Shown here one piece after another: positions 1-37,523 of a stretch of 37,523 bases of DNA (position 1 is the stretch's first letter; every line of letters begins with the position of its first letter). The notes beneath the pieces are model-generated. The model saw only the letters and a program-made list of their open reading frames with translations, made no database searches and was not told the origin of the DNA. The translations under genes and the position numbers were made by a program. The stretch covers positions 1 through 37,523 of the IMG/VR virus record IMGVR_UViG_3300046003_003352; one strand, 5' to 3'. The DNA is from a virus.

Positions 1-1517
1 AAGACGAAGTCTTGACCATTGAATGCCACAGCATAAGGAGAGCAAGGGTTTGCCTTGCTACCCCAACTAGCTAGGTCTGGGCTGTAGCTTATTTGAGTGC
101 CCCATATCACCCAACTATCCCCATCCCAAAGAATCTGACCCTGTATGTTTACGCTATCCCGTATCGTCCAGTTAATGCCGTCTGTCGTTGAGATCAAGGC
201 TGGGTGGCCCGTGTGGAAGTTGATACTAACTGAGCCTACTAGCATGCCATCGTTAGTGCCCCATGTAACACCCCCATGGTTCATGCCACTGATACCGTGG
301 AAGGTCCAGATCGCGTTATCAACTGACCTGTAATACTGGGCAAGCACCGTATTGTTACTATAGTTTGTGTACCAGTTAAATATCATAGAACACCCATTTA
401 TGTGTTCTATGTTCGTGTAAGCATACTCAGTCCCTGGAATGCTAAAGGATATCCAGGCTCTACCGTCATCACTGGCAGACCTAGCACATGCTCCACCTTT
501 TCCTAAAGCTATAAAGCAGCTACCGCACCACTCAATATCAACCCAGTTATTTGTGGCTGGGGCTAGGATAGACTTCCAGGTCTTACCGTTGTCAGAGATA
601 TAGAAGTAGTTCTGGTTCCCAGTAACGACATAGGTTCCGTCATGGTAGGCAATCCTTGCTGAGTCATAGCAAGCACCGGGCAGGGCGAAGGATGTCCAGC
701 TGATGCCATCAGGTGACGTATATGAATAGTTGTTATCTACGGCTACAAACTGGCCCCCGTCCCAGATAATGCCTGTCTGGTACCCAGCTGGGCCTGCATT
801 ATCTGAGATGGAGACGTAGGTATTAGTTGCCCCTAGTGAGACCACCTCAACGCTAATCTGTGCGCCGGCTAGTGTGTTCCCATACTTAGCCAAATCCAAG
901 TCATCGAATACGATGTAGGACAAACCCCGGTAAGCAGGCGTGTTGGCTACACCAAGCGTGGCTTGCATCCGTGAGTCAGGAGCCTGAGACTCGTCACCTA
1001 GATGGACGCGGAACCCTGCAGCTGCCTGAGCACTGGCGCTAAACGTCCCTATGTCGGAAGCACCCCCGTCATAGAACAGCTTGTCGCTGATCCAGATTCT
1101 ACGTATGCCAGCAATGGGGCCTTCACACAGACCTAGAGCAAAGGTCGCGGTATAGGAATAGGTTGTGGTCTCGGAGCCGCCACCACCCCCGCCTTTGCCC
1201 CCGCCTTCCTCTGTGTGGCTGTGCTCTTTCAGGGAGTTGTTCTCGATCCAGAACACATTCCCCATAATGGCAGCAGAGCCATACACGCGAGGAATAAAGA
1301 CACCGTAACTGGCTGCCTGCTGTGAAAGATCAGAGATGCGTGGCCCGACAATCTTGGGGCCTGGTGGTGGATCAAGCGCACTGCCAATGGCCATGCCGAC
1401 TGAGGCACCAGACATCATGGCCGATGCGGTTGCTGACCAGCCTACACCACCAGTGAAATAGCCTGCGACGGCACCAACTACGGCGCCGCCAATTTGGCCA
1501 GTTGTCATTCCACTCAC
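1..1517 (-). CDS. Second tail-tip (host-specificity) protein, 3' end outside window
   Basis: This open frame runs off the left edge; about 505 codons are visible. Residues 1-220 closely parallel the upstream tail-tip gene: a Gly/Ala-rich hydrophobic start, then motifs such as FWIENNSL, a GGGKGGGGG linker, FALGLCEGPI, LGVANTPAYRG and FDDLDL. After that it diverges completely. The rest (about residues 230-505) has repeated S-x-D-G-x-x-W type motifs (TSPDGISW, SDNGKTW, TTDGINW), typical of BNR/Asp-box beta-propeller blades. By family knowledge such proteins sit at the tail tip and touch the host surface. The GTG start is placed by homology with the paralogue; an ATG lies three codons downstream. 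It begins 27 bp after the upstream paralogue stops. The paralogy is seen; receptor binding is inferred. Confidence 0.85.
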   Translation of the reverse strand, partial: MSGMTTGQIGGAVVGAVAGYFTGGVGWSATASAMMSGASVGMAIGSALDPPPGPKIVGPRISDLSQQAASYGVFIPRVYGSAAIMGNVFWIENNSLKEHSHTEEGGGKGGGGGGSETTTYSYTATFALGLCEGPIAGIRRIWISDKLFYDGGASDIGTFSASAQAAAGFRVHLGDESQAPDSRMQATLGVANTPAYRGLSYIVFDDLDLAKYGNTLAGAQISVEVVSLGATNTYVSISDNAGPAGYQTGIIWDGGQFVAVDNNYSYTSPDGISWTSFALPGACYDSARIAYHDGTYVVTGNQNYFYISDNGKTWKSILAPATNNWVDIEWCGSCFIALGKGGACARSASDDGRAWISFSIPGTEYAYTNIEHINGCSMIFNWYTNYSNNTVLAQYYRSVDNAIWTFHGISGMNHGGVTWGTNDGMLVGSVSINFHTGHPALISTTDGINWTIRDSVNIQGQILWDGDSWVIWGTQISYSPDLASWGSKANPCSPYAVAFNGQDFV

Positions 1518-1544
1518 ATCAAGCTCACAGTTAGGTTACGCAGT

Positions 1545-4500
1545 TTAGAAGTCAGGGAAAGCCGCTGCTGCTGGCGTGAAGTTAGCAGTATATCTTGCTA
1601 CGCCCTTGGTGAGTCTCAAATCATCAATATAGGCCGATGCCGAGTACAGGGCTGCATCATTCTCCCCTGGAATTGAGAAGAGGTTGAGCAGCGGTGTGGT
1701 GCTTGGTGGTGTCGGGCGGAAAGCCACAGTACCAGCCAAATTCCCATCCAGGTACCCCTTAGTCTGGGCTGCCTCAACCACAAATGTGATGTTGTGCCAA
1801 GTGTTCAAGGAGACTGCAAATGTTATCGTCCGTATTCCAGTGCCGTCCCAGAACTGCAGGTCGATACCGCTTGAGGCTAAGTTTGTTTGAATCAACCAGT
1901 GAATACCGGTGGTTGCATTCCACCCCACAACACCACCACCCGAGCACATAAGTCGAGCGCCGCCGCCGCCGCCCGGTGCATAGGACAGCATGTGAAGATT
2001 AAACTCAATTGTGTAGGTAGTGCCAGCGGCTATCGCCCAGTTTGCAGAGGCTGCGAGTGATAGGAAGTTGCCAGACGAAGCACCAGGATGGTAGGTACTG
2101 GCTGTGCCATTCTTAAAGATACCGGTTTTTGTAACGACTGATGTACCAGTCCTTGTGACCGTACTGCCCTTAACGTCTGGGAACGAGGTACCGTTATCAG
2201 CACCGTCCATGTGCATCGACAGAACAACAGAGGCCCAGTTTGTATCACCGACTAGCATCTGGTCGCCGCCTAGCACCGTAAAAGAACTAACCAGTGGATA
2301 ACCACGGCCAACACTAGCCGACATCTGGTAAATCTTTACGTAGATAGTGCCGGGAGATGTTCCGAAATCTGTCAGCTGATCAGCGTAAAGATAAGTGTAG
2401 GTTGGGGCACTGACCGCAACAGTCCGCTTGAGCGTTGTGTAGGTTCCACTGCTGTAAATCTCCATCTCGTAGGCTTCAGTGGTCTCACCCAGCTCAGCAT
2501 CGACATTGTCCCGCCACTCACCACCCTTCCGGGTGCGGCGCAGCCAGGACAGCGTCTGTACAAGAGTGGTTGGGTGCCGGCTGCTGGAGGGGTACACGGG
2601 GCTGAGGCATTCAAGATTGACCCCTTTGTAAGCGAATGACCTGCTGCCATCACTATCAATTGTCAAGCCAGACGTAACGCCCTTGTAAGACTGCACAGCC
2701 CCGATCTGGCTCAGACTTGATACGACAGCCTGCAGCTTGCTGGTGTTGATCAGGATGAGTGAGTCGCCTGCAGCATGCAGGCCCATTGCCCACTCGGTAC
2801 CGTATCGACCACGTAGCAGGTCGGTAAGCACATAGCTGCCATCACCTTGTAGCGTACAGGTCTGGGCCGCGATGATCTCCCATCTGCCATCAACCCCGTA
2901 GGCAAAGTGGTTTGACCCATTCAGCAACTGTGACTCGGTAACGCTAAACAGGGAAGCGCCACTAAAAAAAGTAGCTGAGAGCGAACTTGTCTTATCGATC
3001 AATCTTGGCTCTGCTGGTACCCCGATTATGTTGTTGCCTACGCCCATGGTCGATGGCGTCGTAAAGCCATTGGTTATTACCCAAGTCTGACCACCGTCAG
3101 TGCTCCTGAATATTGAGCCACCCGGCCAGCTGCTCATCAAGCCTGACATCGCCACTGGGAATGCTGTTAAATCAAATGTGTCCAGCATCAATGGAATATC
3201 AAGCAGCTCGTACCTGCTAGTGGTAGGGGTGCTGATCGTAGCTACCGGGAGCGTCCCTGTGTCACTGACAGCAGCGCTTGAGTACGCAGCAGGGTTGTTG
3301 AACTTGGCTGTACATTCCAGAATGCCGTCTGACCGGTAGTTGATACTGATCAGGCGCAGTACGTAGGTGCCAGACTCAGCCTGCACCGTGATCACGTCTG
3401 CCGGCTCAAGATAGTTGTAGTCTGGAGGCAAATTAAACACTACCTCGTAGCGTTCAAGCCAGTACATATAGAGAAGGATTTCCGCAGTTTGAGCCGCCTC
3501 GCCTGCTGTCAAAGTCAGGGGCATATCAATGTCCTTGATATTGACCGAGTTGACGTTCAAACGCTCAGCGTACTGCAGCCCAATGTCGTACTCACGGTCA
3601 TAGTCAAGGTAAGTTATCGTGACCTTAGCCGGCAGCTGTGAGTCCATGCTGCGTGTCTCGATGAAGCGTGAATTATCCGTATCACCGTAGGCCCCTGCCC
3701 CTAGTTCCGATGTCAGGATGGTTGCAGTATTAGTGCCCCCTCTCCGCTTAAACCTGAGTTTATAGCCAGACTGGATGACATCAAATGGCCAAGCTCCCTG
3801 GATGGGGCCAAGGTTGGATCGTATCGCAGCAACAGACGCAATCTTGTAGCCACGCACTGAGTCAGTCAATGACAGGGCATCAATATCTCCTGCATTTAAG
3901 ATGCCTGACTTAACGCACTCAGCTGTTACAACGCTAGACAGTAGAGGGCCTGACTGATAAGCGCCTCTTGTAAAGTCATGTACAAAGCCACTGAAATAAA
4001 CAAGGTCTTTCACTATGTAAGCAAAGTAGTCATACCCATACGTGCCTGACGCTTGTTTATAGTGACCAACAGATGTTGATAGATTGTTAGCGGTTGGTGT
4101 TAGTTGATAGATGGAGCCAGAGTTACTGGCGTAAAAAACACCATCCCTTCGGCACTTAAAGTTCCAAGGGTAGCTAGGGTTGAAGCTTGTCGTGAATACT
4201 TCAAGGACTGCTAGTGACTCGTGGTCACATACGAATATCCCACTACCATTCAACAGGTACAGATTGTTGTACTCATCTGAAAACATGGAGAGCGTAGCGA
4301 GACCTAATGGCAAGTTTGCAATAGGCACGTCCTTGAAGTGCCAACCATGTTTGAATATGACGATACCCGCTCCAGGTGCCATGATGTAGGCGTACTCACC
4401 AAGGCTTACACAGCCTTGATAGTCATACCCACCTGGGGCATACATACCAGAATCATACGGATTAAACTCTGTTATACGGTTACCTTCAATGTCATAGATA

Positions 4501-5468
4501 GTGAACCTATGATTAACACCAGAGTAATTATAGATTACACCGATTGCACCTGCAGGTGCTAAAAGTCTGTACGTCCCGTTTATGTTTGCCCATGGCCTTA
4601 ACGTAACAGGCGAATCCTGCACTAATCCAGACTGTGTCAAACCTCCACGGCTCATGACATAGTTACTAGTTCCTGCGACAGCTTTGGAACATCTCAGCGT
4701 ACCACCCGAATAAGCGTAGGCCGTATAGTAGTCAAACGGAGCTGTAGGCCCAAACGCTGTTGATACAACACTCAGGGAGGAGCCGGCACCTACGACCTCC
4801 ACCTTGATCTGTGCTCCCGCCAAAGTGTTTCCGTAGTCAGACAGGTCCAGGTCATCAAACACGATGTAGGCCATGCCCCTGTAGGCTGGGGTGTTTGCCA
4901 CGCCGAGCGTTGCCTGCAGGCGGGAGTCTGGCAGCTGAGACTCATCGCCTAGATAAACTCTAAAGTTAGGTGCAACTGACCTGCTGGCTATGATCGTGCC
5001 TATGTCACTTGAGCCTGCATCATAGATTAGCTTGCCACTGATCCAGATTCTACGCACACCTGAGATCGGGCCTTCGCACAAGCCCAGTGCAAACGTCGCC
5101 GTATAGTAATAGGTGGTTGTTTCAGACTTACCACCACCTCCACCTTTACCGCCGTTGGACTCTGTGGTGCTGTGCTCAAGAAGCGAGTTATTCTCAATCC
5201 AGAATACAGTACCCATCAAGGCAGCGGTGCCATACACCCGAGGAACGAATGAGCCGTAGTTGGCGCCTTGTTGGGTTAAGTCGTTAAGACGTGGCCCAAC
5301 AATGTTTGGCCCAGCCGGTGGGTCGATTGCCCCACCAATGGCCATGCCTGTGGAGGCCCCAGAAGCCATCGACATGGCTACTGCGTACCAACCCACCCCA
5401 CCTGTGTAAAAGCCGACGACAGCGCCAACAACGGCGCCGACGATCTGGCCAGTGGTCATTCCACTCAC
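1545..5468 (-). CDS. Tail-tip / host-specificity protein (J-like, GTA gp15-like) with LamG C-terminus
   Basis: A 1307 aa protein in the place of lambda J and the GTA host-specificity protein. The N-terminal 220 residues are the conserved tip module. Residues about 240-480 look like a beta-propeller insert without Asp-boxes. The middle part has the tail-tip signature LLRGRYGTEWA and one Asp-box-like motif (RSTDGGQTW). The last 200 residues are a LamG/concanavalin-like domain ending in IDDLRLTKGVARYTANFTP, common in phage adhesins. GTG at 5468 is preferred because AAGG lies seven bases upstream; an in-frame ATG lies at 5459. It overlaps the stop of the NlpC gene, so the two are coupled. Expected at the tip of the tail, attached to the hub, giving receptor or glycan binding. 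A partial paralogue follows directly. Confidence 0.88.
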   Translation of the reverse strand: MSGMTTGQIVGAVVGAVVGFYTGGVGWYAVAMSMASGASTGMAIGGAIDPPAGPNIVGPRLNDLTQQGANYGSFVPRVYGTAALMGTVFWIENNSLLEHSTTESNGGKGGGGGKSETTTYYYTATFALGLCEGPISGVRRIWISGKLIYDAGSSDIGTIIASRSVAPNFRVYLGDESQLPDSRLQATLGVANTPAYRGMAYIVFDDLDLSDYGNTLAGAQIKVEVVGAGSSLSVVSTAFGPTAPFDYYTAYAYSGGTLRCSKAVAGTSNYVMSRGGLTQSGLVQDSPVTLRPWANINGTYRLLAPAGAIGVIYNYSGVNHRFTIYDIEGNRITEFNPYDSGMYAPGGYDYQGCVSLGEYAYIMAPGAGIVIFKHGWHFKDVPIANLPLGLATLSMFSDEYNNLYLLNGSGIFVCDHESLAVLEVFTTSFNPSYPWNFKCRRDGVFYASNSGSIYQLTPTANNLSTSVGHYKQASGTYGYDYFAYIVKDLVYFSGFVHDFTRGAYQSGPLLSSVVTAECVKSGILNAGDIDALSLTDSVRGYKIASVAAIRSNLGPIQGAWPFDVIQSGYKLRFKRRGGTNTATILTSELGAGAYGDTDNSRFIETRSMDSQLPAKVTITYLDYDREYDIGLQYAERLNVNSVNIKDIDMPLTLTAGEAAQTAEILLYMYWLERYEVVFNLPPDYNYLEPADVITVQAESGTYVLRLISINYRSDGILECTAKFNNPAAYSSAAVSDTGTLPVATISTPTTSRYELLDIPLMLDTFDLTAFPVAMSGLMSSWPGGSIFRSTDGGQTWVITNGFTTPSTMGVGNNIIGVPAEPRLIDKTSSLSATFFSGASLFSVTESQLLNGSNHFAYGVDGRWEIIAAQTCTLQGDGSYVLTDLLRGRYGTEWAMGLHAAGDSLILINTSKLQAVVSSLSQIGAVQSYKGVTSGLTIDSDGSRSFAYKGVNLECLSPVYPSSSRHPTTLVQTLSWLRRTRKGGEWRDNVDAELGETTEAYEMEIYSSGTYTTLKRTVAVSAPTYTYLYADQLTDFGTSPGTIYVKIYQMSASVGRGYPLVSSFTVLGGDQMLVGDTNWASVVLSMHMDGADNGTSFPDVKGSTVTRTGTSVVTKTGIFKNGTASTYHPGASSGNFLSLAASANWAIAAGTTYTIEFNLHMLSYAPGGGGGARLMCSGGGVVGWNATTGIHWLIQTNLASSGIDLQFWDGTGIRTITFAVSLNTWHNITFVVEAAQTKGYLDGNLAGTVAFRPTPPSTTPLLNLFSIPGENDAALYSASAYIDDLRLTKGVARYTANFTPAAAAFPDF

Positions 5469-5875
5469 ATCAGCGCCTTAAAGCGATAGACGCTGACAAT
5501 TCGTTTGATCCACATTTCATCCAGAGAATGTTCGCAGACCATACCTACAGCCTCATAGCTGTGGATGACTGTATCGCCGGCACAGATAGCGACGTGCTGC
5601 ATCTCCTTGGCGAAGCGCATGGTCAGGATGTCACCGGGCTGACGGTCAGCAATGGCTACTTGCTCAACACAAACCTGAGCAGCAATGGTGGCTTCCAAGG
5701 CACCGTTAGGCGACCTCCCATACCCCTGAGTATCGATGATGTCGATATCACAGTTCTTGGCAACGGTGACGACCAGACCAGCACAGTCAAGCGCTAAGCC
5801 TGACAACCGGCCTTGGTGTCTGAAAGGTGTCTTGAGGTGCTTGCGTGCCTCATTGACAATATCCTCGCCTGTCAT
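5465..5875 (-). CDS. NlpC/P60-family tail cell-wall peptidase
   Basis: A 136 aa protein. The motif LDCAGLVV carries the presumed catalytic Cys, and QHVAICAGDTVIHSY carries the presumed His, as in NlpC/P60 cysteine peptidases. Its position between the DUF2163 protein and the tail-tip protein is that of the GTA/lambda K-like tail peptidase, which opens peptidoglycan during DNA entry or tip assembly. ATG at 5875 overlaps the stop of the upstream gene (ATGA), which decides the start against a longer TTG version. The downstream tip gene overlaps its last codons. The family assignment is firm; activity is inferred from the retained Cys and His. Confidence 0.85.
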   Translation of the reverse strand: MTGEDIVNEARKHLKTPFRHQGRLSGLALDCAGLVVTVAKNCDIDIIDTQGYGRSPNGALEATIAAQVCVEQVAIADRQPGDILTMRFAKEMQHVAICAGDTVIHSYEAVGMVCEHSLDEMWIKRIVSVYRFKALM

Positions 5876-6702
5876 CGCGTACCCCGGCTTGAGTAGATGC
5901 TGCTGGTTGGCATATTGGAGAAGCCGCCGAAGTTGATCACGTTGTTCCACTTATCACGGCAGTCGCTGAGCGTCTTGCGGCAGCCAGGTCTGATAAGGTA
6001 GGTGTCACCCACTTGAGGCTGGTAATAGAAAGCATCAAACACTGTAATCACACCCGCGCTGAAGCTGCGAATTTCCATTGGCTTCAGGCTTGCGTTCAGA
6101 CCAGAGGTGAAATCAACCGTACCGTAAATCCAGTAGTCAGCTGCTTCGCCGCGTGAGGAGTCACCAAAAGTGTATTGATTTGAAACACTGGTCACTGCAC
6201 CACTTACTGTCAAGCCTCCAAGGTCTTTCTTACATCCTGCATATTCTGTGCCACCAAATACTTTAGGGCATGAGGCTGAGTAAGTTTTACCGATGGACTG
6301 ATTGAGTGCATCGATCAGTGCCATCTCTTCGATCTTGTACCGGTCATCGATCAGGGTCGTCTTGCCCAGAATCGAAGCAATGATCGGCTCGTAATCCTCA
6401 ACCGGGCTAAGCCAATTGACGGCAAACAAGTAGCAGCGTGCGCCATCAAATACCCCACTAGCCACTGTGTTGCGATCGATCCCTGCCATGCCAGCAATAC
6501 CCTCGAAGTCAAAGACTGCCGGGGATGTGCTGGTAGAAGACTGAATCCCTGTGAACTCATAGCCTGACGAGGTCAGATATACCTGAGCATTACTCATTAC
6601 TAGGTCAGTCGGGTAATCAGTAAGCCTGATTACTGTGCCGTTTGTACAGACAATCCGAAGGCAACGAGCAGCCGTAGCATAAGGTGCAACCTGGGGTTTC
6701 AT
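5872..6702 (-). CDS. DUF2163 / BR0599-family tail hub protein
   Basis: A 276 aa protein. The C-terminal segment CRKTLSDCRDKWNNVINFGGF, followed by an N-M-P end, is the hallmark of the phage BR0599 / GTA gp13 family. The N-terminal half (RIVCTNGTVIRLTDYPTDL, YEFTGIQ, DRNTVASGVFDGARCYLF) matches the DUF2163 region. Several cysteines may bind a metal; in the GTA tail structure the equivalent protein is an iron-sulfur-containing hub component (family knowledge). ATG overlaps the stop of the DUF2460 gene by ATGA. It would sit between the distal tail protein and the tip protein in the baseplate hub. Confidence 0.85.
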   Translation of the reverse strand: MKPQVAPYATAARCLRIVCTNGTVIRLTDYPTDLVMSNAQVYLTSSGYEFTGIQSSTSTSPAVFDFEGIAGMAGIDRNTVASGVFDGARCYLFAVNWLSPVEDYEPIIASILGKTTLIDDRYKIEEMALIDALNQSIGKTYSASCPKVFGGTEYAGCKKDLGGLTVSGAVTSVSNQYTFGDSSRGEAADYWIYGTVDFTSGLNASLKPMEIRSFSAGVITVFDAFYYQPQVGDTYLIRPGCRKTLSDCRDKWNNVINFGGFSNMPTSSIYSSRGTR

Positions 6703-7568
6703 GGGTTCATGATCTCAATAAGTTCAACACTATCAACGGCGCGGTGGCCAGGAAAATCTTGTCCGATCGGCATAGAGGTATTAAACCTGACCGGGAAGTC
6801 AAACTCAAATCCAGCCGTGACTGCTTCCCCGACCTGTGGGTTGGTGTTCAATACACCACCTGATGAGTACCCACCAAAGCCAGATGTGTTGTAAGCAATC
6901 GTGATGGTCGTACCGGTTACAGACGAGACCAAGGCGCGGACATTGTTGATACCTGACATCCCACCAACCCCGGTTATCAGGATTGATTGGCCAGCCACCA
7001 CCGTATGCGACGGCACCGTAATGACAGCGTTCAAGGCATTAGTGATGCCCGTAATAGTTGCTGTCTTATTGGCTGTGAATGTGACCACGCCAGTAGCGGT
7101 ATTGATTGACAGGTCTGCAGCTCGAATCTGGGTGATGCCAATGGCTACAATCACTGTGCCACTGACGGGTTTTTTAATCGTGCGGTACGGGTAGCCTGTG
7201 CTGCCTGCTGTCTTGTCCCGGCCATAGTACTTGCGGAGCTGATACACACCTGCCGAGATCAAGCCCATAGGCTGGTCTGTGCTGGTTGGCGTGCTTATCG
7301 CACCGTTGCTGGTGAATTCGTCTAGGCACTTGACGCGGAAGCCGGCGTACTTACCGTGCGCCCGATGGTACAAGCCCAGTAGCTCTAGGTAGGTTGCGGC
7401 ATTGTCTAGGAGGTAGGAGACATCAAACTTGCGGAGAGGGAATGGATGAACAAGCGTTCTGTACTCCTGCCCTCCTGCGGTCTTGACCACATTTACTACG
7501 TAGTCGTCCTGGTAGGACGACCCGTAGTTCAGCACACCATTGATGCGCTCTTCCAGAAAATCAGCCAT
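6699..7568 (-). CDS. DUF2460 distal tail protein
   Basis: A 289 aa protein. The start MADFLEERI and the end DFPVRFNTSMPIGQDFPGHRAVDSVELIEI match the DUF2460 / GTA gp12 distal tail family, which forms the ring between tube and tip. Residues about 160-250 look like an insertion: a Gly/Val/Thr-rich module with SHTVVAGQSILITGVGGMSGINN. This module recurs in the large appendage protein at 24761-28036. ATG at 7568 lies inside the end of the tape measure gene (8 bp overlap) and is preferred over a start five codons upstream. It is first of the four-gene GTA-like hub cassette. Confidence 0.84.
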   Translation of the reverse strand: MADFLEERINGVLNYGSSYQDDYVVNVVKTAGGQEYRTLVHPFPLRKFDVSYLLDNAATYLELLGLYHRAHGKYAGFRVKCLDEFTSNGAISTPTSTDQPMGLISAGVYQLRKYYGRDKTAGSTGYPYRTIKKPVSGTVIVAIGITQIRAADLSINTATGVVTFTANKTATITGITNALNAVITVPSHTVVAGQSILITGVGGMSGINNVRALVSSVTGTTITIAYNTSGFGGYSSGGVLNTNPQVGEAVTAGFEFDFPVRFNTSMPIGQDFPGHRAVDSVELIEIMNP

Positions 7569-10500
7569 ACCTCTGAGCCCCACTCATGTATTGAAGCGCC
7601 ACCCTTGCACCGGCTGCTGCACTGCGTCGTATTTCAGCCGTGTCGCCAGTACTTGAATTGACATTGACATTGACGTTGTTGTTTGTCACGTTTGACTTAG
7701 TGGAAGTTTGGTTGCCGTTACCGTTAGCATTCACGCCAAGCCTTCCCTTCGAGTCACGAGTCAGGGGCATTATAGCCTCTTCACCAGCTTCACCCATAAC
7801 ACCATTTGCCATCTGGCCACCATTAGCGAACTTGAAGAACGTAGGCTGATTGACGACCTGATTGGTAAATGACGCGCCTTTTGCAAAGGCGTGGAGACCG
7901 GTGACACCGTAGGCGCCGCCCTTGGCATTCTCTGCAAAGTCAAAGTTTTTAGAATAAGCTGATGAGTCTAGCTTAGCGCCACCACCGGCAGCTGCACTGG
8001 CTGCACCAGAGATAAGGCCACCAGAACCTGGCACGAAGTAGTTAGCGATGGCCCCACCCAGTGTGCCCCACATGCTGCTCCCACCGTTGCTGCCAACACC
8101 GTTACCCATCAGGCCAGTGACGGTGCCCATGGCTTTCAGTACAGCCTGCTGAGCACCGATCCTGATCATCTCAGTCAAGATGGAGTTACCAAGTGCTTTC
8201 CACTCAAACTTGCCAGTCGTAGCAAATCCGACGATGACATCTTCCATCGTCTTGGCTGACTTATTGAACGCATCCGAAGCAAGCTTGCTGTAGTCAGTAG
8301 CCGAGTCTGCATAGTCTCTGAAGGCATTCTTCCATCCAGACTCAAGTGAGCGTGCATACTCGACCTCAGCTCCAGCATTGGCACCTGCCTCAGCTCTGGC
8401 TTCAGCACGTTTTTCTTTCAGCATCTCAAGGTCTGCAGCCAGCGACTTGACCAGCGCACTCTCTTCGCCGTAGATGTCTCTGGTTCTTTTGAGATCAGAC
8501 TCAAGCGTGACCTGCTTCTTATCAAAGACCTTGTCCACGTTCTTTTCAGCCGTGTGAGTAGCCCGTTGCTCAGGGGTCATCGTCTGGGTGACACGAGCGT
8601 CGTTGTCTTTCTCCTTGATGAGCTTAACGTCTGCTTGGGCTTGGTCAATGAAAGCGAGGGTGTCCTCGTGAGCCTTCTTGATGATGCCAAGCTCCCGGTC
8701 TTTCGACTTCTGCAGTCTGAGCGTTTCTTCAGACTGGTACTTTTCCTGACTCGTCTTCAACTGATCCTGGTGCATACGAGCTTGCTTAAGCTCATCGCCC
8801 TGAGCCTTATCAACGATACCTTGAAGTCTGGTAGCGCCAGCTGAGTACAAATAGTCCATGGCTGTGCCGTACTTCTTGTAGATTCCCTCAGCTTCAAGCC
8901 TGTACTTTTCCTCAGAGATCAGGTTGTTACTACGAGCACTATCAAGGATATCCATCTCAGCTTTTTGCTGTTCCTTGACACGGTTGATCGCAGCTTCTTC
9001 TGATTTAAAGTCGTAGTCCTTTGGAGCCCGAGCACGAGCGGATGCCCCACCTCCACCACCACTCCTGGCCTCGTCAGCCCACTTCTTACGTTTCTTCTGC
9101 TCTTCAGCAACTTTCCCTGCAGACGTTAAATCAACCTCACCGTTCTCACCTACATTACGGTCAGCATTGACTCTGGAAGCTTCATCAAGCTTCCCACGCA
9201 TCTCCAGTAGCCGCTTCCTAGTAGCATCGAGCTCTGGGAAGGCCTTCAGATTCATCTTGGACGGTCCTTCTCCCTTGATATTCAACCCCATATCAAGCTC
9301 AATCTTTCCACCGAACTGTCCCTCTAAGTCCTTCTTGAACTTATCTTCTTCTGTTGAAAGCCCCTTGTACCCGTCCATGATGTTACGGGCGGCTGTATCT
9401 CTATCCAGCTTGCCTATATGTATGTTGCTTATCAGGTCGTTGATACCTTGAATCGAGCCTTTTACACGCTCTGCCTGCTCCCTGATCCTATCTAAATGCT
9501 TAGTCCCAGAATCACCATACAGTGCCCAAGCCACTACACCTGCAGATAGCAAGCCTGCCACGATCCCTATGGGTCCGCCCAGTGCCATCATGCCTACGCC
9601 GGCTGCTGCCGTAGTTGCTGACGTGGCTGCAGTTGCCAGGCCAAACGCCACCATTGCTGTACGAGCGCCACCGACAACAGCAAGCCACGCGGCTGTGGCT
9701 GCTTGAGCCCCAATCATTCCAATCTTATAGATAGCAAACGCTTCTACAACACTTAGTATTGTTGGGGCAAACTCAACCAATGCTTTGGTGATGGTCGTCA
9801 TGCTGCTAACTACAGCCTTGACACCTTCCAGGAACTCTGGGCTTCCGAACAAAGTTTTGAACTGGTCAGCCACGTTCTTTAGTTCTGGTTCCATCTCCTT
9901 GAAAGCTCGAATCAGCTGAGCTTCCATCGTGTTCAAAGCCTGTGCCCATTTACCTTTGGCAGTATCTTCAAGCTCCTTTGCTACCCCATCCATGAATCCT
10001 TCAGAGTCAGCAATGCTACTACGCAGCTTGTCCCACTCATCACGGGTCAGAGCAAGCATCGCTATCGCTTCCTTCGCTCCGCGTTCACCAAATATCTTTT
10101 GAAGAATCTTAACTTGGTCGGCCTTGCTGAAGTCGTTTATCTTGCCCTTCAGGTCATAGATAATATCGACAAACGGTCTCAGATTACCATCAGCACCTTG
10201 CGTCTCAAGCCCTAACTTCTTGATGGCCTGACTCGCTTGATTGGTTGGTGAATAAAGCTCCTTGAGCATGTTTCTGAAGGCCGTACCTGCTGACGTACCT
10301 GTAATATTCACCTTGGCTAGTAACGTGATGGCCGTAGCGGTGTCCTCAATATTCGCCCCGTACTGCTCACCAACCACAGAAGCGTACTTCATGGCTTCTG
10401 TCATACCTTGGACTGATGTCTGAGATAGCGCAGCTGCTTTGGCGAAGATGTCACCTACGTGCTGAGACTGATCAACAGTAAGGTTGAAAGCGTTCATCAC

Positions 10501-12324
10501 ACCAACAAGGGTGGTAGCAGCCTGCTCCATATTCATCTCGCCAACAGTGGCCAGATGTAAAGCGTGCGGCATCGTCTTGATAGCATCACTAGCATTCAGG
10601 CCTGCCTGTGCCAGGATTCGGAAACCACTAGCGATTTCACCTGGACCTTGCAGGCTTGAGCTACCCAGTGTCAGTGCTGATTCAGTGAGTCGATCAACAG
10701 CTTGAGCTGTTTCACCCGATAGCGCCTTAACAAAGGTGAGCTGGTAAGCAAACTCAGAACCGCGCTTGGCTGCCTGCACAAAGCCTGCGCCTAGCGCAGC
10801 GCCTGCCATCATTGGTATTAGTGAGCCATAGGTCATCCACAAGGTGCCGAGGGAGCCTGACAAGCCACGAGCAAGGGCGTGCCCTTCATTGGCTGCCTTG
10901 TTCCAGTGGATTTGATGGTCACCAGCAGCTTTTGTAGACGTACCGAGCTTATCAAATGCATCTTGGGCAGCCTGAGTACTCCCCAAATGCTGAGCAGCTG
11001 CCAGCGCTTGTGAGCTACCTGCTCCACCTTTAAGGGCTGACTGGTTTCCTCCACCGTACAAGGTGCTTGCTGCTTTAAGTGTGGCACCCGCCCTCTGCTT
11101 CTCTGTCATAGCCAGCCAAGCTGCTAACTCCTCCACGTCCCTCTTGGCTGCTTTTATGGCGGCTGCCTGCTCTGCTGAAATAACCTTAAGCTCTAGATTG
11201 TTGGCCAGATTCTTGGCGCGTGCTAATTCCTTGGTCGCCTTCTCAGCCTCAGCTATCTTGCCAGCCTCTTCAGCCTTGATCACCTTCAGCTCTAGGTTGT
11301 TGGCTAGGTTCTTGGCGCGTGCTAATTCCTTGGTCGCCTTCTCAGCCTCAGCTATCTTGCCAGCCTCTTCAGCCTTGATCACCCTCAGCTCTAGGCTGTT
11401 GGCTAGGTTCTTGGCGCGTGCTAATTCCTTGGTCGCCTTCTCAGCCTCAACTATCTTGCCAGCCTCTTCAGCCTTGATCACCTTCAGCTCTAGGCTGTTG
11501 GCTAGGTTCTTGGCGCGTGCTAATTCCTTGGTCGCCTTCTCAGCCTCAGCTATCTTGCCAGCCTCTTCGGCCTTGATCACCTTCAGCTCTAGGCTGTTGG
11601 CTAGATTTTTGGCGCGTGCTAATTCCTTGGTCGCCTTCTCAGCCTCAGCTATCTTGCCAGCCTCTTCAGCCTTGATCACCTTCAACTCTAGGCTGTTGGC
11701 TAGATTCTTGGCGCGTGCTAATTCCTTGGTCGCCTTCTCAGCCTCAGCTATCTTGCCAGCCTCTTCAGCCTTGATCACCTTCAGCTCTAGGCTGTTGGCT
11801 AGGTTCTTGGCGCGTGCTAATTCCTTGGTCGCCTTCTCAGCCTCAGCTATCTTGCCAGCCTCTTCGGCCTTGATCACCTTCAGCTCTAGGCTGTTGGCTA
11901 GATTTTTGGCGCGTGCTATGTCGTTTGTTGATTTGACTATGGCATTGCCTGTCATCTCAGCCGACCTGAGTTGGACACCCATCAGGTAGTCAGCGCTGGC
12001 AGCTGCTGACTTAGAGGCAACTGAAGACTCAGTTATCTTCTTGTTAAGCTTGTCGAGTTCAGCTGCAGCCGCAGTAGCAGCAGCAGCCATCTGTCGCTCC
12101 ATACTAAGGAGGGCGGTCTGTGATTTACTGACCTGCTGCTCAAGCAGCTTCGACTTTTCATTGACCTTGTTAAGCTCTGCAGCAAGCGCAGAGAGCCCAC
12201 CAACAGCTGTGAAGCCTTTGGCGAACTCATCCTTCAGGTTTTTGTAGGAAGTGGCTAGTAGGGCTAATTCCTCTGCTGCCCCACCAGTGTTGATCTCTAA
12301 CGATAACTTAGCTGTATCACTCAT
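7561..12324 (-). CDS. Tail tape measure protein
   Basis: A 1587 aa protein that sets tail length and is injected or expelled on infection. The N-terminal 370 residues are Ala/Glu/Lys-rich coiled coil, including seven periods of a 33-residue repeat. Residues about 470-760 contain the TP901-type tape measure core (FVKALSGETAQAVDRL, LAQAGLNASDAI, LLAKVNITGTSAGTAFRNML). A hydrophobic Ala-rich stretch follows (about 870-930). The C-terminus has a lambda GpH-like segment (FEWKALGNSILTEMIRIGAQQAV) and the usual GEAGEEAIMPLTRDSKGRLGV motif. ATG overlaps the stop of the GT frame (ATGA) and has GGAG eight bases upstream. A 308-codon plus-strand open frame here is only the antisense of the repeat. Confidence 0.95.
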   Translation of the reverse strand: MSDTAKLSLEINTGGAAEELALLATSYKNLKDEFAKGFTAVGGLSALAAELNKVNEKSKLLEQQVSKSQTALLSMERQMAAAATAAAAELDKLNKKITESSVASKSAAASADYLMGVQLRSAEMTGNAIVKSTNDIARAKNLANSLELKVIKAEEAGKIAEAEKATKELARAKNLANSLELKVIKAEEAGKIAEAEKATKELARAKNLANSLELKVIKAEEAGKIAEAEKATKELARAKNLANSLELKVIKAEEAGKIAEAEKATKELARAKNLANSLELKVIKAEEAGKIVEAEKATKELARAKNLANSLELRVIKAEEAGKIAEAEKATKELARAKNLANNLELKVIKAEEAGKIAEAEKATKELARAKNLANNLELKVISAEQAAAIKAAKRDVEELAAWLAMTEKQRAGATLKAASTLYGGGNQSALKGGAGSSQALAAAQHLGSTQAAQDAFDKLGTSTKAAGDHQIHWNKAANEGHALARGLSGSLGTLWMTYGSLIPMMAGAALGAGFVQAAKRGSEFAYQLTFVKALSGETAQAVDRLTESALTLGSSSLQGPGEIASGFRILAQAGLNASDAIKTMPHALHLATVGEMNMEQAATTLVGVMNAFNLTVDQSQHVGDIFAKAAALSQTSVQGMTEAMKYASVVGEQYGANIEDTATAITLLAKVNITGTSAGTAFRNMLKELYSPTNQASQAIKKLGLETQGADGNLRPFVDIIYDLKGKINDFSKADQVKILQKIFGERGAKEAIAMLALTRDEWDKLRSSIADSEGFMDGVAKELEDTAKGKWAQALNTMEAQLIRAFKEMEPELKNVADQFKTLFGSPEFLEGVKAVVSSMTTITKALVEFAPTILSVVEAFAIYKIGMIGAQAATAAWLAVVGGARTAMVAFGLATAATSATTAAAGVGMMALGGPIGIVAGLLSAGVVAWALYGDSGTKHLDRIREQAERVKGSIQGINDLISNIHIGKLDRDTAARNIMDGYKGLSTEEDKFKKDLEGQFGGKIELDMGLNIKGEGPSKMNLKAFPELDATRKRLLEMRGKLDEASRVNADRNVGENGEVDLTSAGKVAEEQKKRKKWADEARSGGGGGASARARAPKDYDFKSEEAAINRVKEQQKAEMDILDSARSNNLISEEKYRLEAEGIYKKYGTAMDYLYSAGATRLQGIVDKAQGDELKQARMHQDQLKTSQEKYQSEETLRLQKSKDRELGIIKKAHEDTLAFIDQAQADVKLIKEKDNDARVTQTMTPEQRATHTAEKNVDKVFDKKQVTLESDLKRTRDIYGEESALVKSLAADLEMLKEKRAEARAEAGANAGAEVEYARSLESGWKNAFRDYADSATDYSKLASDAFNKSAKTMEDVIVGFATTGKFEWKALGNSILTEMIRIGAQQAVLKAMGTVTGLMGNGVGSNGGSSMWGTLGGAIANYFVPGSGGLISGAASAAAGGGAKLDSSAYSKNFDFAENAKGGAYGVTGLHAFAKGASFTNQVVNQPTFFKFANGGQMANGVMGEAGEEAIMPLTRDSKGRLGVNANGNGNQTSTKSNVTNNNVNVNVNSSTGDTAEIRRSAAAGARVALQYMSGAQRYG
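11190..11916 (-). repeat. 99-bp in-frame tandem repeat in tape measure gene
   Basis: Seven exact 99-bp periods: the landmark GGCGCGTGC at 11215 recurs through 11908, a distance of 693 bp. With a partial eighth copy they encode the 33-residue unit AKNLANSLELKV... KELAR. Copies differ by only a few bases (for example GKIVEA, LRVIKA, NNLEL variants), so the expansion is recent or is being homogenised. The unit has heptad-like spacing and should form a long helix. Confidence 0.95.
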
Positions 12325-13039
12325 TTATTCTGCTCCGCGTAGTGATTCAGGTAAATAACGTCGAGTGTCTTGATAGTATTCAAGAACAGCAAGCGATCCT
12401 CTACCGCCTCAATCTTTGCAATTTCCAGGTAGGCCAGGACTTCAGAAACCTGAATGGCCTGGGGGCCTCCCTCGTAGCGTTGCCTGGAGTTGTCAATCAC
12501 ATCATAAGCATTGAGGACTGATCCTCCACCTTGACTCAACTCTGGCTTTGTCTCCAAAGCCAGTGGGGTACTTCCGGTGCTCTCAGCGATCTCGCGCAGG
12601 AATCGCTCCTGCCCAGCCCACTTGATGTGCCACCGGAAGTAATCCGTTAGTTTTTTACTTCTTCAGCCTCTTGCTCAGCTTTGAAGGAGGCAAAGTCATC
12701 AGCCAGCTTCATTACTTCGCGGCGGAATTCTTTGAAACCCAAAAGCATCTTGGCGTTATCTTTGGAGTATTCAATGGGCTTACCCTTGAACGAGACATTC
12801 TCCCAACCCAGAAGGATGGTGGTAGCCAGCACATCAACCATGATCTTGTCAGACAGTGCATCAGCTGCATCGTCCTTACGGTCCAGCGCCTTTTGATTGC
12901 GCTCTACGTCCTTGCCAAGCATCTTGATGTACGCTTTATTACCCGCACGCGCAACCAGTAGCTTAGCGTCACCAACTTCCATCCAGGTGCCGTTTTGCTC
13001 TTTGTCTTCGTTGACAGCGTAGGTGCTAAAAATGTCCAC
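12321..13039 (-). CDS. Tail assembly chaperone GT (made by -1 frameshift)
   Basis: The 239 aa fusion is formed when ribosomes slip -1 at A AAA AAC (12650-12656), one codon before the stop of G. After the slip the frame continues as LTDYFRWHIKWAGQERF and stays open to the stop at 12321, overlapping the tape measure start. The T part alone (from 12557) has no ATG and no clear ribosome site, so it is not read as an independent gene. In lambda, gpG and gpGT coat the tape measure during tail assembly and must be made in a fixed ratio. Gene order, length and slippery site all fit. Frameshift efficiency cannot be judged from sequence. Confidence 0.9.
12647..13039 (-). CDS. Tail assembly chaperone G
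   Basis: A 130 aa protein translated in the zero frame, ending EEVKN. It lies between the tail tube and tape measure genes, the fixed place of lambda G. GTG start at 13039 with AGGAG eight bases upstream; no ATG is available nearby. The sequence is acidic and Lys/Asp-rich with a helical C-terminal half, as usual for these chaperones. It is expected in excess over the GT fusion, binding the tape measure and recruiting tail tube subunits; it is absent from the finished virion. Family assignment rests mainly on position and on the slippery site. Confidence 0.88.
   Translation of the reverse strand: MDIFSTYAVNEDKEQNGTWMEVGDAKLLVARAGNKAYIKMLGKDVERNQKALDRKDDAADALSDKIMVDVLATTILLGWENVSFKGKPIEYSKDNAKMLLGFKEFRREVMKLADDFASFKAEQEAEEVKN
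12650..12656 (-). promoter_or_regulatory. -1 ribosomal slippery heptamer A AAA AAC
   Basis: In the zero frame the codons are GTA AAA AAC TAA, so the heptamer A AAA AAC sits directly before the stop codon. It is one of the strongest known bacterial -1 slippage sites. The -1 frame is open for 109 codons downstream. No obvious strong stem-loop follows immediately; the adjacent stop codon may assist. Confidence 0.92.
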
Positions 13040-13072
13040 AGTAGTAACTCCTTAAGTTTATGTCAGAGATTG

Positions 13073-13094
13073 TGGGGGCTAAACCCGGCCCCCA
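13073..13094 (-). other. Hairpin between tail tube and G genes
   Basis: Perfect 7-bp stem TGGGGGC/GCCCCCA with loop TAAACCCG, just after the tail tube stop. It has no T run, so it is more likely an mRNA stabiliser or partial attenuator than an intrinsic terminator. Confidence 0.6.
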
Positions 13095-13107
13095 TCGGGT
13101 ATTACGT

Positions 13108-14325
13108 TTAGGTCGCGGCGATACCAGCACGATCGATGATGATCGTCTTGGAGGAAACCGGGTCCATAATTGCAGTGAAAGGCATAGACAACATCAAGTC
13201 CTGGTCGATTGAACCAGCATTGATCTTGGCATCGCCGTACTTGATCTTCGGCAGGGTGATGACGTAACCGTTACCGGCGCCGTCAGTAGCACGCAAGCTG
13301 AGAGCTGACGAGGTGTTGTTGCGGAACTTGTCCCACATCGCGCCGTCAGCCAGATAGACTTCCATCGTGCCAGAAACCTGCAGCGTACCTGTCCCAACGC
13401 CAACTGCACCCAAAGTGCCGATGGCGGTCTGAGCGCGGAGGCTGTTGTCGATCGACAGATCAACCGACTTGATGTAGGTGCCGGTCAGCAGTGCACCACC
13501 CTCCATGATGTTGCCCACGCCAGCAACAGCGTTCATCACGTCCAGAGTCTTGGAGGCAATCGGGGAACCCGGAAGGGTCGTGGTCGTATCTTGGCGAATA
13601 GCGTCTTTGCCCATGAAGCCAAAGGAGCCACCAACCACAGAGCCGGCTGCGAATTTCAGACTCAGCTTGCTGGCACACATACCACGGTAAGCAAAGAACT
13701 GGGCAACAGTCGCGTCCATAACAGCACGCTCAATGGTGTAGCTATTGAGCGTGGTACCGTTGGATATACGTGAGGCAGAAACCGTAACAGCAGCGCCACC
13801 AGCACCGGTAGCAGCCGTGAAAGGCGTACCCTGGAAGGTGAGGACCGTAGCCGTTGGCGGAACCGTCAGCGAGACCTGAGCCCAGATGTTCTGTGCAGGA
13901 ATAGACGAACCGCTAATCTTGACCCACTGACCCATGACAAGCGACGTAAAGATGCTGGCGCCAGAGGTGGCAGCGCCGGCAGTCAAGGCGCCTGCAGCAA
14001 AGGTTGCTGAGGTCGGGATGGCAACGCCGACACCATTGACGCCGAACACCGTGTAGGTGCTTTGCATAATGGCTTCGATCATCGGGTCGTACTCATTGAA
14101 CGACAGCTCAAAATTGACATCGCCTGAAGCGCTGGCGCCGGTCTGGATCAAGTCAGTAACTTGACGATCAGAGCGGATTTCTTTTGAGGTGTCGGTATTG
14201 ATGGCGAAAGACAGCGACTCGCCAGTCATACGCAGGTTATTTGGGTTGCCGGCGACAGGGGTCGTACCAAAGACAGTCTCTTTGATAAAGCGTAGTTGTG
14301 AGCGGTTGGAAGTAGCTAAACTCAT
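13108..14325 (-). CDS. Major tail tube protein
   Basis: A 405 aa protein. The start MSLATSNRSQLRFIKETVFGTTP and the segment DVNFELSFNEYDPMIEAIM are typical of the tail tube family with long, Ala/Gly/Thr-rich beta-structured subunits. Residues about 100-175 look like an inserted beta domain, and the C-terminus (KIKYGDAKINAGSIDQDLMLSMPFTAIMD) is the conserved tube core end. It should polymerise as rings around the tape measure. Strong AAGGAG six bases before ATG predicts high expression. It sits between the terminator and the chaperone genes, in lambda U-V-G order. Confidence 0.88.
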   Translation of the reverse strand: MSLATSNRSQLRFIKETVFGTTPVAGNPNNLRMTGESLSFAINTDTSKEIRSDRQVTDLIQTGASASGDVNFELSFNEYDPMIEAIMQSTYTVFGVNGVGVAIPTSATFAAGALTAGAATSGASIFTSLVMGQWVKISGSSIPAQNIWAQVSLTVPPTATVLTFQGTPFTAATGAGGAAVTVSASRISNGTTLNSYTIERAVMDATVAQFFAYRGMCASKLSLKFAAGSVVGGSFGFMGKDAIRQDTTTTLPGSPIASKTLDVMNAVAGVGNIMEGGALLTGTYIKSVDLSIDNSLRAQTAIGTLGAVGVGTGTLQVSGTMEVYLADGAMWDKFRNNTSSALSLRATDGAGNGYVITLPKIKYGDAKINAGSIDQDLMLSMPFTAIMDPVSSKTIIIDRAGIAAT

Positions 14326-14342
14326 GTGAATCTCCTTAAGAT

Positions 14343-14367
14343 GCGTGCGCCCCTGTGGGCTTCACGC
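14343..14367 (-). other. Hairpin upstream of tail tube gene
   Basis: A 25-bp imperfect inverted repeat (arms GCGTG/CACGC plus GCCC/GGGC) in the 75-bp gap between the tail terminator and tube genes. It lies just before the ribosome site of the tube gene. It may protect or delimit the 5' end of the tube mRNA. No T run follows. No convincing promoter is seen in the gap. Confidence 0.5.
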
Positions 14368-14400
14368 GATGGTAGTGCATAAGCAAATTTAATGCAACGA

Positions 14401-14814
14401 TCAGGAAGTTGAATCGAAGACGAAGGGTACAAATAAATCAAAGCTCGACCACTCGTCAATGATCTGCTTCTTTCCTGGAGATGGAACACGAGTCGTTACA
14501 CCACCGATGGTTTTTGAATTGAATAAAGCAGTCAGGTAGTCAAAGAGTTGTAGGGTTGCCCGAGTACCACTACCGTCCTTGAAGATCAGGCGGAACGTGA
14601 TTTCGCCCAGCACCCGGCTATTGGGATGAGTCTCGATGGTCGCTTGGCGTGCTGTCAGGAAATCAATTGAGATTAGGACGAGCATGTCGCCCACTGAATT
14701 CATATCGACCTTGACGGTATTCTCGTAGATCACCTTGAGCGCCGGGTAATCGGTGGTAAGACTGGTGTTGATCAGGGTGACAAGGCTGTCACGGGCTTCT
14801 ACGTAGGTCGTCAT
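14401..14814 (-). CDS. Tail terminator-like protein
   Basis: A 137 aa protein. Length, position directly before the tail tube gene and the overall alpha/beta pattern (MTTYVEARDSLVTLINTSL ... VLISIDFL ... GEITFRLIFKDGSGTRATLQLFDYLTALF) fit the U / gp11-type tail terminator that caps the tube and joins it to the head. ATG overlaps the stop of the preceding gene (ATGA). The call is positional plus fold-like resemblance; no catalytic motif is expected. Confidence 0.7.
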   Translation of the reverse strand: MTTYVEARDSLVTLINTSLTTDYPALKVIYENTVKVDMNSVGDMLVLISIDFLTARQATIETHPNSRVLGEITFRLIFKDGSGTRATLQLFDYLTALFNSKTIGGVTTRVPSPGKKQIIDEWSSFDLFVPFVFDSTS

Positions 14815-15338
14815 TTTTTGAATTTCCTGAGTCCGTCCAGCTGTACTGGCCCGATGTTGTGGAAGTTGAAAGCTACCGTAGCGATGGCACGGCGAACCAC
14901 ATGGTCGGCCCCCTCATTGACTGGCCTGAGCTTGATTTGACCCTGCTCAATCTTCATAGCGTATGGCGCACTGTGAGATGCGTTGTTGTGCAGATAGACC
15001 GATTTACCGAGCGTAATCTTTGGCCACTTTGCATGAGACCTGGCGTAGGCCATGGCTGGCGTGTCGCCCATCTGGTGCAACGGACTCAGCTTATTCACGC
15101 CACTGACCCCAGCTGCGTAACCACCAACTGCGTTGGGTGTGAAAGTGTTTGAGGTGGCACTATCAGACACTGTCCAGTTAGCCACGAAGTCACCACTGTA
15201 TTGCGGAGACGTTTCCAGCAACTGCTCAAAAGCGGCATGGGCAAGACCGACTGCAGCCTCAGCCGCAGCCTTCTCTACGTCCTTAAACCAACGCTGAACA
15301 GTCGCATCGAAACTGTCAAGGTTTGTGACCTTAATCAC
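14811..15338 (-). CDS. Tail completion / head-tail joining protein (gp10 or Z-like)
   Basis: About 175 aa from a GTG at 15338 that overlaps the end of the upstream gene by 8 bp; a TTG start 13 codons earlier is possible but would overlap by 47 bp. The pattern EAAVGLAHAAFEQLLETSPQYSGDFVANWTVS followed by a Gly/Asn loop and HNNASHSAPYAMKIEQG resembles the HK97 gp10 / lambda Z group: a helical start, the TP..SG.f...W motif, and Y...iE.G. These proteins prepare the tail end for joining. Confidence is moderate as ribosome sites are weak for both starts. Confidence 0.72.
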   Translation of the reverse strand: MIKVTNLDSFDATVQRWFKDVEKAAAEAAVGLAHAAFEQLLETSPQYSGDFVANWTVSDSATSNTFTPNAVGGYAAGVSGVNKLSPLHQMGDTPAMAYARSHAKWPKITLGKSVYLHNNASHSAPYAMKIEQGQIKLRPVNEGADHVVRRAIATVAFNFHNIGPVQLDGLRKFKK

Positions 15339-16167
15339 GGCGGGTGTGAAGGGACATGGTAAGCCCCTTGTCCTCAACAGCCAGCACGCGCCAAGGTCCG
15401 TCTGACAGAGTTAGCGTGTCTGACTGCTTGACCAAGGGCCAGGCTGACTTCAGCACATGCACAGTCTCATCGCCCTGTTCATTGTTCTCTTGCGCCGTGG
15501 TGACTCGATCAAAACTCTCAGCGCGGCGGAAGCGAAGTACCTTGGCCGTGGTTGAGGGGCCGGTGTAGGTATCGGAAACAGGTGCGTAGTTCTTTGTTGT
15601 GATGGTGGCGATCTCAAAAGATGAGCTATCAAACTTGTTGCCCAGTGCAATGATCAAGCCAGAGGCTGAGTGGTACGCCTCCTTGATATGGAACCAGCGG
15701 TCATCGAGATGGACAAGGTAGCCGGCAGCGACTGTCTCACTGCCTGCAAAGAAAATCTGGTACTGCGGGAAGAACTCAGACGAGGTGCGCTCATCCGTCC
15801 CGTACTTGCTGAAAACTGTAGCAGCATAAGCGGACACACCGGGGGAAACCCCTAGTGCCTCCGCCAATGTGAGTATGGCCGACACGCCATCCGCGCCCTG
15901 AATGATCAGGGTTTGCCTAATAACAGTGTTGTCCCAATAGTCTGGGGCGGCGTGACCGGCAAGGAATGTTTCACCATTTATGGTTATTGTTCCTCGGGCG
16001 GGAACGACTACGTCCGGTGATATCGAAATCTGACGCTTTCTCACAGCCACGCCATCGATCTTTGAAAAGTTCATAGGCTCGAATTGGCACATGAACGTGA
16101 CTGATGGGTTGTAGGCATCTGATGCTTGCGTACTGTTGAATCTATTGGCGGCGGCGTGTAGGCGCAT
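15331..16167 (-). CDS. Putative head-tail joining protein, family not recognised
   Basis: A 278 aa protein. It lies in the head-tail connector block, two bases after the preceding stop. The N-terminal part is beta-rich with FMCQFEPMNFSKIDGVAVRKRQISISP, and the C-terminal part has WRVLAVEDKGLTMSLHTRR. No catalytic motif, signal peptide or membrane segment is seen. I do not recognise the family; position suggests head closure or a connector partner. The Shine-Dalgarno is weak, so translation is probably coupled to the gene before it. Confidence 0.6.
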   Translation of the reverse strand: MRLHAAANRFNSTQASDAYNPSVTFMCQFEPMNFSKIDGVAVRKRQISISPDVVVPARGTITINGETFLAGHAAPDYWDNTVIRQTLIIQGADGVSAILTLAEALGVSPGVSAYAATVFSKYGTDERTSSEFFPQYQIFFAGSETVAAGYLVHLDDRWFHIKEAYHSASGLIIALGNKFDSSSFEIATITTKNYAPVSDTYTGPSTTAKVLRFRRAESFDRVTTAQENNEQGDETVHVLKSAWPLVKQSDTLTLSDGPWRVLAVEDKGLTMSLHTRRD

Positions 16168-16169
16168 TC

Positions 16170-16661
16170 TTAGGTACCGATAATAGGATCAACAGACGGT
16201 GAGATAACTCCGAAATAACTCTTGACTACCTTGTCGGCAGAGGTCGAGCTATTGACTATCGCAAACATCTGATCGAGACGAACACGAAAGCGTGAGTACT
16301 CCCGACCAACAGCATCGATGACCTTCTGGTAGGGCGTTTCTTGGCTACGCTTGAGCACAGCCTTACCGTCCGTAATCTGTTCAGGACTAAACAGCGGCAA
16401 GGATGTAGTCAGTTGGCGTGCCACTGCATAGGTAGCGAACAGGTGAGCCGTCTGCAGGAAGCGCAGCTGGTCAGCCGTCTTTGTGGCAAGGTCTTTGGTG
16501 GTTGCATAGACAGTCGGCAGGCTGATGTGGATATCCTCCAGCTCAATCTGCAGCATGTCCGAGTACAACGGCAAGTCCAGCGTGTCGTTCTCGAGCTCGT
16601 CTTCAGCAACGCCGAGAGCTGCGCGGACTTCAGGGAAAGTAGTGTAGTCGGTTACGAACAT
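16170..16661 (-). CDS. Putative head completion / connector adaptor protein
   Basis: A 163 aa, mostly helical protein. The start MFVTDYTTFPEVRAALGVAEDELENDTLDLPLYSDMLQIEL followed by helices QLRFLQTAHLFATYAVARQL and a second helical pair resembles adaptor proteins that bind beneath the portal (gp6/DUF4054-type). That family name is an inference from pattern and position. ATG overlaps the 59 aa upstream gene by 10 bp, so the two are coupled. Confidence 0.62.
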   Translation of the reverse strand: MFVTDYTTFPEVRAALGVAEDELENDTLDLPLYSDMLQIELEDIHISLPTVYATTKDLATKTADQLRFLQTAHLFATYAVARQLTTSLPLFSPEQITDGKAVLKRSQETPYQKVIDAVGREYSRFRVRLDQMFAIVNSSTSADKVVKSYFGVISPSVDPIIGT

Positions 16662-16831
16662 TTGATAAGCAACCCGTTATCGATGTTGGCTTGAACCCAA
16701 CCATCAATCTCGACATCCGTTGCTTCAGCGCCCACGACCTGGCCCGTAGGGACGATGTCGAAGGGTGGAAATTTTGCGACCAGCTTTACAGTCGTCGGCT
16801 TTTTTGCTGCGGTGTTAATTGCTGCGGCCAT
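16652..16831 (-). CDS. Small protein (59 aa) in the lambda FI position
   Basis: Hand-translated: MAAAINTAAKKPTTVKLVAK at the start and a Val/Ile/Asp-rich end VEIDGWVQANIDNGLLIKCS. A strong ribosome site (GAGGAG, about 7 bases before ATG) and the 10-bp overlap with the next gene argue that it is real. It is the first gene of the head-tail block after the GIY-YIG insertion. The family is not recognised. Its position after the major capsid gene matches small head-assembly or accessory proteins. Its promoter, if any, must lie in 16832-16954, because a terminator separates it from the capsid gene. Confidence 0.78.
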   Translation of the reverse strand: MAAAINTAAKKPTTVKLVAKFPPFDIVPTGQVVGAEATDVEIDGWVQANIDNGLLIKCS

Positions 16832-16954
16832 GATTTTCTCCTCAAAATTTCTTGATAATTTTACAGTGTTTATCTCACATCTGAAAGTCAGCTATTGACC
16901 ACACTAGTCACTCGTGATAATTTGACAATCTTTATAGGTAAGCACCTCATATAA
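16832..16954. promoter_or_regulatory. Divergent intergenic region with weak promoter candidates
   Basis: 123 bp of AT-rich DNA between the 59 aa gene (minus) and the GIY-YIG gene (plus). On the minus strand TAAAAT lies about 16 bp after a poor -35. On the plus strand TTGACC with GATAAT 15 bp on, and TTGACA nearer the gene, are candidates. The plus-strand leader has AGGT-AAGC-ACCT, a 4-bp hairpin that could hide a ribosome site. None is strong, but a minus-strand promoter is logically needed if the terminator at 17735-17760 works. Confidence 0.35.
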
Positions 16955-17749
16955 ATGAAAATATCTCCATCAATAACTAGAGACTCAGCCGCCTTATTTC
17001 CTACCCCGGTTGGTGGTACATCAGGAATCTATTGCCTAATAAACATGGTCAATATGAAGTGCTACGTTGGGTCAAGTCTTGATATTAAAGAGCGAGTTCG
17101 ACATCACTTTAGTTATCTGCTTGGGGTTGGTCACCACAGCCAGATATTGCAACGAGCCTTCAATAAGTACGGTATTGAGTCATTCCAGTGGGGTGTCCTT
17201 GAGTATGTAGATGGGCCTGAGTTGATTGCTAGAGAGCAGTACTGGATTGATAAAGTTGGTGACTATAACATATGCAAATTTGCTGGCAGCCCTCGTGGCG
17301 TAAAGATGAAGCTGTCAGATGCTGAGATAGAACGTAGGAGGAAGGCTGCTGGTGTAATGCGAAAAACATTAACTCCAGAGCAAAAAATTGAATACCAGGC
17401 AATAGCCACAAATTCAAGACGTGGTGTTGTTACACCTCAAGCTGTGCGGGATATGTTGAGTGCAGCTACCAAAGGCAGGAAGCTACACCCTGACCATGCC
17501 GCAAAACTTTCAGCTATAAATAAAGCGCGAGTAGTAAGTGTAGAAAAACGTGAGGAGACTGGTAAGACAATCAAGGCTGCTCTACAGTCCAGAACTGAGG
17601 AGGAGGTACTAGAGTGGAAGTCAAAACTATCAGCAAGCAAAATGGGTAAACCTAGCCCAAAAAGAGGGGTACCGATGTCCGATGAATCTAAGCAGAAGAT
17701 GAAAGATGCTTGGGCTAGAAGAAAGACACAAAACAAAACCCCAGCCTAA
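16955..17749 (+). CDS. GIY-YIG homing endonuclease with NUMOD3 repeats
   Basis: A 264 aa protein on the strand opposite to all neighbours. The N-terminal nuclease has SGIYCLIN and CYVGSS (GIY and YVG motifs), an Arg/His-rich helix (IKERVRHHF) and the conserved Glu in LIAREQYWID. The C-terminal half has several NUMOD3-like DNA-binding units (GRKLHPDHAAKLS, GKPSPKRGVPMSDESKQKMKDAW). Such enzymes cut alleles lacking the insertion and spread by repair. The gene is more AT-rich than its flanks, a sign of transfer. It stands free, not inside a recognisable intron, between the capsid gene and the head-tail block. Its stop codon lies in the loop of a terminator. Confidence 0.95.
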   Translation: MKISPSITRDSAALFPTPVGGTSGIYCLINMVNMKCYVGSSLDIKERVRHHFSYLLGVGHHSQILQRAFNKYGIESFQWGVLEYVDGPELIAREQYWIDKVGDYNICKFAGSPRGVKMKLSDAEIERRRKAAGVMRKTLTPEQKIEYQAIATNSRRGVVTPQAVRDMLSAATKGRKLHPDHAAKLSAINKARVVSVEKREETGKTIKAALQSRTEEEVLEWKSKLSASKMGKPSPKRGVPMSDESKQKMKDAWARRKTQNKTPA

Positions 17750-17760
17750 GCTGGGGTTTT
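17735..17760. terminator. Bidirectional intrinsic terminator
   Basis: Perfect 11-bp stem AAAACCCCAGC/GCTGGGGTTTT with loop CTAA. Plus-strand transcripts of the GIY-YIG gene end in TTTTT. Minus-strand transcripts from the capsid gene end in GGGGTTTTGTTTT. The GIY-YIG stop codon forms part of the loop. It lies between two converging genes. Confidence 0.9.
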
Positions 17761-17771
17761 TACCTACTACC

Positions 17772-18953
17772 TTACGGTGTGTATGTCAAGACCTCGAAAG
17801 CGTCCGCATAAAGTCTTCGAGCCAAAGAGCCAGCATCGAAGCGCATGGCAGAGCCACGGCGCAGGACGAAGTCTTCTTGTGCCTGATAAGAGGCATTGGT
17901 CGAGGTCACACGCTGGATAGCGTAACGTGAGTCGATACCCATGATGGTACCAGCCGGCCAACCCACTGAAGGATCAACGATGAAGATCGGCAGGTTCTGA
18001 TTCCAACCCGGATTCAACACAGACACGGTGGTGTCGATGCGAACGCTGTTCGGGTTATCGCCTTGGACATTCGGACGATTGGCACGACCTTCGATTGCCA
18101 TAGCGCCGGCAATGTCGGTGACCAGGTGGGTCAGGGTACGCTTCTTGGAGTTGTTGTACAGCCACAGCATCCAAGCCTTCTGGGTGATACCTGTGGTTGC
18201 CAGCGCATCAAGGGAAGCAGCGGTCTTGACCTTACCAGCGATGCTGGACAAGGCAAGCTGGCCTACGTCAGCGTCACCTTGCAACATAGCAAGAATGTTC
18301 TGGTTGGCACGCTCGTTGCGCTCAACAGCAACCTGACGAGCAATCGACAGGGTGATGAAGTCCAGATTGAGGTACTTGGTAGCTTGCTCAGACCATTCGA
18401 TACCCATCGAGAAGGTCGGAACCTTGATGGATTTTTCGCTGGTGGTCAGGGTAAGCATGTTGACCGGCTTGGACAACTGAGCGATCGGCTGACTACGACC
18501 AGCTTCTGGGCCGGCGTAATTGACTTCTGGCCAGAGCAACCAGTCATCAGTGATGGTGTCATCGATGGCGATCATGGAATCGAATGCGTTGGCATTCATG
18601 TCCAGGTCGCTCAACAGCTTGTCTTCAACCAAGGCACCGATAGCCGGCATCAACAAGATACGAGCTTGGGTGCTCGGGGTCTTGACGATGGAGCCAGCTT
18701 CAAGCTTCGGACGACCATTGATCACTGCGTCAAGGCTGGAAGCCTTGATACCGTGCTTCTTGGACGGCTGAAGAATGATGCCTTCAGAGGCGCACAACTG
18801 GCTGAATACATCGCCATGCACTTCTGCGTTGGTATCGTACTGGCCATTGACAAAGTCACGGACAGACATCTTGTTGTCGCCAGCTGCGCGAATCGTGTCG
18901 AGGTTGATCTCGACCTGTTGGACATTACCTTCTGCGTCGTAAAATGCGGACAT
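17772..18953 (-). CDS. Major capsid protein
   Basis: A 393 aa protein placed after protease, scaffold and decoration genes, with an excellent ribosome site (CAGGAG before ATG). It has an extended N-arm, a helix-rich region (LDFITLSIARQVAVERNERANQNILAML) and the segment YNNSKKRTLTHLVTDIAGAMAIEGR followed by IFIVDPSVGWPAGTIMGIDSRYAIQRV, resembling the A-domain of HK97-fold/lambda E-type capsids. It forms the icosahedral shell. Transcription continues into a terminator 12 bp beyond the stop, so this gene ends a transcription unit. A 302-codon open frame on the other strand is a shadow. Confidence 0.88.
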   Translation of the reverse strand: MSAFYDAEGNVQQVEINLDTIRAAGDNKMSVRDFVNGQYDTNAEVHGDVFSQLCASEGIILQPSKKHGIKASSLDAVINGRPKLEAGSIVKTPSTQARILLMPAIGALVEDKLLSDLDMNANAFDSMIAIDDTITDDWLLWPEVNYAGPEAGRSQPIAQLSKPVNMLTLTTSEKSIKVPTFSMGIEWSEQATKYLNLDFITLSIARQVAVERNERANQNILAMLQGDADVGQLALSSIAGKVKTAASLDALATTGITQKAWMLWLYNNSKKRTLTHLVTDIAGAMAIEGRANRPNVQGDNPNSVRIDTTVSVLNPGWNQNLPIFIVDPSVGWPAGTIMGIDSRYAIQRVTSTNASYQAQEDFVLRRGSAMRFDAGSLARRLYADAFEVLTYTP

Positions 18954-18967
18954 GTGTTTCTCCTGAA

Positions 18968-19441
18968 TTAGCCGTTAACACGTTCGATGGTGGCGGTCTG
19001 GCCCACGGCGGTAGTACCGTCGAGAGAGACAACGCGCCATGCGAAATACATGCCGGTTTGGGTGGTGGCCTTACAGACCTTCGGGTAAGCGCCGGCCAGA
19101 GCCGTGCCTTTTACAACAACAGAACCGGCGACAACATAATCGCCAACGGCGATAACGCCGGTACCTGGGGTTGCTTGGAGACCATCAAGTGTCACCTTGA
19201 GTCGGCCTTCATCGACGATGCCACCGATCGAAAAGTCATCAGCAGTAAAGGACTCAACTGAGTTGATGTAGCCTTCGATCTGATCACCAGGGGCGGTCAG
19301 ATTGTATTGGGAATCACCAACCATCTTGACCAGCTTACCAGTCTCGAGATCGGTAACATAGTTGGCAGCGCCAGAACCAGCACCAAGACGGACGGTGTCC
19401 GCTTCGGTACCAATGAGAGGTTGCAGTTTGAACTTAGCCAT
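18968..19441 (-). CDS. Head decoration protein
   Basis: A 157 aa protein between the protease/scaffold gene and the major capsid gene, the lambda D position. It is beta-rich (GDQIEGYINSVESFTADDFSIGGIVDEGRLKVTLDG, GVIAVGDYVVAGSVVVKGTALAG) and ends with a small barrel-like region. This matches trimeric capsid stabilisers that plug the shell surface after expansion. AAGGAG lies upstream of ATG, so high expression is likely. The role is inferred from order and size; a capsid fibre-type decoration is an alternative. Confidence 0.75.
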   Translation of the reverse strand: MAKFKLQPLIGTEADTVRLGAGSGAANYVTDLETGKLVKMVGDSQYNLTAPGDQIEGYINSVESFTADDFSIGGIVDEGRLKVTLDGLQATPGTGVIAVGDYVVAGSVVVKGTALAGAYPKVCKATTQTGMYFAWRVVSLDGTTAVGQTATIERVNG

Positions 19442-19451
19442 GTGCTACTCC

Positions 19452-20063
19452 TTACTTACTTTGATTAAAACGAACCGCATTCACAAGGGCCTTGTGACGC
19501 GGGTTGGACTGCGGTTCTTGTTTGTTTGACTGTTCAGCACTGACCGCCGCAATGCCTCCAATCTGGTACTGAGCAGCAAATTTTTCGCTAAGCGAGACAT
19601 GCTCTGCAACGATCTGAACACCACTCATGGCACTCATATCAACTGCAGCCATATTCAAAGCAACCCGCATGTTATTGAGGGACTTGCAGGCGATCTCACG
19701 AAGCGGATCAGCAGAAGCGCTGGTCGTAGCAATGAGGTCTTCCAACTTTGAAATCTTGATACCAGCCTGAAGCAGGGCTTCATCTTTGGCAGCCAACTGT
19801 GAATTCAACAACTGAACAGTCGTCGCAGAAGTGTCAACCTTTTCAGTAACTACTTCCTCATCAACCGCAGCAGCGGCAGCTGCAGCATCTGATTCAGAGG
19901 CAGCCAGGGCAGCGGCAGTAGCAGCATCGGTTTCAGCCAGTGCGGCAGCGGCAGCAGCAATAGCTTCGGGGGTCGGCGCTTCGACATCGCCAGCGTTCAG
20001 AGCGGAAGCCCCGGCAGCCAGAGCAGCGATATTCGCTTCGGTAAGTGCTCGTTTATTCTTCAT
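19452..20063 (-). CDS. Nested scaffold protein (Nu3-like internal start)
   Basis: The in-frame ATG at 20063 (residue 304 of the protease) starts MKNKRALTEANIAALAAG. It is preceded by GGAGA about eight bases upstream, a proper ribosome site within coding sequence. The product would be 203 aa of Ala-rich helix and coiled coil, the typical composition of capsid scaffolds. In lambda the Nu3 scaffold is made in just this way from the 3' part of gene C. The site is seen; use of the start is inferred. Confidence 0.72.
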   Translation of the reverse strand: MKNKRALTEANIAALAAGASALNAGDVEAPTPEAIAAAAAALAETDAATAAALAASESDAAAAAAAVDEEVVTEKVDTSATTVQLLNSQLAAKDEALLQAGIKISKLEDLIATTSASADPLREIACKSLNNMRVALNMAAVDMSAMSGVQIVAEHVSLSEKFAAQYQIGGIAAVSAEQSNKQEPQSNPRHKALVNAVRFNQSK

Positions 20064-20972
20064 ATCTGCTTCTCCAGAGAGGGACGTTCCGCCAGCACCG
20101 GTAATTGGCACTCTTGGTTTCCCGCGATTGTCCATAAAATTATTTGATGAGTCAATAGCCTGAGCCTTTAGTTTGCCGATTACTTCATCAAATGTAGATA
20201 TTGAGTCAAGCAAGCCTACTTTAACCCCTGCTTCACCTACAAACTCCTGACCTTGGGCCATTGTCTGGTCAGTGTAATCATAGGTTTGGCCACGCATGGT
20301 GGCGACGTGATCCACGAATACACCGTAGGCGGCATCAACCACCTGCTGAATCTGGGCTTTACCTTCAGCCGAAAGTGGTTCAACTGAGTTAGCCAAGGCT
20401 TTGAACTTGCCAGCGCGAATGACTGTTACGCCGATGCCAGCTTCCTTAAGCGCTTGGCTGCGTTCCATGTGGGTACTGATTACACCGATGGAACCAACCA
20501 CAGCTGTCTTGCCAGCGCTGATGCTACCTGCAGCACAGCCCAACCAATAGGCCGCACTCGCCATCGTTCCGTCAGAGAAAGTCGACACTGGCTTCACTTG
20601 ATCATTGACCATACGGATAAGGTTGGCTGTATCTGAAACACCGGACACAGCCCCGCCACCTGAATCGATATCGAGCAGAATCTGCTTGACCTCCGGATCA
20701 TTGGCGGCAGTAACCAAGGCATCCCGAATCTCAGGATAGCCCGTCATGCCAAAGATTTCATTCATCCAACCCTCTTCGTTATTCAGAGAGCCTTTGATCG
20801 AGATGACTGCTACACCATCGCTGATTTCCAGAAGACGAGGGGTGTCTTCTTCTTCCTGATCCTGGGTGTAGTTGCCAGCAGCCAGACGCTGGGCAGCGCC
20901 CTCCTCTGCTTCCAGGGCTGCTTTAAGGCTGGACTCAGTACCTGCCCATGCATTTTCCTGATGTAGCTTCAT
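19452..20972 (-). CDS. Prohead protease, S49 (SppA/ClpP-fold) family, with C-terminal scaffold domain
   Basis: A 506 aa protein. The S49 core spans residues about 45-255: LLDIDSGGG, GTMASAAYW with the presumed nucleophile Ser139, VVGSIGVI and AGKFKALANS with the presumed catalytic Lys (189 or 191). An Ala/Asp/Glu-rich linker (about 320-390) leads to a helical C-terminus rich in Gln/Lys/Ala. The layout is that of lambda gpC, whose C-terminal part doubles as scaffold. The enzyme cleaves scaffold and portal inside the prohead. ATG at 20972 has AAGGAG eight bases upstream and starts two bases after the o-spanin stop; a longer frame to 21026 is rejected. Confidence 0.9.
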   Translation of the reverse strand: MKLHQENAWAGTESSLKAALEAEEGAAQRLAAGNYTQDQEEEDTPRLLEISDGVAVISIKGSLNNEEGWMNEIFGMTGYPEIRDALVTAANDPEVKQILLDIDSGGGAVSGVSDTANLIRMVNDQVKPVSTFSDGTMASAAYWLGCAAGSISAGKTAVVGSIGVISTHMERSQALKEAGIGVTVIRAGKFKALANSVEPLSAEGKAQIQQVVDAAYGVFVDHVATMRGQTYDYTDQTMAQGQEFVGEAGVKVGLLDSISTFDEVIGKLKAQAIDSSNNFMDNRGKPRVPITGAGGTSLSGEADMKNKRALTEANIAALAAGASALNAGDVEAPTPEAIAAAAAALAETDAATAAALAASESDAAAAAAAVDEEVVTEKVDTSATTVQLLNSQLAAKDEALLQAGIKISKLEDLIATTSASADPLREIACKSLNNMRVALNMAAVDMSAMSGVQIVAEHVSLSEKFAAQYQIGGIAAVSAEQSNKQEPQSNPRHKALVNAVRFNQSK

Positions 20973-20974
20973 AC

Positions 20975-21229
20975 TCACTTCTCCTTGATCTGCCACTCCA
21001 CACAGTCTGCGTGGAGCCGGCGACACTCGCCAAATGCGTCAATCATACCGTACTCCCAGAACCTTACTTCACGGTCTGAGCCATTTTTTGGTACTGGGGC
21101 GGTCAGGCACTCTTTCAGGCACGCTTCCGGTGGGTTCCTTGGTACCGTTGGCTGCGTTGATTGCGTCGAGCAGCAGGCTGCTAGACTCAGCATCACGATC
21201 ACAGCCAGACTTAGCTTTAAGGCTTGCAT
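20975..21229 (-). CDS. o-spanin lipoprotein (Rz1-like)
   Basis: An 84 aa protein with an N-terminal hydrophobic helix and a lipobox LSLAAC, so it should be cleaved, lipidated at Cys and anchored in the outer membrane. The Pro-rich part (QPTVPRNPPEAC) is usual for o-spanins. ATG with AGGAG six bases upstream lies inside the i-spanin gene in another frame, overlapping it by 161 bp. The tail of the protein (FWEYGMIDAFGECRRLHADCVEWQ) extends past the i-spanin stop. It joins i-spanin to disrupt the outer membrane at lysis. Confidence 0.88.
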   Translation of the reverse strand: MQALKLSLAVIVMLSLAACCSTQSTQPTVPRNPPEACLKECLTAPVPKNGSDREVRFWEYGMIDAFGECRRLHADCVEWQIKEK

Positions 21230-21482
21230 CACTTACTCCTTTACTTCGGGCTGATCGGGCACGCTCTGTAGCCACAGCTTCGCGTTGTGCCCTCTCGACT
21301 GCGGCCTGTTTGTCAGCTTCAGCATCTTCACGGACTCGCTTAATAGCGGCGTCCTTAGCGTCGGCGTATTCTTTCGCCACTTGTCCGTCGCAATACTGGT
21401 AACCCAGGTATGCACCACCTCCAAAAACCAATAAAGCGGCAACAAGGGTTGCGAGGAGTTTCTCTGCTGAAAGTGCGTCCAT
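21069..21482 (-). CDS. i-spanin (Rz-like)
   Basis: A 137 aa protein with one N-terminal transmembrane helix (LLATLVAALLVFGGGAYLGY), then a charged coiled coil (Glu/Arg/Ala-rich, about residues 35-85) and the C-terminal Rz signature GCDRDAESSSLLLDAINAANG. It spans the periplasm from the inner membrane and pairs with the o-spanin encoded in its own 3' half. ATG at 21482 starts two bases after the holin stop and defines the N-terminal anchor; the 32 extra upstream codons are discarded. Confidence 0.88.
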   Translation of the reverse strand: MDALSAEKLLATLVAALLVFGGGAYLGYQYCDGQVAKEYADAKDAAIKRVREDAEADKQAAVERAQREAVATERARSARSKGVSDASLKAKSGCDRDAESSSLLLDAINAANGTKEPTGSVPERVPDRPSTKKWLRP

Positions 21483-21483
21483 G

Positions 21484-21708
21484 TCATACCACCCTCGACT
21501 CGATATAGGCTTTGAACACATAGGCCCCAAACACAGCAATGGGGCTGGTAACAGCCGCAATGATAGCTGCGATCTCAATGCCCGGTCTGGCGTTACCAGT
21601 AGCGAACCACATTGACCAATCAGAAGCCAGCCAGGTCATCCAGATAGCCACGGCCACTACGATGATACGGACAGGAACAAACTTTGAAACAGCATCGGTT
21701 GCGTTCAT
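21484..21708 (-). CDS. Putative holin (two transmembrane helices)
   Basis: A 74 aa protein with two hydrophobic segments (VRIIVVAVAIWMTWLASDWSM, about residues 13-33, and IEIAAIIAAVTSPIAVFGAYVF, about 44-65) and a short charged tail. Its place between endolysin and spanins and its size fit a class II holin, which would form inner-membrane holes to release the endolysin. ATG overlaps the endolysin stop (ATGA). There is no sequence signature beyond topology and context. Confidence 0.78.
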   Translation of the reverse strand: MNATDAVSKFVPVRIIVVAVAIWMTWLASDWSMWFATGNARPGIEIAAIIAAVTSPIAVFGAYVFKAYIESRVV

Positions 21709-22148
21709 GGTAATCCCTTCGTGTAGGTGACCTTACCATTGTCAAAATGGGCGGTCAGGACAGAGCGACGTGGGTTGTCAGAGAAAGACGTATGGACCCA
21801 CGTTCCCTCAAAAATAAGCTGATCGAAATCAATGAAGTCAACCTGCTCAACAAGCTCTCGGCAAACCTGCAGTGGCGTACCAAATGCAGGCGCCGTATAG
21901 TCACCAGCCTCACCCTTGCAATGCTGTGAGTTCTCGGAGCCATGAGCAGCTTTGTTTAGCTTCAAGCCACGGTACCCGCTCGATAAGTGGATAGGCACAC
22001 CGAGTGTTGAACGAATACGCTCAAACCCTGCAGCAGTCTCATGCAGGTTATCAAGGGCCTCATCTGTAGGGGTGTTGTCAATCCCTAGTCGTGTGGCTAA
22101 GCCGCTGGCTGTGAACTCTTCAAGCGTGAAGTTGGTAGATAACCTCAT
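21705..22148 (-). CDS. Endolysin, M15 peptidase family
   Basis: A 147 aa single-domain zinc peptidase. The motif SQHCKGEAGDY supplies His76 and Asp83, and WVHTSF supplies His119 as zinc ligands; LSSGYR and the opening FTLEEFTASGLATRLGI are typical of the peptidase M15_3 group. It would cleave peptidoglycan cross-link peptides in the periplasm. No signal peptide is seen, so release should depend on the holin. ATG at 22148 overlaps the stop of the upstream gene and has AAGG seven bases upstream; a longer frame adds 25 codons without support. Confidence 0.9.
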   Translation of the reverse strand: MRLSTNFTLEEFTASGLATRLGIDNTPTDEALDNLHETAAGFERIRSTLGVPIHLSSGYRGLKLNKAAHGSENSQHCKGEAGDYTAPAFGTPLQVCRELVEQVDFIDFDQLIFEGTWVHTSFSDNPRRSVLTAHFDNGKVTYTKGLP

Positions 22149-22417
22149 TTCATCACCTTCAGGGTAGCCCATGCTCCACGGCCTTTCCAACCAGGCATCT
22201 CGATATAGGCCTGTAGTTGCCACTCCCCTTCAACGCTTATGTCACCATCGACCAGCACGTACTTGATAGACATGACTGAGTTGGCGGTAGCCACCCACTC
22301 CTTGATGTGACCATCAGGACGCTTTGCCCGTATCTTACGGACTGTAGCCGTACTTACATCAACACCGCAGTCCAGAATAATCTCAGTGCCTGTGTCGCCT
22401 ACAAAAACCGTTGTCAT
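22145..22417 (-). CDS. Small beta-structured tail/appendage protein
   Basis: A 90 aa protein: MTTVFVGDTGTEIILDCGVDVS then RAKRPDGHIKEWVA and GEWQLQAYIEMPGWKGRGAW. This resembles small Ig-like or BppU-N-like proteins found near fibre genes, with the pattern R.PDG...eW followed by GeWqLQayve. ATG overlaps the 56 aa upstream gene (ATGA), and its own stop overlaps the endolysin start. A structural role is likely; the partner is unknown. Confidence 0.65.
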   Translation of the reverse strand: MTTVFVGDTGTEIILDCGVDVSTATVRKIRAKRPDGHIKEWVATANSVMSIKYVLVDGDISVEGEWQLQAYIEMPGWKGRGAWATLKVMK

Positions 22418-22584
22418 ACTTCCTCCTCAAAACCAAGCGTTGATGTCATCAGTACTTGGTTGTTAGCATGGCTCTGCTCTGCCACTGTTAGCTTAATAGG
22501 TGACACGTCATGGGTAGTGTTGGCTACCTCTGACTCCAGTGTCACGTTGGTTGATACAACTGAGCGTAGTTGAAGTTGTTCCAT
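22414..22584 (-). CDS. Small hypothetical protein (56 aa)
   Basis: Hand-translated: MEQLQLRSVVSTNVTLESEV at the start and MTSTLGFEEEV at the end. It overlaps the stop of the 47 aa gene as TGATG and its own stop overlaps the next ATG (ATGA), so translation is probably coupled on both sides. A stop codon lies nine codons upstream in frame, which fixes the start region; the ATG has no good ribosome site of its own. Function unknown; short Thr/Ser/Val-rich beta-like sequence as in neighbouring appendage genes. Confidence 0.6.
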   Translation of the reverse strand: MEQLQLRSVVSTNVTLESEVANTTHDVSPIKLTVAEQSHANNQVLMTSTLGFEEEV

Positions 22585-22727
22585 CACCACACTTTTGACA
22601 TAAAAGTCACCTTAAGGTTGATAAGCGATATCAAGTGTCTAACCCTGCGCTTCGTGCTGGCACCTATTGAAAAAAGCCAGCTGACTGGGTTGAATGAGGT
22701 TGTGCTAAACGAACGGTCATCCCACAT
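22584..22727 (-). CDS. Small hypothetical protein (47 aa) with SFSTTSFNPVSWLF motif
   Basis: Hand-translated: MWDDRSFSTTSFNPVSWLFS, then a basic end with KRRVRHLISLINLKV. AGGAG lies five bases before ATG, inside the end of the upstream gene (11-bp overlap), and its stop overlaps the next gene as TGATG. The aromatic S-F-S-x-x-S-F-x-x-x-S-W motif is of a type found in small proteins beside phage fibre genes; I know no function. Its strong ribosome site makes it more secure than its neighbour. Confidence 0.68.
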   Translation of the reverse strand: MWDDRSFSTTSFNPVSWLFSIGASTKRRVRHLISLINLKVTFMSKVW

Positions 22728-23262
22728 GCACGCTCCTGAACTTATCTACCTCGGTGCCAGTACCTATGATCTCTACCCCATTTGTTTTCTGCATGTCTGA
22801 GTGAATTGGCGTGACCTGCGCTGCAGCCAGGATAGCCGCAGCAATCTGTACCAATGAGTACTCATTACCACCTGTGGCTACACGGATAACCTCAGCCTCA
22901 GCTGGTTGGTAGTAGATAACGCAAGGGCCTGTAATTAGGCTTGTATCAAACGGACGTGAGCCATCATCAGTAAGTAGCTCACCTGTAACAACAACCTCTG
23001 TTACCCCAGCCGGTATAACAACCTTCGTGCCTGACAGCAGTTTCACAAACTTTGGCGTGAATTTCCCGCTACCTTTACTGATCAGGGACGCTGCCTCCAT
23101 GAAGGAATCAAACGGACGTGCTGACTCGTTCGCTGCCCGAAATGATCGGTAGGCAAAGTATAGGTCGTCAGTCGGGTGGAAGGTAAGCACGCCACCGATA
23201 GCCTCAGCAGCGTTCAGATACACCCGGCGAGTCACACCGTTGATGGAGGAAATGAGAGACAC
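22717..23262 (-). CDS. Appendage protein with RAANE...D.FM module
   Basis: A 181 aa protein starting at GTG (AAGGGG upstream). Residues about 38-75 (FRAANESARPFDSFMEAA ... KFTPKFVKLLSGTKVVIPAG) resemble a segment of the next upstream gene product (RRAANETLRKYDKFM ... TADVKKLRGTGMVW). It is therefore probably a small member of the same structural family. The C-terminal part is beta/Val-rich. No signal or membrane helix. A tail fibre or baseplate-associated role is inferred from context; the function is not recognised. Confidence 0.6.
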   Translation of the reverse strand: MSLISSINGVTRRVYLNAAEAIGGVLTFHPTDDLYFAYRSFRAANESARPFDSFMEAASLISKGSGKFTPKFVKLLSGTKVVIPAGVTEVVVTGELLTDDGSRPFDTSLITGPCVIYYQPAEAEVIRVATGGNEYSLVQIAAAILAAAQVTPIHSDMQKTNGVEIIGTGTEVDKFRSVHVG

Positions 23263-23271
23263 ACTAGCCCC

Positions 23272-24750
23272 TTACAGGTTGGTTTCCAGACCAGGGATAC
23301 ATGGGGCTGATATAGCCTGTGTGCGGGTAATAAGCACCTCAGTCTTTGCAGCTGTAGCCCCACCATTTCCTTCTACCTCAATAACGATAAGCTTATCTGT
23401 ACCAGCAGTGCCGCCGTAAGTGTCTGTGTCATATGCAAACTCAAAGCTCTTGGTAGTGGCCCCAGATATCAAACCCTTAACCTCTGCTCCGCTCTTGTCA
23501 CGCACAACAACAGCCGTTGCCGTGTTGAAATCATTTGCACCAACATCCTTAAAGTAGGCGTGGTACCAACAATTTGGATCGGCTGCTGCACTGGCTCCAA
23601 CAGGGATGCTGATCAACGGGAAGAACGGGTAGGTTCTTGTCGTCGCCGCGTCTGTCGTTGAAACAATACGAAGCTTGTCAGCTCCAGCTAAGCCCTCGAT
23701 GAACAAACCGTTGGAATCAGCACCAGAGCGTGTAACGATCCGCCCCGTAGCGTCGTAGCTATACCATGTTGAGACACGCTTACCGTTAGTTACACCAGTA
23801 CCGGCATCAATATCATTGTCAGTTTGCGCAACAGCATCCATGTACGCAGTACATTGATCCAGCGTGCCGCCACCCGTATTGTTCAACACCCATGTAAAAG
23901 ACCCTGAGCCTTCATTGAAGCCGGTTTCCACCTGCGCAACAGCAAGCTTTTCCAACGACATTCCAGTGAATGGTGCGATGGCCGATCCGCCATATACATC
24001 AGCCAGTGTGTAGCTACCCGTAGTTAAATGATTGGACTCGCCAAGGGCAAAGCCAGCCGAGAAGCCATCCATAATCGGGATGCCTGAGTCAGCCAGGGTT
24101 TTACGGTCGCCGTTTTTTCCGAATGTACGGATAGATACCGCAAGGTAGCTACGTGAGTCGAAGTTGCCTGCGCCAGCGTCGCCGTTAGCAGTCGTCCCAA
24201 ACACCTGGAACATTTCATCAATTGGACCAGCGTAACTAAAATTGGTCGGTGCGCCACCTGCTGTAAGCTGACGGAAAGGCTGACTGGTTGCCTCGATATT
24301 GCCGAGGGAGCGAGCACCAAAGTAGATGCGACTCACGGCCCCGGAAGCAGAGCGCCAGACCATGCCGGTGCCGCGCAATTTCTTTACGTCAGCCGTTGCA
24401 ATTTTTCGACCGTTCGCCATTTCGTAGGCGCCAGCAAACTTATAGGAACCAACCATGAATTTGTCGTACTTACGCAGCGTTTCATTTGCTGCCCTGCGCA
24501 TCCGTTCAAACTTGTAAAGTGCTCGTGCAGTAATACCACCCCCTGAAGCGCCGGCATCAAGCAATGGATTGGCAACAAGGCCCGACCCAAAGTTAACTTG
24601 TGTCAGCTCATTGGCTGTGATGATCTGAACCTCACCTGTTGAAACATCAAAATAAATATTTCCATCGGGCGTCGATCCGCGTGGTGTCGTGGATTCTTTA
24701 AGCAGGTTTGCCGCTAGTGCTCCAGCTGCATCAAGGTCTATTGTTGCCAT
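23272..24750 (-). CDS. Appendage / tail fibre-type structural protein
   Basis: A 492 aa protein, Gly/Ala/Thr/Asn-rich, with beta-structured segments and no catalytic motif. It has a good ribosome site (AAGGAG before ATG). Residues about 80-145 hold the RRAANETLRKYDKFM module shared with the following gene; residues about 160-300 are a Gly/Phe-rich domain with YLAVSIRTFGKNGDRKTLADSG. The C-terminus (KLIVIEVEGNGGATAAKTEVLITRTQ) is beta-rich. It lies among fibre genes, so a virion appendage is likely. Family not recognised by name. Confidence 0.65.
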   Translation of the reverse strand: MATIDLDAAGALAANLLKESTTPRGSTPDGNIYFDVSTGEVQIITANELTQVNFGSGLVANPLLDAGASGGGITARALYKFERMRRAANETLRKYDKFMVGSYKFAGAYEMANGRKIATADVKKLRGTGMVWRSASGAVSRIYFGARSLGNIEATSQPFRQLTAGGAPTNFSYAGPIDEMFQVFGTTANGDAGAGNFDSRSYLAVSIRTFGKNGDRKTLADSGIPIMDGFSAGFALGESNHLTTGSYTLADVYGGSAIAPFTGMSLEKLAVAQVETGFNEGSGSFTWVLNNTGGGTLDQCTAYMDAVAQTDNDIDAGTGVTNGKRVSTWYSYDATGRIVTRSGADSNGLFIEGLAGADKLRIVSTTDAATTRTYPFFPLISIPVGASAAADPNCWYHAYFKDVGANDFNTATAVVVRDKSGAEVKGLISGATTKSFEFAYDTDTYGGTAGTDKLIVIEVEGNGGATAAKTEVLITRTQAISAPCIPGLETNL

Positions 24751-24760
24751 GCTTTACTCC

Positions 24761-27700
24761 TTAAATGTTTCGTTCGGTGCGCAAATAAACAGCCACGCTC
24801 TGCGGCGTCGTGTTGAGCGTGTACTCAACAAGGGACTCTTCGTAGCCATCCTTGATGATCTGTAGGACAACATCGGTATTGCTTGAATACTGGTGCTGGT
24901 ATGTTTTACTACTGCCGCCGTAGGACTCTGAACCGTCAAGCTCTGTGTTGCCGATAATCCCAGCAGCAGGGTCTTTAAGGTAGATTCGATATTCAAAACC
25001 TGTTACTGGAGCACCAGCCTCGTCCTTTACTGAAAAAGTAAAGTCTGTCTGGTCAAGCGGATAGAAGTTAGTCGATTGCGCTGATTCCGTGGTCGTTGTC
25101 CGTGCCGTCAGGAAGGTGATTGCAGTCGTGTTCGTGCTGGTCGTTTCAATCGTCAGCTTGAGCTTAAAGCCAACAGCAGGATCAACACTTACCCCGGACA
25201 ATGCTGTACCGAGTTGTGCCGCAGTGAGTTGGGCCGACAGCGCCGAATAGCCCGAGCCTGTGTCGATCTGGTAATAAAACCGATAGTTGCTGACAGTTCC
25301 ACCCGACATCACTACGGCTTCATTGACGAACCCTGTGTGACCAAGTGCGAAATAGGGCATTTCCCAAGTAGCCTTATTGCCAATCACGCCCATCAGGACG
25401 CCGCCTGCGGAGTTGAACTTTGCTACACCGGAAACCATCGTGAAATATGAAGCGGTTTCGGCGGTTGGCTCGTTCATACATAAGGCTAATTGACCGTAGG
25501 ACTTGCCCAAGAATAGATCGTAGAAGTGCGCACCATAAACCGACGACTGCCCGGTTGTACCAAGCGAAGACATTACACTTTTTATCGCGCAGTTCAGGTT
25601 GGCGTTAGCCAAAAAGACAAGACGGTTGCCTACTGTGTTAGTGGCGTGAGCGTAAGGCTCAAGCATGTGACAGCTCTCTATCAGTACGTTTTTATCCGCG
25701 TTGTTGCTTGTAAAAAGCGATGTAACTCGTGATTTGAGCAGCGCACATCTTTGTAGGCTGACCCCCGTGTTATTGCTACCCGTAACAAACAAAGAGCCAG
25801 TTGCATACACATTAGGCTCCCATGATGCCCCGATAACAGGGGTTGCGTAACTACCCACGTTTCTGATTTTTACACCGGTCGAGTTTGCAGCTTGCACAGT
25901 ACCGGTGTAAGGATGCAGCCCCGTAGCCCACGTCACCGTGTCAATGGTGATACCGGAAGATGATGCAACATCGACTGCGTATTGGCCCGTTGTCGCGTTT
26001 GTCCACCCCGTCAGTCGGTCAGCAAACGCGAGGTTAGTTACAGCCCCGCCAAACACCGTTGAAAAACGAACCCCACAATTGTAAGCTTTGCAGTTTGTCA
26101 GCGAAATCTGCCCACCGCCGCTAAGATTCCACCCCTGCACCGTGCCGCGTGCAAACAAGAGCATACCGGCTTCGCAGTTGTCAAAAGTTATCCCTATGCA
26201 AAACTGAACATTTACAGGGGAGCTGGTTGCCGCCCCTTGGCGATAAAACTTGCTGTTGCGGATCGTTCCCCCGGCAAAGCTCGAAGTCAGTGTCAGCGGT
26301 ACATTTGTTGTAGCTCCCGTGTAATTCCCCACCTGAACGTTGTCAATATCAACGGCAGTGGCTAATTCCGTGATCTCAAGCGTATCCATCAGCGCCGAGT
26401 GCCAGATTTTTAGCGAGTACGGTTGTCCGAAACGCGAATAAACGTTTTCGCCATAGAGGTATTCAATATCTATAGCACCAGAAGTTGTCGTGATGAACTC
26501 AGGGCGTGAAGCCAGTGTTGCATTCGGGATTACGTTGGCTGCGGTTGTGCCAGACCTGAAAAAGATGTTCGGGATACGAACCTTGCAGCCCGAAGCCGGA
26601 ACGAAACCGATATGGTATTTCTCTGTGACGGTCGCCCCGGCAGTAATCGCTGCGCTGTGTGGGTAGTTGACGTTGAACGAACCGGCGACCACCGAGCGCA
26701 GGATGAACTTGCCGGGAGTCGCACCTCCCGAAGTAAAGTCCAGATAGACCTCGTTGCCTACGGCCATGCCATGAGAGGCGCGGGTGATCGTCAGCGTATG
26801 CAGTGCCGAGGCGTTGCCGCCTGACAATGCGACGGTGTGGGCGTAGGAAATGTTGTAGGTGTTGGCACTCGGCACAGAGTGAACCGTGTAGGTGCCGGCT
26901 GGTAGAACAACTGCACCCGTTGTGCCGGTCAAACCGACTTGGTTACCTTCTGCCAATGTGTGCGCCGTGAATGTAACCGTCGCCCCAAACCGAGCCGTGA
27001 CACTGCCCGAGGTATTGGCGTTGGTGACAGGTACGGTGAAGTAATAGGCATCCAGTACGGTAGCAACACCGGTTTGATCGGTTGCCGTTCCAGAGGTGAA
27101 ATCTAGCCCGACAGTCTCGCCACCGTACAGACCATGACCCGCTGCGGCGTAGCAGGTGCAGACGTTAGAAGTCAGAGTGTAAGTAGCTGCGACATTCCAA
27201 TCAGCGTAGGTCGAGGCTTGTGCAGCAACTGAGCCATAGGTAGAAGCAAACGTAACCGCTTCACCAATCTGCATCTGGCCAGTGGCAAGCATCTTGACGA
27301 ACTTCTGACGCGCATCGGACGAGCCATCAGCGGCACCAAGGTGAATCTGTGACCAACCGTTCGCTGCGCCATTGAGCGCGGGGTATTGCTCATACACGCC
27401 AGAGCCGGGAGCCGTTTCAATCCATGCGCCGGGGACGTAGGTATTCGCGCCACCGCCGTTCGTTGGAACCTGAAGGACTTGGGCGCGTGCGCCTGTGGTG
27501 TTGTCGAGATAGAACCAATCGCCGCGAGTCTTGAACTTGCCCAATCGGGGAACAGTAATATCGACAGCGCCCATGACAAACTCAAGCCAGCCGGCAACAT
27601 CTGCGCCGGTAGCACTTGCACTAATTCCGGTCAAAGCACCTGCGGCGAATGCGCCACCAGTAACTGAGCGGAACTTAATAAAGCCCGTGGCCGGCATTGG

Positions 27701-28036
27701 TGCCAGTGCTGCTGTTGGTGCCGATGTCAGGTTAGCCCAAACCCCGAGCATGTAGCCAGAAACGCCACCTTGGGAGATTATCGTACCCAGAGCAGGCACG
27801 TTACCCGTGCCAGTGTTGTACGCAAGCCAGCGAATCGCAGAAGCATCAATGAAACACTCGCCCTCGTTGACCGTAATCGCACCCAAATAGCCAGTCATTG
27901 ATGCCGGTGCGTTGGCGTGGACTCGCGTGTCTGTACGAACGATCAACTGACCGCCGCTGTTGATGGTCATTGCCTCGCCAGCGGTGCGTGCTGTACCGTT
28001 GTCGAGATAAGTGCCGACTGCGGTAATAGTAGCCAT
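24761..28036 (-). CDS. Large appendage protein with Ig/FCCH-like repeats and beta-helix region
   Basis: A 1091 aa protein. Residues about 1-240 are a Gly/Ala/Thr-rich beta region. Residues about 275-460 hold about three copies of a module with H-G-(L/M)-x-x-G-x-x-V-x-L-x-F-T-S-G, like FCCH/Ig-like phage repeats. Residues about 480-830 are rich in short turns (GITFDNCEAGMLLFARG, GITIDTVTWATGLHPYTG, VLIESCHMLEPYAHA), as in right-handed beta-helix fibres. The C-terminus is Ig-like (FTFSVKDEAGAPVTGFEYRIYL). Probably a fibre or receptor-binding appendage; beta-helix proteins often bind or cut surface glycans, but no catalytic pair is identified. ATG overlaps the previous stop (TAATG). Confidence 0.7.
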   Translation of the reverse strand: MATITAVGTYLDNGTARTAGEAMTINSGGQLIVRTDTRVHANAPASMTGYLGAITVNEGECFIDASAIRWLAYNTGTGNVPALGTIISQGGVSGYMLGVWANLTSAPTAALAPMPATGFIKFRSVTGGAFAAGALTGISASATGADVAGWLEFVMGAVDITVPRLGKFKTRGDWFYLDNTTGARAQVLQVPTNGGGANTYVPGAWIETAPGSGVYEQYPALNGAANGWSQIHLGAADGSSDARQKFVKMLATGQMQIGEAVTFASTYGSVAAQASTYADWNVAATYTLTSNVCTCYAAAGHGLYGGETVGLDFTSGTATDQTGVATVLDAYYFTVPVTNANTSGSVTARFGATVTFTAHTLAEGNQVGLTGTTGAVVLPAGTYTVHSVPSANTYNISYAHTVALSGGNASALHTLTITRASHGMAVGNEVYLDFTSGGATPGKFILRSVVAGSFNVNYPHSAAITAGATVTEKYHIGFVPASGCKVRIPNIFFRSGTTAANVIPNATLASRPEFITTTSGAIDIEYLYGENVYSRFGQPYSLKIWHSALMDTLEITELATAVDIDNVQVGNYTGATTNVPLTLTSSFAGGTIRNSKFYRQGAATSSPVNVQFCIGITFDNCEAGMLLFARGTVQGWNLSGGGQISLTNCKAYNCGVRFSTVFGGAVTNLAFADRLTGWTNATTGQYAVDVASSSGITIDTVTWATGLHPYTGTVQAANSTGVKIRNVGSYATPVIGASWEPNVYATGSLFVTGSNNTGVSLQRCALLKSRVTSLFTSNNADKNVLIESCHMLEPYAHATNTVGNRLVFLANANLNCAIKSVMSSLGTTGQSSVYGAHFYDLFLGKSYGQLALCMNEPTAETASYFTMVSGVAKFNSAGGVLMGVIGNKATWEMPYFALGHTGFVNEAVVMSGGTVSNYRFYYQIDTGSGYSALSAQLTAAQLGTALSGVSVDPAVGFKLKLTIETTSTNTTAITFLTARTTTTESAQSTNFYPLDQTDFTFSVKDEAGAPVTGFEYRIYLKDPAAGIIGNTELDGSESYGGSSKTYQHQYSSNTDVVLQIIKDGYEESLVEYTLNTTPQSVAVYLRTERNI

Positions 28037-28431
28037 TAGGCGAGAATCTCCGCAGCACGACCAGCGGCAATCAGGCCAACCATTTCAAGCATATTCACAG
28101 CGGCAATGGTGTCAGGATCGTCAAGGCTGATTTCTTCTGACAGTTCGAGCAGAGCCATGTAGTCCTGCAACTGCGGAGAGGCTTCAGCCGCAGACCGTAT
28201 AGCGATACGCTCGTCTTGATTAAAGCGACGGAGATAAGTCAGCTTGGTGATGATGCGCGACTGTGACTTTGGCTTGAAGTTCAGACCGCCCTTATCCCAC
28301 TCGACTTTCGTCAGGTCAGGCATCGACATGTCAAACGTCTTGACCTGCAGTGGGTGACCTTCAGTGTTGATAGGCTGCTCAGAGATGGAGAGCAGCGCAC
28401 CCGTTACAACATTACAAAGGACGTAGATCAT
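28036..28431 (-). CDS. Conserved appendage-locus protein with DDPxTIA motif
   Basis: A 131 aa protein with the run LTYLRRFNQDERIAIRSAAEASPQLQDYMALLELSEEISLDDPDTIAAVNMLE and end AGRAAEILA. This C-terminal pattern is common in small phage proteins that lie directly before long fibre genes; some are fibre-associated or assembly factors. ATG at 28431 overlaps the previous stop as TGATG; a TTG one codon upstream is less likely. Its last base overlaps the next start. Function inferred only from context. Confidence 0.6.
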   Translation of the reverse strand: MIYVLCNVVTGALLSISEQPINTEGHPLQVKTFDMSMPDLTKVEWDKGGLNFKPKSQSRIITKLTYLRRFNQDERIAIRSAAEASPQLQDYMALLELSEEISLDDPDTIAAVNMLEMVGLIAAGRAAEILA

Positions 28432-28622
28432 CAATAGACTCCCCGCATAAACACCTTCTGCTCACTGTCATCATGAGTATCACCCCTAGGAGGGATAGCA
28501 AGATAATGCTCCCTGATCTCAAGCGTGTAGCCCTCACGCCCTTCGGCTATGTGCTCAGCCAGGTACTTGTAGGCTTGCTCTACCGTTGTAGAGGGTGGGA
28601 ACTGGGCTAAGTTACGGGGCAT
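28431..28622 (-). CDS. Small hypothetical protein (63 aa)
   Basis: MPRNLAQFPPSTTVEQAYKY at the start, then Glu/Arg-rich sequence and AIPPRGDTHDDSEQKVFMRG near the end. ATG at 28622 has AAGG seven bases upstream and is preferred; another ATG six codons earlier (28640) has a longer spacer. It overlaps the end of the coiled-coil protein gene. Soluble, no recognised domain. Its place in the overlapping gene run supports it being real. Confidence 0.55.
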   Translation of the reverse strand: MPRNLAQFPPSTTVEQAYKYLAEHIAEGREGYTLEIREHYLAIPPRGDTHDDSEQKVFMRGVY

Positions 28623-29121
28623 GTGAGAACCTTGCTTCATCAGCTGCCAGCCTTACTTCAAGCTTCGACAGTCTATCCTGCAGTTCTATGATCTTGTTGT
28701 CGCGTGCGCGTAAGTCACCAAACAAACCAATGATCTGGGCGTCCCGCGCAGCGATTGCGTCATCCTTGCTATTGAGCTTGTTCTGCAACCGCGAAACCAT
28801 AACTTCGCAACCTTCAAGCGACTTGACTCTCGCCTCTAGCTCGGCATTAGCCTTGAGTGTGGCGTTGTTTGCGTCATGCACTTTATCGAGCCGCGTGGTC
28901 AATAAGGTGACTTGATCAAATAGGTGACTATAGAGGCCTGTCTGGATATCGCCCGTCTTGCCCTCTTGCTCATCAGCCTTGCCCTTTTTGCGCCAATCCC
29001 TGACGAACAGGGCAGCCGGGGCCGACAGCAGCAGCAGGATGAAGACGATCAGGAGCACCATCTGTACAGAGGGTGATAGCCCCGACTCAGCAATTATCTT
29101 TGTAGTTTCAGCTGGGTTCAT
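28612..29121 (-). CDS. Membrane-anchored coiled-coil protein
   Basis: A 169 aa protein with one N-terminal transmembrane helix (VQMVLLIVFILLLLSAPAALFV, about residues 19-40), then a basic RDWRKKGK stop-transfer and a long charged coiled coil (about residues 60-165, LTTRLDKVHDANNATLKANAELEARVKSLEG ...). Topology resembles an i-spanin, but a proper Rz-like pair exists elsewhere, so a different membrane function is likely. It directly follows a four-helix membrane protein gene with one base between them. Function unknown. Confidence 0.6.
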   Translation of the reverse strand: MNPAETTKIIAESGLSPSVQMVLLIVFILLLLSAPAALFVRDWRKKGKADEQEGKTGDIQTGLYSHLFDQVTLLTTRLDKVHDANNATLKANAELEARVKSLEGCEVMVSRLQNKLNSKDDAIAARDAQIIGLFGDLRARDNKIIELQDRLSKLEVRLAADEARFSHAP

Positions 29122-29122
29122 A

Positions 29123-29581
29123 TCAGTGCGATGCCTCGTAGTTTTTGTCTGCCCATACGCGAACTAACCACCACCATGAACCTATAACCATAGCGGCATC
29201 AGCCCCCATGGCTGCGGGTGGTTGATATGTAGCCCACCCGTGAAAATGTGCCATGTAGCAGCATACGGTTGCTGTAGTCCATAAGGCTGCGCCATTGAAC
29301 GCATCCAAAAGGGCTGCTGCCGGTGGTACTTTATAAAATATGGAAATCAGCAGGAAGAACCCGTGGATGGCAAAGCACGTTGCCCACAGCCACTCAGGCG
29401 CAAACGTCATCAAGGCGTAGGTTGTGCGGCCTGTGCCGGCTGCGACCTGTGCAGCTGTAGGGAACAGAGCACCTGGCCAGGCCAGGAACAACGCCCAGAA
29501 CAACGCGCCGAAGGCCAGCATCAGCCGCGCACAACGCATGTCCGACTCAAGCAAGATGTTGAACACACGCCTGCAGGTCAT
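29123..29581 (-). CDS. Four-helix membrane protein, unknown function
   Basis: A 152 aa protein with about four hydrophobic segments (LMLAFGALFWALFLAWPGAL; LWATCFAIHGFFLLISIFY; AALWTTATVCCYMAHF; AMVIGSWWWLVRVW) and many Trp residues. It overlaps the portal stop (ATGA) and has GAGG eight bases before ATG. No family recognised. Possible roles are a second holin-like protein, superinfection exclusion, or modulation of the host membrane; sequence does not decide. Its pairing with the following membrane-anchored coiled-coil gene suggests they work together. Confidence 0.55.
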   Translation of the reverse strand: MTCRRVFNILLESDMRCARLMLAFGALFWALFLAWPGALFPTAAQVAAGTGRTTYALMTFAPEWLWATCFAIHGFFLLISIFYKVPPAAALLDAFNGAALWTTATVCCYMAHFHGWATYQPPAAMGADAAMVIGSWWWLVRVWADKNYEASH

Positions 29582-31104
29582 TCAACAACCCTCAGGTTCT
29601 CAGCCTTCTTGTTCTGGCCGCGCCCTACTGGCGGCTGGTCAGACTTCAGGTTCTGGTTGAGCGTTGAGCCATCATTCGACGGGGTATTCGGACCCATGCT
29701 GGCCGCGCCGCCACCACCTGCCTTGAACATCGTTCCTGACAGCTTGGGCATGCCGGCTGGCGGCAGGTTGCCGGTGAGCTGGAGGCAGGCCTCTTCATCG
29801 CTTAAAAAGCCCATCGACAACATCTCAAGGATGCGGGTCTGCTTGGTCTGCTTGAAAGCTTCAAGCTCGGCAGCTGGGCGCAAATCAATATCGGCATAGC
29901 GGAATTGGATCACCACATCTATACCGAACAGTCGGACAGCAACTGTCAACAATCGTGAATATATCTCATTGAGCTTCAAAGTGATGGCGCCTGTGGCCGA
30001 CTTCATGAACAACATGCTCTCAGTGGAAGCGATGTTGCTTGATGAAGAGGCGTGGCCAAGGACGGTGCCCATCGTCTTGCTGCCCGTCGCCATGCGGCTA
30101 TTGCCGATGTCCTGAAGTACCTTGTACTCAGCACTCAAGCCAGCGTTTGAGGCGTTTTCAACTTCAAAACCCAGGGAGTCCAGATAAACCAAGGCTTCTT
30201 CTGGTTGGAGTCCGTTGATCTTTTCTTCGACTGAGCGGACGATCTGGTTAAGCTCTTGCGTTGCTTTAGCTTGATCATTCTGAGCATCGACAGACAGGTA
30301 TTTACGGACCTTCTCTTCATCGATGATCACCTTCTGGCGTGGGTGAATGACCTTCTTGATAATCCGGTGAATGTCCTGCGCGAAGTCTTCGGTGAAGATC
30401 ACCGGCTTGATCGCGGCTTCCAGCGGGGAAGCGGCATGCGCCTGCAGCAGGTCTTGGTCGAGCGCTACATAAACGAATGTGGGGATGTCGAGATTGACCT
30501 TCTCGCTACCGATCAACTGGACCGGCGTGATCGTCTTGTCCTTGTTGGCAATGAACTCCAACTGGGAGACAGCGATCGGCTGAATCCTGCGCGGCAAACG
30601 ATCCTTGCCGAGCACGAGCTCCGCGCTGGCCGCGCCCTCGAAGAGCATTTCCTTGGCCAGACTCTCTGACGTGGAGCGCAGCGATGAAGGACCACTGTAC
30701 CCTTCCGAGTAATCAGGCAGCAAATCAAAGCGTGTCAGGATTTGCTGAGCCAGCAACGTGGCTTCCCGGTTGAACGTGCCATCCAGGTTGTAGGCGATGG
30801 CCGTGTAGTTCTCAGGGATGCCGACCCGAAGGTAGGCCCACACCGCCGCGCTGAGATCAGGTGAGGCAGCCGCGAAGTCGCGGATGACTGACTTGGTCTT
30901 CGACCCGGAGCGCAGCGTCGTCGTGTCCGTACTGGCCAGCTGACGATCTTGCTTGGTCAGGTAGGCATCAGACGGGCGCGTCGTCTTGAGGTAAGACGGG
31001 AAGCTCTGAACCCCAGGCTTAACCTTGGGTGGAGGCACGATAGCAAGCTGCGATGCGGCTTCTATTTTTGTGCCGCCGAACCAAGATTTTAAGCTGTCGA
31101 ACAT
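29578..31104 (-). CDS. Portal protein
   Basis: About 508 aa from ATG at 31104 (MFDSLKSWFGG, a usual portal start); an upstream TTG at 31167 would add 21 residues. Features include LSAAVWAYLRVGIPENYTAIAYN, a wing region, a long helix (QAKATQELNQIVRSVEEKINGLQPEEA) and the clip/crown-like MLSMGFLSDEEACLQLTGNLPPAG end. It forms the dodecameric ring for DNA entry and tail attachment. It follows the terminase genes, interrupted only by the HNH gene. The Shine-Dalgarno is weak for both starts. A portal fold is well supported; subfamily (DUF935-like or other) is not certain. Confidence 0.82.
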   Translation of the reverse strand: MFDSLKSWFGGTKIEAASQLAIVPPPKVKPGVQSFPSYLKTTRPSDAYLTKQDRQLASTDTTTLRSGSKTKSVIRDFAAASPDLSAAVWAYLRVGIPENYTAIAYNLDGTFNREATLLAQQILTRFDLLPDYSEGYSGPSSLRSTSESLAKEMLFEGAASAELVLGKDRLPRRIQPIAVSQLEFIANKDKTITPVQLIGSEKVNLDIPTFVYVALDQDLLQAHAASPLEAAIKPVIFTEDFAQDIHRIIKKVIHPRQKVIIDEEKVRKYLSVDAQNDQAKATQELNQIVRSVEEKINGLQPEEALVYLDSLGFEVENASNAGLSAEYKVLQDIGNSRMATGSKTMGTVLGHASSSSNIASTESMLFMKSATGAITLKLNEIYSRLLTVAVRLFGIDVVIQFRYADIDLRPAAELEAFKQTKQTRILEMLSMGFLSDEEACLQLTGNLPPAGMPKLSGTMFKAGGGGAASMGPNTPSNDGSTLNQNLKSDQPPVGRGQNKKAENLRVVE

Positions 31105-31154
31105 GGCAGGGGCGCACTCAGGGTTGTGGTTTCCCGCGAGTGTAACTACCCTCG

Positions 31155-31177
31155 ACCGATAAAGCAAGCCTATCGGT
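31155..31177 (-). other. Hairpin between HNH gene and portal
   Basis: Perfect 7-bp stem ACCGATA/TATCGGT with a 9-base loop, in the 105-bp gap before the portal ATG. It covers the alternative TTG start of the portal. No T run follows. It may mark the boundary of the HNH insertion or affect portal translation. Confidence 0.45.
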
Positions 31178-31209
31178 TGATTAACTTTTTAGATCAGCGC
31201 GGTGCCGTC

Positions 31210-31863
31210 TTATAGCCCATCAATCACCCTGTTGCCCTTTATTAGGTTCTCTTCTGCAGTAACTATACGAAGGTTATGCTCTACGTGCAGACCCTGGACA
31301 CTCTTATTGACTAATGGAATGACATGGTCAACATGATGACTGATTCCTGTTACCCTCGTAAGCTCTTGAGCCAAATCATAAATTGCCTGAACTGCCTCTT
31401 TATTGGCCCATGGGCAGTGGCCATTCCTGCGCTTTGCCCTCTTTGCCGCATCGTATGCCCGGTAAGATTCAGGCCTAGCTGACCTATCCAGCTTCTGCTT
31501 TAAATGCAGCCTATCTTTATTCTTTGCATAGTGGGCCTTGCGCTGAGAGGCCAGTCTCTCTGGGTTTTCCGCATTCCAAGCTGCTACAGCATCCCGCCAG
31601 CCCTCCTTACCCAGTGCCTCTCTTTTTATCAGGGCATACCTTCTTGCCTCACTTAAAACATAGGCATAGTTTTCTATGACCCAAGCTTTGACGGCTGCCT
31701 TGGCTTTACCTGGGTTCTCCTTGCGCCACTTAGCCGAATTCTTGTTTCGACATTCGCGGCATAAGGAGGTGTAACCGTCTTTGGTATTCTTATCTTTTTG
31801 GAACTGATCCCAGCACTTGTACTCACTGCACTTTGTGCAGCTCTTCCCGTTTGTGTCTTTCAT
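31210..31863 (-). CDS. HNH homing endonuclease
   Basis: A 217 aa protein. An N-terminal zinc-ribbon-like unit has CTKC and CREC pairs (C9, C12, C35, C38). A basic middle is rich in Lys/Arg. The HNH motif is at the C-terminus: HHVDHVIPLVNKSVQGLHVEHNLRIVTAEENLIKGNR. It cleaves a target at the insertion locus to promote its own spread (family knowledge). It lies in line with the late genes between terminase and portal. ATG has GGAG five bases upstream, directly after a long leader hairpin. No intron splice features were identified. The interrupted gene order of terminase to portal marks it as an insertion. Confidence 0.92.
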   Translation of the reverse strand: MKDTNGKSCTKCSEYKCWDQFQKDKNTKDGYTSLCRECRNKNSAKWRKENPGKAKAAVKAWVIENYAYVLSEARRYALIKREALGKEGWRDAVAAWNAENPERLASQRKAHYAKNKDRLHLKQKLDRSARPESYRAYDAAKRAKRRNGHCPWANKEAVQAIYDLAQELTRVTGISHHVDHVIPLVNKSVQGLHVEHNLRIVTAEENLIKGNRVIDGL

Positions 31864-31875
31864 AAAAACTCCAAA

Positions 31876-32008
31876 CTTTGGGCTGTGGTCTCATTGTCTA
31901 GGAAGGCGCAGAGATCGCCACAATGAGAGCACAGCCCGAAGTGTTCTCTGTTAATGAATAGGCTGAAGACTTCCTAGTTTCGACAGCCTATTTAGATACT
32001 AAACACTT
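31876..32008 (-). promoter_or_regulatory. Structured leader with two hairpins and complementary loops
   Basis: Hairpin 1: arms 31876-31897 and 31920-31941, 20 of 22 bases match. Hairpin 2: arms AATAGGCTG (31957-31965) and CAGCCTATT (31984-31992). The loops contain CTAGGAAG (31898-31905) and CTTCCTAG (31970-31977), which could pair as an 8-bp kissing interaction. An outer stem AAGTGTT/AACACTT (31939-31945, 32002-32008) partly competes with the base of hairpin 1. The whole lies between the terminase stop and the HNH ribosome site. Confidence 0.75.
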
Positions 32009-32020
32009 GCTTCAATAATG

Positions 32021-33712
32021 TCAACGTGGCTGTGGCAGCCCAGTCTTGAAGGTGAAAACGAGGGGCAGCGAAACCTGTGAGCCTGCTGCAACGCCAAGCA
32101 TTCTGGAAGCCACCAGTGCGTATAGTAGGCTGTGAGCCATGTGGTCCTCCCCTGAAGTCTTACGCCATACAAACACTAGCTCATCCTCTCGGAATTCACG
32201 AACACGCTTCTGGTCAGTTAAGTGATCTTTCCACTGCTCATCTAAAGCGCACGATACCTTTAGGATATGACCAGAGCGCACCATCATCATGATCATATCG
32301 AAGCACCGGTCTCTAGCTATAGTCACCTGCCTTACGTTTAGTTGGCCCTTCTCCTTGTTTTCGTCCTGGTCTTTTACTCTAAATAGGTCTATGCCCTTGT
32401 TTTTATTTGAGTAGACACCCGCAAATGAGTTAATAAGAATCTGCTGCAGTCTATAGACCGTCTCGGTATAAGGACCATGGTCAATAACACCCATCCTGCA
32501 CTTGTACTCACGAACAATTCTTGGTACGTCATCAATCACGCTAAACAAAGGAATAGGTATTATTTTTACAATGATGAGTGTGTTATCAGGTAATACTGCA
32601 GCAACCGTCATCCAGCATGTCATTCCCATATCTAAGCCAAATACGTAGCTGAAGCCCCCACCTGGGTATTCACTAATCAAACATGAGTCAAGTTCGGTAC
32701 GTGCCAGTGAGGTTTCCTTGTCTTCCATTGGAATCCCAAGCCGTTGGTTATAGTAGTCCTGCATCCTCTCATACTCAGTAGAGGCCTTGACCAAGGCTGA
32801 CGGCTTAATGATTGTTGGGCAGTCAAACGGAGAAACCCTGTACCCTGCAGCCGGGAAGTTTTCATCAGGGTTTTCAACCACCCACTCCCTGTTGGTTGGT
32901 GACAGATCGGCCTGCAGCCCACACTTCGGGCACGCTACGTAAGCATCTGTCCATTTGAACGAGTGATCTGCAAAGTGCCGCTTAGTGATCTGGCTCAACT
33001 CAAGGGAGAACCCCGGAATCCTGACATGCTCAAAATAATCAGGATAGAACCATTCACCGCAATGGTTGCACTTAGCCATATTTAGGTGACGACGAGACTG
33101 TTTATAGGCAAGATCAATACCGTAACCTGGGATAGTCGGCGTACTCAGCTTGACCGTCATCGCGTACTGCGAGTGGATCAACCGTGACTCGAAAAGCGTC
33201 AGCACATCCTGATTTGAATTATCGACCTCGTCCATAACAATCATGTCTGCAGGCACCGAGATAGCCTGCCGATCTACCTGAGCACCCTTCAAATAGATGT
33301 ATGACTCACCAAAGCGTTTGACCGATGAATTATCAACGTCCTTCGATACCAGCTCACTCAGGTATGGAGATGAGTTAATGATCGGGTCGATCCGCGTCTT
33401 CATGAAGTTCTGCGCCGCGCTGGCTGCCGGCAAGGTGTAGATCGTGCTAAACCCATTGACCAGTACTGCCCTTGCTGTCGCCAGTCTGGCGCTCATCTCA
33501 CTGATCCCGATCTGGGCTGATTTCAGAATCACGATGTTCTGCGAGGGGTCTTCCAAAATCTTACGTTGATATTCGTGCCCAGAGAAATCGAAGCGTGCTC
33601 CCCGAATGTAAGTGTGCTCAGTGATGAAATCACAGATCGTGTTGTGTCCGTGGGCCGACAACGAACTCTTAAGCCGCGCAATATGGCGTTGGAAAATTGG
33701 ATCGTCTTTCAT
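32021..33712 (-). CDS. Terminase large subunit (GpA-like)
   Basis: A 563 aa packaging motor. ATPase: Walker A-like LKSAQIGISE (residues 63-72), Walker B MIVMDEVD (Asp161, Glu162). A zinc-ribbon-like insert has CNHCGEW and CPKCGL. The nuclease part has FGLDMGM and GVIDHG acidic positions and the terminal DHMAHSLLYALVASRML motif of the family. It threads and cuts concatemeric DNA at the portal. ATG overlaps the stop of the upstream gene (ATGA) with AGGA seven bases before. Length and final motif show it is complete, so the following HNH gene does not split it. Confidence 0.93.
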   Translation of the reverse strand: MKDDPIFQRHIARLKSSLSAHGHNTICDFITEHTYIRGARFDFSGHEYQRKILEDPSQNIVILKSAQIGISEMSARLATARAVLVNGFSTIYTLPAASAAQNFMKTRIDPIINSSPYLSELVSKDVDNSSVKRFGESYIYLKGAQVDRQAISVPADMIVMDEVDNSNQDVLTLFESRLIHSQYAMTVKLSTPTIPGYGIDLAYKQSRRHLNMAKCNHCGEWFYPDYFEHVRIPGFSLELSQITKRHFADHSFKWTDAYVACPKCGLQADLSPTNREWVVENPDENFPAAGYRVSPFDCPTIIKPSALVKASTEYERMQDYYNQRLGIPMEDKETSLARTELDSCLISEYPGGGFSYVFGLDMGMTCWMTVAAVLPDNTLIIVKIIPIPLFSVIDDVPRIVREYKCRMGVIDHGPYTETVYRLQQILINSFAGVYSNKNKGIDLFRVKDQDENKEKGQLNVRQVTIARDRCFDMIMMMVRSGHILKVSCALDEQWKDHLTDQKRVREFREDELVFVWRKTSGEDHMAHSLLYALVASRMLGVAAGSQVSLPLVFTFKTGLPQPR

Positions 33713-34125
33713 GCCTCGATCCTTTCATACTCAGCCAGGAACTCAGTAGCCACCTCGATAGGCAGCCGCTTCATCGCTTTGATCATCAACGCCTCAATCG
33801 CCTTGAACCGCTCAGCCGTACTGTACTCGGTCTGCATCTTGATCAAATGCTGCAGCGTCGAAGCGACTGAGTTGGCGACCTGAGCACGCTGGTTGGCCGG
33901 GACTGAGTCATCGTTCAACACATCCTGCTGCAGCTGCTTGACCCGCTCATACTGGAGCAATAACTCATGCTCCAGGTTCAACTCGCTCAAACTCATGGTC
34001 GGCAGCCGCTGATCAAGGAGCTCTTTGAGTTCCAGGAGCTGGTCCCGCGTCATCTCACCCAAGGTGGCGGTCTCATTGACCCTCGCCTCAACCTTCAAGG
34101 ACTGTAATTTCTCGTTATCGATCAT
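33709..34125 (-). CDS. Probable terminase small subunit
   Basis: A 138 aa, helical, acidic protein, overlapping both neighbours by ATGA, directly upstream of the large terminase. The body has EMTRDQLLELKELLDQRLPTMSLSELNLEHELLLQYERVKQLQQDVLND followed by another helical part (SVASTLQHLIKMQTEYSTAERFKAIEALMIKAMKRL). This coiled central region suits oligomerisation of a small terminase, but it has no clear HTH; the DNA-binding part could be supplied by the 357 aa protein next to it. The call is positional. Confidence 0.6.
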   Translation of the reverse strand: MIDNEKLQSLKVEARVNETATLGEMTRDQLLELKELLDQRLPTMSLSELNLEHELLLQYERVKQLQQDVLNDDSVPANQRAQVANSVASTLQHLIKMQTEYSTAERFKAIEALMIKAMKRLPIEVATEFLAEYERIEA

Positions 34126-35195
34126 GATTTTTCCTCTGCCAGCTTCTCAATCATCTTGGTACGTGGGGTTTTTGATGCACTTTCAATGGCCAACAACGTC
34201 TCTGCCAACGCAATCTGGGTCAGGACGGGCATGCCCTTGACCTGGGCCCAGGTCAAATTCAACGGTCTGAGGTCGCTTGTGAAGAGGCTTTCGAGGATTC
34301 TAGGGTCGGCGCCGCGCTGTTCAGCAAGGCTTTCTACCGTCTCTGCACCCAAAAGGATGTGAATCATCATCTTCTTCACGTTAGAAGCACGCCAATTTTT
34401 AGGTGCTTCGGGGTATTTCGGCCACTTTTTCAGTGGAATCCCTGCAATATTGGTGTATTCCCACAGTTTTGCACTCACTTTAGGGACATTGTGTGCGATT
34501 TCGCTCGAATATGCCTCTCTAAAGGACTTTGGCCAGTGTGTCAGCTCAATCAGGGAGTAGGCAGGTGAAAGTTTGGTGATCGCCCGGTGAATGGTACGCC
34601 ACGATAAGTTGCAGACGTTCTCAACCTCAGACAGCGTCACCCTGCCGGCGATAGCGTCCAAGGCAACACTCTTGGCTGTCTTTCGGCGCTCTACGATGGG
34701 CTTGGGCGGGGCCTTGGGCTTGCGTTTGGGCTGGAAGCCGTACTTTCTACGCAGGGCATGGACATTGAACTTGCTGACGTTCAGGGTCAGGGCGGCTTGG
34801 TCAAGGCTGAGGGTGCCCTCCTCCAAACTCTTCAGCGTATCGTACAGCGTCTGCAGCTGGTCACCCCAGTTGGCAAGGATTAACTGGACTGAGCGCTTGT
34901 GCAGCCCAAGCTGGGCAGCTGCTTCATCAAGCGTGGCCTGGCCACTCTGTACAAGTAGGCATATTTCAAGTGTGTTCTTGGGTTTTAAAACAATCTTTGA
35001 ATTGTTCTTCTTGACCGACTGGGCAAGGTGCATCGGGACATCGATGTCGTAGAAGGCTGAGACTCGAAGCAGATACTTGCCGGGGATTCTATCAACAGCG
35101 ATCCACCGGTAGATAGCATTTGGGGTCAGGTCGAGGTGTCTCGATAGCGTGGTGACGCTGGTGATGAGTGATCTGACGGTTGTGGTATCGGGCAT
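34122..35195 (-). CDS. Multi-HTH DNA-binding protein (possible packaging-site recognition)
   Basis: A 357 aa protein with about four helix-turn-helix-like segments: TLSRHLDLTPNAIYRWIAVD (17-36), ATLDEAAAQLGLHKRSVQLIL, LSLDQAALTLNVSKFNVHALRR and VTLSEVENVCNLSWRTIHRAI. The first resembles Cro/YdaS-like domains. A basic region KPKRKPKAPPKP-like follows the third. AAGGAG lies seven bases before ATG, and the stop overlaps the next gene. It may bind pac/cos DNA together with the 138 aa protein, or regulate the late operon it heads. Both are inference. Confidence 0.65.
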   Translation of the reverse strand: MPDTTTVRSLITSVTTLSRHLDLTPNAIYRWIAVDRIPGKYLLRVSAFYDIDVPMHLAQSVKKNNSKIVLKPKNTLEICLLVQSGQATLDEAAAQLGLHKRSVQLILANWGDQLQTLYDTLKSLEEGTLSLDQAALTLNVSKFNVHALRRKYGFQPKRKPKAPPKPIVERRKTAKSVALDAIAGRVTLSEVENVCNLSWRTIHRAITKLSPAYSLIELTHWPKSFREAYSSEIAHNVPKVSAKLWEYTNIAGIPLKKWPKYPEAPKNWRASNVKKMMIHILLGAETVESLAEQRGADPRILESLFTSDLRPLNLTWAQVKGMPVLTQIALAETLLAIESASKTPRTKMIEKLAEEKS

Positions 35196-35221
35196 ATTGT
35201 TGCTCCTTATTGATACCGGCG

Positions 35222-35250
35222 ATCAGATCACATATTTACTACCTTGTCAA
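35222..35250 (-). promoter_or_regulatory. Candidate sigma70 promoter for the packaging operon
   Basis: On the minus strand: TTGACA (35250-35245), 17 bp, TCTGAT (35227-35222). The -35 is perfect and the -10 matches four of six. The predicted start is about 20 bases before the multi-HTH gene ATG. Confidence 0.45.
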
Positions 35251-35266
35251 ATATTGAAGTGTGATC
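35226..35266. promoter_or_regulatory. Inverted repeat flanking the packaging promoter
   Basis: GATCACA (35226-35232) and TGTGATC (35260-35266) form a perfect 7-bp inverted repeat around the -35 element; further TGATC copies lie beside it. It could be an operator for the adjacent regulator. The right arm overlaps the stop of that regulator gene. Confidence 0.4.
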
Positions 35267-35534
35267 AGTGTATGGACTGTTCTAGCATGAGGATGATGGC
35301 CTTATTGAAAGAGAGGTTGTGTTCCTTGGCAAAGTCTTTTGCCTTCTGGACTAGGTTGGCGTCGATGCTGATGGTGGTCTGGACCAGTTTCTCCTTCTTC
35401 TCACCTACCTGTAGCTCTTTCTCACCTGAGACGTATTCCTTGATTACTTTAACGACTACCTCTGACATCTTGCCGCGCTGGGCGATCTTGTTATGAATCT
35501 CTACTGGAAGCCTGATGTGCTCTACGTTTGCCAT
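35265..35534 (-). CDS. Tandem ribbon-helix-helix regulator
   Basis: An 89 aa protein. Two segments each look like a ribbon-helix-helix unit: VEHIRLPVEIHNKIAQRGKM...VVVKVIKEYV (residues 4-35) and TTISIDANLVQKAKDFAKEHNLSFNKAIILMLEQSI (about 53-88), joined by a Lys/Glu-rich linker. Such proteins normally dimerise to form one DNA-binding unit; a tandem would make a single-chain pair. GGAGA lies five bases before ATG. Its promoter is at 35571-35599 and repeats rich in TGGGATAAA lie 200-300 bp upstream. Probably a repressor or control protein at the boundary of the late operon. Exact role unknown. Confidence 0.72.
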   Translation of the reverse strand: MANVEHIRLPVEIHNKIAQRGKMSEVVVKVIKEYVSGEKELQVGEKKEKLVQTTISIDANLVQKAKDFAKEHNLSFNKAIILMLEQSIH

Positions 35535-35570
35535 GATGTTCTCCGGGGGTTGTAAAAAGGGGGCAAGGTG

Positions 35571-35599
35571 ATTATAGCATTTATTGCTTACTACATCAA
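35571..35599 (-). promoter_or_regulatory. Promoter of the RHH gene / late region
   Basis: On the minus strand: TTGATG (35599-35594), 17 bp, TATAAT (35576-35571). The -10 is perfect, the -35 four of six and the spacing ideal. The start would be about 30 bases before the RHH ATG. Confidence 0.6.
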
Positions 35600-35801
35600 A
35601 AGGTTTATATATTTATATGTCTAGGCTCTTATGCATATAACGTGTTATACGGTTATCTGCTGCGTGTATTACTTAAGTTATGTGTTTGACTGTACATACG
35701 ACAATTAGTTTCTTCTAATCTTGTTAACCCTATTTCGAGTTAACTCACTATGTGGGATATAAAGTTCCAAAAAATGGGGAAAATTTTTAGTGACCGACCT
35801 T

Positions 35802-35850
35802 TTTATCCCATAAAGTGGGATAAAGAGTTTGGGCTTGTTTATCCCACTTT
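35802..35850. promoter_or_regulatory. Clustered TTTATCCCA / TGGGATAAA inverted repeats
   Basis: TTTATCCCA (35802-35810) faces TGGGATAAA (35816-35824). AAAGTGGGATAAA (35812-35824) faces TTTATCCCACTTT (35838-35850), a perfect 13-bp inverted repeat with a 13-bp gap. A related TGGGATATAAAG lies at 35753. Two alternative pairings share the middle copy. It looks like an operator array or a replication-protein binding site. Confidence 0.75.
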
Positions 35851-35958
35851 GTGTGGTGAAAAGTTTTGGGAATTGGTTGGAATTTAAGCGGACCCTGGAT
35901 GGCCCAGACTCTGAACCAGAACCAGAAAGCCTATGGCGTCTAGCTTGGCAGTGAAAAA

Positions 35959-36012
<54 letters not shown>

Positions 36013-36034
36013 TAAACTGTATAAACTGTTTATA
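36013..36034. repeat. 22-bp direct repeat, copy 1
   Basis: Identical to 36133-36154. It includes the palindrome TATAAACTGTTTATA (36020-36034) and directly follows the hexamer array. A diverged copy with the same ACTGTTTATA core occurs at about 36312-36333. Confidence 0.9.
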
Positions 36035-36050
36035 TTGTTTATATGATTAT

Positions 36051-36130
36051 GGTTCATGCTCTGGTTCATGCTCTGGTTCATGCTCTGGTTCATGCTCTGG
36101 TTCATGCTCTGGTTCATGCTCTGGTTCATG
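36051..36130. repeat. 12-bp tandem array (GGTTCATGCTCT)n
   Basis: Six perfect units (36051-36122) and a partial seventh GGTTCATG. Exact copies in phase and immediately followed by the second 22-bp repeat after two bases. Iteron-like in form; it can also fold against the hexamer array. Confidence 0.95.
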
Positions 36131-36132
36131 AT

Positions 36133-36154
36133 TAAACTGTATAAACTGTTTATA
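36133..36154. repeat. 22-bp direct repeat, copy 2
   Basis: Exact second copy of 36013-36034, 120 bp away, so each array ends in the same element. The palindrome is at 36140-36154. Confidence 0.9.
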
Positions 36155-36192
36155 CTATTTCGGCGTTTTTTGGGTATGGCTCAGGCTTGCAT

Positions 36193-36268
36193 AATCGCGC
36201 TATATTGCGTTTTTCCTTTTGCCTATGCTCTGCTATTACTTGCCATGCTAGAAGGGCGTAGCGCGATT
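36193..36268. repeat. 10-bp inverted repeat with 56-bp gap
   Basis: AATCGCGCTA (36193-36202) and TAGCGCGATT (36259-36268) are perfectly complementary. The left arm overlaps the CGCTATATTGCG palindrome (36198-36209), one mismatch from CGCTATATAGCG at 36447-36458. Confidence 0.6.
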
Positions 36269-36446
36269 TTGACCTGTTCAAAAGTTGTCATTTAACTGTA
36301 TAAAATAAGGCTTTAAACTGTTTATACTGTTTATTCAGGGTGTTATTGTATGTTATGTCCTGATTATCGTTATAAATCAATGACTTACAAAATGAATAAA
36401 TACAATTATCTGTTTTTATTCTGGTATTCATTCTGGATATTAGGGG

Positions 36447-36458
36447 CGCTATATAGCG
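36447..36458. promoter_or_regulatory. 12-bp perfect palindrome CGCTATATAGCG
   Basis: A perfect palindrome about 180 bp before the plus-strand gene and 60 bp before its candidate promoter. With the near copy at 36198-36209 it is a candidate operator pair. Confidence 0.45.
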
Positions 36459-36518
36459 GCCTTACATATAGAAGATAGAAAACTGTTTTTCTGTTAGCTC
36501 TGAAAAGCCTTTAAATAA

Positions 36519-36548
36519 TTGTTGCGTTACTGCAAATTATGATATTAT
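36519..36548 (+). promoter_or_regulatory. Candidate promoter for the Ala-rich gene
   Basis: TTGTTG (36519-36524), 18 bp, TATTAT (36543-36548). The -10 matches five of six; the -35 is weak. It would give a leader of about 85 bases that contains the two hairpins. Confidence 0.35.
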
Positions 36549-36578
36549 TTGGGCTAGTAATTTGTTTTATGGTTTGAA

Positions 36579-36595
36579 GCGGGAAACCTTCCCGC
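36579..36595 (+). other. Leader hairpin 1
   Basis: Perfect 7-bp stem GCGGGAA/TTCCCGC with loop ACC, 11 bases before the terminator-like hairpin. It could be an anti-terminator partner or a protein-binding site. Confidence 0.6.
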
Positions 36596-36605
36596 CAAGC
36601 CGCAG

Positions 36606-36627
36606 CCCTGAAGCCTCAGGGTTTTTT
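36606..36627 (+). terminator. Intrinsic terminator / attenuator in leader
   Basis: Stem CCCTGA/TCAGGG with loop AGCC followed directly by TTTTTT. The ribosome site GGAG begins at the next base (36628) and ATG is at 36641. It therefore lies inside the leader and would stop transcripts before the gene unless bypassed. Confidence 0.72.
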
Positions 36628-36640
36628 GGAGTTCTTCATT

Positions 36641-37411
36641 ATGTCTAAAATGCTCTCAGTAATTGGCTTGGTTGATACCGCAGCCGCTATTCTTTCCGCT
36701 TCAGAGTGTATCGAAGCCGCAGCCCTTCATACTATCGCCCATGGCAATAAACGCAATTTTATCGATACACTTGCCGCCCTTCAGGCTTCAGGCGCTAAAA
36801 CCAAGGGCGGCGAAATTGCCAAAAATCGCAAGGGCGAAATTTATAGCGTAACGCTTGCCGCTTTGAATTCTGCCAATAGCGCAGCCGCAGCCCTTGCCAG
36901 TGTAAAAGCCCTGCCAAGTTTCAAAGCCGCAGCCGCAGCCGCAGCCGCTAATATTGCAGAGGCTTTCGCCGAAGCCGCCAAGCCGCAGCCGAAAGCCGCC
37001 AAGCCGAAAGCCGCAGCCGCCAAGCCTGAAGCCGCCAAGCCTGAAGCCGCAGCCGCCCTTGATCCTGAAGAGCAAGCCGAAGCCGCAGCCATTGCCGCAG
37101 CCAAAGCCGAAGCCGAAGCCAAAGCCGCCAAAGCCGCAGCCGAAGCCGAAGCAAAAGCCGAAGCCGAAGCCGCAGCCGCAGCCCTTGAAGCCGCCAAGCC
37201 TGAAAATTTAGCCCTTGGGTTTGTGGCGGCTTGCCCTACTATCGAAGCCGCAGCCCTTGCCATAATCGCAGCCGCCAAAGTGCACAGCCTTTGGAAAGCC
37301 TCAGATTTTGCCGGTATTTTTGCAGCCCTTGCCGAAGCCGAAGCAAAAGCCGAAGCCGCAGCCGCAGCCCTTGCCGCCAAGCCGAAAGCCGCCAAGCGTA
37401 AAGCGGCATAA
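36641..37411 (+). CDS. Ala/Lys/Glu-rich histone H1-like protein
   Basis: A 256 aa protein. Residues 1-105 are a small, mostly helical domain (MLSVIGLVDTAAAILSASEC, HGNKRNFIDTLAALQASGAKTKGGEIAKNRKGEIYSVTL). Residues 105-190 are an Ala/Lys/Pro/Glu tail with KPEAAKPEAAA and EAEAKA runs; a second short ordered part (LALGFVAACPTIEAAALAII) precedes a basic end AAKPKAAKRKAA. Composition resembles AlgP or histone H1-type tails that bind DNA, but it is partly acidic. It is the only plus-strand gene here apart from the GIY-YIG insertion, so likely early. ATG at 36641 (GGAG upstream) replaces a longer TTG start. Codon use is extreme, alternating GCC and GCA. Confidence 0.75.
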   Translation: MSKMLSVIGLVDTAAAILSASECIEAAALHTIAHGNKRNFIDTLAALQASGAKTKGGEIAKNRKGEIYSVTLAALNSANSAAAALASVKALPSFKAAAAAAAANIAEAFAEAAKPQPKAAKPKAAAAKPEAAKPEAAAALDPEEQAEAAAIAAAKAEAEAKAAKAAAEAEAKAEAEAAAAALEAAKPENLALGFVAACPTIEAAALAIIAAAKVHSLWKASDFAGIFAALAEAEAKAEAAAAALAAKPKAAKRKAA

Positions 37412-37423
37412 TCCGCAGCCCTT

Positions 37424-37443
37424 GCCGCCCTTAATAGGGCGGC
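37424..37443 (+). terminator. Hairpin after the Ala-rich gene
   Basis: Perfect 8-bp stem GCCGCCCT/AGGGCGGC with loop TAAT, 12 bases after the stop. It has no T run, so termination may be weak or factor-aided. Confidence 0.5.
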
Positions 37444-37504
37444 TTGGGTATATCCGCAGCCCTTGCCGATATATCCAAGCCGCAAAAGCCGCCAAAGGCT
37501 TTTG
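37441..37504. repeat. Two further hairpins, REP-like cluster
   Basis: Arms 37441-37454 and 37468-37481 match at 13 of 14 positions, with loop CGCAGCCCTTGCC. Next, CAAAAGCC (37483-37490) pairs with GGCTTTTG (37497-37504). With the preceding hairpin they form three adjacent palindromes in 81 bp. No T run follows either one. The loop repeats the motif found inside the upstream gene. Confidence 0.65.
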
Positions 37505-37523
37505 AGACATGCCAAGCCGCAGC

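Follow-up and report, generated by a model that had tools for sequence, protein, structure and literature searches.

Tandem megatron-type tail-tip genes with a common N-terminal module and different inserts in a metagenomic viral contig

Introduction

The tail tip of the virus studied here raises the question of why one genome would carry, directly after its NlpC gene, two neighbouring tail-tip genes that begin alike and then differ. Proteins of this kind, the megatrons, form trimers in the baseplates of RcGTA (PMC7296036) and R4C (PMC10276861). In RcGTA the tail channel is closed by three megatrons, for which a role in piercing the outer membrane has been proposed (PMC7296036). The megatron is a DNA gate and a proposed outer-membrane pore, and its duplication with different outer domains could provide one virus with two entry tips.

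Results

Two adjacent tail-tip genes share an N-terminal module

The window analysed here is the full viral record IMGVR_UViG_3300046003_003352, a contig of 37,523 bases, and comparison of its ends showed no circular overlap. The tail-tip region is encoded on the minus strand and contains the following features.

7561..12324, minus strand: tape-measure protein gene (Pfam)
6699..7583, minus strand: DUF2460 distal tail protein, RcGTA g12 equivalent (Pfam)
5872..6702, minus strand: baseplate hub protein, phiJL001 Gp84_N / BR0599, RcGTA g13 equivalent (Pfam)
5465..5950, minus strand: NlpC/P60 cell-wall peptidase, RcGTA g14 equivalent (PF00877, E 6e-9)
1545..5468, minus strand: gene A, megatron-type tail-tip protein, 1307 aa plus stop (ORF, Pfam, profile search)
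4791..5468, minus strand: A N-module, residues 1-226 (aligned with RcGTA megatron residues 9-204)
3942..4790, minus strand: A insert, residues 227-509 (no relative found)
2277..3941, minus strand: A C-module, residues 510-1064, Phage-tail_3 and Rcc01698_C, central and fibre-binding region (Pfam and profile)
1548..2276, minus strand: A C-terminal extension with Laminin_G_3 at residues 1186-1287 (Pfam)
1518..1544, minus strand: gap of 27 bases from the A stop to the B GTG
3..1517, minus strand: gene B, second megatron-type tail-tip protein, first 505 aa, running off the contig end (phrog_4271, E 6e-58; RcGTA megatron 6tba, E 2e-18)
840..1517, minus strand: B N-module, by alignment to RcGTA the iris/penetration plus adhesin-like region
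3..839, minus strand: B insert, at least 279 aa, BNR-like class, incomplete (blastp against inserts of relatives)

The start of gene A overlaps the NlpC stop (ATGTGA), A and B are in direct orientation and both in frame, and B is cut at 505 aa by the contig end. The comparison of A with B showed 77% amino acid and 70.5% DNA identity over residues 1-226, and no similarity between the two inserts was detected by blastp past residue ~230. These results confirm the proposal of the first-pass annotation that two adjacent tail-tip genes have a common N-terminal module and different inserts. The LamG domain that it had placed at the C-terminus of A was also recovered, Laminin_G_3 (PF13385) scoring 31.0 bits against a gathering cut-off of 27.6.

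A and B are assigned to the RcGTA/R4C megatron family

Pfam matched Phage-tail_3, Rcc01698_C and Laminin_G_3 in A and gave no match in the 505 aa of B. A profile of six megatron-type hub sequences matched the RcGTA megatron Rcc01698 (6tba/6teh, E 8e-71) and the R4C megatron (8gtc). The A N-module profile aligned with 6tba residues 9-204 (E 5e-25), and B alone also reached 6tba (see above). The C-module, which is present in A and in the full-length copy of a relative, L002, aligned with residues 765-1296 of the RcGTA megatron, its central and fibre-binding region, but residues 205-764 were unmatched by the hub profile. The RcGTA megatron consists, ahead of these regions, of an iris/penetration region (1-46), an adhesin-like region (47-229) and a peripheral domain (230-744) (PMC7296036). 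As both modules aligned and the peripheral domain did not, the inserts of A and B occupy the peripheral-domain position. The order DUF2460, Gp84-like hub, NlpC, megatron is also that of RcGTA (PMC7296036). The TIM-barrel Pfam domain of the GTA was sought in A and was absent; because inserts vary widely in the family and one relative (L063) has almost none, this domain is not taken as defining. On these alignments, A and B are members of the RcGTA/R4C baseplate megatron family. Unlike the window, both reference systems have a single copy; the peripheral region of Rcc01698 has no match in the window proteins, and the R4C megatron has a different insert, with an extra carbohydrate-binding domain within its peripheral region.

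The inserts of A and B belong to different classes

The first-pass annotation had described both inserts as propellers. The A insert lacks Asp-boxes, and no family was found for it by blastp among the inserts of relatives, in Pfam or by PDB sequence. Its AlphaFold model had pLDDT values mostly below 40 and under 50 almost throughout. Given the missing Pfam and PDB matches and this low-confidence model, the propeller label was dropped for A. The B insert contains five degenerate S-x-D-G-x-x-W motifs (Asp-box consensus S-x-D-x-G-x-x-W) and matched the BNR-like inserts of several relatives (blastp E about 1e-8 to 1e-10). Its description as BNR/Asp-box-like therefore stands as far as motifs and relatives go, but no Pfam BNR model exceeded its cut-off on it. 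Grouping of inserts by blastp gave one BNR-like group of 23 loci, B and L002 included, and about 20 other groups, with A in none.

A model of the L002 copy was built from 22 sequences, with modest confidence (mean pLDDT 66, pTM 0.35). In this model, the insert forms seven four-stranded blades, as counted by hand from the strand list, one of the blades having only three strands. Foldseek matched it to seven-bladed propellers such as YCF48 (5ojr, 2xbg), with TM-scores by target of 0.68-0.72 over about 313 columns; YCF48 is a photosystem assembly factor, and the resemblance is one of fold only. The best structural match of the whole L002 hub model was the R4C megatron. The propeller claim is thus supported, by modelling, for the L002 relative of B only.

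Insert length among relatives was mostly 268-381 aa, with 159 aa in L046 and a linker of 13 aa in L063. These two loci (L046 9911-12790, L063 9530-12256) show that the frame can stay intact when the peripheral insert is missing.

Inserts are exchanged among relatives at fixed boundaries

The relatives came from scans that gave 138 loci, many of them overlapping. Three of them (L026, L027 and L033) share 81-89% identical DNA from 500 bases upstream of the hub to hub nucleotide ~645 and again from ~1560 to past the hub end, with no similarity in between. The same pattern was seen in the pairs L018/L044, L029/L025 and L029/L031, with flank identity of 73-82%. Unrelated inserts are thus bounded by hub nucleotides ~640 and ~1560-1690 in relatives with 73-89% identical flanking DNA, which is direct sequence evidence for insert swapping at fixed boundaries. 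The idea that the middle domain is acquired as a cassette is strongly supported by this comparison, which was made among single-copy relatives and not within the window genome. The GC content of the A insert is 0.459, against 0.555 and 0.527 in its flanks, and that of the two window inserts is 0.46 and 0.49 against 0.53-0.57; the lower GC of both fits cassette exchange.

Contig ends in 80 relatives were 5-6 times more frequent per kb in the insert, with 13 in 61.9 kb, than in the C-module, where 4 fell within 106 kb (p about 0.001), but the region after the hub breaks equally often. Such an excess would be expected if the insert varies within populations. The window contig itself also breaks within an insert, that of B. 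A search of GenBank phages with window DNA 1-6000 gave no relatives.

Most relatives have a single copy, and tandems recur in about five lineages

The common layout in relatives is NlpC, a single hub and then a small conserved gene (MANSTTNLD...). No second copy was found next to any of the 51 distinct complete hubs, counted after removal of identical N-modules and with at least 600 bases downstream. Single copies therefore predominate, and tandems recur in about five separate lineages: the window and L002, L093, L126, Erythrobacter phage XM05, and the Caulobacter/Brevundimonas phages.

The L002 contig starts 75 bases before a full-length hub with a BNR-type insert (1085 aa). The protein end encoded in this 5' flank, ...KTNFTPPTVELP-stop, is of the LamG type, and A ends in ...YTANFTPAAAAFPDF; the KTNFTPPTVELP-type ending was found in 5 of 6626 ORF ends, each belonging to a LamG ORF or to a long hub tail. 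Some members of the family have a LamG-like tail, either fused or as the next ORF. Because the flank ends in this rare type, L002 very likely carries the same A(LamG)-B order, viewed from the opposite side. In L093, NlpC and a full hub are followed by a second N-module (cut), and the stop of the first copy and the start of the second overlap (ATGA). L126 (8495-12797) has two copies, the second split at the border of insert and C-module into two overlapping ORFs in different frames, the latter with a LamG-like tail; the split is either a sequencing error or real. Two single-copy hubs are also interrupted by a frameshift or stop, L039 (4802-8067) at the C-module start and L061 (9827-13234) within the insert.

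Cultured phages with full-length pairs after NlpC are CcrColossus (gp122/123), J4 (gp153/154), Domovoi (04540/04530) and XM05 (XM05_70/_68). Within each genome the N-modules are 61-73% identical, the C-modules 50-59% and the inserts 17-33%. In XM05, where the values are 73%, 59% and 33%, a fibre gene lies between the copies, unlike in the window, and no published comment on the pair was found. The CcrColossus genes were published in 2012 as a duplication of phiCbK gp99, a single-copy homologue that is a virion protein (PMC3556154). They resemble the window pair in being tandem megatron-family genes directly after NlpC with diverged middles; N- and C-modules are both conserved in CcrColossus, and the B C-module lies beyond the window contig. 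They differ from it in belonging to an independent lineage (N-modules only about 40% identical to those of the window) and to a far larger phage, in their other middle domains, in having no C-terminal extension like the LamG tail of A, and in stemming from an ancient duplication whose two products have been retained as distinct orthologues in different genera. In 299 genomes of the Accumulibacter family there was no adjacent N-module pair; in one of them, several broken pieces lay on other contigs.

In the literature searched, tandem megatrons were described nowhere beyond CcrColossus, and no proteomics was found for any tandem phage. The CcrColossus duplication and the mosaic nature of RcGTA-like baseplates (PMC8265664, PMC10276861) are already known. 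No earlier description was found of the recurrence of tandems across unrelated phages, of a propeller-type insert at the peripheral position, or of the sharp exchange boundaries. The tandem megatron pair is thus a recurrent arrangement and no new system.

The N-modules of A and B are sisters and have been under purifying selection

In the phylogeny, the N-module of A groups with that of B as its sister (97/83), both lying in a tight clade with L002, and one copy is all that was seen in the nearest outgroups. This supports the duplication suggested by the first-pass annotation. Apart from the Caulobacter/Brevundimonas group, the two copies of each tandem genome are each other's sisters (well supported in XM05 and L126, 97/83 in the window, only 79 in L093), implying that tandems arose repeatedly or that N-modules were homogenised. 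In the Caulobacter/Brevundimonas jumbo phages, the first copies (gp122, gp153, 04540) form one N-module clade (99/96), implying that both copies persisted over long times; first-copy inserts there are 38-43% identical and second-copy inserts only 20-26%. A grouping of B with the L002 copy as orthologous sisters gave an AU p of 0.46 and was neither supported nor rejected, so the duplication may have come before or after the split of window and L002.

The comparison of the A and B N-modules gave a dN of about 0.18 and a dS of about 1.5-2.2, and dN/dS was roughly 0.1 for A-B, A-L002 and B-L002, where estimable. These values indicate that both N-modules have been constrained since A and B split; being an average over both branches since duplication, they are compatible with a recent loss of B. 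A search of the N-module for gene-conversion tracts gave no clear one: sites at which one of A, B and L002 differs from the other two were evenly spread.

The first-pass annotation had also read the bases before B as a relic of the NlpC end. TTGATGTGAGTGGAATG is found at B, but its GTGAGTGGAATG part is the coding start of B itself, the L002 counterpart being ATGAGTGGAATG, a conserved B coding start. Only TGAT upstream is common to the NlpC end (~1/256 by chance), with nothing similar further up, and the relic idea is therefore weak. The GTG start common to A and B, where most relatives have ATG, is one hint in its favour. The region upstream of the B GTG pairs with the anti-SD at -1.9 kcal/mol and offers no strong ribosome-binding site, which makes a lower-expressed or silent B possible.

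Discussion

The tandem layout, the family, the module borders, the exchange of inserts among relatives, the selection on both N-modules and the recurrence of tandems are demonstrated by these data. We consider it fairly probable that A and B are tandem megatron paralogues whose inserts were exchanged with other phages after duplication, and that both proteins, most likely made from one operon, are able to share the three baseplate positions. A duplication in the lineage leading to the window phage (and L002) would have given two megatron copies. The N-module, serving as gate and in penetration, and the C-module (seen in A and the L002 copy), docking on the distal tail and hub, would both have stayed constrained, and the outward-facing peripheral domain would have been replaced through exchange with other phages. 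A and B, made from one operon, could then take up the three positions either in alternative trimers or in mixed ones, and one phage population would show two different surface-binding domains. Conserved frames with different outer domains make two isoforms in three positions the simplest reading, and two working isoforms are in our view the best one. Beyond the sequence, we infer that both copies are expressed and assembled and that the inserts bind receptors; the same applies to mixed as against separate trimers and to any switching. The 'two adhesins' of the first-pass annotation fit the open frames with purifying selection in the N-module and the full-length second copies of L002 and cultured phages. 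Counting against this reading are the incomplete B with its C-module beyond the contig, the weak ribosome-binding site, the split second copy of L126 and the minority status of tandems. A stronger version, in which two assembly-competent tips carry an exchangeable receptor-facing cassette and the display is changed by mixing in the trimer or by recombination in the shared frame, without a dedicated recombinase, appears doubtful. As to a site-specific shufflon or invertible tail gene, which would have an invertase gene and inverted repeats at the variable segment, the two copies are direct and in frame, and Pfam showed no recombinase among the window genes scanned.

The main rival holds that the two proteins are specialised and non-interchangeable, each with its own place or task and no alternation. 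The long separate divergence of the jumbo-phage copies and the fibre gene between the XM05 copies speak for it, but pairs outside the jumbo group are sisters within their genomes, and hence young relative to the family or homogenised, and in RcGTA and R4C the baseplate offers room for three megatrons only (PMC7296036, PMC10276861); we regard it as rather unlikely, somewhat less so than the stronger version above. Improbable, by comparison, is the proposal that B is a poorly expressed store, in which N-module recombination deletes the A body and puts B beside NlpC, giving the other peripheral domain. The common N-module, the weak ribosome binding at the B start, the exchange of inserts in relatives and the frequent contig breaks within inserts would agree with it. 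However, homologous recombination works poorly at 70.5% DNA identity, the window lineage yielded neither a recombinant nor a single-copy derivative, and ordinary phage-phage exchange explains the swaps. The 'reservoir for recombination' of the first-pass annotation thus found no direct evidence, and the long-term retention of both copies as separate orthologues in the Caulobacter/Brevundimonas phages favours two working proteins.

It is very improbable that B is a remnant which breaks off or decays shortly after the contig end. Its cut at 505 aa and the frame change in the L126 second copy could be read in this way, but B is open over 505 codons with an N-module dN/dS near 0.1, and its positional counterpart in L002 and the second copies of four cultured phages are intact. 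An assembly artefact that misjoined two phages is less probable still: B does lie at the extreme end of a metagenomic contig, where misjoins occur, but L002, a separate record, very likely presents the A(LamG)-B order from the other side, and tandems exist in complete cultured genomes.

Taken together, recurrent tandems and fixed-boundary swaps make it possible to test directly how siphophages vary host recognition and yet keep the penetration machine, and the four cultured tandem phages are at hand for such a test.

Other features of the window

Further repeats and domains were observed in the window. The tape-measure gene contains, at 11183-11918, a 99-base in-frame repeat in 7.4 near-perfect copies (33 aa, about LELKVIKAEEAGKIAEAEKATKELARAKNLANS), possibly a determinant of tail length. 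Residues 193-245 of the DUF2460 protein (gene at 6702-7583) form an E1_FCCH-like stretch, below cut-off, that is apparently a further accessory baseplate insert. An ORF with a GIY-YIG domain, possibly a homing endonuclease, lies at 16955-17746 on the plus strand, opposite to the surrounding minus-strand structural genes. Near the right contig end (35959-36010, 36050-36130 and 36968-37369) there are perfect tandem arrays of 6 bases (CAGAAC) and 12 bases (TGGTTCATGCTC), together with GCCGAA/AAGCCG-rich repeats.
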